Assembly (NCBI RefSeq): GCF_001314225.1
Contig: NZ_CP012697.1
Span: 3,596,001-3,660,000, forward strand
From: Microbacterium sp. No. 7
GTDB lineage: Bacteria; Actinomycetota; Actinomycetes; Actinomycetales; Microbacteriaceae
Reading direction: 5' to 3'
DNA length: 64,000 bases
Shown here: positions 1 to 64,000 of the stretch, piece by piece
How positions within the stretch are numbered: the stretch's first letter is position 1
Layout: every line of letters begins with the position of its first letter
Program-made: the position numbers and the translations under genes
The notes under the pieces: generated by a model
The model's input: the letters and a program-made list of their open reading frames with translations, nothing else
Database searches by the model: none
Told to the model about the DNA's origin: nothing

Positions 1-1649
1 TCGGTGAAGGTGCTTCCGCCCTCGCGGGCGGCGTGACGCAGCTCGGCGACGGCGCCTCGGGTCTCGCGACGGGCCTCGCCACGATCGCCGCGCACACGCG
101 CGACGCCGCCGCGGGCGCCGCGGAGCTCGCCGCGGGCGCCGAGGCCGGCGCCGCCGCACTCCGCGACGGCGGCCTCGTGCCCGCCGAGCTGACGGGCGTC
201 GCCGACCAGACCGCGCAGACCGCCGCGCAGTCGGCACAGGCCGCGGAGGGCGTCGCGACCGGGCTCGCCGGCCTTTCGGCGGCGTGCGATCCCGACGCGT
301 CGGGCGCCGAGTTCTGCGCACAGCTCGCGGCCCTGTCCGACGGCGCCGCGGGCGCGCGGGATGCCGCCGCGGGAACGCAGACGCTCGCCGAGCACACCGC
401 GGGCGGCCTGGCGCAGTTCGCCGCCGAGGCGCCGCAGGAGCTCGCCGGTCAGTTCGGGCAGCTCGCCGCCGGCATCCGCTCGCTCGCCGACGGGCTCGCG
501 CAGCTCTCGTCGGGCGTCGACGAGTCGGCGACCGGCGCGACGAGCCTCGCGGCCGGCGCCGGGGAGCTCGCCGCGGGCGCGGGCGACCTCGCATCGGGCG
601 CGGGACAGCTCGCCGGCGGGGCCGGAGAGCTCGCGACGGGCGCAGGAACCCTGTCGGGAGGCGCCGGGGAGCTCGCGACGGGTGCGGGGCGCGTGGCCTC
701 GGGCGCCGGAGAGCTCGCCGCGGGAACCGCGCAGCTGAGCGACGGCGCGGGCGCGCTGGCCGCGGGCGCGGGCGAGGCCGCCGGCGGCGCGGGCGTCCTG
801 GCCGACGGGGCCGGGGAGCTGGCCGGCGGCGCCGGGCAGCTCGCGGGCGGCGCGGGCGCGCTGAGCGAGGGGGCGACCTCGCTCGCCGACGGGGCCGGGG
901 AGCTCGCCGACGGCGTCTCGCAGCTGGCCGACGGCACGGGAGAGCTGGCATCCGGTCTGACCGACGCCGTGGCCGAGGTGCCGTCCTACACGGATGCCGA
1001 GGCGCAGAGCCTCGCGCGCATCGTCGCTTCGCCCGTCGCGGCGGAGGGCACGGGATCGTCGCTGTTCGGAACCTCGGCGATCCCGCTGCTCGCGGTGCTC
1101 GCGCTGTGGTTCGGCTCGCTCGCGAGCTTCGTCGCTCTGCGCGCCGTGCCGAGCCGCGTGCTGACCGCGCGTGCGCCGTCGGCGGTGCTCGCCCTGCGCG
1201 GGCTCGCGCCCGCCGCCGCGATCGGCGCGCTGCAGGGCGTGCTCGTCGCCGCCGTCGTGCAGCTCGCCGCGTCGTACGCGTGGGGCGAATGGGTGGCGTT
1301 CGCGGGCGTCGCGGTGGTCGCGGGCGTCGCGTTCGCGGCCGTGAACCAGGCGCTCGTGGCGGTCTTCGGCGGGGTCGGCCGGTGGATCGGCGCCCTCGTG
1401 GGCGTGCTCGTCGTCGCGACGGGCGTCGTGTCGACCGTGCCGGGCGTGCTCACCGGCTTCGCGTCGCTGCTGCCGACCGCCCCGGCGTACACGGCGCTGC
1501 TCGCCGCGCTGACGCCCGCGAGCGGCGTGGCCTCGGGCCTGGTCGGGCTCGCGGTGTGGGCGGCGCTGGCGTTCGTCGCGACGGTGCTCGCCGTCGCCGC
1601 GCGCCGCACGACCTCCGCCCGCGCCGTGCTCACGGCATCCCCCGCCTGA
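1..1649 (+). CDS. YhgE/Pip-type membrane protein, 3' part (5' end outside window)
   Basis: The reading frame is open to the first base, so the true start lies outside the window; the GTG at 33 is only internal. Up to about nt 960 the protein is a repeat built on a 7-residue unit of the type GAGELAxG, interrupted once by a non-repetitive segment with two Cys (nt 190-350). Hydrophobic segments follow from about nt 1060 (begins SSLFGTSAIPLLAVLALWFG), about five in all, ending near the stop. Long Gly/Ala/Leu repeats before a C-terminal membrane domain are typical of the YhgE/Pip family, whose members include phage-infection and type VII secretion accessory proteins. The exact role here is unknown. 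The repeat may be a long extracytoplasmic stalk or coiled coil. The next gene is convergent. Confidence 0.8.
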   Translation, partial: GEGASALAGGVTQLGDGASGLATGLATIAAHTRDAAAGAAELAAGAEAGAAALRDGGLVPAELTGVADQTAQTAAQSAQAAEGVATGLAGLSAACDPDASGAEFCAQLAALSDGAAGARDAAAGTQTLAEHTAGGLAQFAAEAPQELAGQFGQLAAGIRSLADGLAQLSSGVDESATGATSLAAGAGELAAGAGDLASGAGQLAGGAGELATGAGTLSGGAGELATGAGRVASGAGELAAGTAQLSDGAGALAAGAGEAAGGAGVLADGAGELAGGAGQLAGGAGALSEGATSLADGAGELADGVSQLADGTGELASGLTDAVAEVPSYTDAEAQSLARIVASPVAAEGTGSSLFGTSAIPLLAVLALWFGSLASFVALRAVPSRVLTARAPSAVLALRGLAPAAAIGALQGVLVAAVVQLAASYAWGEWVAFAGVAVVAGVAFAAVNQALVAVFGGVGRWIGALVGVLVVATGVVSTVPGVLTGFASLLPTAPAYTALLAALTPASGVASGLVGLAVWAALAFVATVLAVAARRTTSARAVLTASPA

Positions 1650-1694
1650 CGCCCGCGCGGTCCGGCCCGCCCTCGCGCCTCACGCCCCGCCGAG

Positions 1695-1808
1695 ATGGTG
1701 GGATTCTCGTCGAGCAGGTGTCTTTCTCGCCGACACGGTGGGCACCGTGTCGGCGAGAAAGACACCTGCTCGACGCAGAAGGCACCGTGTCGGTGAGAAT
1801 CCCACCAT
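1695..1808. repeat. Nested intergenic palindrome, class I
   Basis: A perfect 30-bp inverted repeat (1711-1740 with 1743-1772, 2-nt centre) sits inside an outer inverted repeat (1695-1708 with 1795-1808). The core word is TTTCTCGCCGACACGGTG. It lies between the convergent yhgE-like and ccsB genes, so it could stop transcription from both sides. A degenerate relative occurs at 44215-44268. Apart from this element the gap 1650-1852 holds nothing recognisable. Confidence 0.85.
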
Positions 1809-1852
1809 GTCGACGGCGAACACCGCCACGGAGGCGGCCGGCGAGAGGGGCG

Positions 1853-2884
1853 TCAGTTCAGGCCGCTGTAGGCGTGCAGGCCCTTGAAGAAGGTGTTGAC
1901 GATCGTGGTGTTGAACAGCACGGCGGCGAAGGCGACGATCGACAGCCAGGCCGAGCGCGTGCCGCGCCAGCCGCGCGTCGCGCGGGCGTGGATGTAGCCG
2001 GCGTAGAGCACCCAGATGACGAAGGTCCACACCTCCTTCGTGTCGAAGCCCCAGTAGCGGCCCCACGCGTCGTTGGCCCAGATCGCGCCGGCGATGAGCG
2101 TGAACGTCCAGAAGATGAAGCCGACGATCGCGAAGCGGTAGGCGAGCGACTCCAGCGCGTCGGCGCTCGGCAGCGTGCGCAGGAACCGCAATCCACGGGC
2201 GGCGCCGTCCTTCGACGCGTCGGCGGCGATGCGCTCGCGCCGCGCCTGCAGCAGCTGCACGACCGAGAGCGCGAAGGCGAGCGCGAGGAACGCCGTCGCG
2301 AGGGAGGCCACGAACACGTGGATCACGAGCCACACGCTCTTGAGCGCGTCGGGCAACGGCGCCACCACGACGTAGTACGACACCGCCGCGCCGCCGAGCA
2401 GCACGACGACGAGGCCCGTCACGAACGCGCCGAGGAAGCGCAGGTCGTAGCGGAAGAGCACGGCGAGGTAGACCGCGATGACGAGCATCGTGCCGGTGAG
2501 GGCGAACTCGTACAGGTTCGCCCACGGCACCCGCTCCGCGGCGATGCCGCGCGTGACGTCGGCGCCCACGTGGAACAGGAAGCCCAGCACCGTGAGCGAC
2601 GTGCCGATGCGCGCCCACAGGTAGCGTGGACGCTCCGCGAGGCGCGCGTGCAGGGCCTTCTCGGCGTCGCGCTCGTCGGCGCGCACGCGGTCGATCGCGC
2701 TCGATCCGCCGGCGCCGACCGCCACGAGCTCGCGGGCGGGCACGGCATCCTTCGCCTTGACCGCCACATCGGAACGCCGCGCGAGATCGACCGTGTACGC
2801 GACGAACGCGAGCACGTAGATCGCGATCGCGGTCCACGTCATGAGCAGCGAGACAAAGTCGAGCGAGAACTCCGAGCCGGGCAT
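1853..2884 (-). CDS. ccsB: Cytochrome c biogenesis protein CcsB (ResC)
   Basis: Membrane component of the system II cytochrome c synthetase, which with ResB moves haem across the membrane and attaches it to apocytochrome c CxxCH motifs. The 343-aa protein has about eight hydrophobic segments. Near the C terminus is the haem-handling tryptophan-rich stretch WGRYWGFDTKEVWTF, the family's WWD-type motif, followed by H and further helices ending NTFFKGLHAYSGLN. The N terminus (MPGSEFSLDFVSLLMTW) fits an ATG at 2884. It is the last gene of a minus-strand set with resB, ccdA and a tlpA-like gene; 218 bp of repeats separate it from resB. Family assignment is firm. Confidence 0.95.
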   Translation of the reverse strand: MPGSEFSLDFVSLLMTWTAIAIYVLAFVAYTVDLARRSDVAVKAKDAVPARELVAVGAGGSSAIDRVRADERDAEKALHARLAERPRYLWARIGTSLTVLGFLFHVGADVTRGIAAERVPWANLYEFALTGTMLVIAVYLAVLFRYDLRFLGAFVTGLVVVLLGGAAVSYYVVVAPLPDALKSVWLVIHVFVASLATAFLALAFALSVVQLLQARRERIAADASKDGAARGLRFLRTLPSADALESLAYRFAIVGFIFWTFTLIAGAIWANDAWGRYWGFDTKEVWTFVIWVLYAGYIHARATRGWRGTRSAWLSIVAFAAVLFNTTIVNTFFKGLHAYSGLN

Positions 2885-2960
2885 GGCGTCAGTCTATGCC
2901 GGGACCCTATGAGCGATGGATGCCGCGGTCGCGACGCCGCGCAGCGGGAAGCGGGAAGGA

Positions 2961-3118
2961 TCTCGATACACCCGCGGCTGCGCCGCGGGCACTCGATCAG
3001 CGGGGCATACCACCCACGCCCACACCCCATCACACCCCCAGCGGGCATACCACCCACGCCCGCGGCCCATCACGCGCCCAGCGGGCACGCGCCCGCGGGC
3101 CGTCACGCCTCCAGCGCG
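2961..3118. repeat. Half BIME-like element plus 40-bp tandem repeat
   Basis: The ccsB-resB gap begins with half of the dispersed element found complete at 23350, 23628, 62191, 62423 and 63365: a TCTCGATACA word, a GC hairpin (CCCGCGG/CCGCGGG) and ACTCGATCAGCGGGG. It is followed by about 2.5 copies of a 40-bp unit starting GGGCAT/GGGCAC at 3003, 3043 and 3083. The last copy runs over the resB stop codon at 3103-3105, so the array probably grew from, or into, the end of resB. Confidence 0.75.
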
Positions 3119-4746
3119 GTGCGGTGGTCGCGGGCGAGATCGGCGACGGCGCGGGCGATGGCGGGGTCCTCGCCCCGGGCGAGGCCGGCGTACTCCACGA
3201 GGAGGCCGTCGTCCGACGGCGTCGCGCGCACCCACATGCGACGACGCGGCACGAACAGTCCCGCGAGCAGCCCGAGCGTCGCGAGCACCGAGAACGCGAG
3301 CACCCACGGCGCGCCGACGTCGCGGTGGATCGACAGCGACACGTAGCGCGGCACGCTCTCGGGCGCGCCGTCCGCCGTCGCGTCCTCGAACGTGATCGTG
3401 CCGCGGCCCCCGGGGATCTCGGCCGTCTCGCCGAGCAGGATCATGATCTCGTCGGCATCCGCGCCCGGGCCCGCGATCGGCGTCATGCCCGTCGGGTCGA
3501 GCGCGTACACGTTGCGCGGGATGCCGTCGTTGATGCCCAGGTCGCCGGCGAACACCCGCAGCGACACCATCGGGTTCACCAGCTCGGGCCACGCCGACGC
3601 GAACGCCCCCGACTCCTTCTGCGCCGCGGACGGGTAGAAGAACCCGACCATGCCGATCTGCTCGTCGAGCCCGTCGGCGATCTTGACGACGCCCATCGAC
3701 GTCATCATGGTGTCCTGCGGCAGGAACTTCACGGCCTCGCGGAACACGATGTCGCCGTCGGGGTCGCGCACCGTGAGGATCGGCGCGTACCCGTTGCCCA
3801 TGAGGTAGATGCGGTCGCCCGCGACCGTGAGCGGGTGGTTGACCCGCACGGCCTCCTCGCGCGGTCCCTGTCCCGGCTCGGTGACCGTCAGCCGCGCCGC
3901 GAAGTCGCCCGCCTGCCCCGCGCCGGGCTCGCCGAACGGGATGTACGACACGTCGAACCGGTCGAGCGCGAGCGAGTAGGGCGAGAGGTGGTCGGGGTCG
4001 ACGAAGCGCCCCTGATTGAACGACGAGTACCCGAGGCCGAGCGAGTTGACGAAGCTCTCGCCCTCCAGGATCACTGTCTGCCCCGTGTAGGTGAACCCGC
4101 CGCCGATGCCGACCGACAGCAGCACGCCCACGAGCGAGGCGTGGAAGACGAGGTTGCCCGTCTCGCGCAGGTACCCGCGCTCCGCCGAGACGGAGGCGGA
4201 CACCGATCCCGCACGCGTCGCGTCGTAGCGCTCGACGCGGTAGCCCAGCCTGCGCAGCTGCCCCTCGGCGACGTCGATCGCGTGCACGGCGGCGGCCCCG
4301 GCATCCTCCCCGTCGCGCAGCGGCACGATGTTCTCGGCGTGGTCGTCGAGCCTCGAGAGGCGCGCGGGCGTGCGCGGCGGACGCGAGCGCAGCGCCTTCC
4401 AGTGGTGCTTCGTGCGCGGGATGACGCAGCCGATGAGCGACACGAACAGCAGGATGTAGATCGCCGAGAACCACACCGACGTGTACACGTCGAACAGCTG
4501 CAGCGCGTCGAGCACGGGGAACAGGTCGGGGTTGTCGCTGCGGTACTGGGCGACGCCGTTGGGGTCGGCGCCGCGCTGCGGCACGATCGACCCCGGGATC
4601 GCGGCGATCGCGAGCGCGAGCAGCAGCACGAGCGCCGTGCGCATGCTCGTGAGCTGCCGCCACCCCCAGCGCAGCCAGCCGACGAGGCCCAGCTGCGGCT
4701 GCGAGATCGCACGCTCGTCGTCCACGTCAGAGGGGGAGCTCGACAC
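3103..4746 (-). CDS. resB: Cytochrome c biogenesis protein ResB
   Basis: Second half of the system II haem lyase, working with CcsB outside the membrane. The 547-aa protein has hydrophobic segments near residues 35-55 (ALVLLLALAIAAIPGSIVPQ), 80-105 and 175-200, then a large extracytoplasmic region with YTGQTVILEGE and FVDPD-type blocks, and a last helix near 490-510 (WVLAFSVLATLGLLAGLFVP) before a short basic tail. This is the normal ResB plan. The GTG at 4746 overlaps the end of ccdA by 20 nt, which indicates translational coupling; a GTG eight codons downstream is an alternative start. Confidence 0.95.
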   Translation of the reverse strand: MSSSPSDVDDERAISQPQLGLVGWLRWGWRQLTSMRTALVLLLALAIAAIPGSIVPQRGADPNGVAQYRSDNPDLFPVLDALQLFDVYTSVWFSAIYILLFVSLIGCVIPRTKHHWKALRSRPPRTPARLSRLDDHAENIVPLRDGEDAGAAAVHAIDVAEGQLRRLGYRVERYDATRAGSVSASVSAERGYLRETGNLVFHASLVGVLLSVGIGGGFTYTGQTVILEGESFVNSLGLGYSSFNQGRFVDPDHLSPYSLALDRFDVSYIPFGEPGAGQAGDFAARLTVTEPGQGPREEAVRVNHPLTVAGDRIYLMGNGYAPILTVRDPDGDIVFREAVKFLPQDTMMTSMGVVKIADGLDEQIGMVGFFYPSAAQKESGAFASAWPELVNPMVSLRVFAGDLGINDGIPRNVYALDPTGMTPIAGPGADADEIMILLGETAEIPGGRGTITFEDATADGAPESVPRYVSLSIHRDVGAPWVLAFSVLATLGLLAGLFVPRRRMWVRATPSDDGLLVEYAGLARGEDPAIARAVADLARDHRTALEA

Positions 4747-5488
4747 CGGCGATCACCCCCGTGAGCCGCGACATGAGCGTGCCCCACAGGCCGGTGGCCA
4801 TGAGCACGCCGAGCGCGATCAGCAGCACGCCGCCGACGACGTTGATGACGCGCACGTGCCGGCGGAAGAACGCGAGCGAGCGCGACGCCCAGCCGAAGCC
4901 GAGCGCGATGAGCACGAAGGGGATGCCGAGGCCCAGCGAGTAGGCGACGGTGAGCAGCACGGCGCGGCCGACGTCGGCCTGCGCGTAGGCGATCGTGAGG
5001 ATCGCGGTGTAGGTGGGGCCGATGCACGGCGCCCAGCCGATGCCCATCGCGACGCCGAGCAGCGGCGCCCCGACGAGCCCGAGGCCCGAGCGCACCTGCG
5101 GCTTGAGGGTGCGCTGCGCGAAGCCGAACACGCCGATGAAGACCAGGCCGAGGGCGATCACGACGACGCCGAGCACGCGCGTGATGACGTCCTGGTACTG
5201 CGTGAGCACGCGGCCGAGCGTGCCGACGAGCACGCCCATCGCGACGAACACGACCGTGAACCCCGCGATGAACAGCAGCACGCCGCCGAGCAGCCGCGCG
5301 CGGCCCGACGAGCCGCCGTCCGCGCCCCCGGCTGACGGCCGCTGACCCACCGCTCCCCCGAGGAACCCGAGGTATCCCGGAACGAGCGGCAGCACGCATG
5401 GCGACAGGAAGGAGATGAGACCCGCGAGGATCGCGACGGGCACGGCGAGCCACAGCGCTCCGTCGAGCACGACGGGGTTGGGGTTCAC
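4727..5488 (-). CDS. ccdA: Cytochrome c biogenesis protein CcdA
   Basis: Membrane thiol-disulfide transporter that carries reducing equivalents from cytoplasmic thioredoxin to extracytoplasmic TlpA/CcsX proteins, keeping apocytochrome cysteines reduced. The 253-aa protein has six helices with the two diagnostic cysteines, in FLSPCVLPLVPGYLGFLGG near residue 30 and GWAPCIGPTYTAI in the fourth helix region. The GTG start at 5488 was chosen because it overlaps the preceding tlpA-like stop in a GTGA arrangement and gives a protein of family length; the open frame continues upstream but has no coding character there. The gene overlaps resB downstream. Confidence 0.95.
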   Translation of the reverse strand: MNPNPVVLDGALWLAVPVAILAGLISFLSPCVLPLVPGYLGFLGGAVGQRPSAGGADGGSSGRARLLGGVLLFIAGFTVVFVAMGVLVGTLGRVLTQYQDVITRVLGVVVIALGLVFIGVFGFAQRTLKPQVRSGLGLVGAPLLGVAMGIGWAPCIGPTYTAILTIAYAQADVGRAVLLTVAYSLGLGIPFVLIALGFGWASRSLAFFRRHVRVINVVGGVLLIALGVLMATGLWGTLMSRLTGVIAGVELPL

Positions 5489-6144
5489 GACGGCTCCGCG
5501 ATGAGGTCCTGCACGACCGTGCGCAGGCTGTAGTCCTCGCGCACGGCGCCCAGATAGCGGGCGGCGACACGGCCCTGCTTGTCGAGCACGAGCGTGGTGG
5601 GCGCCGCGTTGACCTGCGTCCAGGTGATGAAGGAGAGCTTGAGCTCGGCGTCCTTCACCATGAGCAGCGACGGGTACTCGATGCCGAACTCGGTCTCGAA
5701 CGCGCGCGCCTGCTCGGGCCCGTCGTAGATGTTGACGCCGAGGAAGGCGGCGTCGGGCGACGTCTCCTCGTGGACCTGGCGCAGGATGGGCGCCTCGGTG
5801 CGGCACGGTGCGCAGCCCGCGAACCAGAAGTTGAGCACGAGCACCTGGCCCTCGTAGTCGGCGCTGCTGATCGTCTCGCCGTCGATGCCCGTGCCGGTGA
5901 ACGCGACGGGCTCGCCCCGGTCGGCGGCCGCGATCTCCTGGAAGGTGCCGTCGCCCGCGACGAACCCCTTGTCGTTCGTCTCGGTGTACGCGCCCGCGAT
6001 GCCGTCGTCGGCCGAGCACGCGCTGAGCGTGACGGCGAGCGCCAGCGCGGCGACGGATGCCAGAACGCGGGCGGCCCGAGAGGTCCTGCGCCGCGCGGTC
6101 ATGGGCCTCGGCGTCGTGGGCCGCGGGGTCGTGGGCACGGTCAC
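5485..6144 (-). CDS. TlpA/ResA-like thiol-disulfide lipoprotein
   Basis: Probable membrane-anchored thioredoxin-fold reductant for apocytochrome c, supplied by CcdA. The 219-aa protein has a basic N terminus, a hydrophobic stretch (VLASVAALALAVTLSACS) with a lipobox cysteine, and a thioredoxin fold with the CxxC active site in FWFAGCAPCRTEAP. A late cis-Pro region (NAAPTTLVLDKQGRV) is also present. The GTG at 6144 overlaps the phosphatase stop (GTGA) and is preferred; the ATG at 6102 would give a more compact signal peptide and is a real alternative. Its stop overlaps the ccdA start, so the two are coupled. Confidence 0.92.
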   Translation of the reverse strand: MTVPTTPRPTTPRPMTARRRTSRAARVLASVAALALAVTLSACSADDGIAGAYTETNDKGFVAGDGTFQEIAAADRGEPVAFTGTGIDGETISSADYEGQVLVLNFWFAGCAPCRTEAPILRQVHEETSPDAAFLGVNIYDGPEQARAFETEFGIEYPSLLMVKDAELKLSFITWTQVNAAPTTLVLDKQGRVAARYLGAVREDYSLRTVVQDLIAEPS

Positions 6145-6785
6145 ACCGCCCCCACGTCGATCGCGCCCGAGGTCGCGGCCGGCTCGGCGTAGGCGACCTC
6201 GCGCCAGCGGCCGCCGCCCGCGCCGCCGTCCTCGAGCACGAAGCTCGTGACGCTCGACAGCGCGCAGCGGCGCTTGCGGGGGTCGTGCCGCAGCGGCTCG
6301 CCCGCGACGGCGAGGTGCGTGATCCAGATCGGCAGCTGGTGCGACACGATCACCACGTCGCCGCCCGGGGCGGCGTTCCAGGCGTCGCGCATGGCGGCGT
6401 CCATCCGTGCGACGACCTGCGCGTACGGCTCGCCCCAGCTGGGGCGCGACGGGGCGCGCAGGTGCCACCAGTTGAGGGGGTTGCGCAGGGCGCGGCTCAT
6501 GCGCCGGCCCTCGAACACGTTGGTCGGCTCGATGACGCGCTCGTCGATGCGGGGCTCGAGGCCGAAGAGCTCGGTGAACGGCTCGGCCGACTCGCGGGTG
6601 CGCTGCAGCGGCGAGGCGACGAGCGTCGTGACGGGGCGGTCGAGGCCGCGCACGTGCTCGGCGGCGGCGCGCGCCATGCCGCGGCCCGCGTCGCTCAGCC
6701 GGTAGTGCGGCAGTCGCCCGTACAGCACGCGCTCGGGGTTGTGGACCTCCCCGTGGCGCACGAGATGGAGGCGATCGGCGGGCAC
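6141..6785 (-). CDS. Histidine phosphatase (phosphoglycerate mutase-like) family protein
   Basis: Member of the branch-1 histidine phosphatase superfamily. The catalytic LVRHGEVHNPE motif lies at residues 8-18. The second conserved Arg is seen in SPLQRTRESAEPF, and the second His in VVIVSHQLPIW. The 214-aa length is typical. Substrate cannot be told; members hydrolyse phosphosugars, phosphonucleotides or cofactor precursors. Genes of this type often precede the ccs/res cluster in actinobacteria, and this one overlaps the tlpA-like gene by 4 nt, so it is probably co-transcribed with the cytochrome maturation genes. Confidence 0.9.
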   Translation of the reverse strand: MPADRLHLVRHGEVHNPERVLYGRLPHYRLSDAGRGMARAAAEHVRGLDRPVTTLVASPLQRTRESAEPFTELFGLEPRIDERVIEPTNVFEGRRMSRALRNPLNWWHLRAPSRPSWGEPYAQVVARMDAAMRDAWNAAPGGDVVIVSHQLPIWITHLAVAGEPLRHDPRKRRCALSSVTSFVLEDGGAGGGRWREVAYAEPAATSGAIDVGAV

Positions 6786-6794
6786 CCGACCATC

Positions 6795-7616
6795 CTATGT
6801 GTGCGTCGTTATGGATGAGCCGGGAGCGCTCGCGTCCGCCGCGACCCCGTCCGTCGCGGCCTCCGCCGCGGGCTCGGCCTGCTGCTCGGCCAGCTGCTCG
6901 GCCGGGGACGTGGATGCCGGCTCCGCCGCCTCTGCCGGGCCCGGGACGCCGCCCGGTCGAGCGCCCTTCCTCGCCGCCTTCGCGGCCCACAGCCCCCGCA
7001 CGCGCGCGATCACGAACCACGCGACGGCGGCGCCCGCGACGACGATGACGATGTACTGCAGGACGTCGGTGTACTGCTCGACGACGGGCCACGCCTCGCC
7101 GAGGAAGAAGCCCGCGAGCACGAACACGGTGTTCCACACGAGCGATCCGATGCCCGTGAGCAGCGTGAACCGCCAGAGCGGCATGCGCGTGATGCCGGCG
7201 GGGATCGAGATGAGGCTGCGGAAGATCGGAATCATCCGGCCGAAGAGCACGGCCTTGCCGCCGTGCTTGGCGAACCAGGCGACCGTGCGGTCGATGTCCT
7301 CCGGATGCAGCAGCGGCACGCGCGCGGCGATAGCGCGCAGGCGGTCGAGACCGAGCAGGGCGCCGAGGCCGTAGAGCAGCAGGGCGCCGACGATCGATCC
7401 CGCGGTGGTCCACGCGATCGCCTCGACGAGCGTGAACGATCCGCGCGACGCGGCGAGGCCCGCCATCGGCAGGATCACCTCGCTCGGCAGCGGCGGGAAG
7501 ATGTTCTCCAGCGCGATCGCGAGGGCCGCGCCGGGAGCGCCGATGACGTCCATCAGGCCCACCGACCACTCGGCCAGCATGCCCAGCCAGGAGCCGTCGT
7601 TCGTCGTGTCGCTCAT
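6795..7616 (-). CDS. DedA/VTT-domain membrane protein
   Basis: DedA proteins are polytopic membrane proteins implicated in lipid carrier or phospholipid scrambling and envelope homeostasis. Visible here are the family's early ENIFPPLPSEVILPMAG motif (residues 41-57) and the FGRMIPIFRSLISIPAG motif, followed by helices and an Ala/Glu-rich cytoplasmic tail of about 50 residues. The ATG at 7616 (MSDTTNDGSW) is chosen over an upstream in-frame start because the extra 24 residues look non-coding. Nine nucleotides separate the stop from the phosphatase start, so it may lead the cytochrome maturation operon. Confidence 0.9.
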   Translation of the reverse strand: MSDTTNDGSWLGMLAEWSVGLMDVIGAPGAALAIALENIFPPLPSEVILPMAGLAASRGSFTLVEAIAWTTAGSIVGALLLYGLGALLGLDRLRAIAARVPLLHPEDIDRTVAWFAKHGGKAVLFGRMIPIFRSLISIPAGITRMPLWRFTLLTGIGSLVWNTVFVLAGFFLGEAWPVVEQYTDVLQYIVIVVAGAAVAWFVIARVRGLWAAKAARKGARPGGVPGPAEAAEPASTSPAEQLAEQQAEPAAEAATDGVAADASAPGSSITTHT

Positions 7617-7689
7617 CGGGTGTCTCCAGGGGTCGGGGAGGGCGCTCGGTGATCGCCGCGACCAGGGTGCGGACACGACGTGTCCCACC

Positions 7690-8691
7690 TTACGAGACGT
7701 TCCTTGCGGATTCCCTGGGTGCCGCGTCGGATCCGCCGGCCCGGCTGCGCCAGCGCGCGCGGGCCGACCGGAACCTCGCGAGCACCGGGTCGAACCGTCG
7801 CTGCACGAGCATGACGCTCAGCACGACGACGACCGCGCCGGCCGGCTCGTGCCATCCGAGACGCTCGTTCAGGAGCACGGCGCCGAGCACCACCCCCACG
7901 AGCGGCGTCAGATAGGTCACGGTCGCCGCGGCGAGCGAGCCCCACGCGACGATCACGCGCGTGTTCCACACGTAGGCGAGCCCGGTGCCGAGCACGCCGA
8001 GGGCGAGCAGGCTCAGCACGGGCACCGCGTCGAGGACCACCGGCGTCACCGCGACGAACGGCACGAGCACGACGGCGATCCCGGCCGCGGCCACCAGCTG
8101 CACGGAGGCGACGGCGAGCGGGTCGTGCCGGTGCCTGCCGGTGACGAAGCGCTGCATCCAGGCGAAGGCGAGGCCGTACGACGCCGTCGCGGCGAGGCAG
8201 GCGGCCTGGGCGGGCAACGAGGAGAGGAACACCGGGTCGGTGACCACGCGCCACACGCCCATGGTCAGCGCCACGCCGGCGACGCCGAGAGCGACGCCGA
8301 GTGCCTGCCACGCCGTGAGCCGCGCGCCGCGCACGGCGACGGTCGTCGCGATCGCGGTCCAGATGGGTGTCGTCGCGTTGAGGATCGCGCTCAGCCCGGA
8401 CGGGAGGAACATCCCCGCCCACGCGAACAGCAGGAAGGGCACGACGCACAGCAGGCCGGCGACGACGGTCAGATGCGCCCAGAGCCGGCGTTCCCGCGGC
8501 CAGGCCCGCCGGGTCACGAGCATCAGCGCCGTCAGGGTCGCCGCACCGATGAGGATGCGCCCGAGAGCCACCTGCGCGGGCGTGAAGGCCCCCAGCGCGA
8601 CCTTCATCAGCAGGAAGCTGGAGCCCCAGACGAGCGCCAGCGCCAGGTAGGCGGCGAGCGTCGCCGCGTGCCGGTCGTTCGTCGTGGGCAT
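7690..8691 (-). CDS. EamA-family (DMT superfamily) transporter
   Basis: Ten-helix drug/metabolite transporter made of two EamA repeats. The first repeat starts LALALVWGSSFLLMKVALG and the second contains SYGLAFAWMQRF, with GVVLGAVLLNERLGWHEPAG near the end, the usual second-repeat signature. About 333 aa from the ATG at 8691; in-frame starts at 8700 and 8721 would add only a few residues. The C terminus is a short basic tail. The substrate cannot be predicted. It stands alone on the minus strand, divergent from aspS across 113 bp. Confidence 0.88.
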   Translation of the reverse strand: MPTTNDRHAATLAAYLALALVWGSSFLLMKVALGAFTPAQVALGRILIGAATLTALMLVTRRAWPRERRLWAHLTVVAGLLCVVPFLLFAWAGMFLPSGLSAILNATTPIWTAIATTVAVRGARLTAWQALGVALGVAGVALTMGVWRVVTDPVFLSSLPAQAACLAATASYGLAFAWMQRFVTGRHRHDPLAVASVQLVAAAGIAVVLVPFVAVTPVVLDAVPVLSLLALGVLGTGLAYVWNTRVIVAWGSLAAATVTYLTPLVGVVLGAVLLNERLGWHEPAGAVVVVLSVMLVQRRFDPVLARFRSARARWRSRAGGSDAAPRESARNVS

Positions 8692-8804
8692 GCCCGCCAT
8701 CCTGCCGTCCGCCCCTGGCACGATGCTGGCGGGAATCGGCCATCGTGCCGCGGCCCACGGGCTCGGGAGGCACCGGCATCCGCCCCCGCGTAAGCTTGAC
8801 CCTC

Positions 8805-10145
8805 GTGAGTGAACGCGTTCTCGTCAAGCAACTGCAGGCCCGCGAAGACGGCCCCGTCTCGGTATCGGGATGGGTCGAGACCGTCCGCGATCAGAAGAAG
8901 GTGCAGTTCGTCATCCTGCGCGACGAGAGCGGCGCCGTGCAGCTCGTCAACCCGGCGACGCGGCCCGACCCCGACGGCGCGGAGCAGGACGTGGCAGCAC
9001 TCGCGCTCACCGACACGATCTCGAACCTCGCGACGGGCACCTTCCTCACCGTGACGGGCGAGCTCAAGCACGACGAGCGCGTCAAGCTCGGCGGCGTGGA
9101 GATCAGGATCGGCGCGCTCGACATCGCCGCCGCGGCGCTGCCGGAGACGCCCATCGCAGCCGACAGCAGCCTCGACAAGCGCATGGACTGGCGCTTCCTC
9201 GACCTGCGCCAGCGCCGCAACAACCTGGTCTTCCGGGTGCAGACGACGCTCGAGCACGCGATGCGCACGTACTGGATCGAGCGCGACTACATCGAGATCC
9301 ACTCCCCCAAGCTCATGGCCTCGGCGTCGGAGTCGAACGCCGAGCTGTTCGAGGTGCCCTACTTCGAGGAGAAGACGGCCTACCTCGCGCAGAGCCCGCA
9401 GTTCTTCAAGCAGATGGCCCAGTCGGCCGGCTTCGGCAAGATCTTCGAGATCGGCGACGTCTACCGCGCCGACCCGAGCTTCACCTCGCGCCACGCCACC
9501 GAGTTCACGTCGATCGACGCGGAGATCAGCTGGATCGACTCGCACGAGGACGTCGCGGCCATGCAGGAGGAGCTGCTGCAGACCGCGATCCAGGCGGTCA
9601 AGGACAAGCACGGCGACGAGATCGCGGAGCTCTTCGACATCGACGTCGTCGTGCCCGCCCTCCCGTTCCCGCGCATCCCGCTCGCGGAGGCCCGTGAGAT
9701 CGTGAAGGCGCGCGGCTACGAGATCCCCCGCACCGACGGCGACCTCGACCCCGAGGGCGAGCGCCAGATCTCCGCGCACGTGCGGGAGACCTACGGTCAC
9801 GAGTTCGTGTTCATCACCGACTACCACCCCGAGATCCGCGCGTTCTACCACATGCGCGACCCGGAGACGGGGCTCACGAAGTCGTACGACCTGCTCTACA
9901 AGGGCGTCGAGATCACGACGGGCGCGCAGCGCGAGCACCGCGTCGACGTGCTCGAGGCGCAGGCGCGCGAGAAGGGCCTCGACCCGGAGCACCTCGGCTT
10001 CTACCTCGACTTCTTCCGGTACGGCGCCCCGCCGCACGGCGGCTTCGGCATGGGCCTCGCGCGCGTGCTCATGCTGCTGCTGGGCGAGTCGTCGATCCGC
10101 GAGGTGACCTACCTGTTCCGCGGGCCGACGCGCCTCGCGCCCTGA
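8805..10145 (+). CDS. aspS: Aspartate--tRNA ligase, archaeal type (possibly Asp/Asn nondiscriminating)
   Basis: Charges tRNA with aspartate. The 446-aa protein is much shorter than the roughly 590-aa bacterial AspRS because it lacks the GAD insertion; it is the archaeal/eukaryal form also found in some bacteria. Order: OB-fold anticodon-binding domain (residues 1-105, SVSGWVETVRDQKKVQFVIL), then the class II catalytic core with motif 2 (IFEIGDVYRADPSFTSRHATEF) and motif 3 (GGFGMGLARVLMLLLG, near residue 413). The GTG at 8805 (VSERVLVKQL) is chosen because the upstream in-frame codons are non-coding in character. If the cell makes Asn-tRNA through GatCAB, the enzyme may also charge tRNA-Asn; that cannot be settled from this window. 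Confidence 0.93.
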   Translation: MSERVLVKQLQAREDGPVSVSGWVETVRDQKKVQFVILRDESGAVQLVNPATRPDPDGAEQDVAALALTDTISNLATGTFLTVTGELKHDERVKLGGVEIRIGALDIAAAALPETPIAADSSLDKRMDWRFLDLRQRRNNLVFRVQTTLEHAMRTYWIERDYIEIHSPKLMASASESNAELFEVPYFEEKTAYLAQSPQFFKQMAQSAGFGKIFEIGDVYRADPSFTSRHATEFTSIDAEISWIDSHEDVAAMQEELLQTAIQAVKDKHGDEIAELFDIDVVVPALPFPRIPLAEAREIVKARGYEIPRTDGDLDPEGERQISAHVRETYGHEFVFITDYHPEIRAFYHMRDPETGLTKSYDLLYKGVEITTGAQREHRVDVLEAQAREKGLDPEHLGFYLDFFRYGAPPHGGFGMGLARVLMLLLGESSIREVTYLFRGPTRLAP

Positions 10146-10218
10146 GCCCGCGCCCCGCCGGGGACCCCGCGACGCCGACCGCCACAGCCTGAACCACACC
10201 ACCGACGGGACGGATGCC

Positions 10219-11004
10219 ATGATCGACGGCCTCGTGAACTTTCGCGACACGGGCGGCACGCCGCTCGCCTCCGGCGGCGTGACGCGCCACGGCGTGCTCT
10301 TCCGCTCCGAGGCGCTCGGCCGGGCGACGCCCGCGGGCCTGCAGGCGTTCGCCGAGAGCCCCATCGGCGTGGTCGTCGACTTCCGTACCGACCGCGAGCG
10401 CGCGCACACGCCCGACCTGCTGCCCGACACGCGGGCGTTCCGGATCGTCGAGCTCTCGCTGCTCGAGGGCGCCGTGAGCGAGCTCGCGAAGGATGCCGTG
10501 GGCGCCGCCGGCCCCGACGTCAGCCGCGACGCCGCGGCGATCCTGCTCGAGCGCCTGCCCGCCCTCGGCGAGCTGTACGTCGCGATGCTGTCGCACGCCG
10601 CCGAGTCGTTCGCGCACGTCGCGCGCCTGGTCGCCGCGAGCCGCGACGAGGAGCCCTCGGCCGTGCTCGTGCACTGCACCGCGGGCAAAGACCGCACGGG
10701 CATCGCGACGGCGCTGCTGCTCGACGCCGTCGGCGCGACCCGCGAGGCGATCGTCGCCGACTACACCGCGAGCGGGCGCAACCTCGCCGGGCCGTGGGCC
10801 GACGCCGTGCTCGCCTCGATCGAGCGTCACAACATGCCGGTCACGCCGCGGCTGCGCGAGCTGGCGACCGAGACGCCCGCCGAGGCGATCGAGCACGCCC
10901 TCGCGTGGGTCGAGTCGCAGCACGACTCGGTCGCGGGATACCTGCGCTCGGGCGGCCTCTCCGACGCCGAGCTGACGACGCTGCGGTCGCGGCTCGCGGG
11001 CTGA
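10219..11004 (+). CDS. Tyrosine-protein phosphatase (Ptp/IphP type)
   Basis: The 261-aa protein carries the P-loop phosphatase motif HCTAGKDRTGIA (near residue 153), the CX5R active site of the atypical tyrosine/lipid phosphatases of the IphP/MptpB type. The N terminus NFRDTGGTPLASGGVTRHG and VVDFRTDRER match the family's substrate-loop region. It is probably cytoplasmic, as no signal peptide is seen. Natural substrates (phosphotyrosine proteins or phosphoinositides) are unknown. The ATG at 10219 follows a 73-bp gap from aspS with no terminator visible. Confidence 0.92.
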   Translation: MIDGLVNFRDTGGTPLASGGVTRHGVLFRSEALGRATPAGLQAFAESPIGVVVDFRTDRERAHTPDLLPDTRAFRIVELSLLEGAVSELAKDAVGAAGPDVSRDAAAILLERLPALGELYVAMLSHAAESFAHVARLVAASRDEEPSAVLVHCTAGKDRTGIATALLLDAVGATREAIVADYTASGRNLAGPWADAVLASIERHNMPVTPRLRELATETPAEAIEHALAWVESQHDSVAGYLRSGGLSDAELTTLRSRLAG

Positions 11005-11031
11005 GCGCACCCGCCCCCGCCGCCGGCGACT

Positions 11032-11059
11032 TTGACGACCTTCGAAGAAGTGCTATAAA
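11032..11059 (+). promoter_or_regulatory. Promoter of locus A
   Basis: TTGACG (11032-11037), a 16-nt spacer and TATAAA (11054-11059) preceded by TGC, an extended -10. The region is far more AT-rich than its surroundings. A G-rich ribosome site (CGGGGGGATC, 11081-11090) follows just before the ATG at 11095; the same G-run leader recurs before 28838 and 29788 in locus B. Confidence 0.7.
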
Positions 11060-11094
11060 AGAGGCCACATATTGTTGATTCGGGGGGATCATTC

Positions 11095-11442
11095 ATGGCT
11101 TCCAAGAGCACGAGCACCACAGGAGTTCAGCACGGCCGCGGCCGGCGAGCGTCCGGGCGAATCGCGGCGGCAGTGCTGTCGCTCGGCATCGTCGTCGCCA
11201 GCGCTCCGGCAGTTCATGCGGGGGTGATGTACAACGTCGGCTCCTGGTGGGGCGAGGCGTACGCCTCCGGATACTCCAACACGGGCGCCGACGGATTCCT
11301 GCAAGGGCACGCACGGCTGGGTGACAAGGTCGACTGGGGGAAGTACTCCAAGGTCGAGACGAGAGCATACGTGTCGGGCTTCAACTTCTCGCACCAGGCG
11401 ATCCTCTACAGGAACGGCGCGATCTACGCACGTGCCCAGTGA
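11095..11442 (+). CDS. Secreted small protein, locus A (unknown family)
   Basis: A 115-aa precursor: a basic N terminus with Twin-Arg-free residues to about 24, a hydrophobic core (AAAVLSLGIVVASAPAV) and a probable signal peptidase site after VHA (about residue 42). The mature part is about 73 residues, rich in Gly, Tyr and Trp (GSWWGEAYASGYSN), without cysteine. It is clearly homologous to 29788-30132; the shared core is ARLGD..DWG..S...T.A..SGF.F.HQAI.YR.G, ending in AQ. I do not recognise the family. Size, Sec export and lack of cysteine recall lactococcin 972-type bacteriocins, but that family's sequence signature is absent. A strong promoter and G-rich ribosome site precede it and two lipoprotein genes follow. 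Confidence 0.8.
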   Translation: MASKSTSTTGVQHGRGRRASGRIAAAVLSLGIVVASAPAVHAGVMYNVGSWWGEAYASGYSNTGADGFLQGHARLGDKVDWGKYSKVETRAYVSGFNFSHQAILYRNGAIYARAQ

Positions 11443-11485
11443 GTCCCGCCGCTCGGCTCACAGCCACGCTCGGGTCGGTGATCCC

Positions 11486-12124
11486 GTGATCGGCGGGAGG
11501 CGGTCGCGGTGGTTCTGCGGACTTGCGGCCGTCTCGTCGCTGATGCTCCTGACGGGATGCGGCTCACCGGGCACGGGGCCACGGGAGGGCAAGATCGCGA
11601 GCTCGATGGGCGCTCTCATCGAAGAGGCACTGTCGGGTGAGATGTCGGACTGGGATCGCGCCGTCCTGGAGCGGGCGCGGGAAACCGGGCAGATCAGTCA
11701 TGCCGACTATCTGGAAGGGGTCGGACTGTACGAGGACTGCATGGCGGCGGCGGGCATTCCGCTGGTACGGACCGACCACCCCAACGGTCTCGTCGAGCTC
11801 CAGCCCGGCGCCGTGCCCGCCGGCGACGACGGAGACGAGCAGCTCCTGCGAACGAACCACGAGTGCATGTCGGAGACGTACGGCACCACGCAGGATCTGT
11901 ACGGCTTTCAGCGCGGGAACCCGGACTTGCTGCGCGATTCGGCCGAGGTCGTCGTCCGGTGTCTCGCCGACGCCGGGGTCATCGACGATCAGTTCGACCG
12001 CGACGATTTCCAAGCCCGCGTCCTCGACGACTTCTCGCCCGAGAGGCTGCCGTTCGACATCATGGACGCGCAGGTTCAGAGCTGCTTGTACGGGGCGGGG
12101 ATGTCATTCCTGGTCGTAGAATAG
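11486..12124 (+). CDS. Lipoprotein of unknown family, locus A copy 1
   Basis: A 212-aa lipoprotein: signal peptide with lipobox LLTGC at about residue 25. The body carries conserved blocks SDWDRAVLERARETGQIS.ADYLEG, YEDCM, DHPNGLVE.QP, ECM, NPDLLRDS.EVVVRCL.DAG, RDDFQ, PERLPFDIMD and VQSCL. The four conserved cysteines after the lipid-modified one (in the CM, ECM, RCL and SCL blocks) probably form two disulfides outside the membrane. The GTG start at 11486 is supported by identity with copy 2 over the whole leader. It begins 43 nt after the secreted small protein and is probably in its operon. Function unknown; homologues lie at 12176, 28952 and 30215. Confidence 0.8.
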   Translation: MIGGRRSRWFCGLAAVSSLMLLTGCGSPGTGPREGKIASSMGALIEEALSGEMSDWDRAVLERARETGQISHADYLEGVGLYEDCMAAAGIPLVRTDHPNGLVELQPGAVPAGDDGDEQLLRTNHECMSETYGTTQDLYGFQRGNPDLLRDSAEVVVRCLADAGVIDDQFDRDDFQARVLDDFSPERLPFDIMDAQVQSCLYGAGMSFLVVE

Positions 12125-12175
12125 CCGGCGCCGTCACTCGCGGGTCGCCGGCGCCGTGCTCGGGTCGGTGATCCC

Positions 12176-12814
12176 GTGATCGGCGGGAGGCGGTCACGGT
12201 GGTTCTGCGCACTTGCGGCCGTCTCGTCGCTGATGCTCCTGACGGGATGCGGCTCACCGGGCACGGGGCCACGGGAGGGCAAGATCGCGAGCTCGATGGG
12301 CGCCCTCATCGAGCAGACGCTGTCCGATGAGATGTCGGACTGGGACCGTGCCGTCCTGGAGCGGGCGCGGGAAACCGGGCAGATCAGTCATGCCGACTAT
12401 CTGGAAGGGGTCGGGCTGTACGAGGACTGCATGTCAGTGGCCGGCATCCCACTGGTACGGACAGACCACCCCAACGGTCTCGTCGAGCTCCAGCCCGGTG
12501 CTGCGCCTGCCGATGAAGAAGGGCTCGATATACTCATGCGCACCAATCACGAGTGCATGTCGGACACGTACGGCGCGATTCAAGAGCTGTACCGCTATCA
12601 GCAGGGCAACCCTGACCTGCTGCGCGACTCGTCCGAGGTCGTCGTCCGGTGTCTCGCCGACGCCGGGGTCATCGACGACCGCTTCGATCGCGACGACTTC
12701 CAAGCCCAGGTGCTCGACGACTTCACACCCGAGAGGCTGCCGTTCGACATCATGGACCCCCAGGTTCAGAGCTGCTTGCACGTGGCGGGGATCGCCTTCC
12801 TTGTCGACGAATGA
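12176..12814 (+). CDS. Lipoprotein of unknown family, locus A copy 2
   Basis: Tandem duplicate of the gene at 11486, same length (212 aa) and same GTG start with an identical 20-nt leader. The first third, through the signal peptide and the SDWDRAVLERA block, is almost identical to copy 1 in DNA. The middle (around ADEEGLDILMRTNHECM) and the last residues (AFLVDE) have diverged. All conserved cysteines are kept. The gap to copy 1 is 51 bp. The pattern fits a recent duplication or gene conversion limited to the 5' half. Probably a surface lipoprotein working with the secreted small protein; role unknown. Confidence 0.8.
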   Translation: MIGGRRSRWFCALAAVSSLMLLTGCGSPGTGPREGKIASSMGALIEQTLSDEMSDWDRAVLERARETGQISHADYLEGVGLYEDCMSVAGIPLVRTDHPNGLVELQPGAAPADEEGLDILMRTNHECMSDTYGAIQELYRYQQGNPDLLRDSSEVVVRCLADAGVIDDRFDRDDFQAQVLDDFTPERLPFDIMDPQVQSCLHVAGIAFLVDE

Positions 12815-12946
12815 TGACGCACCCGCTCACACGGTCGTCGGTGCCGATCTCGATTCCGCGCACACTGGCGCCTCGGCGGCCGCGGGCGCTAGCGTGAGCG
12901 CAGAGCACCGGCACGGACGCCGGTGGATGCATGGGAGGGCCACATC

Positions 12947-13129
12947 ATGGCGGGAAAGTTCGAGCTCTGGGTCGACAAGGGCGGCGACTGGCGTTTCAAC
13001 CTCAAGGCGACCAACGGCCAGGTGATCGCCACCAGCCAGGGCTACTCCTCGAAGGCGAGCGCCCTGAACGGCATCCAGTCAGTCAAGAACAACGCCCCCA
13101 ACGCCGAGGTCGTCGAGATCGAGAAGTGA
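12947..13129 (+). CDS. YegP-family (DUF1508) small protein
   Basis: A 60-aa protein made of a single DUF1508 repeat: FELWVDKGGDWRFNLKATNG, then GYSSKASALNGIQSVKNNAPNAEVVE. Known members have one or two such repeats and no settled biochemical role. The ATG at 12947 is chosen because a GGAGGG ribosome site lies 7 nt upstream; an in-frame ATG at 12923 lies before that site. A strong hairpin follows at 13147, so it is likely a single-gene transcript. Confidence 0.9.
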   Translation: MAGKFELWVDKGGDWRFNLKATNGQVIATSQGYSSKASALNGIQSVKNNAPNAEVVEIEK

Positions 13130-13146
13130 TCGGGAGATAACGGTCA

Positions 13147-13183
13147 CCGGAGCGTCGCCGCTCGTTCATCGGCGGCGCTCCGG
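13147..13183 (+). terminator. Hairpin after the YegP-type gene
   Basis: A 14-bp stem (13147-13160 with 13170-13183, one G-T pair) and a 9-nt loop begin 18 nt after the stop. No U-run follows, as is usual for actinobacterial terminators. Confidence 0.65.
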
Positions 13184-13270
13184 CCGTTCGTCCGGGGTCA
13201 ATAGGGTCTCGTCTCGTCCCGGGTGCGCGCGTCTCACGCGTGCGCATCCCCGTGCATCGAGAGGAACCCC

Positions 13271-14380
13271 ATGTCCCGCTTCTCCCCGCGCCGCGCAGGC
13301 CTGGTCGCGCTGACGGCGGCCGTCGCGCTCGCCCTCACGGCGTGCGGCTCGTCGGCCGACACGGATGCCGCGACCGCGACGAGCCTCGCCGACATCGGCA
13401 CGTTCGAAGACCTGGAGGCCGCGGCGAAGGCCGAGGGCCGGCTCAACGTCATCGCGCTGCCGCGGGACTGGGCCAACTACGGCGAGATCATCGACCTGTT
13501 CAAGAGCCGCTACCCGGAGATCACGGTCGAGGAGCAGTCGCCCGATGTCTCCAGCGCCGAGGAGATCCAGGCCGCGAAGACCAACGAGGGCCTCGACACC
13601 GCCCCCGACGTGTTCGACCTGGGCCTGGCCGTCGCGCTCGCGAACACCGACCAGTTCGCACCGTACAAGGTGCAGACGTGGGACGACATCCCCGACGCGC
13701 TCAAGGAGCCCAGCGGCCTGTTCGTGGGCGACTACGGCGGGTACATGTCGGTCGGCTACGACTCGGCGAAGGTCCCCGCGCCGACGAGCCTCGACGACCT
13801 GCTCGGCGCCGACTACAAGGCCTCGGTCGCGCTCAACGGCGACCCCACGCAGGCCGGTGCCGCGTTCGCGGGCGTGGGCCTGGCGACCGTGCAGAGCGGC
13901 GGCACGCTCGACGACTTCACCCCCGGCATCGACTTCTTCGCCGCGCTCAACGCCGCGGGCAACTTCCTGAAGGTGGATGCCACGACCGCGACGGTCACCA
14001 GCGGCGAGACCCCGGTCGTCTTCAACTGGGACTACCTCAACGCGACGCACGTGAACGACGTGCCGACGTGGGAGGTCGTCGTGTTCCCCGGCACCGGATA
14101 CGCCGGCTACTACAACCAGGCGATCAACAAGGACGCCCCGCACCCTGCCGCGGCACGTCTGTGGCAGGAGTTCCTCTACAGCGACGAGGTGCAGAACCTC
14201 TGGCTGAAGGGCGGCGCCCGCCCCGTGCGCATGGCCGCGATGGTCGAGGCCGGCACGATCGACGCCACGCTCGCGGCCGCTCTGCCGGAGGCGCCGGCCG
14301 ACACCGTGGTGCCGACTGAGGAGCAGTCCACCGCCGCGGGCACCCTGCTCGGGGAGAAATGGGCCGCGGCGATCCAGTGA
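13271..14380 (+). CDS. ABC transporter substrate-binding lipoprotein (PotD/FutA-like)
   Basis: Extracellular solute-binding protein feeding the importer encoded immediately downstream. The 369-aa protein has a signal peptide with lipobox ALTACG near residue 25, then a class II periplasmic binding fold: an N-terminal lobe (AEGRLNVIALPRDWANYGEIIDLFKSRY is the entry strand), TAPDVFDLGLAVA, and a C-terminal lobe with PHPAAARLWQEFLYSDEVQN. Such proteins bind polyamines, ferric iron, thiamine or phosphonates. The Asp/Tyr-rich pocket does not let me choose. The ATG at 13271 directly precedes the signal sequence. The stop overlaps the next GTG by 4 nt. Confidence 0.88.
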   Translation: MSRFSPRRAGLVALTAAVALALTACGSSADTDAATATSLADIGTFEDLEAAAKAEGRLNVIALPRDWANYGEIIDLFKSRYPEITVEEQSPDVSSAEEIQAAKTNEGLDTAPDVFDLGLAVALANTDQFAPYKVQTWDDIPDALKEPSGLFVGDYGGYMSVGYDSAKVPAPTSLDDLLGADYKASVALNGDPTQAGAAFAGVGLATVQSGGTLDDFTPGIDFFAALNAAGNFLKVDATTATVTSGETPVVFNWDYLNATHVNDVPTWEVVVFPGTGYAGYYNQAINKDAPHPAAARLWQEFLYSDEVQNLWLKGGARPVRMAAMVEAGTIDATLAAALPEAPADTVVPTEEQSTAAGTLLGEKWAAAIQ

Positions 14381-15306
14381 CCACCGTCACCCCCACGGCC
14401 GCACACGATGCGGCCACCTCGTCCGCCGGGCCGGAGACCACCTCTCCGGCCCGGCGGACGGCCGCGCTTCTGCCGTGGCTCGGCCTCCTGCCGTTCGCCG
14501 TCTTCGCGGCGCTCTTCCTGCTGCTGCCCACGCTGCTGGCGGTGGGGTCCGGCTTCGTCGACGGCGACGGCGCGCTGACGTTCCACAACATCGCGGCCCT
14601 CGCCGACCCGGTGATCCTGCTGACGTTCTGGAACACGGTGTGGGTCTCGGCGCTCACCGCGATCATCGGCGCCCTCGTCGGGGCGCTCGTCTGCTACGCC
14701 ATGCTCGGCCTGCGCGAAGACGGCGCGACGCGCCGGACGGTGGATGCCGCCTCCGGCGTGCTCGCCCAGTTCGGCGGCGTCATGCTCGCGTTCGCCTTCA
14801 TCGCGACGATCGGCAACCAGGGCGTCGTGACCGTGCTGCTGCGCGAGACGATCGGCTTCGACCTGTACGCCGACGGCCCCTGGATCTACGACCTGCCCGG
14901 TCTGATCATGCCCTACGTCTACTTCCAGGTGCCGCTCATGGTCATCACCTTCATGCCGGCCCTCGCGGCGCTCAAGCCGCAGTGGGCGGAGGCGAACCTC
15001 ACGCTCGGCGGCACGCGCGGCTCGTTCTGGGCGCACGTCGGGTTCCCCGTGCTCGCGCCGTCGTTCGCCGCGTGCCTCCTCCTCCTGTTCGCCAACGCGT
15101 TCTCCTCCTACGCGACGGCCGCGGCACTCGTCAGCCAGGGCGCGCCGATCGTGCCGCTGCAGATCCGCGCGGCGCTGACGAGCGAGACGGTGCTGGGCCG
15201 TGAGAACCTCGCGGGAGCGCTCGCGCTCGGCATGATCGTCGTCGTGGCGATCGTGATGTGGGGGTACTCGGCGATCCAGAAGCGCACGGCGAGGTGGCAG
15301 CGATGA
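14377..15306 (+). CDS. ABC importer permease, PotB-like
   Basis: A 309-aa inner-membrane permease with about six helices and the EAA-type loop (LAALKPQWAEANLTLGGTRGSFWAHVGFPVLAP, near residue 200) that docks on the ATPase. The start is GTG at 14377, inside the stop of the binding-protein gene (GTGA overlap). Together with the 15303 permease and the 16106 ATPase it forms a complete importer of the spermidine/putrescine/iron type. The first 35 residues are Ala/Thr/Pro-rich and probably cytoplasmic. Confidence 0.9.
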   Translation: MTTVTPTAAHDAATSSAGPETTSPARRTAALLPWLGLLPFAVFAALFLLLPTLLAVGSGFVDGDGALTFHNIAALADPVILLTFWNTVWVSALTAIIGALVGALVCYAMLGLREDGATRRTVDAASGVLAQFGGVMLAFAFIATIGNQGVVTVLLRETIGFDLYADGPWIYDLPGLIMPYVYFQVPLMVITFMPALAALKPQWAEANLTLGGTRGSFWAHVGFPVLAPSFAACLLLLFANAFSSYATAAALVSQGAPIVPLQIRAALTSETVLGRENLAGALALGMIVVVAIVMWGYSAIQKRTARWQR

Positions 15307-16109
15307 TCGCCCCCTCGCGCGCCACGCGCACCGTCATCGGACTCGTCGTCGGCATCCTGTTCGCCATCCCGCTGGCGAGCACCCTGCTCTACACCCTCCG
15401 CGACGGCGAGGGGTTCTCCGCCAAGAACTGGGCCGGCATGTTCGACCCCGCCCGTGCCTCGACGTTCAGCCCGATCTGGACGGGACTGGCCAACTCGCTC
15501 GTCCTCGCGGTCGTCACGGTCGCGATCGTGCTGCTGCTGGTCGCGCCCACGATCATCCTCGTGAACCTGCGGTTCCCGCGCCTCAAGCCCGCGTTCGAGT
15601 TCGTCGCGCTGCTGCCCATCTCGATCCCCGCGATCGTGCTCGTCGTGGGCCTCGCGCCGATCTACCTGCAGATCGGGCGCAGCCTGGGCACGGGCGCCTG
15701 GACGCTCGCGTTCGCCTACGGCGTCACGGTGCTGCCCTTCGCCTACCGCGCGATCCAGGCGTCCGTCGACGCCGTCGACATGCGCACGCTCGCCGAGGCG
15801 GCGCGCTCGCTCGGGTCGGGCTGGCCCACCGTCGTCGTGCGCGTGCTCGCGCCGAACCTGCGCCAGGGGCTGCTCGCGGCGTCTCTCATCTCCGTGGCCG
15901 TCGTGCTCGGCGAGTTCACGATCGCGTCCCTCCTGAACCGCCAGGTGCTGCAGACCGCGATCGTCGTCGTCAGCAAGCAGGACGCCTATGCGCCCGCGAT
16001 GATCACGCTGCTCGCCCTCGCGTTCTGCTTCCTCCTGCTCCTCATCATCGGCGGCGCGGGCCGCATCGGCGCCGCCGGTGGCGGCCGCGTCGGAAAGGCG
16101 TCCAGATGA
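15303..16109 (+). CDS. ABC importer permease, PotC-like
   Basis: A 268-aa second permease of the same importer, six helices. The EAA loop reads RTLAEAARSLGSGWPTVVVRVLAPNLRQG near residue 175. An ATGA overlap joins it to the upstream permease and another joins its stop to the ATPase start, so the four genes form one coupled translation unit. The C terminus is a short Gly/Arg-rich cytoplasmic tail. Confidence 0.9.
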   Translation: MIAPSRATRTVIGLVVGILFAIPLASTLLYTLRDGEGFSAKNWAGMFDPARASTFSPIWTGLANSLVLAVVTVAIVLLLVAPTIILVNLRFPRLKPAFEFVALLPISIPAIVLVVGLAPIYLQIGRSLGTGAWTLAFAYGVTVLPFAYRAIQASVDAVDMRTLAEAARSLGSGWPTVVVRVLAPNLRQGLLAASLISVAVVLGEFTIASLLNRQVLQTAIVVVSKQDAYAPAMITLLALAFCFLLLLIIGGAGRIGAAGGGRVGKASR

Positions 16110-17197
16110 CCTCCTCCAGCCCCCTCCCCCGCACCGCCGACAACGTCCTGCTCGCCGCGGCGGGCGAGGGCACGCGCGTGGAGTTCCGCGGCATCGTGAA
16201 GGACTACGGGACGACGCGGGTGCTGCACGGCATCGACCTCGACATCGCGCCCGGCGAGTTCGTGTCGCTGCTCGGCCCCTCGGGCTGCGGCAAGACCACG
16301 CTGCTGCGGGTGCTCGCCGGCCTCGAGCTCGCGACCGAGGGGCACGTGCGCCTGGGTGGCAGCGACGTGTCACGCGTGCCGACGAACCGACGCGACATCG
16401 GCATGGTGTTCCAGTCGTACTCGCTCTTCCCGCACCTGCGCGTCGAGGCCAACGTCGCCTTCGGGCTGCGCCGACGGCGCGTCGCGAAGGCGCCGGCCGC
16501 CGCGCGCGCCCGCGACGCCCTCGACCTCGTGGGGCTCGGCCACCTGGGCGACCGCTTTCCGCACCAGCTCTCCGGCGGCCAGCAGCAGCGCGTCGCGCTC
16601 GCCCGCGCCCTCGTCACCGAGCCGCGCGTGCTGCTGCTCGACGAGCCGCTCTCCGCGCTCGACGCGAAGGTGCGGGTGCAGCTGCGCGACGAGATCCGCC
16701 GCATCCAGCTGCGCCTGGGCATCACGACGGTCTTCGTGACGCACGACCAGGAGGAGGCGCTCGCCGTCTCCGACCGCATCGCCGTGATGGACGCCGGGCG
16801 CATCGACCAGATCGGCTCGCCGGAAGACCTCTACCTCCGGCCGACGACCGCGACGGTCGCCGCCTTCGTGGGACTCTCCAGCCCCGTCGAGGGGGTCGTG
16901 CAGGGCGGCACGGTGCTCGTGTGGGGCCAGCGCCTCCCCGTGCTCGGCGAGGCGCTCCCCGGCGCGGTGCACGCCCTCATCCGCCCGGAGAACGTGCGAT
17001 TCGTCGCGGAGGGCGAGGGCATCGCGGCATCCGTCGAGGAGAGCACGTTCCTCGGCAGCATCCGCCGCACACTCGTGCGCACCGACGACGGCACGATGCT
17101 GCGCGTGCAGCACGGCGCGAACGAGCGCGTCGACTACCAGCAGCGCGTCTGGGTCGCGGTCGCGCCCGAGCCGGTCGCCGTGCGTCCGTTCGCCTGA
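16106..17197 (+). CDS. ABC importer ATP-binding protein, PotA/FbpC-like
   Basis: Energises the importer at 13271-16109. The 363-aa protein has Walker A GPSGCGKTT (near residue 56), Q-loop MVFQSYSLFPHLR, signature LSGGQQQRVALARAL, Walker B VLLLDEPLSALD and the switch His in FVTHDQEEAL. A C-terminal TOBE-like region of about 110 residues (VEGVVQGGTVLVWGQRLPVLG onward) is typical of polyamine and ferric iron ATPases. It ends the operon; the next gene is convergent. Confidence 0.92.
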   Translation: MTSSSPLPRTADNVLLAAAGEGTRVEFRGIVKDYGTTRVLHGIDLDIAPGEFVSLLGPSGCGKTTLLRVLAGLELATEGHVRLGGSDVSRVPTNRRDIGMVFQSYSLFPHLRVEANVAFGLRRRRVAKAPAAARARDALDLVGLGHLGDRFPHQLSGGQQQRVALARALVTEPRVLLLDEPLSALDAKVRVQLRDEIRRIQLRLGITTVFVTHDQEEALAVSDRIAVMDAGRIDQIGSPEDLYLRPTTATVAAFVGLSSPVEGVVQGGTVLVWGQRLPVLGEALPGAVHALIRPENVRFVAEGEGIAASVEESTFLGSIRRTLVRTDDGTMLRVQHGANERVDYQQRVWVAVAPEPVAVRPFA

Positions 17198-17218
17198 GCG
17201 CGGCGCGGGCGCGGCGCC

Positions 17219-17521
17219 TCAGACCTCGAAGTCGACCGCGGAACGCTCGCTCATCACACTGCGCACGTAGGCGATGACCTCCTTGTGCGCGGGGTGCACC
17301 TGATACTCCTCGAGGCCCTGCAGGTCGTCGAAGTCGACGATCAGGCCCACGTCGGCGTTGACGTCGGGGAACGCGGAGTTGACGCCGACCGACAGCGAGC
17401 GGATGGTCGGCACGACGCCGTCGAGCGCCTGGATCCGCCGCGCGACCTCGGCGGCGTGCTCGGCACGCGTCTCGGCATCGGGGGCGGCCATCTTCAGGGT
17501 GAGGACGTGGCGGATGGTCAT
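17219..17521 (-). CDS. Dabb (stress-responsive A/B barrel) domain protein
   Basis: A 100-aa single-domain dimeric alpha/beta barrel protein. The diagnostic start is IRHVLTLKM, followed by PTIRSLSVGVN, NADVGLIVDFDDLQGLEEYQVHPAHKEV, the family's strand-helix pattern ending in the conserved HP..H. Dabb proteins include monooxygenase-like and stress proteins; no catalytic role can be assigned. It is probably co-transcribed with the glutaredoxin gene 45 bp upstream. Confidence 0.88.
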   Translation of the reverse strand: MTIRHVLTLKMAAPDAETRAEHAAEVARRIQALDGVVPTIRSLSVGVNSAFPDVNADVGLIVDFDDLQGLEEYQVHPAHKEVIAYVRSVMSERSAVDFEV

Positions 17522-17566
17522 GGGCTCTCCTTCGGGCTCACGGGGGGCTGGGGTCAGGGGGCGGGG

Positions 17567-17827
17567 TCAGGGCGTCGTGACGGATGCCGCGAGGGCTGCC
17601 CGCAGGCGATCCGCAGCCACGCGCCAGTGCGCGTGCAGCTCGTCGTCGATGAGCACGACGGGGATCTTCTCCCACCAGCGCTCGTAGAGCGCCGGATCGT
17701 CGAGGATCGACAGCTCGCGCACCTCCACGGCGTCCTCGTCGAGCTCCGCGACGACGGCATCGACGATCTCGCGGGCGACGTCGCAGAGGTGGCAGTCGGG
17801 CTTGGAGATGAGGGTCAGCGTCGTCAC
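17567..17827 (-). CDS. Glutaredoxin family protein
   Basis: A small thioredoxin-fold redox protein of 86 aa with active site ISKPDCHLCDVARE (CxxC, residues 11 and 14) and the cis-Pro segment KIPVVLIDDEL. It is the short glutaredoxin-like type common in actinobacteria (DUF836). The GTG at 17827 gives the family length; an in-frame start at 17872 would add 15 residues and cannot be excluded, since the GGAGGG site sits unusually close to the GTG. Confidence 0.88.
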   Translation of the reverse strand: MTTLTLISKPDCHLCDVAREIVDAVVAELDEDAVEVRELSILDDPALYERWWEKIPVVLIDDELHAHWRVAADRLRAALAASVTTP

Positions 17828-17894
17828 CCCTCCATCCTGGCATCCGGCCGCACCGGATGCGGCCGCGGGCACGGCCGACCACCGGGAAACACGA

Positions 17895-17919
17895 AGCGCC
17901 CGTCCTCGGGACAGGCGCT
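17895..17919 (-). terminator. Hairpin downstream of the bS22 gene
   Basis: AGCGCCCGTCC and GGACAGGCGCT form an 11-bp stem with one mismatch and a 3-nt loop, starting 18 nt after the stop of the small ribosomal gene on the minus strand. Confidence 0.6.
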
Positions 17920-17937
17920 CGGTGTGCGTGCCGCAGC

Positions 17938-18036
17938 TTACTTCTTGTTGCGGCGCTGGTGGCGAGTCTTGCGAAGCAGCTTGCGGTGCTTCTTCTTCGC
18001 CATGCGCTTGCGGCGCTTCTTGATGACAGAACCCAC
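17938..18036 (-). CDS. Small basic ribosomal protein, bS22/AURKAIP1-COX24 type
   Basis: A 32-codon gene, easily missed: starts VGSVIKKRRKRMAKKKH and ends RHQRRNKK. More than half of the residues are Lys or Arg. This matches the actinobacterial 30S protein bS22 (AURKAIP1/COX24 domain), which binds 16S rRNA in the small subunit. The GTG at 18036 is the family's usual start (Met-Gly-Ser-Val). It lies next to a small helix-turn-helix gene on the same strand, an arrangement also found in other actinobacteria. Confidence 0.92.
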   Translation of the reverse strand: MGSVIKKRRKRMAKKKHRKLLRKTRHQRRNKK

Positions 18037-18118
18037 GGAAAACCTCACTACGTCAGGGGTCTGGACGCGGTTGTCCGCGTCCGGGATCGGGCAGATCGAA
18101 AAAATGCCTCGGGCTATT

Positions 18119-18310
18119 CTAGCCGACGTCGGCGGCTGGTCGTTCCAAAGCGGCCGTCACGGCGGTCTCGGGCACGCGGTAGCTGCGTCCGAACCGCACG
18201 GCGGGCAGCTCTCCGGAGTGCACGAGACGGTACACCGTCATCTTCGACACACGCATGAGCGCCGCCACCTCCGCGACGGTCAGAAACCGCACGTCCGACA
18301 GCTCTGGCAT
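18119..18310 (-). CDS. Excisionase-type helix-turn-helix protein
   Basis: A 63-aa single-domain DNA-binding protein of the MerR-like HTH_17/excisionase family: FLTVAEVAALMRVSKMTVYRLVHSGELPAVRFGRSYRVPE covers the helix-turn-helix and wing. There is no effector domain. In actinobacteria this gene commonly accompanies the bS22 gene. Its regulatory targets are unknown, and there is no prophage or integrase nearby to suggest true excisionase function. Confidence 0.9.
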   Translation of the reverse strand: MPELSDVRFLTVAEVAALMRVSKMTVYRLVHSGELPAVRFGRSYRVPETAVTAALERPAADVG

Positions 18311-18379
18311 CCCTGGCTCCCTTGATCTTGCTAGGCACAGCGTAGGGGAGACCCGCGATCCGTGTAAATTCCCGGGGCC

Positions 18380-18778
18380 TCAGCGGCCGGGAATCTTGCG
18401 GAATGCGTTCTCCAGCGCGTGCTTCGCCGCCGCCGCGGCCCGTCCGATGCTGTCCGCCGCGTGCGCCGCCGACTCGGGCAGCGTCGACGACACCGCGTCG
18501 AAGTCGTCGATGAGGAACGGCATGAGCCAGTCGTCGACGGCGTCGAGCGGCTTCGGCGACAGCGTGTAGTACCGGTGCTGCCCCTCTTCGCGCACCGACA
18601 CGAGCTCGGCCTCGCGCAGCACCTTGAGGTGCTTCGACACGGTGGGCTGGCTCACCCCGAGCTCGGCGACGATCTGCGACACGCTCGTGCCGTCCTCCCC
18701 CGCGTCGCCGCGCTCGCGCAACAGCTGCAGAATGTCCCGACGGGTGCCGTCGGCAATCACATCGAAGATGTCGCCCAT
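18380..18778 (-). CDS. ArsR-type winged-helix regulator
   Basis: The 132-aa protein starts MGDIFDVIADGTRRDILQLL, the classical ArsR opening, and its recognition helix is SVSQIVAELGVSQPTVSKHLKVLREAELV. The C-terminal 50 residues are a helical extension without metal-binding cysteines, so metal sensing is unlikely. It is divergent from the potassium-uptake genes across 84 bp, which makes regulation of that operon or autoregulation plausible but unproven. The ATG at 18778 is chosen over an upstream start at 18829 because homologues begin at MGDIF. Confidence 0.88.
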   Translation of the reverse strand: MGDIFDVIADGTRRDILQLLRERGDAGEDGTSVSQIVAELGVSQPTVSKHLKVLREAELVSVREEGQHRYYTLSPKPLDAVDDWLMPFLIDDFDAVSSTLPESAAHAADSIGRAAAAAKHALENAFRKIPGR

Positions 18779-18862
18779 GGCATAAGGGTAGTCCCCGCGC
18801 ACACGCGAGTACCATGACATGCGCCCCATCCGGGAATACCTTCGTCAGCGAGGAGGCGCCAG

Positions 18863-20305
18863 ATGACGGAGACCTCCGTCATGGCCCGCGGCATCCGTGC
18901 CGCTCTGCGCTTCGCGCGTCGGGTCATGCATGCCGTGCGCGTGATGGGCACCGCCTCCCCCTCGCGCTTCGCGGTGCTCGTGTTCTCGGCCCTCATCCTC
19001 GTGTTCACGACGCTGTTCTCACTGCCCATCGCGTCGGCCAGCGGCACGCGCACGCCGTTCGCCGACGCCCTGTTCACGGCCGTCTCGACGATCTGCGTGA
19101 CGGGCCTGTCGACCGTCGACATGGGCACGCACTGGTCGCCGTTCGGGCATGTGCTCGTCTACGTCGGCGTCAACGTCGGCGCCCTGGGCGTGCTGACCCT
19201 GGCATCCATCCTCGGCCTCGTCATCTCGCGCAAGCTGGGGCTGCGCGCCAAGCTCATGGCGGCGGGCGACAGCAATCCGCTGCGCGCGCACGGCGGGCCC
19301 GTCAACGAGGGCCAGACGGTGCGCCTCGGCGAGGTCGGACAGCTGCTGGCGACCGTGGCGCTGTCGACCCTCGTGATCGAGGCCGTGCTCGCGGTGGGCC
19401 TCTATCCGGCCCTGCTGCTGGGCGGCGTCGACCCGCTCACGGCGCTGTGGGAGGCGCCGTACTACGCCGCGATGTCGTTCACGAACACGGGTTTCACGCC
19501 CAACGCGGGCGGCCTCGCCCCGTTCGCCGACAACTACCTCATGCTGACGATGCTCATGGCGGGCGTCTTCCTCGGGTCCATCGGCTTTCCGGTCATCTTC
19601 ACCCTCTGGCGGCACCACCTGCGGGTGCGGCACTGGTCGCTGCACGCCAAGCTCACCCTCATCACGACGGTCGTGCTGTTCTTCGCGGGCGCCGTCGTCT
19701 TCCTCGCGCTCGAGTACGACAACCCCCGGACCTTCGGATCGATGGATGCCTGGGACACGACGTTCCAGTCGTTCTTCATTTCGGCGATGACCCGATCGGG
19801 CGGCTTCTCGGTCGTGGACATGAGCGAGTTCAACGGCTCGTCGCTCGTCGCCGCCTCGATGCTCATGTTCGTCGGCGGCGGCTCGGCGTCGACGGCGGGC
19901 GGCATCAAGGTGACGACGCTCGCCGTGCTCGCCCTCGCCGTGTGGTCGGAGGCGAAGGGCCGCCAGAGCGTCGAGGCGTTCGGCCGCCGCATCCCGAGCG
20001 ACGTGCAGCGGGTGGCCCTCTCGGTCGTCGCGTGGGGCGCCACGATCGTCGCCGTGTCGACGATCACGATCGCCCAGCTCACCAAGGCGCCCATCGAGCA
20101 CGTGATGTTCGACGTCATCTCGGGCTTCGCGACGGTCGGCCTGTCGACGGGGCTCACGGCCGAGCTGCCCGATCCCGCCGTCTACGCGCTCGCGCTCACC
20201 ATGTTCATGGGCCGCGTTGGTACAGTGACACTCGCCGCCGCGGTGGCCGCGACGACTCGATCGCAGCACTACTCGCTGCCGGTGGAAAGGCCGATCGTTG
20301 GTTGA
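18863..20305 (+). CDS. Potassium uptake channel subunit, KtrB/TrkH family
   Basis: Membrane-spanning subunit of a Trk/Ktr potassium transporter; 480 aa, four MPM repeats. The four selectivity-filter loops are visible: STICVTGLST, SFTNTGFTPN, SAMTRSGGFS and SGFATVGLST, each with the conserved Gly. The third repeat is followed by a Gly-rich gate loop (FVGGGSASTAGGIK). The N terminus has about 30 basic cytoplasmic residues. A GAGGAG ribosome site precedes the ATG. The cytoplasmic partner follows 49 bp downstream. Confidence 0.95.
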   Translation: MTETSVMARGIRAALRFARRVMHAVRVMGTASPSRFAVLVFSALILVFTTLFSLPIASASGTRTPFADALFTAVSTICVTGLSTVDMGTHWSPFGHVLVYVGVNVGALGVLTLASILGLVISRKLGLRAKLMAAGDSNPLRAHGGPVNEGQTVRLGEVGQLLATVALSTLVIEAVLAVGLYPALLLGGVDPLTALWEAPYYAAMSFTNTGFTPNAGGLAPFADNYLMLTMLMAGVFLGSIGFPVIFTLWRHHLRVRHWSLHAKLTLITTVVLFFAGAVVFLALEYDNPRTFGSMDAWDTTFQSFFISAMTRSGGFSVVDMSEFNGSSLVAASMLMFVGGGSASTAGGIKVTTLAVLALAVWSEAKGRQSVEAFGRRIPSDVQRVALSVVAWGATIVAVSTITIAQLTKAPIEHVMFDVISGFATVGLSTGLTAELPDPAVYALALTMFMGRVGTVTLAAAVAATTRSQHYSLPVERPIVG

Positions 20306-20354
20306 GCTGTTTCACGATCCGCGCTCTCGCGCGGTGGGCAGTTAGGGGCACGCA

Positions 20355-21026
20355 ATGGTGGAACGCTTCCGGGGCGATGCGCCCGTCCTGGTGATCGGCC
20401 TGGGCCGCTTCGGCGCGGCGTGCGCGGGCGAGCTCGACCGCCTCGATCGCGAGGTGCTCGCGATCGACGACAACCTCGAGCTCGTGCAGAAGTGGTCCGA
20501 CCGGGTGACGCACACCGTGCAGGCCGACGCGCGCAACATCGACGCGCTCACGCAGGTGGGCGCGCAGGACTTCCAGGTCGCCGTCGTGGCCGTCGGCTCG
20601 TCGATCGAGGCATCCGTGCTGATCACGGCGAACCTCGTCGACCTGAAGGTGCCGCAGATCTGGGCGAAGGCGGTGTCGCAGTCGCACGGCAAGATCCTCA
20701 AGCGCGTCGGCGCGAACCACGTCATCTACCCCGAGCGCGAGGCCGGCGAGCGCACGGCGCACCTCGTGAACGGACGGATGCTCGACTTCATCCGCTTCGA
20801 CGACGACTTCGTGCTCGCCAAGATGTACCCGCCCAAGCTCATCCGCGGCCTCTCCCTCGCGGAGTCGGTCGTGCGGTCGCGGTACAACGTCACGATCGTG
20901 GGCGTCAAGAGCCCCGGCAAGCCCTTCAGCTACGCCGGCATGGACACGGTCGTCTCCAACCACGACCTCATCATCGCCGCCGGCACCAACGCCGACATCG
21001 AGCGCTTCGCCGCCCTCGACCGCTGA
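20355..21026 (+). CDS. Potassium uptake regulatory subunit, KtrA/TrkA family
   Basis: Cytoplasmic RCK protein that gates the KtrB/TrkH channel in response to nucleotides. The 223-aa protein has an N-terminal Rossmann RCK_N domain (VLVIGLGRFGAACAGEL, acidic DD at the end of the second strand) and a C-terminal RCK_C domain from about residue 140 (ESVVRSRYNVTIVGVKSPG). This is the normal size for a single-RCK KtrA. Downstream is a palindromic element between convergent genes. Confidence 0.95.
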   Translation: MVERFRGDAPVLVIGLGRFGAACAGELDRLDREVLAIDDNLELVQKWSDRVTHTVQADARNIDALTQVGAQDFQVAVVAVGSSIEASVLITANLVDLKVPQIWAKAVSQSHGKILKRVGANHVIYPEREAGERTAHLVNGRMLDFIRFDDDFVLAKMYPPKLIRGLSLAESVVRSRYNVTIVGVKSPGKPFSYAGMDTVVSNHDLIIAAGTNADIERFAALDR

Positions 21027-21090
21027 CCCCCCGGGGTCCACCCCCCTCGCGCCCCCGCGCCCCTCGCGTCCCTCGCGTCCCGCAATTCCC

Positions 21091-21161
21091 CGCGAGAGTG
21101 CATCTGCTGGCCGAGACTGCAGCCGTGGAGTGCACTCTCGTCCGGCAGATGCACTCTCGCG
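21091..21161. repeat. Intergenic palindrome, class II
   Basis: A perfect 17-bp inverted repeat (21091-21107 with 21145-21161) encloses a second copy of the word GAGTGCACTCTCG, so alternative hairpins are possible. The word resembles the GCGAGGGTGC units at 24961-25090. It sits between the convergent ktrA-like and proC genes. The rest of 21027-21226 is C/T-rich low-complexity sequence. Confidence 0.8.
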
Positions 21162-21226
21162 GTCTCGGCGAGGGCGTTTCGTGGAGGCGGATGCTGGGGG
21201 GCGGATGCTGGGGGCGGGGCTGCGAG

Positions 21227-22057
21227 CTACTCGGCGGCGAGTTGGCGGGCGCGGGCGAGGGCGGCGTCGGTCGCCTCGGCGAAGAGGCCCTCGAGGTTGG
21301 CGCTGCGCAGCACGGCGACGGCGCGCTCGGTGGTGCCCTTCGGGCTCGTGACCCGTCGCCGCAGCTCGGCGGGGTCGCCGCCGCTCGACTTCAGCAGCGC
21401 CGTCGCGCCGATGAAGGTCTGCTCGGCCATGAGACGCGCCTCCTCGTCGGTGAAGCCCTTGCCGCGGGCCGCTTCGGTGAGCGCCTCGATCAGCAGGTAG
21501 ACGTAGGCCGGGCCCGATCCCGAGATCGTCGAGAGGGCGTCGATCTGCTCCTCCGCGATCTCGATGACCGAGCCGCACGTCGCGAACAGCTCGTGCACGA
21601 GGGCGCGCTGCTCCGCGGTCACCGTCTCCCCCGCCGCGAGGCCCGTGACCGCCTCGCCGACGAGCGCCGGGGTGTTCGGCATGGCGCGCACGACCGCGGC
21701 CTCGTCGCCGAGCACCGCCGCGAACCGCGTGGTCGTGAGCCCGGCGGCCAGGCTCACGACCACGGCGCGCGGCCGCAGCACGGGAGCGATCTCGCGCAGC
21801 AGGTCGACGACCATGTCGGGCTTGACGCCGATCATGACGACGTCGGCCGCGGCCACGGCATCCGCGTTCCCCGTCGGGGTCTCCTCCAGGGCGATGCTCC
21901 GCACCCCGGGCAGGTCGGCGAGCGCGTCGGCGCTGCGACGCGAGCGGTTCGTGACGATCACGTCGCTCGCGCGTCCCGAGCGGACGATGCCGCGCGCGAC
22001 CGCACCGCCCATCGAGCCGGCTCCGAGAATGGCGATCGGGGGGAAGTGCGCACTCAT
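21227..22057 (-). CDS. proC: Pyrroline-5-carboxylate reductase
   Basis: Catalyses the last step of proline synthesis, the NAD(P)H reduction of pyrroline-5-carboxylate. The 276-aa protein has the Rossmann motif ILGAGSMGGAVARG at its start and the signature region VHELFATCGSVIEIAEEQIDALSTISGSGPAYVY typical of ProC. The ATG at 22057 (MSAHFPP) is preferred; in-frame ATGs at 22066 and 22069 would add only a few residues. It is divergent from the hydrolase at 22183. Confidence 0.95.
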   Translation of the reverse strand: MSAHFPPIAILGAGSMGGAVARGIVRSGRASDVIVTNRSRRSADALADLPGVRSIALEETPTGNADAVAAADVVMIGVKPDMVVDLLREIAPVLRPRAVVVSLAAGLTTTRFAAVLGDEAAVVRAMPNTPALVGEAVTGLAAGETVTAEQRALVHELFATCGSVIEIAEEQIDALSTISGSGPAYVYLLIEALTEAARGKGFTDEEARLMAEQTFIGATALLKSSGGDPAELRRRVTSPKGTTERAVAVLRSANLEGLFAEATDAALARARQLAAE

Positions 22058-22182
22058 GGCGCCCATCATAGGAGCGGCGCCGCCGACACGTCGCGGGAGC
22101 CGTTCAGTTTCCCGCGCACCCGGGATATCGTCGTAGACGGCGGGGAGATCCGACCCCGCGGCGAGATCGAAGGAACGCTCCC

Positions 22183-23295
22183 ATGACTCTGCTCGACGGC
22201 ATCACGTCGCGAACGATCGAGACCGATCGGCTGAACGTCTCCCTTCTCGAGCGGGCCGGCGACGACCCGGGCGCAGCGGCCGAGCGCACCGTCGTGCTCG
22301 TGCACGGCAACGTGTCGTCGAGCCTGTTCTGGCAGGAGATCATGCAGGACCTCCCCCGCGATCTGCGGGTCATCGCGATCGACCTGCGCGGCTTCGGCGG
22401 CACCGACCGCCTGCCGATCGACGCGACGCGCGGCGTGCGCGACTTCAGCGACGACGTGCACGCCGCACTGCAGGCGCTCGGCATCCCGGCGGCGCACCTC
22501 GTCGGCTGGTCGATGGGCGGCGGCGTCGTGATGCAGTACGCGCTCGACCACCCGGTGCTCTCGCTCACGCTGCAGGCGCCTGTGTCGCCGTACGGCTTCG
22601 GCGGCACGCGCCGCGACGGCACGCCGCTCACGGCCGACGACGCCGGATGCGGCGGCGGGGGCGCGAACCCCGACTTCGTGCAGCGCCTCGCGGCGGGCGA
22701 TGAGAGCGCCGACGCGCCGACGTCGCCGCGCAGCGTCTTCCGCTCGTCCTATGTGGCCGAGGGCTACACGAGCGACCACGAGGACATCTGGGTCGCGTCG
22801 ATGCTGACGACCTCGACCGCCGAAGGCAACTACCCGGGCGACGCGACGGCGAGCGAGAACTGGCCCGGCTTCGCAGCGGGCACGACGGGCGTGCTCAACA
22901 CCATGGTGCCGAAGCACTTCGACGTCTCGGGCATCGTGGATCTCGACGCCAAGCCGCCGATCCTGTGGGTGCACGGCACGGCGGATGCCATCGTCTCCGA
23001 CGCCTCGTTCTTCGACCTCAACCACCTGGGCGCCGTCGGCGTCATCCCCGGCTGGCCGGGCGAAGACGTCGCACCGGCGCAGCAGATGGTGTCGCAGACG
23101 CGCGATGTGCTCGACGCGTACCGCGCGGCGGGCGGCCAGGTCACCGAGCTGGAACTGGAGGGCGTCGGCCACGCGCCGCACCTGGAGCGTCCCGCCGAGT
23201 TCCGGCGCGCGCTGCTGGAGGTCATCGGCTACATCGGCCACCCCGCCGACCCCGCCCCGCCCACCGAGGCCATCATCATCAGCTCGTCGGACTAA
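22183..23295 (+). CDS. Alpha/beta hydrolase
   Basis: A 370-aa alpha/beta-hydrolase fold protein. The oxyanion-hole HGNVSS follows strand 3 (near residue 42), the nucleophile elbow is GWSMGG (Ser near 109), the acid is in ILWVHGTADAIV and the catalytic His in EGVGHAPHLERP. A large cap insertion lies between residues 130 and 250 and includes a run of Gly. Substrate unknown. The gene follows a promoter region shared with proC and is followed by the repeat-rich stretch 23296-23773. Confidence 0.9.
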   Translation: MTLLDGITSRTIETDRLNVSLLERAGDDPGAAAERTVVLVHGNVSSSLFWQEIMQDLPRDLRVIAIDLRGFGGTDRLPIDATRGVRDFSDDVHAALQALGIPAAHLVGWSMGGGVVMQYALDHPVLSLTLQAPVSPYGFGGTRRDGTPLTADDAGCGGGGANPDFVQRLAAGDESADAPTSPRSVFRSSYVAEGYTSDHEDIWVASMLTTSTAEGNYPGDATASENWPGFAAGTTGVLNTMVPKHFDVSGIVDLDAKPPILWVHGTADAIVSDASFFDLNHLGAVGVIPGWPGEDVAPAQQMVSQTRDVLDAYRAAGGQVTELELEGVGHAPHLERPAEFRRALLEVIGYIGHPADPAPPTEAIIISSSD

Positions 23296-23349
23296 GCCGG
23301 TCGACACGCCACCCGCACCCGCGGGAGGGGCTTCGACACGCCATCCACC

Positions 23350-23460
23350 CCGCTGATCGAGTGCCCGCGCCGCAGGCGCGGGCGTATCGAGATCCGTGTA
23401 TCGGACCGTGGGAGAGGTTTCGATACGCCGCCGCTCCGCGACGGCTACTCAACCAGCGGG
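23350..23460. repeat. BIME-like palindromic element, copy R2
   Basis: About 111 bp forming an imperfect inverted repeat: outer arms CGCTGATCGAGT and ACTCAACCAGCG, inner arms CGTATCGAGATC and GGTTTCGATACG, each side with its own GC hairpin. Other copies are at 23628, 62191, 62423 and 63365, with a half copy at 2961. Such elements are widespread in Microbacteriaceae genomes; no transposase for them is visible here. Confidence 0.85.
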
Positions 23461-23540
23461 GGCTGAACGAACCAACCGGCGAGGGTGGATCGGACGGCAG
23501 GGGGTGGATCGGCCGGCGGGAAACAGGTGCGACGGCAACG

Positions 23541-23618
23541 GCGCGGCGGGATGCGCGCGCGGCGGAACACGCGCGCGGCGGCATGCGCGCAGCGGGACAC
23601 GCGCGCGGCGGAGACGCC
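23541..23618. repeat. 16-bp GC tandem repeat, about 5 copies
   Basis: Units of GCGCGGCGG followed by a variable GATGCGC-like tail start at 23541, 23557, 23573 and 23603, with a 14-nt degenerate unit at 23589. The array lies between two copies of the BIME-like element. Confidence 0.7.
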
Positions 23619-23627
23619 GCGCACCCC

Positions 23628-23736
23628 GCTGATCGAGTGCCCGCGCCGCAGGCGCGGGCGTATCGAGATCCGTGTATCGGACCGTGGGACGGGTTTCGAT
23701 ACGCCGCCGCTCCGCGACGGCTACTAAACCAGCGGG
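23628..23736. repeat. BIME-like palindromic element, copy R3
   Basis: Nearly identical to copy R2, including the sequence just outside it (GGCTGAACGAACC follows both), so a unit of about 140 bp has been duplicated directly. A T-to-A-type change turns CTACTCAACC into CTACTAAACC. Confidence 0.85.
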
Positions 23737-23773
23737 GGCTGAACGAACCGGCCGGCGGGGGTGGGCGAGGCCG

Positions 23774-24256
<483 letters not shown>

Positions 24257-24292
24257 CTACGCGCGGGATGCTCCGACGCGTAGGCTGTGCGC

Positions 24293-24925
24293 ATGCGTGT
24301 GCACGTGGCCGATCACCCCCTCATCACTCACAAGCTCACGGTGCTGCGCGACGAGCGCACTCCCTCGCCGCAGTTCCGTCAGCTGACGGCCGAGCTCGTG
24401 ACGCTGCTGGCCTACGAGGCGACCCGCAACGTGCGCGTGGAGGAGGTCGAGATCGTCACGCCCGTGACGACGACGGTCGGCCTGCGCATCTCCGACCCGC
24501 GGCCGCTCGTCGTGCCCATCCTGCGTGCCGGCCTGGGCATGCTCGACGGCATGGTCACGCTGCTGCCGAGCGCCGAGGTGGGCTTCCTCGGCATGGCGCG
24601 CAACGAGGAGACGCTCGAGCCGACGACGTACGCCGAGCGCCTGCCCCACGATCTGAGCGGCCGCCAGTGCTTCGTGCTCGACCCCATGCTCGCGACGGGC
24701 GGCTCGCTCGGCGCCGCGATCGACTTCCTGTTCGCCCGCGGCGCGGACGACGTGACGGCGGTGTGCATCCTCGCGGCCCCCGAGGGGCTCGCAACGATCG
24801 AGCGCCAGGTGGGCGACCGCAACGTCACGCTCGTGCTGGGCGCCCTCGACGAGCGGCTCAACGAGAAGGGCTACATCGTGCCCGGTCTCGGCGACGCCGG
24901 CGACCGTCTGTACGGCACGGTGTGA
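24293..24925 (+). CDS. upp: Uracil phosphoribosyltransferase
   Basis: Salvages uracil with PRPP to give UMP. The 210-aa protein shows the family N terminus [18 protein letters not shown], the PRPP-binding [19 protein letters not shown] and the uracil-binding C terminus [17 protein letters not shown]. The ATG at 24293 gives the usual length; a GTG two codons upstream is possible. Confidence 0.96.
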
Positions 24926-24960
24926 CGCCGACCGGACGGCCTCTCACCGACCCCTTCCCT

Positions 24961-25090
24961 TCTCGCGAGGGTGCCAGTTATCTCGCCGAGAGTGCCACTT
25001 CTCCTCGCGAGGGTGCTTTCATCAGCGACACCAAAGCACCCTCGCGAAAACAACAGGCACCCTCGCGAGGAGAAGTGGCACCCTCGCGAG
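24961..25090. repeat. Nested multi-arm palindrome, class II
   Basis: Six copies of a GCGAGGGTGC/GCACCCTCGC-type word arranged as nested inverted repeats: 24-bp perfect arms at 24992-25015 and 25058-25081, an inner 14-bp hairpin at 25006-25019 with 25033-25046, and an outer pair at 24961-24976 with 25076-25090. The arms overlap, so several mutually exclusive folds exist. It lies between the convergent upp and nuclease/helicase genes. Confidence 0.85.
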
Positions 25091-25136
25091 CGCTGCGGGC
25101 GGGGTACCGCGGTGCGCCGCAGAACGCTGCGGCCTT

Positions 25137-28100
25137 CTACGCGTGGCCCACGAGACGGGCGAAGGCGCTGAGACGCGCGACGCCCTCCGGCGTGTAGGGC
25201 AGGTCGTCGAGCAGGCCGGTGCCGTAGACGACGTAGGCGGTGTGCATCGCTCGCGAGATCGCGACGTTGAGCCGGTTCTGCAGCAGCAGGAAGTCGAGCC
25301 CGCGGGGCGCGTCCCGGCCGCTCGACGCCGCGAGCGACACGATCGCGACGACGGCCTCCTGCCCCTGGAATCTGTCGACCGTGCCGACCGGCACCTCCGC
25401 GAAGCCCGCGGCGGCGAGGGCGTTCTCGACGACGACCTGCTGCGCGTTGTAGGGCGTGACGACGATGATGTCGGCGGCGGTGAGGGGACGGGCCGGGGCG
25501 TCGCCCGGCATCCACTCGCGCCCGACCAGGTCGCGCACGATCGCGACGACGGCATCCGCCTCTTCGGGCGCCTCGGTCGCATTGCCGACGTGGTCGAGCG
25601 GCACGGGCACGAGGCCGGCGGGCACGCCGTCGAGGCGGCGCGCAGACGTGGACGGGTGCGCGTCGAGGCGGCCGTCGTACGACAGTCGCGAGACGGGCGC
25701 GGCGACCTCGGGACGCATGCGCCACGTCCGCGCGAGGAAGTATCCGCGGTCGTCGCCGATCACGGGCTCACCGTCCATGAGCCACCCCAGCGCCGCGGTG
25801 TCGACGGGCTCGGGGTGGGTGCCCTGGCTCACCTGCGGCAGCTGCTGCGGGTCGCCGAGCAGCAGCAGCCGCTGGGCCGCGACCGAGACGGCGATCGTGG
25901 ATGCCAGGGAGAACTGTCCCGCCTCGTCGATCACGAGCAGGTCGAGGCCGCCGCGCGCGACCCGGGTCGTGTTGCTGAAGTCCCACGCGGTGCCGCCGAC
26001 GACGAACCCCGAGGGCCGGCCCTCGATGAAGGCGGCCATGCCGTTCTTCGGGATGGGGGTGAAAGGGAGGTCGGCATCCGCTCCCCCGCTCTTCGGTGCC
26101 TTGGCGACCTGCGTCGCGGGCACGCCCGCGTCGACGATGCGCGCGAGCATGTGCTCGACCGTCGCGTGCGACTGCGCGACGACCCCCACGCGGTAGCCGT
26201 GCTCCCGCACGAGCCGGGCGACGACGTGCGACCCGACGTAGGTCTTGCCCGTGCCCGGCGGCCCCTGCACCGCGAGGTAGCTGCGGTCGAGGGCGACGAT
26301 CGAGCGCACGATGTCGGAGACGTCGTCGCCCGTGCCCCGGACGAGGCCATCGCCCCGCAACCGCGGCGGGCGGCGCAGCAGCAGGTCGGTCGCGGGATCG
26401 GCGGGGAACGACGGCGCGGCGGAGATCAGGCTGTCGGCCCACGCGTCGATCGCGTCCTGCTGCGCTCCGGCAGAGGGCGGCGCCGCCGGCGTGAGCGCGA
26501 TCGGCAGCTCCTGCCAGGTGATGCCGTCGACGGCGAGCTCGTCGACCACGACGCCGTTGTCGAGCACCTCGCGCACGGAGACGATGCGGGGCGCGTGGAT
26601 CGCACGCGGGTGCGGCGGCGCGGGGAACGGCGCCGGCAGCTCGTACACCGCGTACGGCGCACCGCCCTCGCTGAGCCGCGTGCCCGGGGCGAGCTCGCCG
26701 CACAGCTCGACGGTGCGGCGGAGCGTGCGCGCGCGCGTGCCCTCCGGCAGATGCCAGTCGGCGAGCACGCGACAGCGCTCCCGGTCGAGCACGACGACGT
26801 CCTCGGCCCAGATCGACACGGGCTCGCGCAGGCGCAGGAAGTGCGCCGCCCAGAACGTCTTGCGCTCGCGCGGGTAGTAGTCGATCGCGGCCGCCCCGAG
26901 CCGCAGCGCCAGCTGCTCCTCGTCGGACGAGGCGGCCTCGGCGAGCCGCGCGAGCGCCCCGGCGCGCGGCGACGGCTCGTACACGTTCTCGGCGGCCTCG
27001 ACGTCGGCCGACGGCACGAGACCGGCCTCGCGCGCACGGTCGACGAGCCAGTCGCGCAGCCGCAGCGTCGACACGCAGTCGTAGCGGTTGTAGTCGGCGA
27101 GGTCGTCGAGGATCGCCGCGGCCTCGGCATCCCTCCCGTCGTCGGCGAGGGCCCGCGCCTCGACGTATCTGACGATCGAGTCGTCGCCGCGCTGCACGTC
27201 GCTCGTGCGCACCTGGTCGCCCATGTAGAGCGGCTCGAGCTTCTTGATCGAGTACGACCGGGAGCCCACGCGCAGCGCGCGGCGCACGATCGGGTAGAGG
27301 TCGACGAACACCCCGTCGCTCAGCAGCCGGTCGACGTCGGCCTCGCGCGTGCCGTGGCGCGCCGCCATGGCGAGCAGATGCGTGGGCTCGTAGGGCGCGT
27401 AGTGGTAGATGTGCATGCCCGGATGCTGCTGCCGGCGCAGGGCGACGATGTCGAGGAACGTCTCCAGCGCGCGGCGCTCGTCGGCCAGCGTGTGCGCCCA
27501 CAGGGCCGTGTACCGCTCGCGCGTGTCGACCCAGCCGAACAGGTAGTCGATGCCCCACGGCACCGGCGCGCCCGGCGCCGTCGCGGACTCCGTGTAGAGC
27601 GGATCGCCCTCGAAGTCGAAGAAGAGGTCGCCGTGATCGGGCCGCGGCAGCGCGCCGAGCGCCCGCGGCAGCACGACCTCGAACGTCGGGACCGGCGGGG
27701 CGACCGTGACGAGGGAGGCCGGCGTCGCCGTGTCCGCGCCGAGTCCTCCCGCCGGGCTCGTCAGCTGCAGGCGCGCCTGCGTGCGCAGCCCCGCGAACAC
27801 GTCGCCCGACATGCGCGGCGGCGCCGTGGTCGCTGCCGCGAGCTCGTCGACCGTGCGGATGCCGGCGGCCGCGAGCCGCTCGCGCTGCGACGGCCGCATG
27901 CCCGCCACCAGCAGCACATCACGGTGTCGCGTCGCCTCGAGATCGCACGTCGCGCAGCGCCCGCACGCGACGACGCGCAGCGCGCCGCGGCCATCGCCCC
28001 AGGCGATCGGGGAGCCCGCGGCGCCGGAGGCGAGATCGCGGTCGGCGATGAGGGCGCGAAGCCGGGCACGGCGCAGGTCGAAGACCGGCAGGATGTCGGG

Positions 28101-28649
28101 CACGGCATGCGCGCTCGTCGTGCCGTCGCCGAGCAGCAGCTCGACCCGGTCGGACCTCGGCACGCCGAGCAGGTCGAGCTGGTCGACGTATGCCGCGAGC
28201 TGCATGAGCGCCGTCACGCGGGCGCGCCGCGCGAGCTTCGTGTCCTGCACGAGCCAGCGGCCGGCCTCATCCCGCACGAGGAAGTCGGCGAACCCGACGA
28301 ACTCGTCCGTCGAGAACGCCGCCTGGTAGACCACGGCCGCGTCGGAGGCCAGCGCGTCGCGCGTCTGCGCGACCGCGGCGGCGAGCGCCACGGCATCCGA
28401 CGATCTCGTCTCGGGGATCTCGACGACGCGCCCCGGGAAGTCGTCACGATAGCGGTCGAGCACGCGCAGCTCGTGCTGCGTTCCGAGCCGGCCGGCGCGG
28501 GCGAGCGTGAGGTCCTCGGGCTCGTCGACGGCGTCGACGCGTCCGAGCTTCGCGTCGATGAGCCGCAGCCATGCGAACTCGCACTCCGCGGCCGCCTTCA
28601 GATCGCTCGCACTCCAGACGACCCGCCCGGTCACCTCGTCGTATCGCAT
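25137..28649 (-). CDS. TM0106-family RecB-like nuclease fused to SF1 helicase
   Basis: A 1170-aa fusion. The N-terminal part (to about residue 200) is a RecB/Cas4-like nuclease domain with VVYQAAFSTDEFVGFADFLV and the catalytic-type VQDTKLARRARV. A cysteine cluster follows (CGRCATCDLE, near residue 250), then an RNase H-like domain near 350-530 beginning DLFFDFEGDP. The C-terminal UPF1-type helicase has Walker A VQGPPGTGKTY, Walker B LLVIDEAGQFSL, LLLGDPQQLPQV and TVDRFQGQEA. Homologues are thought to act on DNA ends but are poorly studied. The ATG at 28649 follows a clear AAGGGGG ribosome site. No phage-defence partner is adjacent. Confidence 0.9.
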   Translation of the reverse strand: MRYDEVTGRVVWSASDLKAAAECEFAWLRLIDAKLGRVDAVDEPEDLTLARAGRLGTQHELRVLDRYRDDFPGRVVEIPETRSSDAVALAAAVAQTRDALASDAAVVYQAAFSTDEFVGFADFLVRDEAGRWLVQDTKLARRARVTALMQLAAYVDQLDLLGVPRSDRVELLLGDGTTSAHAVPDILPVFDLRRARLRALIADRDLASGAAGSPIAWGDGRGALRVVACGRCATCDLEATRHRDVLLVAGMRPSQRERLAAAGIRTVDELAAATTAPPRMSGDVFAGLRTQARLQLTSPAGGLGADTATPASLVTVAPPVPTFEVVLPRALGALPRPDHGDLFFDFEGDPLYTESATAPGAPVPWGIDYLFGWVDTRERYTALWAHTLADERRALETFLDIVALRRQQHPGMHIYHYAPYEPTHLLAMAARHGTREADVDRLLSDGVFVDLYPIVRRALRVGSRSYSIKKLEPLYMGDQVRTSDVQRGDDSIVRYVEARALADDGRDAEAAAILDDLADYNRYDCVSTLRLRDWLVDRAREAGLVPSADVEAAENVYEPSPRAGALARLAEAASSDEEQLALRLGAAAIDYYPRERKTFWAAHFLRLREPVSIWAEDVVVLDRERCRVLADWHLPEGTRARTLRRTVELCGELAPGTRLSEGGAPYAVYELPAPFPAPPHPRAIHAPRIVSVREVLDNGVVVDELAVDGITWQELPIALTPAAPPSAGAQQDAIDAWADSLISAAPSFPADPATDLLLRRPPRLRGDGLVRGTGDDVSDIVRSIVALDRSYLAVQGPPGTGKTYVGSHVVARLVREHGYRVGVVAQSHATVEHMLARIVDAGVPATQVAKAPKSGGADADLPFTPIPKNGMAAFIEGRPSGFVVGGTAWDFSNTTRVARGGLDLLVIDEAGQFSLASTIAVSVAAQRLLLLGDPQQLPQVSQGTHPEPVDTAALGWLMDGEPVIGDDRGYFLARTWRMRPEVAAPVSRLSYDGRLDAHPSTSARRLDGVPAGLVPVPLDHVGNATEAPEEADAVVAIVRDLVGREWMPGDAPARPLTAADIIVVTPYNAQQVVVENALAAAGFAEVPVGTVDRFQGQEAVVAIVSLAASSGRDAPRGLDFLLLQNRLNVAISRAMHTAYVVYGTGLLDDLPYTPEGVARLSAFARLVGHA

Positions 28650-28750
28650 AGTCCCCCTTCGCACCCCCGACCCTAGCCGCAGGCTCCGACACGCCCCTCT
28701 CGGGCGTCCCGTCGGCTCGTCGCCGCGGTCACGGCGCGACACGCGTACGC

Positions 28751-28951
28751 CATATAGAGTTGTCATCGGCACCCGCGCCGGACCGGCACCGCTTCGCCCG
28801 GACGCGCGGCCGACGACGAATCCGGGGGGATCGCATCATGGCGAACGGAGCACGACGCGGGACGGACAGACCGGGCGATGGGCGCCGTGATCGACGTCAC
28901 GACGACGCCGACGGGATGCGCGCAGACGTCGCTCGGCGATCGCCCGTCCCG
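28751..28951 (+). pseudogene. Leader and 5' remnant of a secreted small protein gene, locus B
   Basis: The leader copies that of 29788: CATATA(A/G)AGTTG near the start, CGAATCCGGGGGGATC before the ATG at 28838. The next codons read MANGARRGTDRPGDGRR, matching MENTTRSTARTGTLRRR of the intact gene. After about 50 bp the similarity jumps to the spacer that precedes the lipoprotein gene in the intact unit (GATGCGCGCA and on). A deletion of about 290 bp therefore removed most of the small gene. The remnant is in frame with the lipoprotein at 28952 and could add 38 residues to it. The -35-like TTGTCA lacks the TATGGT found in the intact leader. Confidence 0.65.
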
Positions 28952-29581
28952 ATGCGCATCACACGCCGGCCGCTCGCGGCTCTCCTGCCCGCGCTTCTCG
29001 CCGTGACGGCATGCGGGGCCGACACGCCGGCCGCAGAAACGGGAACCTACGCGAGCTCGCTGGAGGCCATGATCGAGCAGGAGCTAGGGCGCAGCGAGCT
29101 CTCCGACTGGGACCGGGCGGTCTTAGAGAAGGCCCTGGAAACCGGTCAGGTCAGTCGCGCCGACTATCTCGAGGGCGCCGAGATGTACGAACAGTGCATG
29201 GCCGCTGCCGGCTTCGCAATGAAACGCACCGATCATCCCAACGGGCTCGTCGAGCATCAGCCCGCAACGGTCTCCGCCGACGACGCCGAACGCGACGCGA
29301 AAATGCTCGCCGACTACGAATGCATGCTGTCGGGCTACGCCAGCACTCAGGAGATATACCGCTTTCAAACGGCGAACCCCGACCTTCTCAGGGACTCCTC
29401 CGAGGTCGTCGTCCGCTGTCTCTTCGACGCCGGCATCATCGACGAGGACTTCACACGGGACGACTTCCAGGCCCACGTCCGCGACGACTACACACCCGAG
29501 AAGCTCCCCTTCGACATCATGGACGCCACCGTGCAGTCCTGCCTCTGGGGCGCCGGCATCGTCTTCCGGGACTACGGATGA
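28952..29581 (+). CDS. Lipoprotein of unknown family, locus B copy 1
   Basis: A 209-aa homologue of the locus A lipoproteins and a close paralogue of 30215. The signal peptide MRITRRPLAALLPALLAVTAC has a VTAC lipobox. Conserved blocks: SDWDRAVLEKALETGQVSRADYLEG, YEQCM, RTDHPNGLVEHQPA, YECM, NPDLLRDSSEVVVRCLFDAG, TRDDFQ, PEKLPFDIMD, VQSCLWGAG. The ATG at 28952 is chosen by alignment with 30215; translation from the well-placed ribosome site at 28838 would add 38 residues in front of the signal peptide. It stands directly behind the remnant of a secreted small gene. Confidence 0.8.
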   Translation: MRITRRPLAALLPALLAVTACGADTPAAETGTYASSLEAMIEQELGRSELSDWDRAVLEKALETGQVSRADYLEGAEMYEQCMAAAGFAMKRTDHPNGLVEHQPATVSADDAERDAKMLADYECMLSGYASTQEIYRFQTANPDLLRDSSEVVVRCLFDAGIIDEDFTRDDFQAHVRDDYTPEKLPFDIMDATVQSCLWGAGIVFRDYG

Positions 29582-29697
29582 GGCGGTCGATCCGCCTCGG
29601 CTGCGGACCGGCGGCCGCGCGGGAGATCCCACGAGACGGCCGCCGCCCTCGCACCCCGCTCGTCCGAGCACCGGACGTCATTCATGGCCATATAAAG

Positions 29698-29726
29698 TTG
29701 ACACTTCTGATGCTGCTGTCTATGGT
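29698..29726 (+). promoter_or_regulatory. Promoter of the intact locus B unit
   Basis: TTGACA (29698-29703), a 17-nt spacer and TATGGT (29721-29726), 62 nt before the ATG at 29788. The GGGGGGATC ribosome-site block lies at 29775-29783. Confidence 0.65.
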
Positions 29727-29787
29727 CGAACCGGCGCCGCATCCATTCGAGGACGCGACCCGACAACGAATCCGGGGGGATCACATC

Positions 29788-30132
29788 ATGGAGAACACGA
29801 CAAGAAGCACGGCACGAACGGGAACCCTGCGCCGACGCATCGTCCTCGGCGTTGGCAGTGCCATCGCGGCTGTGGGGCTCGTGTTCGGCACGGCTACGGC
29901 GGCGAGTGCCACGTCCCTCTACTACGTCCACTCCAGTTGGTGGGCAGCAAACGCGTGGGCAGTCTCGGACAATGGACTGAACGGCGAGTTTCTGGCCTAT
30001 GCCCGCCTCGGCGACACGGAGGACTGGGGTCGTCGTTCATACTTCAAGACAGAGGCCGAAGCGTCCGGATTCGACTTCACACATCAGGCGATCGTCTACC
30101 GCGACGGCAAGACCTGGAAGAAGGCCCAGTGA
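29788..30132 (+). CDS. Secreted small protein, locus B (unknown family)
   Basis: A 114-aa precursor homologous to 11095-11442. Basic N terminus to residue 18, hydrophobic core IVLGVGSAIAAVGLVFG, probable cleavage after ASA near residue 42. The mature part (about 72 residues, no cysteine) begins TSLYYVHSSWWAANAW. The shared core ARLGD..DWG, SGF.F.HQAI.YR.G is kept and the C terminus again ends AQ. Conservation is strongest in the second half, while the Trp-containing start varies around a common SWW. Followed at 83 bp by a lipoprotein gene and then an ABC module. Function unknown. Confidence 0.8.
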   Translation: MENTTRSTARTGTLRRRIVLGVGSAIAAVGLVFGTATAASATSLYYVHSSWWAANAWAVSDNGLNGEFLAYARLGDTEDWGRRSYFKTEAEASGFDFTHQAIVYRDGKTWKKAQ

Positions 30133-30214
30133 CCGACGTCCCGGCGGCACCGCCGGGGCACATGCATGTGTTCGACGTTGCGATGCGCGCATCACTGGGC
30201 AGTCACTCGCACTC

Positions 30215-30844
30215 ATGCGCATGAGACGGTGGCCGCTCTCGGCTCTCCTGCCCGCGCTTCTCGCCGTCACGGCCTGCGGAGCAGGCACGCCGGCCGCAGA
30301 GACGGGAACCTACGCGAGCTCGCTGGAAGCCATGATCGAGCAGGAGCTCGAGCGCAACGAACTCTCCGACTGGGACCGGGCGGTGCTCGAAAAGGCCCTG
30401 GAAACCGGTCAGATCAGCCGCGCCGACTACCTTGAGGGCGCCGACATGTACGAACAGTGCATGGCCGCGGCCAGCGTCGCGATGAAACGCACCGATCACC
30501 CCAACGGACTCATCGAGCACCAGCCCGCAACGGTCTCCGCCGACGACGCCGAACGCGACGCGAAAATCAGCGCCGATCACGAGTGCATGCGCGCCGGCTG
30601 GGGGCGCACGCAGGAGCTGTACAGCTTCCAGACGGCGAACCCCGACCTCCTCAGGGACTCCTCCGAGGTCGTCGTCCGCTGCCTCTTCGACGCCGGCATC
30701 ATCGACGAGGACTTCACGCGGGACGACTTCCAGGCCTACGTCCGCGACGACTACACACCCGAGAAGCTCCCCTTCGACATCATGGACGCCACCGTGCAGT
30801 CCTGCCTCTGGGGCGCCGGCATCGTCTTCCGGGACTACCGGTGA
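30215..30844 (+). CDS. Lipoprotein of unknown family, locus B copy 2
   Basis: A 209-aa paralogue of 28952, near identical in its last 60 residues and signal peptide (ALLPALLAVTAC). It differs mainly around residues 120-145 (SADHECMRAGWGRTQELYS). The four conserved extracytoplasmic cysteines are kept. The ATG at 30215 aligns with the paralogue; an ATG two codons later is possible. Its TGA overlaps the GTG of the adaptor gene (GTGA), so this lipoprotein is translationally coupled to the ABC module, the best evidence that the two act together. Confidence 0.82.
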   Translation: MRMRRWPLSALLPALLAVTACGAGTPAAETGTYASSLEAMIEQELERNELSDWDRAVLEKALETGQISRADYLEGADMYEQCMAAASVAMKRTDHPNGLIEHQPATVSADDAERDAKISADHECMRAGWGRTQELYSFQTANPDLLRDSSEVVVRCLFDAGIIDEDFTRDDFQAYVRDDYTPEKLPFDIMDATVQSCLWGAGIVFRDYR

Positions 30845-31914
30845 GGCGATCGATCGCGGTCGCGAGCGCCTTCGCCCTGGGATGCGGGATCGTCGCGAGC
30901 GCGACCGTCGCGGCTTTCCTGCTCCCGCGGCCCGCCGGCGTGCTGGCCGCGGCGGAGCCGGAGACGACGTATCCCGTCACCCTGAACGAGCACGCAGACA
31001 GGCGTCCCGTCGCACTGGTGCCGACCTTCACCGAGGGCTTCGCGCTGACCGCGCACGCCGGCGGCATGGTGACGGCGTCGGCGTGCGTCCCGGGAGGCGC
31101 GCTGGCCAGCGGGGAGATCGCGCTCGTCCTGGATGCCGCGCCCGTCGTGGCCCTCGCCGCTCCGCGACCGTTCCACCGCGACCTCGCCTTCGGCGACGAG
31201 GGCGACGACGTCGTCGCGCTGCGAGGCGCGCTCAACGCCCTCGGCGCGGAGCTCCCCGCCGACGGCGCGTTCGACGGAGACGTCGCCGACGCGCTGCGCG
31301 AACTGCAGGACAGAACCGGCACGACATCCGACGACGGCGTGTTCCGCCTGCGCGACATCCTCTGGCTCCCCCGCGACGGCGTGCGCCTGGCCAGTTGCGA
31401 CGCCCGGCTCGGCCAGGCGTTCGGCCCGGGCTCGACCTTCGCGGTCACGGAACGCACGCTGGCATCACTCGCCGTCGCGAGCGAGGCCAGGGAGCAGCGC
31501 GAGCAGCCCGTGCCCGGCGAGCGCACGCTGACCCTGCTCGGCGTCGAGGTCGTGCTCCCCGCCGACGGCGTCATCGACGATCCCGATGAGGTGGCCGCGA
31601 TCGCCGCGAACCCCCAGTTCGCCGCGATCGCCGCGGGCGCGCCGGGATCGGGCGGAACCCAGCCGGCGATCCCCGCCCAGTCACAGCTCGTGCAGCCGGT
31701 GCACGTCGCCGCGGTGCCGCCGTCCAGCGTCTTCGCCCTCGACGGCGCTCGCGGATGCGTCTCGTCCGACGACGCCGCGCACCCGGTCACCGTCGTCGGC
31801 TCGAACCTCGGCATGTCGCTCGTGGCCTTCGAGGGCGACGCACCGGCATCGGTTCTGATCGACGGAGACATCGCCGAAGCGGAGGGATGCCGTGACGGCG
31901 ACGCCGCGGATTGA
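30841..31914 (+). CDS. Peptidoglycan-binding membrane-fusion-type protein
   Basis: A 357-aa protein with one N-terminal membrane segment (IAVASAFALGCGIVASATVAAFLL) and an extracytoplasmic body. Residues near 115-165 form a PG_binding_1 domain (LAFGDEGDDVVALRGALNALG.ELPADGAFDGDVADALRELQ). Flanking beta-rich regions resemble adaptor (HlyD/MacA-like) proteins that accompany MacB-type ABC systems in actinobacteria. The GTG at 30841 overlaps the lipoprotein stop, and its own end overlaps the ATPase start by 23 nt. The likely role is a wall-anchored adaptor linking the ABC permease to the cell wall or to the exported small protein. Confidence 0.78.
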   Translation: MRRSIAVASAFALGCGIVASATVAAFLLPRPAGVLAAAEPETTYPVTLNEHADRRPVALVPTFTEGFALTAHAGGMVTASACVPGGALASGEIALVLDAAPVVALAAPRPFHRDLAFGDEGDDVVALRGALNALGAELPADGAFDGDVADALRELQDRTGTTSDDGVFRLRDILWLPRDGVRLASCDARLGQAFGPGSTFAVTERTLASLAVASEAREQREQPVPGERTLTLLGVEVVLPADGVIDDPDEVAAIAANPQFAAIAAGAPGSGGTQPAIPAQSQLVQPVHVAAVPPSSVFALDGARGCVSSDDAAHPVTVVGSNLGMSLVAFEGDAPASVLIDGDIAEAEGCRDGDAAD

Positions 31915-32527
31915 GCTCTGCGCCGTGTCGCACCGCTGGAACGAACGGTCTCCGATGCTCTTCGAGAACGTGACGGTCACCGTTCGGGCGGGGCAGATGG
32001 TCGCCGTGACCGGACCGTCGGGCGCGGGCAAGTCCACCCTGCTGTCCATCGTCGCAGGCTGGCTGCCGCCGCTCGCGGGCACCGTGCGCCGCGAGCACGT
32101 CGCGCGCACGCACTGGGTGTTCCAGAACCCCTACGGACTGCCGCGTCGCACGGCACTCGACCACGTGGCGTTCCCCTTTCTCGCGCGTGGCGAACGACGA
32201 CCGGATGCCGCGTCGGCCGCGACCCGGCTGATGCGGAGGTTCGGTCTGGGCGACCGCACACGGTCCGCTTTCGCCGATCTGTCGGGCGGGGAGGCCCAGC
32301 GGCTCATGCTCGCGCGCGCCGTCGCGGCACAGCCGCAGCTCCTGCTCGTCGACGAGCCCACGGCGCAGCTCGACCGGGCGTCGGCGCGAACGGTCAACGA
32401 GGTGCTCGCCGGCCTCGCCGGCGAGGGGACGATCGTGCTGGTCGCGTCGCACGATCCGGAGACCGTCGCCGCGTGCCCCGACGCCATCGAGCTCGGCGGC
32501 GGCTCCGTCACGAGGCCCGCTCCATGA
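31892..32527 (+). CDS. ABC transporter ATP-binding protein, MacB/LolD-like
   Basis: A 211-aa ATPase with Walker A TGPSGAGKSTL (near residue 40), a Q-loop in WVFQNPYGLPRRTALDHV, signature LSGGEAQRLMLARAV, Walker B LLLVDEPTAQLD and switch His in VASHDPE. The size and sequence fit the short ATPases that partner FtsX-like permeases. The start is a GTG inside the adaptor gene. The 3' end carries a 14-bp tandem duplication that shifts the junction with the permease gene. Confidence 0.9.
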   Translation: MTATPRIELCAVSHRWNERSPMLFENVTVTVRAGQMVAVTGPSGAGKSTLLSIVAGWLPPLAGTVRREHVARTHWVFQNPYGLPRRTALDHVAFPFLARGERRPDAASAATRLMRRFGLGDRTRSAFADLSGGEAQRLMLARAVAAQPQLLLVDEPTAQLDRASARTVNEVLAGLAGEGTIVLVASHDPETVAACPDAIELGGGSVTRPAP

Positions 32528-32537
32528 GGCCCGCTCC

Positions 32538-33611
32538 ATGAGACTCAGGGAGGCGCTGGGCGAGGCGGCGCGCAACCTCATGACCGGCACGAGTCGCGGC
32601 GGCGTTCTCGTGATCGTGGCATGGGCCCTGGCGACCGCGCTTCTGGCGTCGGACGCCGCGGCGATCGCGAGTCTGCAGGCTCGCGCCCTCGAGCTGCGCG
32701 CGCAGGCCGGGAACGTGCGCGTCGTCGTCGCAGAGGATGCCATCGACCCGCGCGCGTGCGCCCGGCTCGAGGAGCTGAACGGCGTCACCTCGGCGGGCGC
32801 CGTCTGGGCGCTCGACGCCGTCGCGCTGTCGGCGCTCCCCGGCATCAGCACGCCCGCGTTCCGGGTGTCGCCGGGCGTCGCCGAGATGCTCGGGTTCCCC
32901 GGCTTCCAGGTCGGCGGTCTCTACCTGCCCCAGCCGCTCGTCGAGCGCTGGCACGCGCCGACCGGCACGACGCTGAGCGCCGACGGCGGGGGTCTGCACG
33001 TCGCGGGGACCTTCGACTACACCGAGGAGGACGGCCGCGATCCGCGTCTCGCGAGCGCCGTCGTGATCGCCGGCGACTCCCCCGAGCGGGCGTCGGAGTG
33101 CTGGTTCTCGGTGTGGCATCCCACGCGGGCGATGGACCGGTTCGCGCTCGGCACCGTGGTCGCCTCGACGTCGAACGACAGCGGAGCCCAGGTGGTCGCA
33201 CTGAACTCGAGCGTCGGAGACAAGCACGATCTCGCTCGCGAGTTCACGGATCGCGTGACCCGCGCGCTGGCGCCGTTCGTGGTCGTGCTGTTCGGCGCGC
33301 TGGGGTTCGGCGGGATGCATCTGCGCCGCATCGAGATCGCGAGCGGACTGCACGCGGGGGCGCGTCGCCGCGACATCGCGCTCATCGTGGGGGCCGAGAC
33401 GGGGGCGTGGGCGCTCACCGCCGGCGTCGCCACGTTCGCGTGCGTGCGCTTCATCGCGGCGGCGGTCATGCCCGAACCGCTCCCGTCGTACGAGCCGTCG
33501 CTCGCCGCCGTCGTGTGCGCCGCGGTCGCCGGCGCCGTCTTCGGCGCGCTCCTCGTCGTGGCCGTCGCCCGCGAGGACCGCCTGTTCACGATCTTCAAGG
33601 CGCGGTCCTGA
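32538..33611 (+). CDS. FtsX/MacB-like ABC permease
   Basis: A 357-aa membrane protein: one helix near residues 22-45, a long extracytoplasmic domain of about 200 residues (with two Cys), then three helices (ALAPFVVVLFGALGFGGM, AETGAWALTAGVATFACVRF, LAAVVCAAVAGAVFGALLVVAVA). This 1+3 plan is that of FtsX/MacB permeases, which act mechanically on substrates in the extracytoplasmic space rather than by classical transport. It ends the locus B operon. Confidence 0.82.
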   Translation: MRLREALGEAARNLMTGTSRGGVLVIVAWALATALLASDAAAIASLQARALELRAQAGNVRVVVAEDAIDPRACARLEELNGVTSAGAVWALDAVALSALPGISTPAFRVSPGVAEMLGFPGFQVGGLYLPQPLVERWHAPTGTTLSADGGGLHVAGTFDYTEEDGRDPRLASAVVIAGDSPERASECWFSVWHPTRAMDRFALGTVVASTSNDSGAQVVALNSSVGDKHDLAREFTDRVTRALAPFVVVLFGALGFGGMHLRRIEIASGLHAGARRRDIALIVGAETGAWALTAGVATFACVRFIAAAVMPEPLPSYEPSLAAVVCAAVAGAVFGALLVVAVAREDRLFTIFKARS

Positions 33612-33678
33612 GCGCGGCCGACGGAGCGCCGGGCGCGGCGGCGGGGCACGTGTCGGCGGCACCTGACAGACTGAGACC

Positions 33679-35739
33679 GTGACCGTCACTTTGCCGTTCG
33701 AGAACATCTACCGGCACGGGTTCGCGCGCGTCGCGGCGTGCACGATCCCCGTGCAGCTCGCCGACCCGGCGTCGAACGCCCGCGCCGTGCTCGAGGCCGC
33801 GCGCGAGTGCCACGAGCGCGGCGTCGCGGTCGCGGTCTTCCCCGAGCTGTGCCTCACCGGCTACGCGATCGAAGACCTCGTGATGCAGGACGTCGTGCTC
33901 GACGCCGTGCGCCGCGCGCTGGCCGATCTCGTGTCGGCGTCGGCGCGGCTGCGCCCCCTGCTGCTCGTCGGCGCGCCCCTGCGGCTGGGCGCGCGTCTGT
34001 ACAACTGTGCGATCGCGGTGCACCGCGGCCGGATCCTGGGCATCGTCCCCAAGAGCCACCTGCCGACCTACCGGGAGTTCTACGAGGCCCGCTGGTACGC
34101 CGGCGGCGCCGAGGCGCCCGCCGAGACGGAGATCGACGGCGTCGTCGTGCCCGTCGGCGCCGACCTGCTGTTCGAGGCGGCCGACGTGCCCGGTCTCGTC
34201 GTGCACACCGAGGTCTGCGAAGACGTGTGGGTGCCGGTCCCGCCGTCGTCTCTCGCGGCGCTCGCGGGCGCGACCGTGCTCACCAACCTGTCCGGCAGCC
34301 CCATCACGATCGCGCGCGCCGACGACCGGCACGCCCTCGCGCAGTCGCAGTCGCTGCGCTGCCTCGCCGCGTACGTCTATGCGGCGGCCGGTCAGGGCGA
34401 GTCGACCAACGACGTGTCGTGGGACGGTCAGACGATGATCTACGAGGCGGGCGTGCGCCTCGCCGAGGGCGAGCGCTTCGCCGACGGCGCGCGCGTCACG
34501 GTCGCCGACGTCGACCTCGACCGGCTGCGGCAGGACCGCCTGCGGCAGGGCACCTTCGACGACAACCGCATCGGCATCGGCGCCGGCTCGCAGGCCCGGC
34601 GCGTGCCGTTCACGGTCGATCCCCCGGCATCCGACATCGGTCTCGTGCGCGTGCTCGACCGCTTCCCGTTCGTGCCCGACGACGCCGCACGGCTCGACCA
34701 GGACTGCTACGAGGCGTTCAACATCCAGGTGTCGGGACTCGAGCAGCGCATGCGCGCGATCGGATCGCCGAAGCCCGTCATCGGGGTGTCCGGCGGTCTC
34801 GACTCGACGCACGCCCTGCTCGTCGTCGCACGCGCCATGGACCGCATGGGCCGGCCGCGCAGCGACATCCTCGCGTACACGATGCCGGGCTTCGCGACGA
34901 GCGACCACACGAAGTCGAACGCGATCGCCCTCGCCGAGGCGATCGGCGCGTCGATCGAGACGATCGACATCCGGCCGATGGCCACCGAGATCCTGCAGGG
35001 CATCGGGCACCCCTACGCCGACGGCGAGCCCGTGTACGACGTGACCTTCGAGAACGTGCAGGCGGGCGCCCGCACCGACTTCCTCTTCCGGCTCGCGAAC
35101 CAGAACAGCGGCTTCGTCGTGGGCACCTCGGATCTGTCGGAGCTCGCGCTCGGCTGGGCGACCTACGGCGTCGGCGACCACATGAGCCACTACGCCGTCA
35201 ACGCGGGCGTGCCCAAGACGCTCATGCAGCACCTCATCCGCTGGGTCATCGCGCACCGCGAGGGCGTCTCCGACGAGGCCATCGCGGTGCTGCAGTCGGT
35301 GCTCGACACCGAGATCAGCCCCGAGCTCGTACCGGCCGGCCAAGACGGGAAGGTGCAGTCGACGGAGGACAGCATCGGCCCCTACGCGCTGCACGACTTC
35401 GCCCTCTACCACGTGCTGCGCTACGGGCTGCGGCCCTCGAAGATCGCCTTCCTCGCGGAGCACGCCTGGCGCGATGCGGATGCCGGGGCCTGGCCTCCCG
35501 GCTTCCCCGCCGACGAGCGCTACGCCTACGACCTGCCTACGATCGCGAGATGGCTGCGGGTGTTCTTGCAGCGCTACTTCGCGTTCGCGCAGTTCAAGCG
35601 CTCCGCGATCCCGAACGGCCCCAAGGTCACGGCGGCGGGCTCCCTGTCACCGCGGGGCGACTGGCGCGCACCCTCCGATGGAAACGCCCGCGTATGGCTC
35701 GCGGAACTGGAGTCGGCGCTGCCGCACCGGCTCTCGTAG
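33679..35739 (+). CDS. nadE: Glutamine-dependent NAD(+) synthetase
   Basis: Last step of NAD synthesis: deamido-NAD + Gln + ATP to NAD. The 686-aa protein has an N-terminal nitrilase-type glutaminase with its triad Glu (FPELCLTGY), Lys (PKSHLPTYREFYE) and Cys (EVCEDVWV), and a C-terminal synthetase domain with the P-loop GVSGGLDSTHALL near residue 370. Typical length for the actinobacterial two-domain enzyme. GTG start. Upstream gap of 67 bp shows no clear terminator. Confidence 0.96.
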   Translation: MTVTLPFENIYRHGFARVAACTIPVQLADPASNARAVLEAARECHERGVAVAVFPELCLTGYAIEDLVMQDVVLDAVRRALADLVSASARLRPLLLVGAPLRLGARLYNCAIAVHRGRILGIVPKSHLPTYREFYEARWYAGGAEAPAETEIDGVVVPVGADLLFEAADVPGLVVHTEVCEDVWVPVPPSSLAALAGATVLTNLSGSPITIARADDRHALAQSQSLRCLAAYVYAAAGQGESTNDVSWDGQTMIYEAGVRLAEGERFADGARVTVADVDLDRLRQDRLRQGTFDDNRIGIGAGSQARRVPFTVDPPASDIGLVRVLDRFPFVPDDAARLDQDCYEAFNIQVSGLEQRMRAIGSPKPVIGVSGGLDSTHALLVVARAMDRMGRPRSDILAYTMPGFATSDHTKSNAIALAEAIGASIETIDIRPMATEILQGIGHPYADGEPVYDVTFENVQAGARTDFLFRLANQNSGFVVGTSDLSELALGWATYGVGDHMSHYAVNAGVPKTLMQHLIRWVIAHREGVSDEAIAVLQSVLDTEISPELVPAGQDGKVQSTEDSIGPYALHDFALYHVLRYGLRPSKIAFLAEHAWRDADAGAWPPGFPADERYAYDLPTIARWLRVFLQRYFAFAQFKRSAIPNGPKVTAAGSLSPRGDWRAPSDGNARVWLAELESALPHRLS

Positions 35740-35742
35740 CGC

Positions 35743-35803
35743 GGGTCCCGCGGCGCGGGGGCCTCGACGCGTCGGGGCGAGGCCCGTGCCCGCGGCGGGA
35801 CCC
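35743..35803. terminator. Bidirectional hairpin between nadE and the PPTase-like gene
   Basis: GGGTCCCGC...GCCTCG (35743-35766) pairs with CGAGGC...GCGGGACCC (35778-35803) with small bulges, directly between two convergent genes. Confidence 0.65.
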
Positions 35804-35819
35804 AGGGGCGGCGCTGACC

Positions 35820-36407
35820 TCAGCCGACGTCGGGCAGCGCCTTCGCGATCGCGATGATCCAGCCGTCGCGCGAGGCGTGCACGAGCTCGTACTGCGCCTT
35901 GCGGTCGAGGAGCCATCCGCGGCTGCGCTTCGCGTTGAGCCTGACCTTGTCGGCGACGGGCCGCACGGGCCTGCCGTCGGCGTCGAGCACGGCCTGCACG
36001 CTCACCCAGTGGTGCAGCAGGTCGGTGCTGCTCGCCTCCTCGAGAAGGTGCGAATGGCGCATCATGGTGCGCAGATCGGAGGGCTCCGGATGCAGGTCCC
36101 GGATGTCGAGGCCCATGCGCACGGCGGGCTCGCCGACCGCGACGACCGTCGCCGTGCGGTAGCTGGCGGTCGCGATCACGAGGTCGAGCTCGCGCCCGTC
36201 CCGCGACGCGACCAGCCGCGGATGATGACCGAAACCGCGCGCCTCCTCGCGCTCGATCACGATCTCGTCGGGGGTGCAGTCGAGCCGCTCGGCGATGAGC
36301 CGCTGCGCGAGATGCCGCCGTCGATCGTGCACGCCCGTGCCCGGGTCCCACCCGAGCGCGGCTGCGATTCCGTCTGGGGCCGTCAGTTGCGTCGCTGTGA
36401 GGGTCAT
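35820..36407 (-). CDS. 4'-phosphopantetheinyl transferase-like protein, probably degenerate
   Basis: A 195-aa protein resembling half of the Sfp-type phosphopantetheinyl transferase fold: an N-terminal helix with CTPDEIVIEREEARGFGHHP, then VIATASYRTATVVAVGEPAVRMGLDIRDLHP, which matches the family's SLSHS...GVDIE region, and HHWVSVQAV in place of the W..KEA motif. The metal-binding Asp survives (GLDIRD), but the Lys/Glu of the second motif are missing, so transferase activity is doubtful. It is an isolated gene with no carrier-protein synthase nearby. Could equally be an unrelated fold with chance similarity. Confidence 0.5.
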   Translation of the reverse strand: MTLTATQLTAPDGIAAALGWDPGTGVHDRRRHLAQRLIAERLDCTPDEIVIEREEARGFGHHPRLVASRDGRELDLVIATASYRTATVVAVGEPAVRMGLDIRDLHPEPSDLRTMMRHSHLLEEASSTDLLHHWVSVQAVLDADGRPVRPVADKVRLNAKRSRGWLLDRKAQYELVHASRDGWIIAIAKALPDVG

Positions 36408-36468
36408 GTGGCCATCTTGGCCCGGTTGCGGCGGCGCGTCGAGGGGTCTCGCCGCGCCGTCGGGGCCG

Positions 36469-36918
36469 TCAGCCGACGTCGGGCGAGGTCTGCGGCATCC
36501 TGTCGCGGTCGTAGGTGATCGAGCTGTAGCCGTGCGGCGTGGGCACGCCGTCCTCGTCGAGGCTCACGAAGACGATCTTCTCGATGCTGAGGATCGGCCG
36601 GCGCGTGATCATGTTGCGCACGTGCGCCCGCATCGTGAGCGAGGTGCGGCCGAACGCCGTCGCCAGCAGCCCCATCTCGATGAGGTCGCCCGTGCGCGCC
36701 GACGACTCGAAGCTGATCTCCGAGATGAACTTCGTGACGCAGCGGTGGTTGCCGAGCTGGATGATCGCGTAGATCGCGGCCTCCTCGTCGATCCAGCGCA
36801 GCAGGCTGCCGCCGAACAGCGTGCCGTTGGGGTTGAGGTCTTCGGGCTTCACCCACTTGCGCGTGTAGAAGTTCATCCCCGTGACGTGCCGGGCGGTGTC
36901 GTGCTGGTCGTTCGCCAT
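36469..36918 (-). CDS. Acyl-CoA thioesterase (hotdog fold)
   Basis: A 149-aa hotdog-fold protein of the YciA/BFIT type. The catalytic region reads LNPNGTLFGGSLLRWIDEEAAIYA (Asn, Gly-Gly and Asp conserved), and the long strand is VTKFISEISFESSARTGDLIEMG. Hydrolyses fatty acyl-CoA; substrate chain length cannot be told. Stands alone between the PPTase-like gene and sbcC. Confidence 0.9.
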   Translation of the reverse strand: MANDQHDTARHVTGMNFYTRKWVKPEDLNPNGTLFGGSLLRWIDEEAAIYAIIQLGNHRCVTKFISEISFESSARTGDLIEMGLLATAFGRTSLTMRAHVRNMITRRPILSIEKIVFVSLDEDGVPTPHGYSSITYDRDRMPQTSPDVG

Positions 36919-36952
36919 GCGGCGAGCGTATCGAGGACGTGTGACGGGCGGA

Positions 36953-39900
36953 TCACCGCACGGCGACCATGCTCGGCCCCTCGGGCGTCGCGGTCACGGC
37001 GAGCTGCGCCGGGATCTGCTCCTTCATGGCCTCGACGTGGCTGATGAGCCCGACCGTGCGGCCGCCCGAGCGCAGCTCGTCGAGCGTGCGCATCGCGAGC
37101 TCGAGGGTCTCGGGGTCGAGGGAGCCGAACCCCTCGTCGACGAACAGCGTGTCGAGGCGGATGCCGCCCGCGCGGCTCGTGACGACGTCGGCGAGCCCGA
37201 GGGCGAGGGCGAGGGATGCCAGGAACGTCTCGCCGCCCGACAGCGAGTGCGGCGAGCGCAGCCGGCCGGTGTGCGCGTCGAGCACCTCGATCGAGAGGCC
37301 GGAGGCGCCGCGCGACACGCGCGCGTCGGTGTGGTGCAGCGTGTAGCGCCCCGCCGACATGTCGGAGAGGCGCAGGTTCGCCGCGCCCACGATCTCTTCG
37401 AGCTCGGCCGCGAGCACGAACGTCTCCAGGTCCATGCCGAGCGTGTTGGGCGCGCGCCCCGCGACGGTGTCGGCGAGCCGGCCGACGGCCGCGGCGTCGT
37501 CCATCAGCGCGGCGGCGGCCGCGTGCTCCTCGTCGAAGCGGCCGAGCAGGTCGTGCAGTCGCTCGGTCGCCGAGGTGAGATCGGTTTCGGCGATGATGGC
37601 GCCCGCGCGCGCGGCATCCGCCTCGCGCGCGGCCCTCTCGGCGGCGTCGAGGTCGATCAGCGCGGGGTCGATCGCCGCCGCGGCGAGCTCCAGCTCGCTC
37701 GAGCGCGCCGCAGCGGCCGCGCGCTCGGCGTCGTGCGCGGCGATGCGCGCAGCGAGCCCATCGCCCGCGTCCGGGTCGAGCAGCGCAGACGTCGCGTCGT
37801 CGACGTCGGCGAAGACGGATGCCGCGATGCGCGCGTCGCGGTCTTCCGCCGCCCGGGCGTGCGCGCGCTCGCTCTCGTCGACGCGTGCCCGGGCGTCTCG
37901 GAAGGCACGGGCGGCGTCGCGACGCGTCCGGGCGTCGACGATGCGCTCCGCCACCGAGGCGAACGCGCCCCGCGCCTCGTCGACCTCGGCCCGCAGGCGC
38001 GCCGCGAGCGACTCCAGCCGCGCGATCTCGGTGCGGTCGTCGGCGAGCTGCGCCGCAAGCTGCTCGAGGGCCTGCCGCAGCTGCTCGGCGGCGGCCTCGT
38101 GCTCGGCACGACGGGCCTCGAGGCCGGCGACCTCGCCGGACGCCGCCTCCGCGTCGGCGAGGGCCCGTTCGACGTCGTCGAGCTCGGTGCGCGCCTCGTC
38201 GGGCGTCCGTCCGCCGCTGCGCGCCGCGGCGTCGGCGAGCGCGGCGCGGGCGTCGGCGAGACGGTCGGCCGCCTCGCGCGCGAACCGCTCGGCGTCGTCG
38301 CGCGCATCCTGCGCGTGCGAGAGGTCGTCATCGGTCACCGGCTCGGCCGAGAGCCGCGCGGGCGTCGGGTGCTCGATCGAGCCGCAGACCTCGCACGGCT
38401 CGCCGTCGGTCAGGCGCGCGGCGAGCTCGCCCGCCATGCCCGCCAGCCGCCGGCGCATGAGCCCGGCGGCATGCTCGCCCGCCCTGACGGCCTCGGCCTG
38501 CCGTGCCGCGGCCTCATCGGCAGAGCGCGCCGCCTCTTCGCCCAGCGACCGTGCGCGCACCGCCGCGTCGTGCCGAACGACGGCCTCGACGCGCTGCGCA
38601 TGCAGCTCGTCGCGCCGGCCGGCGCGTTCGCGTGCCGCCGCGAGCGCGGCGTCGAGACCCGCGATCTCGGCGGGCACATCATCGAGCCGGGTCTGGAGCG
38701 CGACGTGCCGCGCGGCGCGCTCCGTCGTCTCCTCACCCACGCGGTCGAGCCGCTCGAGCGTCGCGGTCAGTTCCGTCTCGCTGCGCTCGGCCGCCTCCCA
38801 GCGTGCGAGATCGCCCGTGATCGCATCGACGATGCGCGCGATCTCGACGGCGGAGACGTCGGCGTCGGGGACGTCGGCGGTCGGGGCGCCGACGTCCTCG
38901 GCTCCCCCCGTGCCCCCGGCTCCCCCCGCGTCTCCGGCGCCGGCATCCTGGTCGGGCGACGCCGCACCGCCGCGCACCCGGAGCCAGGCATCGAGCGCCG
39001 CCGCCTGCGCGGTGCGGGCCTCGTGCGACGACGACGCCGCTCGCGCCGCCGCCTCGATCGGAGCGCGCAGCGCCTCGGCCGCGCGGGCGCGCTCGAGGCG
39101 GCGCCGGTCGTCGTCGACGCCGGGCCTCTCCCGATCGAGCCGCGCGAGCCGGACCTGCACGGCCGCGGCCTCCTCGAGCACCGCGGCGTCGGCGCGCATG
39201 CGGTGCAGCGCGGTCGTGGCACCGACGGCCGCGGCATCCGCCCGCTCGCGCGCGCGCCGCCGGTCTGCGAGCCGGTCTCCGAGCTGACGCCGTGCCTCGC
39301 CCGCCCGGGCGCGCCGGCCGCTCAGGTCGTCGTCGCCGACGGCGTCGACCTCGCAGCCCTGCGCGGCGATGAGCTCGTCGATGTCGTCGAGCCGGGTCAC
39401 GGCACGCGTGCGCGCGTCGGCGACGGCCTGCGCCGCCGCCTTCGCACGCTCCTTCAGCCGCTCGCGATAGTCCTCGAACCGCCGGGTGCCGAACAGCGTG
39501 CGCAGCAGCTCCTGCCGGTCTCTGACGCCCGCGAGCAGGAAGCGCGAGAAGCGGTTCTGCGCCAGCAGGATCACCTGCTGGAACTGCTCGGCAGAGAGCC
39601 CGAGCACCTCGCTCAGCAGGTGCCCCGCCTCCCGCGGCTTCGCGGCGCGCCCCACCCAGACGCCGTCGAAGCGCTCCTCGACCTCCGCGCGGGCCGGGGC
39701 GACGGTCATGCCGCCGCCGCGCTTGGCGGGTCGCTCGTACTCGGGTGCGCGCGTCACGCGCCAGCGGGTGTCGCCGACCGTGAACTCCAGCCGCACCTCG
39801 GTGGGATCGGCCGGAGCGCAGTGGTCGCTGCGCAGCCGACGCTCGCCGCCGTCGAACCGGGGCACCGAGCCGAAGAGCGCGAAGCTCACGCCGTCGAGGA

Positions 39901-40030
39901 TGCTCGACTTGCCCGCCCCCGTGCGTCCCGAGATGAGGAACAGCCCGTCGCGGTCGAAGGCGTCGAAGTCGATCTCCTGCCGCTCTCGGAAGGGCCCGAA
40001 GCCCGTCACCTCGAGGCGGTGCAGCTTCAC
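36953..40030 (-). CDS. sbcC: Exonuclease subunit SbcC
   Basis: SMC-like ATPase that with SbcD cleaves hairpins and processes double-strand ends. The 1025-aa protein has Walker A ISGRTGAGKSSILDG near residue 35, two long coiled-coil arms very rich in Ala, Arg and Glu, a central zinc hook CEVCGS near residue 548, and C-terminal signature LSGGETFLASLALALGLAD with Walker B LDTLFVDEGFGSLD. Downstream of sbcD by 28 bp; the pair is conserved. Confidence 0.95.
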   Translation of the reverse strand: MKLHRLEVTGFGPFRERQEIDFDAFDRDGLFLISGRTGAGKSSILDGVSFALFGSVPRFDGGERRLRSDHCAPADPTEVRLEFTVGDTRWRVTRAPEYERPAKRGGGMTVAPARAEVEERFDGVWVGRAAKPREAGHLLSEVLGLSAEQFQQVILLAQNRFSRFLLAGVRDRQELLRTLFGTRRFEDYRERLKERAKAAAQAVADARTRAVTRLDDIDELIAAQGCEVDAVGDDDLSGRRARAGEARRQLGDRLADRRRARERADAAAVGATTALHRMRADAAVLEEAAAVQVRLARLDRERPGVDDDRRRLERARAAEALRAPIEAAARAASSSHEARTAQAAALDAWLRVRGGAASPDQDAGAGDAGGAGGTGGAEDVGAPTADVPDADVSAVEIARIVDAITGDLARWEAAERSETELTATLERLDRVGEETTERAARHVALQTRLDDVPAEIAGLDAALAAARERAGRRDELHAQRVEAVVRHDAAVRARSLGEEAARSADEAAARQAEAVRAGEHAAGLMRRRLAGMAGELAARLTDGEPCEVCGSIEHPTPARLSAEPVTDDDLSHAQDARDDAERFAREAADRLADARAALADAAARSGGRTPDEARTELDDVERALADAEAASGEVAGLEARRAEHEAAAEQLRQALEQLAAQLADDRTEIARLESLAARLRAEVDEARGAFASVAERIVDARTRRDAARAFRDARARVDESERAHARAAEDRDARIAASVFADVDDATSALLDPDAGDGLAARIAAHDAERAAAAARSSELELAAAAIDPALIDLDAAERAAREADAARAGAIIAETDLTSATERLHDLLGRFDEEHAAAAALMDDAAAVGRLADTVAGRAPNTLGMDLETFVLAAELEEIVGAANLRLSDMSAGRYTLHHTDARVSRGASGLSIEVLDAHTGRLRSPHSLSGGETFLASLALALGLADVVTSRAGGIRLDTLFVDEGFGSLDPETLELAMRTLDELRSGGRTVGLISHVEAMKEQIPAQLAVTATPEGPSMVAVR

Positions 40031-40058
40031 GGGCGTGTCCCTCTCGCCGTCGCGCGCG

Positions 40059-41207
40059 TCATCGTGCCGCCTCGCGCGCCGTACGGGCGTCGAGCAGGTC
40101 GGCGATCAGCTCTTCCTCGCGCGGCGACGCGCCCTCGCCCGCCCGCACGTGCGGCAGGAACAGCGCGATGAGCTCGCGATCGCTGCGCGCGGCGCGCACC
40201 CGCTCGGCGTACCGCACGCGCTCCTGCGGCGCGGCGTCGGCGGGCCGGTGCACGACGCGCGCGCAGTGCGGGAACCTTTCCTGCAGGCGGCGCAGCGGGT
40301 CGGGCTGCGGCAGCGTGTCGGTGTACTCCGCGCACACCCAGTCGCCGGCGTGCGCCGCGAACCGCTCGTGCGTCAGCAGCTCGTCGAGCGGCGCCGTGAG
40401 CGTGACGACGGCGCGCGGCACCGGCAGGTCGAGCCATCGCGCATCCGCGAAGCCGTCGGCGTCGAGGTCGACGAGCCACGACCCGCGCGGCTTGCCGCCC
40501 TCGCCGAAGCCGTAGTGCAGGGGCGCCCCGCTGTAGCGGATGTGCGGCGCCAGCTCGCTGCGCCCGTGGATGTGCCCGAGCGCCGCGTAGTCGACGCCCG
40601 CGAACGTCGCGAGCGGCACGACGTCGAGCCCGCCCTGCTGGATGTCGCGTTCGAGCTGCGGCGTCGACTCGACGCCGGCCGCGAAGCAGTGCGCGACCAC
40701 GACGGAACGGCCGCCGCGCTCCGCGAGGTCGCCGCGCACGAGGTCCATCGCGCGGGCGAGCACGTCGGCCTGCGTGCGGGCGCCCTCCCAGACGTGCCGC
40801 AGCAGCGCCGGCTCGAGGAACGGCAGCGCGTAGAAGTGCACGGGCCCGTGCGCGTCGTCGATCGTGATCGGCCTGCCCGCCGTCGCCGGATCGGTGACGA
40901 CGTGCAGACCCGGCCGCAGCAGCCCCGACTGGAAGCCGAGCCGCGCGGCCGAGTCGTGGTTGCCGCTCGTGACGACGACCTGCGCCCCCGCATCGGCGAG
41001 CGCCCCGAGCACGTCGGTGAGCAGCGTGTAGCAGGCGGCCGCCGGCGTCGCGGAGTCGAACACGTCGCCCGCGACGATCACGACGTCGACGTCGTGATCG
41101 CGCACCTGCCCGACGAGCGCATCGAGCACGCCGCGCAGCGCGTCGAGCGTCGCGTGGCCGTGGAACGTGCGCCCGATGTGCCAGTCGGACGTGTGCAGGA
41201 TCCGCAT
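40059..41207 (-). CDS. sbcD: Exonuclease subunit SbcD
   Basis: Mre11-type metallophosphoesterase nuclease partner of SbcC. The 382-aa protein shows the phosphodiesterase motifs HTSDWHIGR (residues 5-13), GDVFDSATP, TSGNHDSAARL, VAHCFAAG and GHIHGRSEL. The ATG at 41207 (MRILHTSDW) is chosen because homologues start there; an in-frame start at 41237 adds 10 residues. Confidence 0.95.
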   Translation of the reverse strand: MRILHTSDWHIGRTFHGHATLDALRGVLDALVGQVRDHDVDVVIVAGDVFDSATPAAACYTLLTDVLGALADAGAQVVVTSGNHDSAARLGFQSGLLRPGLHVVTDPATAGRPITIDDAHGPVHFYALPFLEPALLRHVWEGARTQADVLARAMDLVRGDLAERGGRSVVVAHCFAAGVESTPQLERDIQQGGLDVVPLATFAGVDYAALGHIHGRSELAPHIRYSGAPLHYGFGEGGKPRGSWLVDLDADGFADARWLDLPVPRAVVTLTAPLDELLTHERFAAHAGDWVCAEYTDTLPQPDPLRRLQERFPHCARVVHRPADAAPQERVRYAERVRAARSDRELIALFLPHVRAGEGASPREEELIADLLDARTAREAAR

Positions 41208-41240
41208 GCCCCTCACGTTATGTCTGGGCTCCGACATCGC

Positions 41241-41645
41241 TCACGCGGCGCCGAGCTCGGCGGCCACGAGCGCGGCGGCGGGCACGTCGGCCGGCGTCCA
41301 TTCCAGCATCCGCAGCTCGGCGGGCACGACCCACCGCACCTCGTCGTGCTCGAGCGCGCGGGGCTCGCCGTGCACCAGCTCGCACCAGTACGTCGTGAGC
41401 ACGATCGTCCGGTGCGGCGTCGTCGTGACCTCGGAGCCCACCCGCACCCCGCAGCCGAGCTCCTCGTCGATCTCCCGCACGAGCGCCCCGGTGTGCGACT
41501 CGCCCGGCTCGACCTTGCCGCCAGGGAACTCCCACAGGCCCGCGAGGGGCCCGGTGCCGCCGCGCCGCGCGCACAGCACGGCCCCGCCGCGCACGATGAC
41601 GGCGCCGACGACATGGATGCCGGGAGCGCGGATGCCAGGGGTCAT
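41241..41645 (-). CDS. Nudix hydrolase, MutT-like
   Basis: A 134-aa Nudix protein with the full box GGKVEPGESHTGALVREIDEELGC (GX5EX7REUXEEXGU). The FAGLWEFPGGK-type lead-in (PLAGLWEFPGGK) is typical of MutT 8-oxo-dGTP diphosphatases. The ATG at 41645 follows a GGGAGGA site; an ATG three codons upstream is also in frame. It is upstream of sbcD by 33 bp on the same strand, so a small DNA-integrity operon with sbcDC is likely. Confidence 0.88.
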   Translation of the reverse strand: MTPGIRAPGIHVVGAVIVRGGAVLCARRGGTGPLAGLWEFPGGKVEPGESHTGALVREIDEELGCGVRVGSEVTTTPHRTIVLTTYWCELVHGEPRALEHDEVRWVVPAELRMLEWTPADVPAAALVAAELGAA

Positions 41646-41688
41646 GGCATCCATCCTCCCCCGGCGCACGGCCGTCGGCGCACCGCCG

Positions 41689-41926
41689 TCAGTCGAACGG
41701 GTCGAACGTCGGGACGCCGAGATCGGCGAAGTCCCTCGCATCGCGGGTGGCGACGGTGAGGCCGTGTGCGAGGCCCGTCGCTGCGATCAGGCTGTCGACC
41801 ACCGGCAGGGTGCGCGCCGTGGGCAGCGCAGCCCACCGGTCGATCACCGCCTGATCGACCGGGAGGACGCGGTCGGGACTTCGTGAACTCGGAGATGACG
41901 GTGGTGTCGATGAGATAGGCCGTCAC
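41689..41926 (-). pseudogene. Broken VapC-type PIN-domain toxin gene
   Basis: The start reads MTAYLIDTTVISEFTK, the normal opening of a PIN ribonuclease with its first catalytic Asp. After KSRP the frame is lost. In another frame the typical second half appears: RVLPVDQAVIDRWAALP, PVVDSLIAATGLAHGLTVATRDARDFADLGVPTFDPFD and a TGA at 41689. About 50 central codons, including the second acidic residue, are missing at the junction. The product cannot be an active toxin. A truncated antitoxin tail overlaps the start. Confidence 0.8.
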
Positions 41927-41994
41927 TCGTCCGCCTCGTCGAACAGACCGATCGTGCGATCCGGATCGACCGTCCGCGCAGGAATCTCGAGTCC
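41923..41994 (-). pseudogene. C-terminal remnant of a VapB-type antitoxin
   Basis: The frame reads GLEIPARTVDPDRTIGLFDEADE and stops with a TGA that overlaps the GTG of the PIN gene (GTGA), as in intact vapBC operons. The DNA-binding N terminus is gone: the region upstream is the start of the plus-strand hydrolase gene at 42019. Confidence 0.6.
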
Positions 41995-42018
41995 AAATCC
42001 CTCGCCTACCCTCGAGGG

Positions 42019-42870
42019 ATGGATGCCGAACCCCTCGAACGGGCCGCCCAGGCCGTGACGGATGCCGCCTCCACCGCCGCCGAGGCGATCGATCGGGCCA
42101 TCGACGACGCCACCGGCATGCCCGATCCGGGCGACGTCGAGTCCTTCACGCACGACGGCGCATGCCTCGTCGCCGAGACGTACGGCGACCGCGCGGCGCC
42201 GCGCACGTTTGTGCTCGTGCACGGCATCGGCATGGGCCGGAAGGTCTTCGGCGACCTCGTGACGCACCTCGAGCCGCACGGGCTCGTCGTCGCGATCGAC
42301 CAGCCCGGCTACGGCGAGGCGCCCGAGCCGCCGCGCACGCCCACGATGGAGCGCACGGCCGACCTCGTCGCCGCGTACCTCCGCCATCTCGACCGCGGAC
42401 CGGTCGTGCTGCTCGGGCACTCCATGGGCACGCAGGTCGTGACGGAGGTCGCAGTGCGGCATCCCGCGGCCGTCGACCGGCTCGTGCTCGTCGCCCCGAC
42501 CGTCGACCGCCGGCACCGCCACGCGCTGTCGCAGCTCGCGCGGCTGGGCGTGGACCTGCTGGGCGAGTCGCCGAAGGTGCTGCTGCTCGGCGCGCGCGAG
42601 TACCTGCGGGCGAGCCCGAACCTGCGCCGCAAGATGCGGGCGATGCTCACGCACACGCCCGAGAGGTCGTACCCGCGCGTACCGGCGCCGACGCTCGTCG
42701 TCCGCGGCGAGACCGACCGCGTATCGCCGCGCGCGTGGTGCGAGGAGGTCGCCGCGGCGATCCCGCGCTCCGAGACGTTCGAGGTCGCCGGCCACGGCCA
42801 CGAGACCCTCATCCGCGACGCCGCCCCCACCGCCGACGCCCTCCTCCGCTGGCTCTCCACCCCCGCCTGA
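42019..42870 (+). CDS. Alpha/beta hydrolase
   Basis: A 283-aa alpha/beta hydrolase: oxyanion region VLVHGIGMGRKVFG, nucleophile LGHSMGTQVVTE (Ser near residue 135), acid in LVVRGETDRVSP and His in EVAGHGHETLI. The first 40 residues are an Ala-rich helix (AAQAVTDAASTAAEAIDRAIDD) not usual for the core fold. Substrate unknown. Its 5' end abuts the vapB remnant, so its insertion may have broken that operon. Confidence 0.9.
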   Translation: MDAEPLERAAQAVTDAASTAAEAIDRAIDDATGMPDPGDVESFTHDGACLVAETYGDRAAPRTFVLVHGIGMGRKVFGDLVTHLEPHGLVVAIDQPGYGEAPEPPRTPTMERTADLVAAYLRHLDRGPVVLLGHSMGTQVVTEVAVRHPAAVDRLVLVAPTVDRRHRHALSQLARLGVDLLGESPKVLLLGAREYLRASPNLRRKMRAMLTHTPERSYPRVPAPTLVVRGETDRVSPRAWCEEVAAAIPRSETFEVAGHGHETLIRDAAPTADALLRWLSTPA

Positions 42871-42925
42871 CGGACCCCTCTCTGTCGCGATGCCCCCGTC
42901 GCGATGCGCGCCGACGCGATGCCGA

Positions 42926-42988
42926 CGTTCGACCGCGGCATTGTGCGGGTACGGCGCGGCATGACCCGCACAATGCCGCGGTCGAACG
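42926..42988. repeat. Intergenic palindrome, class III
   Basis: A perfect 25-bp inverted repeat (42926-42950 with 42964-42988, 13-nt loop) whose core is CCGCGGCATTGTGCGGGT. The same core recurs at 54710-54770. It lies between the convergent hydrolase and DUF1963 genes. The remaining bases of the gap show nothing else. Confidence 0.85.
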
Positions 42989-43004
42989 GGACCGGACCGT
43001 TACG

Positions 43005-44189
43005 TCACGGCGACATCAGGAAGGAGACGATGCGGTCGAAGCGTCTGGCGTGGAGGTCGGAGCGGCGCATCCACACTTGCAGCCTGCCCTCGTCGCCGAA
43101 CGCGTCCTCCAGCGCCTGCACTCCGGCAAGCTCGATGAGCAGCACGTGCTCGTCGAGCGCGTCCTCCAGCGGAAGCTCTTGTCGGAGCACCGCGGTGTCG
43201 TAGTCGTCCAGCGCGAAATCCACGGCTACAGCGCCGAGCAGATGGCTCACGGGTCGTGCGCGCATGCGCGGGGCGTCGATGCCGCTGGCCTCATCGGGAA
43301 ATCCGCCGTACCACCCTGTCGGGTCTGGGCAGCCCATCCGGGCCGCCGAGTAAGCCTCTTCCTCCACCCAGCGGGCGAGCTCACTCACCGACGAGCTCCA
43401 CACCTTGATCTCAGTCGTCACACCCGGCGAGAACTTAAGACCTCGCCACGGATAGTCGCCGTCTTCGTCGGAGTGCGACCACCGCGCCGCAACGACGTCG
43501 TTCTCCGCGATGTACCGGACGATCACCCCGCCTCCGGGGAGGTCCGGCGCCGTGCGGCTGTCGCTGTCGGCGGTCGCGAAGACCTGCAGCATCCCCTCCG
43601 TCGGAACCCCGCCCTCGCGCAGGATCCGGGTCTCGGTACGAGAGATCGACGCGTACGGAAGATACCCGAAGTCGACCTGCACAAGAAGCGGGGAGTCGGG
43701 CGCCCTCTCGCTGTGCCCCAGCAGCGGAAGCCCACCGAAGTGCGACAGCTTCCGCGCATCCGGAAAGCCGTGATCTGTGCCATCGCGCTCGGCAAGCGGG
43801 TCTTCGACGAGGTATACCGCACGCGCGATGTCCAAACTGGTCGTCCCCACGCGGGGGTCCGCCAGAAGCGCAGCGGGATCGTCCCACAACTCATCGACCG
43901 GTGGCCGCAAGAGGTCTTCCCATGCGGGTCGTTCGTCGTCGGGGAGAGCGTCGCGCGGCAACGCCTTAAGGCGTTCCAAGAGGACGGGGTTCGCACGCAC
44001 AGCGTCCGCCGCCGCGAGCATGCTGTCGATCGCCTTGTTCCACTTGCGGACAGGAACGTTGGGAGCCCCCATCGCGTCATGCTCGATGACGAGAGCGCGG
44101 GCCTGCACAAAACGAATGCCCTCAGGGAAAGATGCGAGAACGTCCCACAGCGTCACTCGATCCCCGATTCCGTTAGTTGAGCGGGACAT
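43005..44189 (-). CDS. DUF1963 (YwqG-like) protein
   Basis: A 394-aa cytoplasmic protein. The DUF1963 domain spans about residues 140-390: KLSHFGGLPLLG, LLVQVDFGYLP, GMLQVFATADSD, and the C-terminal AFGDEGRLQVWMRRSDLHARRFD, where the last block is the family's conserved F-G-D..L-ihi motif. The N-terminal 130 residues carry an unassigned helical region. DUF1963 proteins have no proven enzymatic role; some sit with toxin-immunity genes. It is less GC-biased than its neighbours, which may mean it arrived by transfer. Confidence 0.8.
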   Translation of the reverse strand: MSRSTNGIGDRVTLWDVLASFPEGIRFVQARALVIEHDAMGAPNVPVRKWNKAIDSMLAAADAVRANPVLLERLKALPRDALPDDERPAWEDLLRPPVDELWDDPAALLADPRVGTTSLDIARAVYLVEDPLAERDGTDHGFPDARKLSHFGGLPLLGHSERAPDSPLLVQVDFGYLPYASISRTETRILREGGVPTEGMLQVFATADSDSRTAPDLPGGGVIVRYIAENDVVAARWSHSDEDGDYPWRGLKFSPGVTTEIKVWSSSVSELARWVEEEAYSAARMGCPDPTGWYGGFPDEASGIDAPRMRARPVSHLLGAVAVDFALDDYDTAVLRQELPLEDALDEHVLLIELAGVQALEDAFGDEGRLQVWMRRSDLHARRFDRIVSFLMSP

Positions 44190-44214
44190 CGATCCCGCAA
44201 TAGTTCAGGAGCTC

Positions 44215-44268
44215 ATGGTGGGTTTCTCGCCGAGACCGTGGGCACCATGTCGGCGAGGAACCCACCAT
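44215..44268. repeat. Imperfect intergenic palindrome, class I
   Basis: ATGGTGGGTTTCTCGCCGAG and its imperfect complement (44215-44240 with 44243-44268, a few mismatches) form a hairpin related to the element at 1695-1808. Single further words of the same kind (CCGACCGTCTCGG and similar) follow to 44312. The gap 44190-44330 separates two minus-strand genes and holds no other feature. Confidence 0.7.
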
Positions 44269-44330
44269 CTCGGCAGAGAGCCCACAGCCTCGGCGCAGAA
44301 CCGACCGTCTCGGGGGGTGAGGACCGGCGG

Positions 44331-44621
44331 CTACCGGGGCTTGAGGATGGCGGCGCGCTCGGGGTGGGCCTCGAACCAGTCGGCGACGTACCAGCACACG
44401 GGGCTGACCTGCCGGTCGCCGCGCTCCTCGAGCTCGGCGACGGCGCGCTCGGTGATGACCGCGGCGTAGCCCTGGCCGCGGAAGGTCGGGATCGTGAACG
44501 CGCGGGTCAGCGCGACCGTCGTCCCGTCGTCGCGATAGTCGAGCACCGCCACGAGGTCGTCGCCGCGGTGCAGCGTGTAGCGGGAGGCATCCGTCTGATT
44601 GGCGAAGGTGAGGTCGGTCAT
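44331..44621 (-). CDS. GNAT N-acetyltransferase-like protein (YjdJ/GCN5-related type)
   Basis: A 96-aa short acetyltransferase-like protein: strand DDLVAVLDYRDDGTTVALTRAFTIPTFRGQGYAAVITERAV contains the acetyl-CoA binding R-G-Q-G-Y-A motif A, and SPVCWYVADWFEAHPER is the conserved end of the family. Its ATG overlaps the stop of the upstream kinase-like gene (ATGA), so the two are translated together. Acetyl acceptor unknown. Confidence 0.88.
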   Translation of the reverse strand: MTDLTFANQTDASRYTLHRGDDLVAVLDYRDDGTTVALTRAFTIPTFRGQGYAAVITERAVAELEERGDRQVSPVCWYVADWFEAHPERAAILKPR

Positions 44622-45187
44622 GGTCTCACGCTACGCCGCGGCAGCGTGTCGAGCCAGGCCTCCACGGCGCGCTGCCCGCGCAGGCGCAGCACGGGCTCGC
44701 CCTCCGCGATGCGCCGCAGCATCCGCTCGCGCATCACGGGGAACTGCACCCACGACCAGCGCACGATGTTCTCCTCGGGCTTCCACCGCAGCCACGTCGC
44801 GGGCCGCTCGCGGTTGCCGTGCCACAGCTCCTCGCGGGTGAGCCCGCGGCGCAGCGTGCGCGCGATCACCCGCCGCATCACGACCGCGCGCGGATGGTCG
44901 AGCCAGACGACGACGTCGGCGCCGCCCGGTTCGCCCGGGTCGAGCAGCCCCTGCATGCGGCTCGACCAGTTGCCGTCGACGACCCATGCGTCGGGATGCG
45001 CGTCGGCGAACCCCCGCACGACGCGGCGCGCCTCGTCGAGGTCGCGATAGGCCCAGCCGGCGTCCCAGAACACGGCGTCCAGCTCCAGCCGCGGCCATCC
45101 CGTGCGCTCGGCGACGCGCTCGGCGAGACTGCTCTTGCCCGACCCCGACACCCCGACGATGCGCAGGCGACGGGCGGCGGACGGCAT
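44618..45187 (-). CDS. P-loop kinase, adenylate kinase/FlaR-like
   Basis: A 189-aa P-loop NTPase with Walker A IVGVSGSGKSSLAE at residues 9-22. It continues LELDAVFWDAGW, WVVDGNWSSRM, DVVVWLDHPR and the conserved RPATWLRWKPEENIVRW region, which mark the adenylate kinase-like 'topology modulation' (FlaR) group. Substrate unproven. The ATG at 45187 is chosen because homologues start MxxxRRLRIVG. Coupled to the acetyltransferase gene. Confidence 0.85.
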   Translation of the reverse strand: MPSAARRLRIVGVSGSGKSSLAERVAERTGWPRLELDAVFWDAGWAYRDLDEARRVVRGFADAHPDAWVVDGNWSSRMQGLLDPGEPGGADVVVWLDHPRAVVMRRVIARTLRRGLTREELWHGNRERPATWLRWKPEENIVRWSWVQFPVMRERMLRRIAEGEPVLRLRGQRAVEAWLDTLPRRSVRP

Positions 45188-45297
45188 GACCCCATTCTCG
45201 CGCGACGGACGCGCGACCGACGAGCGAGGGATGCCGGTGTGCGCGGCTGAGCACTCTGTCACATTGCGTCACGAAGCCGGGTCGCATGCTAGGCGGT

Positions 45298-45326
45298 TTG
45301 ACACATCCCGGCACAGCCGGTAATAA
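45298..45326 (+). promoter_or_regulatory. Strong promoter of a leaderless transcript
   Basis: TTGACA (45298-45303), 17-nt spacer, TAATAA(T) (45321-45327). The leader-peptide ATG at 45335 lies 8 nt beyond the -10, where transcription should start, so the mRNA is predicted to be leaderless. Confidence 0.75.
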
Positions 45327-45334
45327 TCAACCCC

Positions 45335-45436
45335 ATGACGAACAACGCACGCTCTCTGTCCGCCTGGGAGGCGAACGGGACTGCTGGCATGATGATGCCG
45401 CAGCGTGCTGTCATGTGTTGTCGAATGTGTGCCTGA
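45335..45436 (+). CDS. Cysteine-containing leader peptide (uORF), leaderless
   Basis: A 33-aa ORF: starts MTNNARSLSAWEANG and ends AVMCCRMCA, with three Cys codons among the last six before the TGA. There is no ribosome site; the ATG is where the predicted transcript begins. Short ORFs with Cys codons near the end act as cysteine-sensing attenuators in actinobacteria, where ribosome stalling controls the downstream gene. Here the downstream gene is a winged-helix protein starting 183 nt later. Function as an attenuator is an inference from position and Cys content. Confidence 0.6.
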   Translation: MTNNARSLSAWEANGTAGMMMPQRAVMCCRMCA

Positions 45437-45619
45437 CACGATGACCCCCGCCGGGTGCCCGCGCCGAGAACGAGCGCCGCACCCCCGAGCGACCGGAATG
45501 CTCACGCCGTGACTCCGGACTCCTCGCACATCGGCCATCCCGATCACCGGCCGAACGACAACACACCCGAACCCGCTTCCGGCCCCGAGCCCGGGTTCCC
45601 CCTCGAAGGACTCGATCCC

Positions 45620-46315
45620 ATGTCGAACATCGCTCTCGCCCCCCGTCCCGTCGCCCCCCGTCACCTGCACGCCGTCGAAGACCTGCCGGCGCCGATCGCT
45701 CCCGCCGGCCGCACGACGGCCCCGCGCGGATTCGCCCTCTACGTCGGCCTCGACGAGGCCAAGGCCGCCGCCGACGGCGTGTCGCTCGCCACGCTCGTGG
45801 AGGCGCTGCGCCGCACGCTCGCCGAGCTCGCCCCGCACGCCGAGACGCACGCGACCGTCGCGCTCGCCCCCGTCGGCGCCGGCGGCCGCGACGTCGACGT
45901 CGTGCGCCTCGCGCTGCACGAGCCGAGCGCCGTCGCCCGCACCAAGCAGGCCGAGCCCGAGGCCGACGAGGCCCCCGGCCACGTCACGATCGACATCTCG
46001 CGCCGTCGCGTGCACATCGACGGCCAGGTCGCCACGCTCACGTTCAAGGAGTTCGAGCTGCTGCAGTACCTCGTGCTGCGCGAGGGCCGCACGATCGAGC
46101 GTGCCGAGCTGGTCTCGTCGCTGTGGAGCCACCAGAGCGACGAGGAGGCGCCCGGCGAGCGCACGATCGACGTGCACGTGCGCCGGCTGCGCTCCAAGCT
46201 CGGCCGCTACGAGGACATCGTGCGCACCGTGCGCGGCATCGGCTACCGCTTCGACCGCCACGCCGACGTCGTCATCCGCTACGGTCACGGCACCCCCTCG
46301 CCCGACCGCTTCTGA
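45620..46315 (+). CDS. Winged-helix DNA-binding protein (OmpR/PhoB-type effector without receiver)
   Basis: A 231-aa protein. The C-terminal 100 residues are an OmpR-type winged helix: ISRRRVHIDGQVATLTFKEFELLQYLVLREGRTIERAELVSSLW, then RTIDVHVRRLRSKLG and TVRGIGYRFD. The N-terminal 110 residues are not a receiver domain: they lack the phosphorylatable Asp pattern and read as a short alpha/beta region (GFALYVGLDEAKAAADGVSLATLVEALRRTL). The ATG at 45620 follows GAAGGA. Two-component partner absent. It may be controlled through the leader peptide 183 nt upstream; targets unknown. Confidence 0.85.
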   Translation: MSNIALAPRPVAPRHLHAVEDLPAPIAPAGRTTAPRGFALYVGLDEAKAAADGVSLATLVEALRRTLAELAPHAETHATVALAPVGAGGRDVDVVRLALHEPSAVARTKQAEPEADEAPGHVTIDISRRRVHIDGQVATLTFKEFELLQYLVLREGRTIERAELVSSLWSHQSDEEAPGERTIDVHVRRLRSKLGRYEDIVRTVRGIGYRFDRHADVVIRYGHGTPSPDRF

Positions 46316-46452
46316 GCCGTCTCGGCCGGCGCACCCGCAGGGGCGCGCCGCCGTCACTATCGCACGCCCTCGTTGACACGCTCCCTCGCGCGTTCCACAC
46401 TGTCGGGAACCGGCGCGAACCGCGTCGGGTCGATGATCGAGGGAGATCAACG

Positions 46453-47865
46453 ATGATGACGTCCGCACACGCCGGCCCGGGAGTCGAGTCGGTTCCCATC
46501 GCCCGGGTCATCATGATCTCGGCGACGGCCGCGCTCGCCGGGTTCCTGTTCGGCTTCGACACCGCCGTGATCAACGGCGCCGTCGGCGCCATCCGGGATC
46601 AGTTCGAGGTCGACGGGTTCGTGCTCGGCTTCTCCGTCGCCGCGGCCCTGATCGGCTGCGCCATCGGCGCGTGGTTCACGGGGCGCATCGCCGACCGGTA
46701 CGGGCGCGTGCGGGTGATGATCATCGCCGCGATCATCTTCGTCGTCAGCTCGATCGGATGCGGCTTCGCGATCGGCATCGTCGATCTGACGCTGTGGCGC
46801 CTGTTCGGCGGCCTGGGCGTCGGCGCGGCATCCGTCATCGCCCCCGTGTACATCGCCGAGGTGTCGCCGCCCGCCTATCGCGGCCGGCTCGGATCGCTGC
46901 AGCAGATGGCGATCGTCGTCGGCATCTTCGTCGCGCTGCTCACCGACGCCGTGATCGTCGCAGCGGCCGGCAGCGCGTCGAACCCCTGGCTCTTCGGCCT
47001 CGAGGCCTGGCGCTGGATGTTCCTCTCCGAGGTCGTGCCCGCGGTCCTCTACGGCGTTCTCGCGCTCACGATCCCCGAGTCGCCGCGCTTCCTCATCGGC
47101 GCGGGCATGCGCGAGAAGGCCATCGGCGTGCTGCGCCGCTACGTCGGCGGCAACCCGGAGAAGACCGCGGACGAGATCGCCGAGACCTTCGTCGGGCGCG
47201 AGGCGCCGCGCCTCTCGATCCTCAAGGGCCGGGCGCTCGGCCTGCAGCCCATCGTGTGGGTCGGCATCGGCCTCTCGGTGCTGCAGCAGTTCACCGGCAT
47301 CAACGTCATCTTCTACTACTCGTCGATCCTGTGGCAGGCGGTCGGCTTCACCGAGCAGGACTCGCTGACCATCACCGTGATCACATCGGTCACCAACATC
47401 GTGACGACGATCGTCGCGATCGCGCTGATCGACAAGATCGGGCGCAGACCCCTGCTGCTCGTCGGCGCGATCGGGCAGTTCCTCACGCTCGGCACGCTCG
47501 CGATCGTCTTCGCGACCGCCCCCGTGATCGACGGCGCGCCCGTGCTGGAGGGCGCCGCGTCGCCCATCGCGCTCGTCGCGGCGAACCTGTTCGTCGTCTT
47601 CTTCGGCGCCACGTGGGGTCCGGTCGTGTGGGTGCTGCTCGGAGAGATGTTCCCCAACCGCATCCGCGTCGTCGCGCTGTCCGTCGCCGCGGCCGCGCAG
47701 TGGGCCGCGAACTTCATCATCTCCACCACGTTCCCCGCGCTCGCGGCGGTCGGTCTCGGGCTGGCGTACGGCGTCTACACGTTCTTCGCGTTCGTCGCGA
47801 TCTTCTTCGTCGTGAGGTTCGTGAAGGAGACGCGCGGGCGCACGCTGGAGGAGATCTCCCGCTGA
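46453..47865 (+). CDS. Sugar porter (MFS)
   Basis: A 470-aa, 12-helix major facilitator of the sugar porter family. Diagnostic motifs: FGFDTAVINGAVGAI in helix 1, GRIADRYGRVRVM, PVYIAEVSPPAYRGRLGSLQQ, PESPRFL after helix 6, and QQFTGINVIFYYSSILW in helix 7, with GRRPLLLVG. The QQ.TGIN motif points to a proton-coupled monosaccharide or inositol substrate; which one is unknown. Ribosome site GGGAG lies 7 nt before the ATG at 46453. No sugar catabolic genes are adjacent. Confidence 0.93.
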   Translation: MMTSAHAGPGVESVPIARVIMISATAALAGFLFGFDTAVINGAVGAIRDQFEVDGFVLGFSVAAALIGCAIGAWFTGRIADRYGRVRVMIIAAIIFVVSSIGCGFAIGIVDLTLWRLFGGLGVGAASVIAPVYIAEVSPPAYRGRLGSLQQMAIVVGIFVALLTDAVIVAAAGSASNPWLFGLEAWRWMFLSEVVPAVLYGVLALTIPESPRFLIGAGMREKAIGVLRRYVGGNPEKTADEIAETFVGREAPRLSILKGRALGLQPIVWVGIGLSVLQQFTGINVIFYYSSILWQAVGFTEQDSLTITVITSVTNIVTTIVAIALIDKIGRRPLLLVGAIGQFLTLGTLAIVFATAPVIDGAPVLEGAASPIALVAANLFVVFFGATWGPVVWVLLGEMFPNRIRVVALSVAAAAQWAANFIISTTFPALAAVGLGLAYGVYTFFAFVAIFFVVRFVKETRGRTLEEISR

Positions 47866-47871
47866 GCGCCG

Positions 47872-49197
47872 TCAGAGGTCGGGATACTCCTGCATCCGCT
47901 CGACGAACTCCGCGCGCTGCGCCTCGGGGACGGCGTCGACGGGGTTGATGGACAGGATCACGCCCTCGCGGGGCTCGCCGACGTACTGCTCGACGTAGGC
48001 GCGATAGCTCAGCAGGTCGTCGTCGGCGGTCGGCGCGGAGAGGTCGACGATCTCGAGCGCCATGCCGAACTCGTCCAGCCACGCGGCGGTCTGCCACGTG
48101 TGCTGCGTCGCGATGTCGTCGCCGCCCCAGCGACGGTGCTGGAAGTCCTCGTCGGCGTAGTCGCCCCATTCGTCGGGATCGTTGCGCTGCGAGATGTAGG
48201 CCGAGGGGTCGTGCGCCTCGACGATGCGCACGTAGGCCTCGGCGATCGCGGTCTTCTCGGCGACGTCGGTGACGGCGCGATCGGCGACCCACACCGACGG
48301 CCGGTACTCGAGGTACATCGAGTCGCCGCCGTAGCCGTTGGGCACCGTGCGCGTCTCGGCGGGCGCGTACTCGACCCAGACGATGCCGGTCTGCGCCGTG
48401 ATCTCCTCGCGCACGAGGCGCATGAGCTCCTCGGTGCGCGCGACCGCCTCCTCGTAGGACGCGAAATGGTAGACATCGTCGGCGTGCTCCGCGCTGTCGT
48501 ACCCCTTGCGCCCCGGGAACGTCGCGGCGTGCTCCTGCGCGTACGTCGAGACGCCCGCGTAGTCGCGGGTCTCGGCGGCGCGCAGCATGCCCACGGTGCC
48601 GACGGTCCACACGTTGACGAAGAGCGAGACGGCGAGCGCGATGGCCGCGTGCCGTCGCGCGCGGGGCGAGCGCAGCGCGGCGAGCGCGGCGGCCAGGACG
48701 ACGAGCTGCAGCACGACGGCGAATCCCGACATCAGCCCCCGGCCGGCGCCCGCGAGCATCACGATCACGAGCACCGCGGCGAAGACGATCGCGATCGCGA
48801 GCACGGCGAGCCCGAGCGCGGTCGGCCGCCGCCGGGCCGCACGCGCCGCGGATGCCGCGGTGGCCTCCTCCGCGGCCCTTCTCCTCTCCCGTCTCCTCGC
48901 GGTCCTCGTCGAGGAGCGCTTCCGGGAGGGCGATCTCGGGGATGCCGTCGGAGGGGATGCCGTCGTCGTGGGCGCCGACGGTGCGGATGCCGTCGTCTGC
49001 GGCCTCGCGGCGGCGGATGCCGTCGATGCCGCCGGCGCCGCGGGGTCCGACGCGGCACGGGCGCTCCCGGCCGCGGCATCCACCACGGCGGCCGTGGACG
49101 TGCGACGCGCGTTGCGATAGCCGCCCGGCGGAGGCAGCGGCGGCGCCCCGTCGGGAAGCGGCGCATAGCGGTCGCGATCCGACTCCCACCTCACCAT
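47872..49197 (-). CDS. Hypothetical membrane protein of the Bat-type operon
   Basis: A 441-aa protein: about 130 residues of Ala/Pro/Arg-rich, probably cytoplasmic sequence, then three hydrophobic segments (LGLAVLAIAIVFAAVLVIVML, FAVVLQLVVLAAALAAL, HAAIALAVSLFVNVWTVG) and an extracytoplasmic domain of about 220 residues rich in Asp, Glu, Tyr and Trp (DEWGDYADEDFQHRRWGGDD). I do not recognise the domain. It overlaps the TPR gene by 7 nt and is the last of seven linked minus-strand genes with MoxR, DUF58 and VWA proteins. Confidence 0.75.
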   Translation of the reverse strand: MVRWESDRDRYAPLPDGAPPLPPPGGYRNARRTSTAAVVDAAAGSARAASDPAAPAASTASAAARPQTTASAPSAPTTTASPPTASPRSPSRKRSSTRTARRRERRRAAEEATAASAARAARRRPTALGLAVLAIAIVFAAVLVIVMLAGAGRGLMSGFAVVLQLVVLAAALAALRSPRARRHAAIALAVSLFVNVWTVGTVGMLRAAETRDYAGVSTYAQEHAATFPGRKGYDSAEHADDVYHFASYEEAVARTEELMRLVREEITAQTGIVWVEYAPAETRTVPNGYGGDSMYLEYRPSVWVADRAVTDVAEKTAIAEAYVRIVEAHDPSAYISQRNDPDEWGDYADEDFQHRRWGGDDIATQHTWQTAAWLDEFGMALEIVDLSAPTADDDLLSYRAYVEQYVGEPREGVILSINPVDAVPEAQRAEFVERMQEYPDL

Positions 49198-50171
49198 GGC
49201 CGCTCCGCCCTGTCGGACGACATCCCACCGCCGTACCGGCCGTTCGAGAGCTCGCGGGAGCGCTCGCCGGCGCTCTCGTCCATCCGCTCGCGCAGCCGCT
49301 CCAGGCTCTCGTCGGAGGGTCCGCTCGTGCCGTCGCCCTGCGCGGTGTCACCGCCGTCGCCCTGCGAGCCGTCTGCGCCGCCGGTGCCGCCTCGGTCGTC
49401 GTCGCCGTCCGTGCCGGACCGTCCGCTCGATCCGGACGCGCCGTCGCCGCCCTGCTGACCGCCTGGACCCTGTTCGCCGTCCGGCTCCTGCTCGTCGTCC
49501 GCACCTTGCTGCCCGCCCGGCCCCTGCTGCCCGCCCGACCCCGTCTGCCCGCCGGAGCCGTCCTGACCGTCGGCGTCGCCCCGATCGCCGCCCGCGCCCG
49601 CGCCGTCCTGCTCCTGAGCCGCGTTCTCCTGAGCCTCCTGCGCCTTCTCGCTCGCCCGCTCCCGCGCCTCGTCGAGGGCGTCGCTCATCGATCGCCGCGG
49701 GTCGGGCGACTGCTCACGGGCGCTCTCCGAGGCGCACTCGGCCGGCGCGCCGCCTGCGACGGCCGCCGCCTCGGCGTAGAGGTCGTACGCGCGCAGCCAC
49801 TCGGCATCCGCGGAGGCGTCGTCGCCCTGACGCTCGATCGTCAGCGCGAGGTTGACGAGCACGGGGCACGCCTCGACGCCGGTCGCGAGCTCGAGCGCCT
49901 CCTCGAACCTGACGCGCGCCTCGTCGAACGCGCCGGATGCCGCGTAGCCGACGCCGCTGTTGAAGGGCGCCTTGTAGGGCTCGAAGAGGTTGAGGAGCTC
50001 CAGCCCTCGCGCGGCGTCGATCGTGCCCGGGTAGTCGACGGCCCAGTACGACGAGATCGCGTCGTCGGCGAGCCGGTACATGCCGACGATCTTGACCGCG
50101 TACGCCGCGACGCCCAACGCCAGCGGCGTGATGACCGCCCACGCCACGATGCGGCGCGTCCGGCGGTTCAT
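49191..50171 (-). CDS. TPR-like membrane-anchored protein (BatC/E-like)
   Basis: A 326-aa protein with one N-terminal membrane helix (VAWAVITPLALGVAAYAVKI), a helical TPR-like part near residues 45-135 (NSGVGYAASGAFDEARVRFEEALEL, VNLALTIERQGDDASADAEWLRAYDLYAEA), and a long low-complexity Gly/Asp/Gln tail of about 130 residues (GSGGQTGSGGQQGPGGQQG type). It fills the position of BatC/BatE TPR proteins in aerotolerance operons. ATGA overlap with the VWA gene upstream. Confidence 0.78.
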   Translation of the reverse strand: MNRRTRRIVAWAVITPLALGVAAYAVKIVGMYRLADDAISSYWAVDYPGTIDAARGLELLNLFEPYKAPFNSGVGYAASGAFDEARVRFEEALELATGVEACPVLVNLALTIERQGDDASADAEWLRAYDLYAEAAAVAGGAPAECASESAREQSPDPRRSMSDALDEARERASEKAQEAQENAAQEQDGAGAGGDRGDADGQDGSGGQTGSGGQQGPGGQQGADDEQEPDGEQGPGGQQGGDGASGSSGRSGTDGDDDRGGTGGADGSQGDGGDTAQGDGTSGPSDESLERLRERMDESAGERSRELSNGRYGGGMSSDRAERPW

Positions 50172-51244
50172 GCGCCTCTCCCCTCGCGCGCGGCCTCGCC
50201 CCGCCCGCCGCTCGCCGGACCAGGATCCGGCACCGGCTCAGGCGGCACCGCCGCGGACGCCGGAGCCGCGAGACGCCGCAGCTGAACGACGCGCAGCGTC
50301 GCCCGGCCGAGCTCGAGCAGCAGCACGGCGACGAACGCGATCGCGGGGATCCAGGTGAGGTCGCCCACGATGCGCGCCGACGCGGTCGTGGCGTGGTCGA
50401 CCGTCGTCCGCGGCGCCGCGGGCAGGTCGGGCGCGGATGCCGCGTCGCGCCGCTGATAGGCGACCCCGAGGTCGCTCGCGATCGCGCCCAGCGCCTCGTC
50501 GTCGATCACCGACAGCGCGTCGGCGCCCTCGTAGGAGATGTACCCGGCATCCGCGTCATCGCCGAGCGTCCCGCTCGTGCGCTTCATCCGCCCGCCCTCC
50601 GCGGTGCCGTAGCCGAGCACGAGCCCGCCGTCGACGAACGGGGCCGACTCGGCGAACGACTCCGGCTCGCCGCCCGACGTCTGCTCCCCGTCACCGAGAT
50701 AGAACACGAGCCGCGCCTGGCCCTCGCCCGTCTCCGCGGCGCTGCGCAGCGTCTGCGCGACGAGCGCGTGCGCGACGCCGATCGAGCTGCCGCGCGACCG
50801 GTCGGTGACCTCGGGCGCGAGGATCTCCATCGCCGACCCGAGCGCCGTCGTGTCGTGCGAGAACGGCATGCGCAGCTGCGCCTCGGCGTCGAAGGTCACG
50901 AGCGCGAACCGCGCGCCCGGGTAGGCCTCGACGATCGCGTCGACGTCGTCGCGCACGCCGTCGAGACGCGGCCGGTCGCCGTCCCAGTCCTCGGCGACGA
51001 TGCTCGCCGTCGTGTCGACGACCACGAGCACGTCGAGTCCGCTCGCGGCGATGCGGCCGGGCACGCCGGGGATGCCGGGACGCAGCAGCATCGCGATGCA
51101 CGCGAGCACGAGGACGATGCGGCCGACCCAGAGCAGCCGTGAGCCGACGCCCTGCGCACGCCGCATCCCGCTGGCCACGACGAACAGCAGCGCCGCGGCG
51201 AGCACGGCGATGAGCACGGGATGCACGAGGGGCTGCAGGATCAC
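50168..51244 (-). CDS. VWA-domain membrane protein (BatA/B-like), 1
   Basis: A 358-aa protein: an N-terminal pair of helices, then a von Willebrand A domain near residues 65-260 whose metal site is VVVDTTASIVAED (DxTxS rather than DxSxS), followed by LVTFDAEAQLRMPFS and LVFYLGDGEQTSGGEP, and a C-terminal helix (AIAFVAVLLLELGRATL). The N-terminal helices and C-terminal helix resemble BatA/BatB. The GTG at 51244 overlaps the stop of the second VWA gene. Confidence 0.85.
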   Translation of the reverse strand: MILQPLVHPVLIAVLAAALLFVVASGMRRAQGVGSRLLWVGRIVLVLACIAMLLRPGIPGVPGRIAASGLDVLVVVDTTASIVAEDWDGDRPRLDGVRDDVDAIVEAYPGARFALVTFDAEAQLRMPFSHDTTALGSAMEILAPEVTDRSRGSSIGVAHALVAQTLRSAAETGEGQARLVFYLGDGEQTSGGEPESFAESAPFVDGGLVLGYGTAEGGRMKRTSGTLGDDADAGYISYEGADALSVIDDEALGAIASDLGVAYQRRDAASAPDLPAAPRTTVDHATTASARIVGDLTWIPAIAFVAVLLLELGRATLRVVQLRRLAAPASAAVPPEPVPDPGPASGGRGEAAREGRGA

Positions 51245-52212
51245 AGTCTCACCCGCTCCATCACCACGAGGAAGGCGCCGGCCGCGAGCACCGCCGCGAC
51301 GATCCACGGGCCGGGGGCGTCGGTCTCGACGGCCTGCGGCTTGCCGCGCAGCTCGGCGATCGCCTCGCGCCGCACGTCGGCGACGACCTTGTCGATCGTG
51401 TCCGACGCGGCGAGGTCGTATCCGCGGCCGCCCGTCGACTGGGCCGCGGCGACGAGCTGATACGCGGGGTCACCGTAGGAGGCGTCGGGGTTGATCGCAT
51501 AGACCCGCACGCCGTGATCGGCCGCATAGGCCGCCGCCTCCTCGAGCGTCACGATCGTGCCGTCGCCCGAGTAGTTGTCGGTCGCGAGGATCACCGACCT
51601 CGAGCGGTCGAGGTCGGGCTGGTCGAAGTGCAGGACGCACGCGGCCAAGCCGTCGCCGATGAGCGACGACGACGGTCCCAGATGCGTGCCCGCGTGCATC
51701 TCGCGGCTGTTCCCCGCGGCCGCGAGATCGCCCAGCTGCCGCTGCACGTAGGCGCTGTCGCTCGTGAGCGGGAACACCTGCACGGCCGAGCCGTCGAAGA
51801 TCGTGAGGCCCACGCGCTCGCCCCGGAACTCGGCCGCGAGACCGGCGAACATCGTGAGGAGGTCGTGGTTCACCTCGGCCATCGAGCCGGACACGTCGAG
51901 GCACAGCACGATGTCGCGGTGCGAGGCGACGGGGTCGACGGTGCGCACCGACTGCGGGCGCGCGACGAGCACGCCGGTGACGATCACGGCCCCCGCGCCG
52001 AGGGCGAGCACGGCCGTGAGCGCGACGATGCGGCGGCGCACCGTGCGCTGGAACGCGGGCAGCGCCCGCACCCGCTCGGCCCGCGCCACGGCGGCCGCCG
52101 CGCCGCCGCGCCGGGCGCGCGAGGTCCACAGGCCGATCGCCGCGCCGACGAGCAGCGTGAGGACGAGCGCCCCGAGCACGGCGACGAGCGCCCATCCCTG
52201 CGCTAGCGCCAT
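51241..52212 (-). CDS. VWA-domain membrane protein (BatA/B-like), 2
   Basis: A 323-aa protein with two N-terminal helices (WALVAVLGALVLTLLVGAAIGLW and VALTAVLALGAGAVIVTGVLVA), a VWA domain with an intact MIDAS (CLDVSGSMAEVNHD, plus VGLTIFDGSAVQVF and ILATDNYSGDGT), and a C-terminal helix. With its neighbour it makes the BatA/BatB pair, thought to sense or chaperone envelope complexes. Start ATG at 52212; overlaps the next gene upstream by 10 nt. Confidence 0.88.
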   Translation of the reverse strand: MALAQGWALVAVLGALVLTLLVGAAIGLWTSRARRGGAAAAVARAERVRALPAFQRTVRRRIVALTAVLALGAGAVIVTGVLVARPQSVRTVDPVASHRDIVLCLDVSGSMAEVNHDLLTMFAGLAAEFRGERVGLTIFDGSAVQVFPLTSDSAYVQRQLGDLAAAGNSREMHAGTHLGPSSSLIGDGLAACVLHFDQPDLDRSRSVILATDNYSGDGTIVTLEEAAAYAADHGVRVYAINPDASYGDPAYQLVAAAQSTGGRGYDLAASDTIDKVVADVRREAIAELRGKPQAVETDAPGPWIVAAVLAAGAFLVVMERVRL

Positions 52213-52694
52213 GTGTTCACCACCCGCCGCGCCGCGGAGACGGCCGTGCGCACCGAGCGCGACGGCCTCTCCTCGAAGGAGCCGGGGTAGAAGCTCTTCC
52301 GCATCGCGTCGACGAGCGACGGGTGCACGCCGCGCGCGCGGAGCTCCGAGAGGGTGAGCACGGGCGCCTCGAGCCCCGAGTGCTCGTTGACGTACTGACG
52401 CACGAGGCGGCTCAGCTCGAGGTGGGCGGCGCGCTTGTCGAGCTGCCCCTTCTTGTGCAGGATCTCGACGAGGTCGATGCGCGCGAGGTACTCCGAGCGC
52501 AGCGTCTGCGGCGCCGGCGCGACCGGCTGCGCGGGCGCCGCGACCTCGGCGGGCGGCGGGGCGGCCGGCGGCTCGGGGCGCCGGCGCAGGAGGAGCCACG
52601 CGACGACCAGGAGCGCCGCGATCGCCACGAGCAGCCACACGAGCCAGACGGGGCCGTACTGCGCGGGCGGATAGAACTGCTCAGACCCGGACAC
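52203..52694 (-). CDS. Small single-helix membrane protein of the Bat-type operon (DUF4381-like)
   Basis: A 163-aa protein: helix near residues 15-36 (VWLVWLLVAIAALLVVAWLLL), a Pro/Ala-rich linker, and a cytoplasmic helical domain (EYLARIDLVEILHKKGQLDKRAAHLELSRLVRQYV). The position between DUF58 and VWA genes and the layout match the DUF4381-type proteins of such operons, but similarity is only structural in kind. Overlaps both neighbours. Confidence 0.7.
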   Translation of the reverse strand: MSGSEQFYPPAQYGPVWLVWLLVAIAALLVVAWLLLRRRPEPPAAPPPAEVAAPAQPVAPAPQTLRSEYLARIDLVEILHKKGQLDKRAAHLELSRLVRQYVNEHSGLEAPVLTLSELRARGVHPSLVDAMRKSFYPGSFEERPSRSVRTAVSAARRVVNTWR

Positions 52695-53580
52695 GCGACC
52701 TCCGGTGCAGCATGCGCAGGATCTCCAGGATCGCGTGGTCGTGGCCGGTGAGCCGCGCGTGGCTCACGTGCTGCGACGCCAGCAGCGCCTCGCGACGCTC
52801 CTGGTCGGCCGCGTCGAGCGCGCGCAGCTGCGCGACGAGCTCGGCGTCGCCGTGCACGAACGACGGCAGCATCCACCCGGAGTCGACGTCGGCCCGCGGG
52901 CCGCGCACCGCGGCATCCTTGACCGGCTCGGCGTCGGCGACGGTGACCCACAGCAGGTCGTGCTGCGCCCGCAGGCGGCGCACGAGCCGCGCCATCTCGT
53001 CGGTCACGGGCGACTCGTCGGTGACGACCACGACCACCATCCGTCGCGTCACGGTGCGCGTCACGTCGGCGAGCACCGCGTCGAGCGCGCTCGCGCCGTG
53101 CGGGTCGGCCAGGTCGCGGTCGACGCTGCGCAGCAGGCGCTCGAGCGAGCCCTCGTCGCCGCCCGGCGGGAGCCGCCGCACGAGACCCGCGCAGCCCGAG
53201 ACGAGCGCGACGTCGTCGCCGTGCCGCAGCGAGAGCAGGCCGATGACGCCGATCGCGAGCACCGCGAGCTCGTGCTTGGGCCGCTCGTCGCGCGCGAGCG
53301 CCGACATGCGGCGGCCCGTGTCGACCACGAAGAGCACCGTGTGCTTGCGCGGCACGCGGGAGCGCTTGACCATCGGCTCGCCCTGCCGGGCGGTCGCGCG
53401 CCACTCGATGTCGCGCACGAGATCGCCGTGCTGGTAGGGCCGCAGGTCTTCGAAGTCGTGGCTGCGACCCAGCTGCAGCGACGGATGCGAGCCGTCGAGC
53501 GCGTGGATCGACCGCAGCCACGACCGGACGAAGAGCTTGCTCTTCACCCTCGTGATCAGGCTCGTGGAGGCGGCGGGCAT
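52681..53580 (-). CDS. DUF58 protein
   Basis: A 299-aa cytoplasmic protein with the diagnostic DUF58 block DFEDLRPYQHGDLVRDIEWRATARQGEPMVKR (near residues 40-72), followed by a VWA-like fold FVVDTGRRMSALARDERP, where the aspartate metal ligand is kept. Members work with MoxR ATPases. It follows the moxR gene by 5 bp. Start ATG at 53580 taken because the upstream frame in moxR antisense is not coding. Confidence 0.9.
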   Translation of the reverse strand: MPAASTSLITRVKSKLFVRSWLRSIHALDGSHPSLQLGRSHDFEDLRPYQHGDLVRDIEWRATARQGEPMVKRSRVPRKHTVLFVVDTGRRMSALARDERPKHELAVLAIGVIGLLSLRHGDDVALVSGCAGLVRRLPPGGDEGSLERLLRSVDRDLADPHGASALDAVLADVTRTVTRRMVVVVVTDESPVTDEMARLVRRLRAQHDLLWVTVADAEPVKDAAVRGPRADVDSGWMLPSFVHGDAELVAQLRALDAADQERREALLASQHVSHARLTGHDHAILEILRMLHRRSRVRV

Positions 53581-53585
53581 GGGGA

Positions 53586-54620
53586 CTACGGGGCGGGGAC
53601 GGCGCCGAACACGTCGTCGATGATGTCCTCGCTGCGCACGCCCTCGGCATCCGCCTCGAAGGTGAGCAGCACGCGGTGGCGCAGCACGACGTGCCGCAGG
53701 GCGTGCACGTCGTCGGGCGTCACGTGCTGGCGGCCGTCGATGAGCGCGAGGGCGCGCGCGGCCCGCAGGAAGGCGATCGTCGCGCGCGGGCTCGCGCCGT
53801 ACTTGATGAGCCGGCCGCGCTGCTCGCCGATGTAGGGCGCGGGGTTGCGGGTCACGTAGACGAGCTGCACGATGTAGTTGCGGATCGCGTCGTCGACGTA
53901 GACGCGGCCCGCGATGCCCTGCAGGAAGGCGATGTCGTCGAGGTCGACGGTCGCGCTCACGTGGTGGGTGGCGTCGAGCACGCCCGAGTCGACGCGCTCC
54001 AGGATCTGCAGCTCCTCGGCCGGACTCGGGTAGTCGACGATCTCCTTGAGCAGGAAGCGGTCCATCTGCGCCTCGGGCAGCTCGTAGGTGCCCTCCTGCT
54101 CGATGGGGTTCTGCGTCGCGATCACGAGGAACGGCTTCGGGAGCGGGAAGACCTCGCCGCCGATCGTCGTCTGCCGCTCCTGCATCGCCTCGAGCATCGC
54201 CGACTGGGTCTTGGCGCTGGAGCGGTTGATCTCGTCGAGCAGCACGAAGTTGGCGTGCACGGGGCCCAGCACGGTGCGGAACGTGCCGTTCGCGGCGTCG
54301 TAGATCTGGCTGCCGGTGATGTCGCTCGGCAGCACGTCGGGCGTGCACTGGATGCGCTTGAACTGCGCCTTGACGGTGTCGGCGAGCGTGCTCGCGGCCG
54401 TCGTCTTCGCGAGGCCCGGCACGCTCTCCAGCAGCACGTGCCCGTCGGCGACGAGCGCCACGAGCAGGCTCGTGCGCAACCGCTCCTGGCCGACGACCTT
54501 CGCCGAGTACGCCGCGGAGACGGCCGAGATGATCTTCGTGGCGCGCGACAGGTCCGACCGGCCGATGTCGCCGATGCGGGCCTTCACACGATCGGCGAAC
54601 GAGGACGTGTGAGAGGTCAT
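53586..54620 (-). CDS. MoxR-family AAA+ ATPase
   Basis: A 344-aa AAA+ chaperone that leads the Bat-type operon. Motifs: Walker A-like SVPGLAKTTAASTL (GLAKT, normal for MoxR), Walker B FVLLDEINRSSAKTQSAML, MEAMQERQTTIGG, sensor 1 VIATQNPIEQEGTYELPEAQMDRFL and sensor 2 PRATIAFLRAARALA. The ATG at 54620 (MTSHTSSF) is preferred over the upstream in-frame start at 54650. Divergent from the DNA glycosylase gene, with a class III palindrome in between. Confidence 0.93.
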   Translation of the reverse strand: MTSHTSSFADRVKARIGDIGRSDLSRATKIISAVSAAYSAKVVGQERLRTSLLVALVADGHVLLESVPGLAKTTAASTLADTVKAQFKRIQCTPDVLPSDITGSQIYDAANGTFRTVLGPVHANFVLLDEINRSSAKTQSAMLEAMQERQTTIGGEVFPLPKPFLVIATQNPIEQEGTYELPEAQMDRFLLKEIVDYPSPAEELQILERVDSGVLDATHHVSATVDLDDIAFLQGIAGRVYVDDAIRNYIVQLVYVTRNPAPYIGEQRGRLIKYGASPRATIAFLRAARALALIDGRQHVTPDDVHALRHVVLRHRVLLTFEADAEGVRSEDIIDDVFGAVPAP

Positions 54621-54709
54621 TGCATTCCTTCGCGATCGGTGGCCCGCCATCCACCCTAACCGCGCCCCCGGACACGCCCCGAGCCCGGCCTTGTTGCGTC
54701 AACCCGTTG

Positions 54710-54770
54710 CTTCAACCGCGGCATTGTGCGGGTGCCACGCGCGAGCACCCGCACAATGCCGCGGTTGAAG
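54710..54770. repeat. Intergenic palindrome, class III, in a divergent region
   Basis: A perfect 26-bp inverted repeat (54710-54735 with 54745-54770, 9-nt loop) sharing the CCGCGGCATTGTGCGGGT core with 42926-42988. It lies between divergent genes (moxR and the glycosylase), where a terminator is not expected. Confidence 0.85.
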
Positions 54771-54822
54771 TTGAAGGCGGGGCGGGGGCGAGGACGTCGG
54801 CGGGGGCACGTACGGTAGGCGC

Positions 54823-55698
54823 ATGGAGCAACGGCCGCGCGAGACCGAGCTGCGCGTCGCGATCGACGTGCGGCGCGCGGTGCGGCGGCAGCAACGCGGC
54901 CCCCGCGACCCGGCGCAGTGCGAGCACGACGGCGTGATCTGGCGGGCGAGCCGCACGCCCGAGGGCGTCGCGACCCTCGCGCTGCGCATCGGACGCGCCC
55001 GCGTGCGCGCCGCGGCGTGGGGCCCCGGCGCCGCGTGGGCGCTCGACCAGCTGCCGCGGCTGTGCGGGCAGGCCGACAGCGTCGAGGGCTTCGACGCGTC
55101 GCGGCATCCGCTCATCGCGGAGACGCACCGCCGGCATCCCGACCTGCGCCTCGGCGCGACCGATCTCGTCTTCGACGCGCTCGCGGGGGCGATCATCGAG
55201 CAGAAGGTCACGGGCCTGCAGGCCTTCGGGGCGTGGCGGTCGCTGCTCACGTGGTGCGGCGAGCGCGCCCCCGGACCGACCCCCGTGCCGCTGTTCGCCC
55301 CGCCCGCCGACTGGCGGCGCATCCCCAGCTGGACGTGGCATCGCGCCGGCGTGGAGCCGCCGCAGTCGCGCACGATCGTGGAGGCCTCCCGCCGCCGCGC
55401 CGCGATCGAGCGCGGCGGCGACCCGGCGGCCGTGCGCGGCATCGGCGCGTGGACGGTCGCCGAGATGCGCATCCGCGCGCTCGGAGACCCGGACGCCGTG
55501 AGCGTCGGCGACTACCACCTCGCGCACGAGGTGGGGTTCGCGCTCACCGGCGGTCGCGTCGACGACGACGGGATGCTCGAGCTGCTGGAGCCGTGGCGCG
55601 GCCACCGCCAGCGCGTCATCCAGCTCATCGGACTCAGCGGCGTGCACGAGCCGCGCCGCGGGCCGCGGCTGCACCCCGAGGACCACCGATCGCGCTGA
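54823..55698 (+). CDS. DNA-3-methyladenine glycosylase family protein (AlkA-like)
   Basis: A 291-aa HhH-GPD base-excision glycosylase. The helix-hairpin-helix is AVRGIGAWTVAEMRIRALGDPDAVSVGDYHLA, with the catalytic Asp in GDYHLA; the IIEQKVTGLQAF helix, typical of the AlkA group, lies near residue 125. It removes alkylated bases from DNA. The family's beta-barrel-like N terminus is present (residues 5-110). The ATG at 54823 is the only well-placed start. Confidence 0.9.
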   Translation: MEQRPRETELRVAIDVRRAVRRQQRGPRDPAQCEHDGVIWRASRTPEGVATLALRIGRARVRAAAWGPGAAWALDQLPRLCGQADSVEGFDASRHPLIAETHRRHPDLRLGATDLVFDALAGAIIEQKVTGLQAFGAWRSLLTWCGERAPGPTPVPLFAPPADWRRIPSWTWHRAGVEPPQSRTIVEASRRRAAIERGGDPAAVRGIGAWTVAEMRIRALGDPDAVSVGDYHLAHEVGFALTGGRVDDDGMLELLEPWRGHRQRVIQLIGLSGVHEPRRGPRLHPEDHRSR

Positions 55699-55758
55699 CC
55701 CCGTTGTGGATGTCGGAGGGGCGCGCGACACTGGTGCTGGCACCGGAAGGAGGGCATC

Positions 55759-56181
55759 ATGCCCCTGAGTCTCAACCCCTACATCTCATTCAAGAACAGC
55801 GCCCGCGAAGCTCTCGAGTTCTACCAGTCCGTGCTCGGCGGCGAGCTGCAGATCGACGAGTTCAGCTCGTTCCCCGACATGGCCCCCGCGGGCGAGGAGA
55901 GCCTCGTCATGCACGGCCAGCTCACGACGGACGACGGGCTCGTGCTCATGGCGTCCGACACGCCCAGCAGCATGCCGTACTCGCCGCCCGGCGGCATCTC
56001 GGTGTCGCTCAGCGGCGACGACGCCGAGCGCCTGCAGGCGGCCTGGGACGGCCTCGCCGAGGGCGGCGCGGTCATCGAGCCCTATCAGACGCCGCCGTGG
56101 GGCGGCACGTTCGGCATGCTCACCGACAGGTTCGGCGTCGTGTGGATGGTCGCCTACTGGGGCGAGCAGCCGGAGGGGTGA
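55759..56181 (+). CDS. VOC-family protein, PhnB-like
   Basis: A 140-aa vicinal-oxygen-chelate fold protein of the PhnB/YdcE-like type: NPYISFKNSAREALEFYQSVLGGEL, then SLVMHGQLTTDDGLVLMASDTP and GGTFGMLTDRFGVVWMV. Such proteins are dimeric and include dioxygenase-like and resistance proteins. Activity is unknown; a likely enzyme partner is not adjacent. Ribosome site GGAAGGAGG precedes the ATG. Confidence 0.9.
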   Translation: MPLSLNPYISFKNSAREALEFYQSVLGGELQIDEFSSFPDMAPAGEESLVMHGQLTTDDGLVLMASDTPSSMPYSPPGGISVSLSGDDAERLQAAWDGLAEGGAVIEPYQTPPWGGTFGMLTDRFGVVWMVAYWGEQPEG

Positions 56182-56200
56182 CGCGCCCGCCGCGCGATCG

Positions 56201-56229
56201 ACGCCGCGCCGGCTGAGCCGGCGCGGCGT
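56201..56229 (+). terminator. Hairpin after the VOC gene
   Basis: A 12-bp GC stem (56201-56212 with 56218-56229, ACGCCGCGCCGG) and a 5-nt loop beginning 20 nt after the stop, followed by TTCTCCTG. The remaining gap to 56461 is very GC-rich, with small inverted words but no gene recognised. Confidence 0.7.
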
Positions 56230-56461
56230 TCTCCTGCCCGCCGCGTCTGTCCGCCGCATCTGTCCGCCGCATCCTCGCGCCTTCGCAGGAGCCCGCGGCC
56301 GTGCGCCGTGCAGGACGAATCGCGGATGCCGGGCGCCCCGCCGGGCGCGCAGGCCCGCGGGCCGGGTCTCTCCTGCACCGTGCACGGGAGGACCCGCCGC
56401 GCGGGAGAACGGGAGCGGCGGGCCCCGGCATCCGCGTCCGGCGCTCGCTACACTCCGAGGC

Positions 56462-57211
56462 GTGACCCCGGAGCCGCACTGGATCTCGACCGTCGTCGCG
56501 ATCGGCGTTCTCGCGGCCGTCGCGACGGCGGCCCTCGCGGTGTTCGGCGTGCGATCGCCGTGGGCGCCCGCGGCGGCGATCGCGCGCGGCGTCGTGCAGC
56601 TCGCCGTGCTGAGCTTCGTGCTCACCGGCATCATCGCCGAGCCCGGCTGGATCGCGCTCGCACTCGTCGTGATGTTCGTGGTCGCGGCGTCCGTCGGCGC
56701 GCGGCGCATGGGCTGGTCGATGCGCGCGTTCGCGATCTGCGCCTCGGCGATCGGGCTCGGCGTCGGCGTCGCGCTCACCGTCGTCTTCGTCACCCGCGCG
56801 CTCGAGTTCTCGCCCCGCTACGTGCTCGCGGTCGGCGCGATCGTGATCGGCAACGCCATGACGGTCGCCACGCTGACGGGGCGCCGGTTCACCGAGGCGG
56901 TCGCCGACCACTGGGACGAGGTCGAGGGCTGGCTGGCGCTCGGGGCCCGGCCGCGCATCGCCACGCTCGACCTCGCGCGGCGCAGCGTGCGCGACGCCCT
57001 CATCCCCTCCATCGACCAGACCCGCACGACCGGGCTCGTCGTGCTGCCGGGCGCGTTCGTCGGCGCGATCTTCGGAGGCCTCTCGCCGCTGGAGGCGGGA
57101 CGTTTTCAGATCATCGTGCTCGCAGCGATCATGGCGGCCGGAGCGCTCACCGCCGTGACGGTGGTCCTGTGGCTGGGGCCCGTGCGCACGAAACGATTTT
57201 TGTCTTCTTGA
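56462..57211 (+). CDS. ABC-type iron export permease, FetB/YbbM family (UPF0014)
   Basis: A 249-aa membrane protein with about seven helices. The family block is RGVVQLAVLSFVLTGIIAEPGW early and SIDQTRTTGLVVLPGAFVGAIFGGLSPLEAGRFQIIVL late, which marks FetB. In E. coli FetA (ATPase) and FetB export iron and protect from oxidative stress. No FetA ATPase gene is adjacent here. The GTG at 56462 is the start. It is followed after about 80 bp by the DtxR-box region of the siderophore operon. Confidence 0.88.
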   Translation: MTPEPHWISTVVAIGVLAAVATAALAVFGVRSPWAPAAAIARGVVQLAVLSFVLTGIIAEPGWIALALVVMFVVAASVGARRMGWSMRAFAICASAIGLGVGVALTVVFVTRALEFSPRYVLAVGAIVIGNAMTVATLTGRRFTEAVADHWDEVEGWLALGARPRIATLDLARRSVRDALIPSIDQTRTTGLVVLPGAFVGAIFGGLSPLEAGRFQIIVLAAIMAAGALTAVTVVLWLGPVRTKRFLSS

Positions 57212-57288
57212 TCAGGATTTCTGCACATCGCACACGTTTCTCGGCTGGAAATCCGAGACAGGAGAGGCTAGCCTCGTCATCGCGCCCC

Positions 57289-57307
57289 TTAGGTAGTCCT
57301 TACCTAA
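57289..57307 (+). promoter_or_regulatory. DtxR/IdeR-type iron box
   Basis: TTAGGTAGTCCTTACCTAA matches the 19-bp DtxR/IdeR operator TTAGGTTAGSCTWACCTWA at nearly every position and is an inverted repeat. It sits 89 nt before the binding-protein start, where iron-loaded repressor would block transcription of the siderophore operon. Confidence 0.85.
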
Positions 57308-57395
57308 AAATGCGGGTGCCAACGGCGGCCCGCAGGCGCTCCCTCAGTGTTCGCGCGTTCGCGCCGATCCCCACACACCCAGAGGAGGCACAGCA

Positions 57396-58424
57396 ATGTC
57401 CCTGACCCGTCCCACCGCCACGTCCCGCCCCATCGCGACGCTGGCACTCGTCGCCGCGTCGGCTCTCCTGCTCGCCGGCTGCTCCGGCAACGCCGAGCCC
57501 GCCGGCACCGACAGCGAGTCGGCCCCGGCCGCCTCCGACGAGAGCTACTACCCCATCACGGTCACCGACATGGCCGGCAACGAGGTGACGATCGAGAGCG
57601 CCGACAGCGTCGGCATCACCGACAACCGCTTCTTCCAGCTCGCCGCCGACTGGGACCTCCCCGTCACCGTCGCGCCGCGCGATCTGATGAGCCCGAACAA
57701 CCCGCTGGTCGACGACGAGTCGATCCTCAACACCGGCACGCACCGCGAGCCCGACTTCGAGCAGTTCGTCGCCGCCGACCCCGACGTCATCATCAACGGC
57801 TACCGCTACAGCGGCGAGACCGCCGACGGCGTGAAGGAGGCCGCTCCCGACGCCGCGTTCATCGACATGACGGGCCCCGAGGACCAGACGGTCGACGAGT
57901 ACGTGACCCAGAGCGTGACCCTCATGGGCGAGATCTTCAACAAGGAGGCCGAGGCCCAGGCCATCCTCGACCAGTTCCACGCGGCGATCGACGACGCGAA
58001 GGCGGCCTACGACCCCGCGCTCACGGTCATGGGCCTCGTCACGGCGGGCGGCGAGATCAACTACTCGAACCCGTTCGACGGCCGCGGTGCGAGCGTCTTC
58101 TTCAGCCTGCTCGACCTCACGCCCGCGCTCGACACCGAGGGCTCGGAGAGCCACACGGGCGACAGCGTCTCGCTCGAGGCCCTCGCCGAGGCGAACGCCG
58201 ACGTGCTCATCGTGCTCGACCGCGACGCCGCCGTCTCGGAGGAGGGCGAGAAGGCCACGCCGGCCCTCGAGCTCATCAACGGCTCGGCCGCGCTCGCGAA
58301 CGTGCCCGCCGTGAAGAACCAGGCGATCTACGTCTTCCCGGCCGACTTCTACCTGACCGAGGACGTCTTCGCCTTCACCACGGTGCTCGAAGGCCTCACC
58401 GAGCTGTTCAGCAGCGCCAAGTGA
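57396..58424 (+). CDS. Siderophore ABC transporter substrate-binding lipoprotein (FatB/CeuE-like)
   Basis: Captures ferric siderophore outside the cell for the transporter encoded downstream. The 342-aa protein has a lipobox LLLAGC near residue 29, then a class III binding fold: YYPITVTDMAGNEVTIESADSVGI, a long backbone helix, and TPALELINGSAALANVPAVKNQAIYVFPADFY. The N-terminal motif DMAGNEV is the FatB/CeuE type, which binds catecholate or mixed siderophores. Iron regulation is predicted from the DtxR box upstream. A strong hairpin follows the gene. Confidence 0.9.
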   Translation: MSLTRPTATSRPIATLALVAASALLLAGCSGNAEPAGTDSESAPAASDESYYPITVTDMAGNEVTIESADSVGITDNRFFQLAADWDLPVTVAPRDLMSPNNPLVDDESILNTGTHREPDFEQFVAADPDVIINGYRYSGETADGVKEAAPDAAFIDMTGPEDQTVDEYVTQSVTLMGEIFNKEAEAQAILDQFHAAIDDAKAAYDPALTVMGLVTAGGEINYSNPFDGRGASVFFSLLDLTPALDTEGSESHTGDSVSLEALAEANADVLIVLDRDAAVSEEGEKATPALELINGSAALANVPAVKNQAIYVFPADFYLTEDVFAFTTVLEGLTELFSSAK

Positions 58425-58439
58425 CGCACTGACACGCAC

Positions 58440-58484
58440 GCAGGTCGCTGCCACGGCTCTCCGAGAACCGTGGCAGCGACCTGC
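58440..58484 (+). terminator. Intraoperonic hairpin (attenuator or mRNA stabiliser)
   Basis: A perfect 17-bp stem (58440-58456 with 58468-58484) and an 11-nt loop between the binding-protein and first permease genes, with no promoter sequence visible after it. It probably sets a higher level for the binding protein than for the permeases. Confidence 0.75.
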
Positions 58485-58505
58485 ATCTCCCCCGGGAATC
58501 CCGCC

Positions 58506-59543
58506 ATGTCCACTCAGACGCCCCCCGCACGACGTGTCACCAACGTCGACGCCCTCTCGTCCTCCGCCGCCGCGCGCACACGGTCGGGATGGCGCAGCGC
58601 CTGGCCGCTGCTCATCGCCGTCGTGCTCACGATCGGCCTCGTGATCGTCTCGATCTTCACGGGCGTCGCCGACATCACCGACACGACCGGCCGCGGCCAC
58701 GAGTTCCTCTGGATCACCCGCATCCCCCGCACCTCCGCGCTCATCCTCGCGGGCGCGAGCATGGCGATGGCCGGCCTCGTGATGCAGCTGATGACCCAGA
58801 ACCGCTTCGTCGAGCCGACGACCGTCGGCACGACCGAGTGGGCCGGCCTCGGGCTGCTCTTCACCTACATCGTCATGCCGTGGTCGGGCGTCTTCATGAA
58901 GATGGTCGTCGCGATCGTCTTCGCCTTCGTCGGCACGCTGATCTTCTTCGCCTTCCTGCGCCGGGTGACGCTGAAGTCCTCCCTCATCGTGCCGATCGTC
59001 GGCATCATGTTCGGCGCCGTCATCAGCGCCATCTCCACCTTCCTCGCCCTGCAGTTCAACTACCTCCAGGTGCTCGGCAGCTGGTTCATGGGCCGCTTCA
59101 CGAGCGTGGAGATCGGCCGCTACGAGCCGCTGTGGATCGTGCTGTTCGTCGCGGTGACCGTGTGGATCGTCGCCGACCGCTTCACCGTCGCGGGCCTCGG
59201 CAAGGACATCGCCACGAACGTCGGACTCAACTACGAGCGCGTCGTGCTGCTCGGCGTCGGGCTCGTCTCGCTCACCACGGGCGTCGTCACCGTCGTCATC
59301 GGTGCACTGCCGTTCCTCGGGCTCATCGTGCCGAACCTCGTGTCGATGATCCGCGGCGACGACCTGCGCACCAACCTGCCGTGGGTGTTCCTCACCGGCA
59401 TCTGGATCGTCACGGTGTGCGACCTCATCGGCCGCACGATCATCATGCCCTTCGAGGTGCCCATCTCGCTCGTGCTCGGCGTCGTGGGATCCGTCGTCTT
59501 CATCTTCATGCTGCTGCGCACAAGGAGGGCCAGTGCCCGCTGA
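58506..59543 (+). CDS. Iron-siderophore ABC permease, FecCD family 1 (FatD-like)
   Basis: A 345-aa permease with about nine helices. Typical blocks: ITRIPRTSALILAGASMAMAGLVMQLMTQN (the FecCD N-terminal signature), NRFVEPTTVGTTEWAGLGLL, and TVAGLGKDIATNVGLNYERV near the coupling loop. The ATG at 58506 is chosen over an in-frame start at 58470 that lies in the hairpin. Pairs with the permease at 59533, which overlaps its end by 11 nt. Confidence 0.92.
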   Translation: MSTQTPPARRVTNVDALSSSAAARTRSGWRSAWPLLIAVVLTIGLVIVSIFTGVADITDTTGRGHEFLWITRIPRTSALILAGASMAMAGLVMQLMTQNRFVEPTTVGTTEWAGLGLLFTYIVMPWSGVFMKMVVAIVFAFVGTLIFFAFLRRVTLKSSLIVPIVGIMFGAVISAISTFLALQFNYLQVLGSWFMGRFTSVEIGRYEPLWIVLFVAVTVWIVADRFTVAGLGKDIATNVGLNYERVVLLGVGLVSLTTGVVTVVIGALPFLGLIVPNLVSMIRGDDLRTNLPWVFLTGIWIVTVCDLIGRTIIMPFEVPISLVLGVVGSVVFIFMLLRTRRASAR

Positions 59544-60594
59544 CGCCCTCTCACCACACGCCCAGGGCGTCGACGCGCCGCCCGCGGCATCCGCCCGGCG
59601 CGTCGGCCCCTACACCTCTCAGGCCCATCGGCTCCGCTACCTGCTGGTGCTCACGGGACTCATCGTCGCCGCCGTCGCGATCACCGTGCTGCTGCTGTCG
59701 TGGGGCAACCAGTACGAGCCGTTCAGCGAACGCTGGTGGCGCATCTCGCGCATGCGCGTCTCGGCGATCATCGTCATCGCGCTCGTGACGTTCTGCCAGT
59801 CGATCGCGACCGTCACGTTCCAGACCGCGACGAACAACCGCATCATCACGCCCTCGATCATGGGCTTCGAGTCGCTGTACGTGCTGCTCCAGACGTCCAT
59901 CGTGTTCTTCTTCGGCACGACGGGCCTCGTGAGCCTCAGCCCGTTCGCGCGCTTCCTGCTGCAGTCGGCGCTGATGGTGCTGTTCGCAGTGCTGCTGTAC
60001 TCGTGGCTGCTCTCGGGCCGGTTCGGCAATCTGCACGTGATGCTGCTCGTCGGCATCATCATCGGCACCGGCATGGGCGCCCTGTCGACGTTCATGCAGC
60101 AGATGCTCGACCCGAACGAGTTCGACGTGCTGACCGCGCGGCTGTTCGGCAACATCGGCAACGCCAACACCGACTTCCTGTGGTTCGTCATCCCCGTGTG
60201 CGCGCTCGCGGGCGGCACGATCTGGCTGCTCGCCCGGCGCCTCAACGTGATCGCGCTCGGCGCCGACATCTCCACCAACGTCGGCCTGCGCCACCGGCGC
60301 GAGATCATGCTCATGCTGACCCTCGTGTCGGTGCTGATGGCGATGAGCACCTCGCTCATCGGGCCGATGACGTTCCTCGGCTTCCTCGTCGCGACGCTCG
60401 CCTACGCCATCACCGACACCTACGACCACCGCCGCATCCTGCCCGTCGCCTGGCTGCTCGGCTTCGTCGTGCTGGCCGGCGCGTACTTCCTGCTGCGCCA
60501 CGTGTTCCAGCTCGTGGATGCCGTCACCATCATCGTCGAGCTCATCGGCGGGCTCGTCTTCCTCATCGTCATCCTGCGAAAGGGCCGCCTGTGA
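59533..60594 (+). CDS. Iron-siderophore ABC permease, FecCD family 2 (FatC-like)
   Basis: A 353-aa second permease of the siderophore importer. Blocks: RISRMRVSAIIVIALVTFCQSIATVTFQTATNNRIITPSIMGFESL, and NVIALGADISTNVGLRHRRE. The first 40 residues are Ala/Pro-rich and cytoplasmic. The GTG at 59533 overlaps the end of permease 1; the stop overlaps the ATPase GTG (GTGA). Confidence 0.92.
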   Translation: MPADALSPHAQGVDAPPAASARRVGPYTSQAHRLRYLLVLTGLIVAAVAITVLLLSWGNQYEPFSERWWRISRMRVSAIIVIALVTFCQSIATVTFQTATNNRIITPSIMGFESLYVLLQTSIVFFFGTTGLVSLSPFARFLLQSALMVLFAVLLYSWLLSGRFGNLHVMLLVGIIIGTGMGALSTFMQQMLDPNEFDVLTARLFGNIGNANTDFLWFVIPVCALAGGTIWLLARRLNVIALGADISTNVGLRHRREIMLMLTLVSVLMAMSTSLIGPMTFLGFLVATLAYAITDTYDHRRILPVAWLLGFVVLAGAYFLLRHVFQLVDAVTIIVELIGGLVFLIVILRKGRL

Positions 60595-61364
60595 TCCGCC
60601 TCTCGAACGTGCGCAAACGCTACAGCGGCGACGTGGAGATCGGCCCGGTCTCCATCGACATCCCCGCCGGCGGCATCATCGCCCTCGTCGGGCCCAACGG
60701 CGCCGGCAAGTCGACCGTGCTCACGATGATGGGGCGGCTGCTCGCCCCCGACGAGGGCACCGTCGAGGTCGGCGGGCTCGACGTGCACGCGACGCCGTCG
60801 AAGCAGGTCGCGAAGACCGTGTCGATCCTGCGCCAGGAGAACCACTTCGTCACCCGCCTCACGATCCGCCAGCTCGTCGGGTTCGGCCGCTACCCCTACA
60901 GCGCCGGCCGGCTCACGCAGCACGACGAGGACAAGATCTCGGAGGCGATCGACTTCCTCGACCTCACCGACCTCGAGCAGCGCTTCCTCGACCAGCTCTC
61001 GGGCGGCCAGCGCCAGCGCGCGTACGTCGCGATGGTGCTCGCGCAGGACACCGACTACCTGCTGCTCGACGAGCCGCTGAACAACCTCGACGCGCAGCAC
61101 TCGGTGCAGATGATGCAGCAGCTGCGCAGCGCCGCCGACGTGCTGGGGCGCACGATCGTCATCGTGCTGCACGACATCAACTTCGCCGCCGCGTACAGCG
61201 ACTACATCATCGCGATGGAGGAGGGCAGGATCGCCGTGCACGGCACGCCCGACGAGATCATCCGCGACGACGTCCTCACCCGCGTCTTCCGCACCCCGGT
61301 GACGGTCGTCGACGGCCCCGGCGGCAAGTTCGCCGTCTACCACCGTGTCGAGAACGGAGCATGA
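60591..61364 (+). CDS. Iron-siderophore ABC transporter ATP-binding protein (FatE-like)
   Basis: A 257-aa ATPase with Walker A VGPNGAGKSTVLTMMG near residue 33, Q-loop SILRQENHFVTRLTIRQLV, signature LSGGQRQRAYVAMVLAQD, Walker B YLLLDEPLNNLD and switch His in VLHDINFAAAYSD. The Q.Q-E-N and LNNLD sequences are those of the siderophore (FepC/FatE) group. It completes the importer. Start GTG, coupled to the permease. Confidence 0.94.
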   Translation: MIRLSNVRKRYSGDVEIGPVSIDIPAGGIIALVGPNGAGKSTVLTMMGRLLAPDEGTVEVGGLDVHATPSKQVAKTVSILRQENHFVTRLTIRQLVGFGRYPYSAGRLTQHDEDKISEAIDFLDLTDLEQRFLDQLSGGQRQRAYVAMVLAQDTDYLLLDEPLNNLDAQHSVQMMQQLRSAADVLGRTIVIVLHDINFAAAYSDYIIAMEEGRIAVHGTPDEIIRDDVLTRVFRTPVTVVDGPGGKFAVYHRVENGA

Positions 61365-61365
61365 C

Positions 61366-62133
61366 ATGACCTTCACCCTCGAACGCCAGGCGCTGGAGCT
61401 GCGCTTCCGCTCGGTGCACCTCGCGGCGCGCCAGTGGCTGACGCCCGACTACGTGCGCGTGCGCCTGGAGGGCGCCGACCTGCGCGGCTTCGACTCCCCC
61501 GGCTCCGACGACCACATCCGCATCTTCTTCCCCGACGCGCCGCCCGCCTCGGTCGAGGAGCTGCGCGCCGCACCGAGCCGCGAGTACACGCCGCTCGCGT
61601 GGGACGCCGAGGACGGCTGGCTCGACCTGGAGTTCGCGGTGCACGGCGCCGACGGCGTCGCGGCGCCGTGGGGGGCGACGGCCGAGCTCGGCGCGATCGC
61701 CGGCATCGGCGGGCCGCGCGGCTCGATGGTGCTGAACGGACGCCCCGACGGCTGGCTGCTCGCCGGCGACGAGACCGCCGTGCCCGCGATGCGCCGCTTC
61801 GCGCACCTGATGGATGCCGGGGCCGTCGGCCGCGTGCTCGTGGAGGTCACGGATGCCGCGCACGAGCTGCCGATCGACACCCCGCCGGGCGTCGTCGTCG
61901 AGCAGGTGCACCGCGGCGACGCGGCACCCGGCACGGCGCTGGCCGCGCGCCTCGACGCGCTCGGCGCCGACGACCGGCCCGCGGGCGCGGTGTTCGGCTT
62001 CGTCGCCGCCGAGCAGGCGATCGTGAAGACCGGCCGCGCCCTCCTCCTCGACCGCTGGGGTCTCGACGCCGACCACATCGTCGTCAAGGGCTACTGGAAG
62101 TCCGGCGAGACCGAGTACCACGCCCCGCACTGA
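61366..62133 (+). CDS. Siderophore-interacting protein (ferric-siderophore reductase)
   Basis: A 255-aa flavoprotein of the ViuB/SIP family that reduces ferric siderophore in the cytoplasm to free the iron. FAD-binding barrel near residues 12-110 (DYVRVRLEGADLRGFDSPGSDDHIRIFFP, with REYTPLAWD in place of the RxYT/S motif), then the SIP C-terminal domain DGWLLAGDETAVPAMRR and the tail VVKGYWKSGETEYH. Two starts are possible: the ATG at 61361 overlaps the ATPase stop but is in another frame; the ATG at 61366 is in the gene's frame. Last gene of the operon. Confidence 0.93.
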   Translation: MTFTLERQALELRFRSVHLAARQWLTPDYVRVRLEGADLRGFDSPGSDDHIRIFFPDAPPASVEELRAAPSREYTPLAWDAEDGWLDLEFAVHGADGVAAPWGATAELGAIAGIGGPRGSMVLNGRPDGWLLAGDETAVPAMRRFAHLMDAGAVGRVLVEVTDAAHELPIDTPPGVVVEQVHRGDAAPGTALAARLDALGADDRPAGAVFGFVAAEQAIVKTGRALLLDRWGLDADHIVVKGYWKSGETEYHAPH

Positions 62134-62190
62134 CCCCCGCCGATCCCCCGGCTGCGGAACCTCCGCGGCGAGACCGCCCGCCACCCACCC

Positions 62191-62296
62191 CGCTGATCGA
62201 GTGCTCGCGGCGGAGCCGCGAGTGTATCGAGATCCGTGTAGCGGACCGTGACACGGGTTTCGATACGCCGCCTCCGGCGGCTACTCAACCAGCGGA
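62191..62296. repeat. BIME-like palindromic element, copy R4
   Basis: Same architecture as the copies at 23350 and 23628: CGCTGATCGAGTGC, GC hairpin, CGTATCGAGATCCGTGTAG-type centre, GGTTTCGATACGCC, second hairpin and TACTCAACCAGCGG. The sequence between R4 and R5 contains a decayed partial copy around 62391. Confidence 0.85.
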
Positions 62297-62422
62297 GTGA
62301 CGCCACCTCCGACGGGCGCTCAGCCAGCGGGCGTGGCAGATGCCAGCGAGCGCGGTGCCCCAGGATCACCCCACCCCACCGATCCCCCGCCGATCGAGTG
62401 CCCGCAACACAGCCGCCCACCC

Positions 62423-62528
62423 CGCTGATCGAGTGCTCGCGGCGGAGCCGCGAGTGTATCGAGATCCGTGTAGCGGTCCGTTACACCGGTTTCGATACGC
62501 CGCCTGCGGCGGCTACTCAACCAGCGGG
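62423..62528. repeat. BIME-like palindromic element, copy R5
   Basis: A near copy of R4 in the same orientation, 126 bp further on, just before the NAD(P)-binding protein gene at 62572. The centre reads TGTAGCGGTCCGTTACACCGG, itself a small palindrome. Confidence 0.85.
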
Positions 62529-62571
62529 GTTACGCGGCGGGCGGGGCGCGGCGCGGTCGTAGGCTGGGCGC

Positions 62572-63306
62572 ATGAGGATCGCGATCGCGGGCGGGACGGG
62601 ACAGGCGGGTGCCCAGGCGGCCGCGGCGGCGAAGGAGCGCGGACACGACGTCGTCGTGCTGTCGCGGTCGACGGGCGTCGATCTCGTCACGGGCGGGGGC
62701 GTCGCGGCGGCGCTCGACGGGGCGGATGCCGTCATCGACGCATCCGGTGTGGGCCCGGACGACGATCCGACGGCCTTCCATCGCGCCGTCATCCAGTCCC
62801 TCACGGCGCAGCGGCCGCCGCACATCGTGGTGCTGTCGATCGTGAACTGCGACCGCGCGGCCTATCCGCTGTACGAGGGGAAGGTCGCCCAGGAGCGGGC
62901 GGCGCAGGCGAGCGGCGTGCCGTTCACGATCGCCCGCACGACGCAGTTCCACGAGTTCGCCGCGCAGGTGCTGCGCATGGGCACCCGCGGTCCGCTGCAC
63001 TTCAGCCCGCGCATGCGCACGCAGCCCGTCGCGGTGCGCGAGGTGGGCGCGCGGCTCGTCGACCTCGCCGAGGCCGGGCCCGCGGGGCGCGTCGCCGACC
63101 TCGGCGGTCCCCGCGAGGAGTCGCTCGTCGAGATGGTGCGCGGCTACGCGCGGGCGACCGGCGCCGCGCGCCTCGTGCTCCCGATCAACCTGGGCGGGCC
63201 GTTCGGCCGCGCGCAGCGCGACGGCACGCTGCTGCCCGGTCCCGACGCCGTGCACGGCACCGAGACCTTCGCCGACTGGCTCGCGCGCGTCGCCCCCGCT
63301 GGGTGA
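62572..63306 (+). CDS. NAD(P)-binding SDR-like protein
   Basis: A 244-aa atypical short-chain dehydrogenase/reductase with the Rossmann motif IAIAGGTGQAGAQAAAAAKERGHDVVVLSRS at the very start. No YxxxK catalytic pair is present; a P..YEGKVAQERAAQ region occupies that part, as in the NAD(P)H-binding (NmrA/NAD-binding_10) group. It may bind NADP as sensor or act as a nucleotide-sugar-type reductase; substrate unknown. Flanked by BIME-like elements on both sides. Confidence 0.85.
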   Translation: MRIAIAGGTGQAGAQAAAAAKERGHDVVVLSRSTGVDLVTGGGVAAALDGADAVIDASGVGPDDDPTAFHRAVIQSLTAQRPPHIVVLSIVNCDRAAYPLYEGKVAQERAAQASGVPFTIARTTQFHEFAAQVLRMGTRGPLHFSPRMRTQPVAVREVGARLVDLAEAGPAGRVADLGGPREESLVEMVRGYARATGAARLVLPINLGGPFGRAQRDGTLLPGPDAVHGTETFADWLARVAPAG

Positions 63307-63364
63307 CCGGAGGCCGCGGGACTCGGCTGCTGCCGTCTGCCTCGCCGGCCCCTCCTTCTCTCTC

Positions 63365-63520
63365 CCGCTGGCCGAGCAGCGCGGTCTCCCGCTGGTCGAG
63401 TAGCGCGCTCTCCCGCTGGTCGAGTAGCGCGCGTCAGCGCGCGTATCGAGACCGGTGTAGCGGTCCGTTACACGGGTCTCGATACGCTCGCGGCTTCGCC
63501 GCGAGCACTCGACCAGCGGG
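63365..63520. repeat. BIME-like element, copy R6, with truncated tandem units
   Basis: Three short CGCTGGNCGAGTAGCGCG units in tandem, then a full element: hairpin, CGTATCGAGACCGGTGTAG centre, GGTCTCGATACG, hairpin CTCGCGGC/GCCGCGAG and CACTCGACCAGCGGGG. It lies between the convergent SDR-like and aldo/keto reductase genes. Confidence 0.85.
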
Positions 63521-63554
63521 GTGCGGCGAAGCCGGACCCCGGGCGGCCGCGGGG

Positions 63555-64000
63555 TTACATCTCCTCGTGGGTGTCGGGGTCGCCGTTCCACAGGCGGCCG
63601 CGCTCGAGGGCGGCGAGGGCGGCGACCTCGGCATCCGTCAGAGAGAAGCCGAACACGTCGGCGTTCTCGGCCTGCCTCTCGGCGGAGGCCGACTTCGGGA
63701 TGGGCGTGCTGCCCAGCTGCACGTGCCAGCGCAGCACCGCCTGCGTGGGGCTGACCCCGTGCGCCGCGGCGATCTCGCCGACGACGGGCTCGCTCAGCAG
63801 CTCGCTGCGGCGGGCGAGCGGGCTCCAGCTCTCGGTGCGGATGCCGTGCTCCGCGTGGAAGGCGCGCAGCTCCGCCTGCGGAAAGTAGGGGTGCAGCTCG
63901 ACCTGGTTGACCGCGGGCGCGACGCCGGTCTCGTCGATCAGGCGCGTGAGCATCGCGGGCGTGAAGTTCGAGACGCCGATCGAGCGCACCGCGCCCCGCT
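63555..64000 (-). CDS. Aldo/keto reductase, C-terminal part (5' end outside window)
   Basis: Open to the last base; 148 codons visible. Recognisable AKR segments: GAVRSIGVSNFTPAMLTRLIDE, APAVNQVELHPYFPQAELRAFHAEHGI, ESWSPLARRSELL, and IPKSASAERQAENADVFGFSLTDAEVAALAAL, the NADP-binding end of the barrel. The catalytic Asp/Tyr/Lys/His of the N-terminal half are outside the window. Typical of the 2,5-diketo-gluconate reductase-like group (AKR5). Confidence 0.93.
   Translation of the reverse strand, partial: RGAVRSIGVSNFTPAMLTRLIDETGVAPAVNQVELHPYFPQAELRAFHAEHGIRTESWSPLARRSELLSEPVVGEIAAAHGVSPTQAVLRWHVQLGSTPIPKSASAERQAENADVFGFSLTDAEVAALAALERGRLWNGDPDTHEEM

Follow-up and report, generated by a model that had tools for sequence, protein, structure and literature searches.

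Lantibiotic producers are made immune by a surface lipoprotein, LanI, and an ABC transporter, LanFEG, and antimicrobial peptides are also detoxified by BceAB modules, in which a ten-transmembrane (TM) permease with a large extracellular loop is accompanied by a cognate BceRS. MacA-like adaptors have a role in efflux. The Lactococcin_972 family, in turn, consists of secreted bacteriocins with a signal peptide and a short mature protein, for which we take the fold (PDB 2lgn) to be a beta-sandwich. Here, we analyze 64,000 nucleotides of Microbacterium sp. No. 7 (the window), in which two loci, A and B, carry genes of an unnamed cassette that elsewhere stands beside recognised lactococcin-972-type bacteriocins. 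The small secreted proteins of these loci (SP-A and SP-B) are probably divergent bacteriocins, provided with an immunity lipoprotein (LP) and a dedicated pump.

Locus B consists of LP1, SP-B, LP2, an adaptor with a PG_binding_1 domain, an ATPase and a four-TM permease (Table 1). A sequence-only reading of the window had listed these genes in this order and at these positions, and all of them are real. The coupling that it described also exists, with the GTG start of the adaptor overlapping the LP2 stop codon in a GTGA, and the ATPase start overlaps the adaptor end by a further 23 bases. Locus A is, as proposed, a small protein and two related lipoproteins without the ABC module. Both mature small proteins have the expected 73 residues and no cysteine, with cleavage sites placed by eye, and are 45% identical to each other; both precursors have a hydrophobic segment (residues 19-37 and 18-36) behind a basic N-terminus. 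The start of SP-B weakly resembles the Tat-target profile TIGR02811 (E 0.055, below cut-off). The four conserved cysteines claimed for the lipoproteins are, like the lipobox cysteine, invariant in 14 aligned family members, and no curated Pfam or NCBIfam family matches the LP above cut-off.

Table 1 Features of loci A and B, in window coordinates.
Feature	Position	Strand	Details
Small secreted protein SP-A (locus A)	11095..11442	+	115 aa; mature part 11221-11439
Locus A lipoprotein, first copy	11486..12124	+	
Locus A lipoprotein, second copy	12176..12814	+	DNA 89% identical to first copy
Duplicated leader and probable small-protein-gene remnant before LP1	28779..28951	+	Local alignments
Lipoprotein LP1	28952..29581	+	209 aa; lipobox Cys21, Cys82, 124, 156, 197
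Sigma-70-like promoter match 5' of SP-B	29698..29726	+	TTGACA, 17, TATGGT
Small secreted protein SP-B	29788..30132	+	114 aa; mature part 29911-30129, 73 aa; probable bacteriocin
Lipoprotein LP2	30215..30844	+	209 aa; probable immunity/capture lipoprotein
Adaptor	30841..31914	+	N-terminal TM segment; PG_binding_1 PF01471, 24.8 bits, cut-off 23
ABC ATPase	31892..32527	+	ABC_tran PF00005; Walker A GPSGAGKS, LSGGE, Walker B LLLVDE
Permease	32538..33611	+	TM segments 1 N-terminal + 3 C-terminal; extracytoplasmic domain ~200 residues

Full-length SP-A and SP-B match no Pfam or NCBIfam family above cut-off, other matches being at chance level, and in the same libraries neither matches Lactococcin_972 (PF09683 or TIGR01653) at E ≤ 1. 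Against a custom Lactococcin_972 profile built from 23 loci, 252 of 300 shuffles score as well as SP-A and 11 of 300 as well as SP-B, which is not clearly above shuffles, and hhalign gives a probability of 0.1%. Membership of the family by sequence was rejected, with Pfam, NCBIfam, the custom profile and hhalign all unsupportive. The predicted model of SP-A is all-beta with seven strands; it is weak (pLDDT 62.8, pTM 0.58) and has no specific structural match. The expectation that small protein and lipoprotein recur only together stood on one side: the close SP family has three members in 148 genomes (two here and one in genome G009), each beside an LP, the opposite of a family usually encoded without one. 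On the other side, LP cassettes without a recognisable small protein are common. When a profile of these three members is used to rank 5,209 distinct ORFs, four other small proteins that neighbour an LP fall in the top 10 (p 1.6e-8), one of which (6321-6629 of L017) sits in a Lactococcin_972 locus; 13 of the 17 other small proteins rank outside the top 80.

That locus, L017, is the third one in this genome and has a Lactococcin_972 gene, then an LP paralogue, then adaptor, ATPase and permease. The Lactococcin_972 protein (4420-4725) scores 45.8 bits against PF09683 (cut-off 22) and 39.4 bits against TIGR01653 (cut-off 32.1), and matches PDB 2lgn at E 1.7e-7. Genomes G343 and G295 have the identical order, and true family members fill the SP slot of the cassette in three genomes, with the small proteins of loci L017, L086 and L087 above the PF09683 cut-off. 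The window SPs are like Lactococcin_972 in their signal peptide, their short mature part, their slot directly before the module and the ABC genes downstream, but differ in having no sequence match to the family and in their partners, which are an LP, an adaptor, a different ATPase and a four-TM permease. In the two canonical PF09683 loci tested, one partner is a multi-TM protein of ~665 aa (weak TIGR01654 matches, 38 and 25.6 bits, cut-off 189). The ATPases of canonical loci L144 and L130 match TIGR03608 first (192 and 172.7 bits, below its cut-off of 254.85); for the window ATPase TIGR03608 (105.3 bits) comes behind FtsE (131.1 bits) and others. The window loci are without these usual partners, the TIGR01654-type membrane protein and TIGR03608 ATPase. 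Conversely, none of the 20 other PF09683 loci covered by an HMM tally has an LP, an adaptor or a permease of the cassette type. These 20 stretches comprise 21 of the 27 PF09683 hits, three more being L017, L086 and L087, and G397, G403 and G457 were left out. For 24 of the 27 hits none of the best 100 LP matches listed lies within 10 kb.

In a survey of 396 genomes, 47 of 48 adaptor matches with E < 1e-50, among the matches listed, have an LP within 3 kb; the linkage counts used the best 100 LP matches listed, the best 72 adaptor matches listed and all 27 PF09683 hits. Full cassettes were found at 51 of 54 loci, a proportion that is no evidence of linkage because loci L086-L125 were chosen for the co-occurrence of LP and adaptor. 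A small secreted protein lies beside the LP in 21 of the 51, and by the criteria used there is none in the other 30; these small proteins were picked out by eye among the ORFs, and an automatic version dropped L082, L083 and L085. By an automatic count, an ORF with a signal peptide lies directly 5' of 17 of 78 LPs compared with 7 of 348 other genes (Fisher p 7e-9), an enrichment in odds of 13.6 times, and three of the 17 ORFs are PF09683 genes. The small proteins of the cassettes are hypervariable. The correlation of similarity between SP and LP (0.34) is hardly above that between SP and permease (0.28). Seven of the 51 full cassettes lie next to response regulator and histidine kinase genes; two of the seven (L081 and L089) also have a small protein, and the other five show none. 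A search restricted to these two gene types, out to 3 kb from the window loci and L017, found none of the kind sought.

The description of the ABC module as MacB-like is upheld by topology and gene order. As in MacAB-type tripartite systems, an adaptor and an ATPase are combined with a 1+3 TM permease (segments at residues 23-41, 240-258, 293-311 and 325-343) that has an extracytoplasmic domain. It is not upheld by family assignment: the window permease matches no Pfam or NCBIfam family and has no MacB_PCD or FtsX domain at E ≤ 1, and the weak MacB matches seen are all below cut-off, including that of the L017 permease (MacB_PCD 19.2 bits, cut-off 27). Moreover, PG_binding_1 is the sole domain in a Pfam scan of the adaptor, with no recognised MacA/HlyD-type domain, the ATPase and the permease are separate genes, and the module is tied to an LP. 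The pairing of a surface lipoprotein with an ABC transporter that would guard the producer of a secreted peptide is analogous to LanI/LanFEG; however, no modification enzyme is present among the genes of loci A and B, and LanFEG permeases have an architecture unlike that of the window permease. Proximity to a response regulator and kinase in some cassettes recalls BceAB, from which the window loci differ in having a four-TM permease, an additional LP and adaptor, and no such regulator.

The ABC genes could instead serve to export the SP or load it to the surface, with no immunity involved and the LP assisting export as a chaperone or tether. TIGR03608, the best-matching family for the ATPases of two canonical PF09683 loci, bears the NCBIfam name 'putative bacteriocin export ABC transporter', and the efflux role of MacA-like adaptors points the same way. 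We nevertheless regard this as unlikely: the SPs begin with signal-peptide-like segments and so do not depend on an ABC transporter for membrane passage, an SP and LPs occur in locus A without one, and in many ABC cassettes no SP can be recognised. Slightly less probable still is a signalling system, in which the SP would be a secreted pheromone that the LP receives at the surface, while the ABC transporter, in some genomes with a two-component system, would relay or clear the signal. A surface protein with four invariant cysteines would suit a receptor, and the two regulator-linked cassettes with a small protein would suit such a circuit, but the other five have none, the window loci and L017 lack the regulators, and the small proteins are hypervariable, with three of them belonging to a bacteriocin family.

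The least probable of these readings, and a very unlikely one, is that LP and ABC transporter form a BceAB-like general defence against foreign cell-wall-active peptides, with the small proteins next to it being incidental neighbors or recruits. Some cassettes do lack a small protein, a few of these lying beside a response regulator and kinase, and for 27 of the best 100 LP matches listed none of the 72 adaptor matches used lies within 6 kb. Incidental neighbours are, however, at odds with the enrichment of signal-peptide ORFs before LPs and with the above-chance remote similarity of four neighbouring small proteins to the window SPs. It may be foreign agents, and not an SP of their own, to which the cassettes that adjoin regulators respond.

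The bacteriocin and immunity reading is the one we favor as probable; against it stand the missing Lactococcin_972 match of SP-A and SP-B, the 24 PF09683 hits without a nearby LP, the 30 cassettes without a small protein and an SP-LP correlation hardly above the SP-permease one. Of the earlier proposal of an exported effector, bacteriocin-like or signalling, with cognate receptor or immunity lipoproteins and a MacB-like ABC transporter, the overall scheme agrees with the repeated gene order and with Lactococcin_972 genes before the cassette in three genomes; the bacteriocin half has gained and the signalling half has not. We infer toxicity, target, capture by the LP and pumping direction as follows. 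Each locus would encode an exported antibacterial protein of ~73 residues together with protection of its own side. The SP would leave through its cleavable signal peptide, by Sec more likely than Tat, and act on the envelope of competing relatives. The LP, tethered through its lipobox cysteine to the outside of the producer membrane, would capture the SP at the surface, and adaptor, ATPase and permease would form a tripartite ABC transporter with MacB topology, driven by cytoplasmic ATP, that pulls the SP off its target or expels it. Locus A would add a second SP and two LPs that share the locus B pump in trans. More tentatively, and with the balance somewhat against it, these genes may represent an unnamed, widespread actinomycete superfamily of hypervariable exported bacteriocins, with Lactococcin_972 as one recognised branch, a four-Cys immunity LP and a dedicated tripartite ABC transporter, in which the LP passes its cognate toxin on to the pump in a two-step immunity outside the lantibiotics. 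If the favored reading is true, SP, LP and permease families that have no curated name here would gain a function, unannotated bacteriocins could be found through their conserved LP-adaptor neighbors, and the loci would offer a tractable model of Gram-positive producer resistance to lactococcin-972-type proteins.

Locus B also bears traces of its own history. LP1 and LP2 are a duplication with 89% identical DNA. LP1 is also preceded by a 71-base leader block, with an RBS-like GGGGGGATC and an ATG at 28838, that shares 79% identity with the SP-B leader. Hence, a small-protein gene and its LP gene seem to have been duplicated together, leaving a mere remnant of the upstream SP; the alignments before LP1 run on into sequence from both the beginning and the end of SP-B (local alignments, without a shuffle control). 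Retention of an LP where the SP seems lost fits an immunity role. A promoter scan gave one sigma-70-like match before SP-B against 0.1 expected in shuffles, and none in locus A. Locus B is accessory, given that its flanking genes lie only 57-982 bases apart in 19 of 28 other genomes of the genus, the 19 being those with both flank matches on one contig.

Loci A and B most likely encode a putative bacteriocin with lipoprotein and ABC immunity. All six genes of locus B and all three of locus A were borne out as the sequence-only reading described them, with start points slightly corrected. The GTGA overlap coupling lipoprotein gene LP2 to the adaptor gene was likewise seen, and the ATPase and adaptor genes overlap by 23 bases. 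As claimed, the small secreted proteins SP-A and SP-B have mature parts of 73 residues (cleavage placed by eye) without Cys; these are 45% identical. The four conserved Cys ascribed to the lipoproteins (LPs) occur, besides the lipobox Cys, in all four window LPs and are invariant in a 14-member family alignment. LP1 and LP2 lie in a DNA duplication that is 89% identical, and a second duplication, in locus A, holds its two LPs. Upstream of LP1 there is an SP-like leader and start region (remnant alignment without shuffle control); the SP there seems to have been lost, which probably reflects duplication of an SP-LP pair in tandem and decay of one effector. That LP was kept where SP seems lost, that LPs are duplicated and that LP is coupled to the adaptor are all consistent with a protective role. 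A sigma-70-like promoter match lies upstream of SP-B; a scan of locus A found none.

LP2 as query found seven places in its own genome, four of them inside the window. Cassette L017 opens with a small protein followed by an LP paralogue; after a divergent LP and a further small protein (opposite strand) come adaptor, ATPase and permease. The small protein at its head is a genuine Lactococcin_972 member (PF09683 45.8 bits, cut-off 22; TIGR01653 39.4, cut-off 32.1) and matches the solved lactococcin 972 structure 2lgn at E 1.7e-7. L016 is a decayed copy in which LP and permease look intact and the adaptor frame leaves the family at its end; a 73-aa ORF directly upstream of the LP shows faint similarity to the C-terminal end of SP (6/2000 shuffles as good). 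The region of the 270-aa ORF of an IS21-like element gave eight equal chance matches over all three contigs, so the element is probably present in eight copies.

Features in the fetched genomic stretches (L-numbers; G000, own genome)
Stretch	Location	Feature
L017	G000:C1 ~371-376 kb	cassette headed by true Lactococcin_972
L016	G000:C1:2482500-2496500, cassette 3579-6552 (~2.488 Mb)	further LP-adaptor-permease set, ATPase truncated
L003	23-2310 (G000:C1:503495 onward) and seven other places	IS21-like element, 492-aa and 270-aa ORFs (own reading)
L079	6787-7848	unnamed 353-aa protein between cassette LP and adaptor

Membership of SP-A and SP-B in Lactococcin_972 by sequence was rejected, given that Pfam/NCBIfam searches, our own profile and hhalign were all negative; the missing family match speaks against the bacteriocin reading. 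A profile built from SP-A, SP-B and the SP of G009, another genome with a close relative, scored L017b and L109 above 200/200 shuffles and L096 above 199/200. Among 5209 distinct ORFs its top 10 included four LP-neighbour small proteins, the other 13/17 ranking from 82 down to 4164. By sequence, the window SPs are thus linked to some other cassette small proteins. For SP-A, structure prediction gave a weak model, all-beta in fold. We therefore claim an analogy of function, based on gene position, and no membership of the family. The SP export route is not certain: a Tat-target profile gave a weak match, below cut-off, to the start of SP-B (E 0.055).

Among 396 genomes of the order, PF09683 matched 24 at E<=0.01 (27 matches; 22 genomes above cut-off), the LP profile 91 at E<=0.001 and the adaptor profile 195 at E<=1e-6, many weakly. 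Neighbours were counted with the best 100 LP and best 72 adaptor matches of those listed and all 27 PF09683 matches. On this basis an LP lay <=3 kb from 55 of the 72 adaptors (47/48 at E<1e-50) and an adaptor <=6 kb from 73/100 LPs. Three of the 27 PF09683 matches (G000, G343, G295) had an LP <=1 kb and an adaptor <=3 kb away; the remaining 24 had neither of these best matches <=10 kb.

The claim that small protein and LP recur only together is too strong. With 40 additional cassettes fetched and marked by our own HMMs, a signal-peptide ORF stands directly upstream on the same strand of 17/78 LPs (three being PF09683 genes) versus 7/348 of the remaining genes in those loci (p 7e-9). A small secreted protein adjoins the LP in 21/51 full cassettes, the window included (17 from the first tally plus L089, L098, L105 and L121), and none is recognisable in 30, which also counts against the bacteriocin reading. 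Response regulator and histidine kinase genes adjoin 7/51 (L076, L077, L080, L081, L088, L089, L118), with a small secreted protein only in L081 and L089. L092, L095, L098, L105, L111 and L117 carry at least three LP copies each, some on opposite strands, as though LPs had been gathered there.

Twenty other stretches, holding 21 further PF09683 hits, gave no LP, adaptor or permease match with our HMMs; 18 had an ABC ATPase match. Two neighbour pairs from these canonical loci ranked TIGR03608 first (192 and 172.7 bits) and matched TIGR01654 weakly (38 and 25.6), all below curated cut-offs, whereas the two cassette ATPases tested ranked FtsE first, likewise under its cut-off, and scored 105.3 and 115 against TIGR03608. 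In an ATPase tree labelled by position only, 50/50 cassette ATPases share a clade (support 0.832) with 1/29 others, from the rearranged cassette L091. The window ABC is therefore a distinct alternative set.

Locus B is accessory. The helicase-like and NadE-like genes (our names) flanking locus B are ~5.0 kb apart here. Both match on one contig in 19/28 other same-genus genomes, 57-307 bases apart in 17 and 692 (G009) and 982 (G015) in two; of the remaining nine, G019 carries the two on separate contigs, and eight gave no NadE match. The genes flanking locus A are 95 bases apart in G018, 4.4 kb in G010 and 16.9 kb in G011. G+C is 66% in the SP/LP stretches versus 71-74% in flanks and ABC genes.
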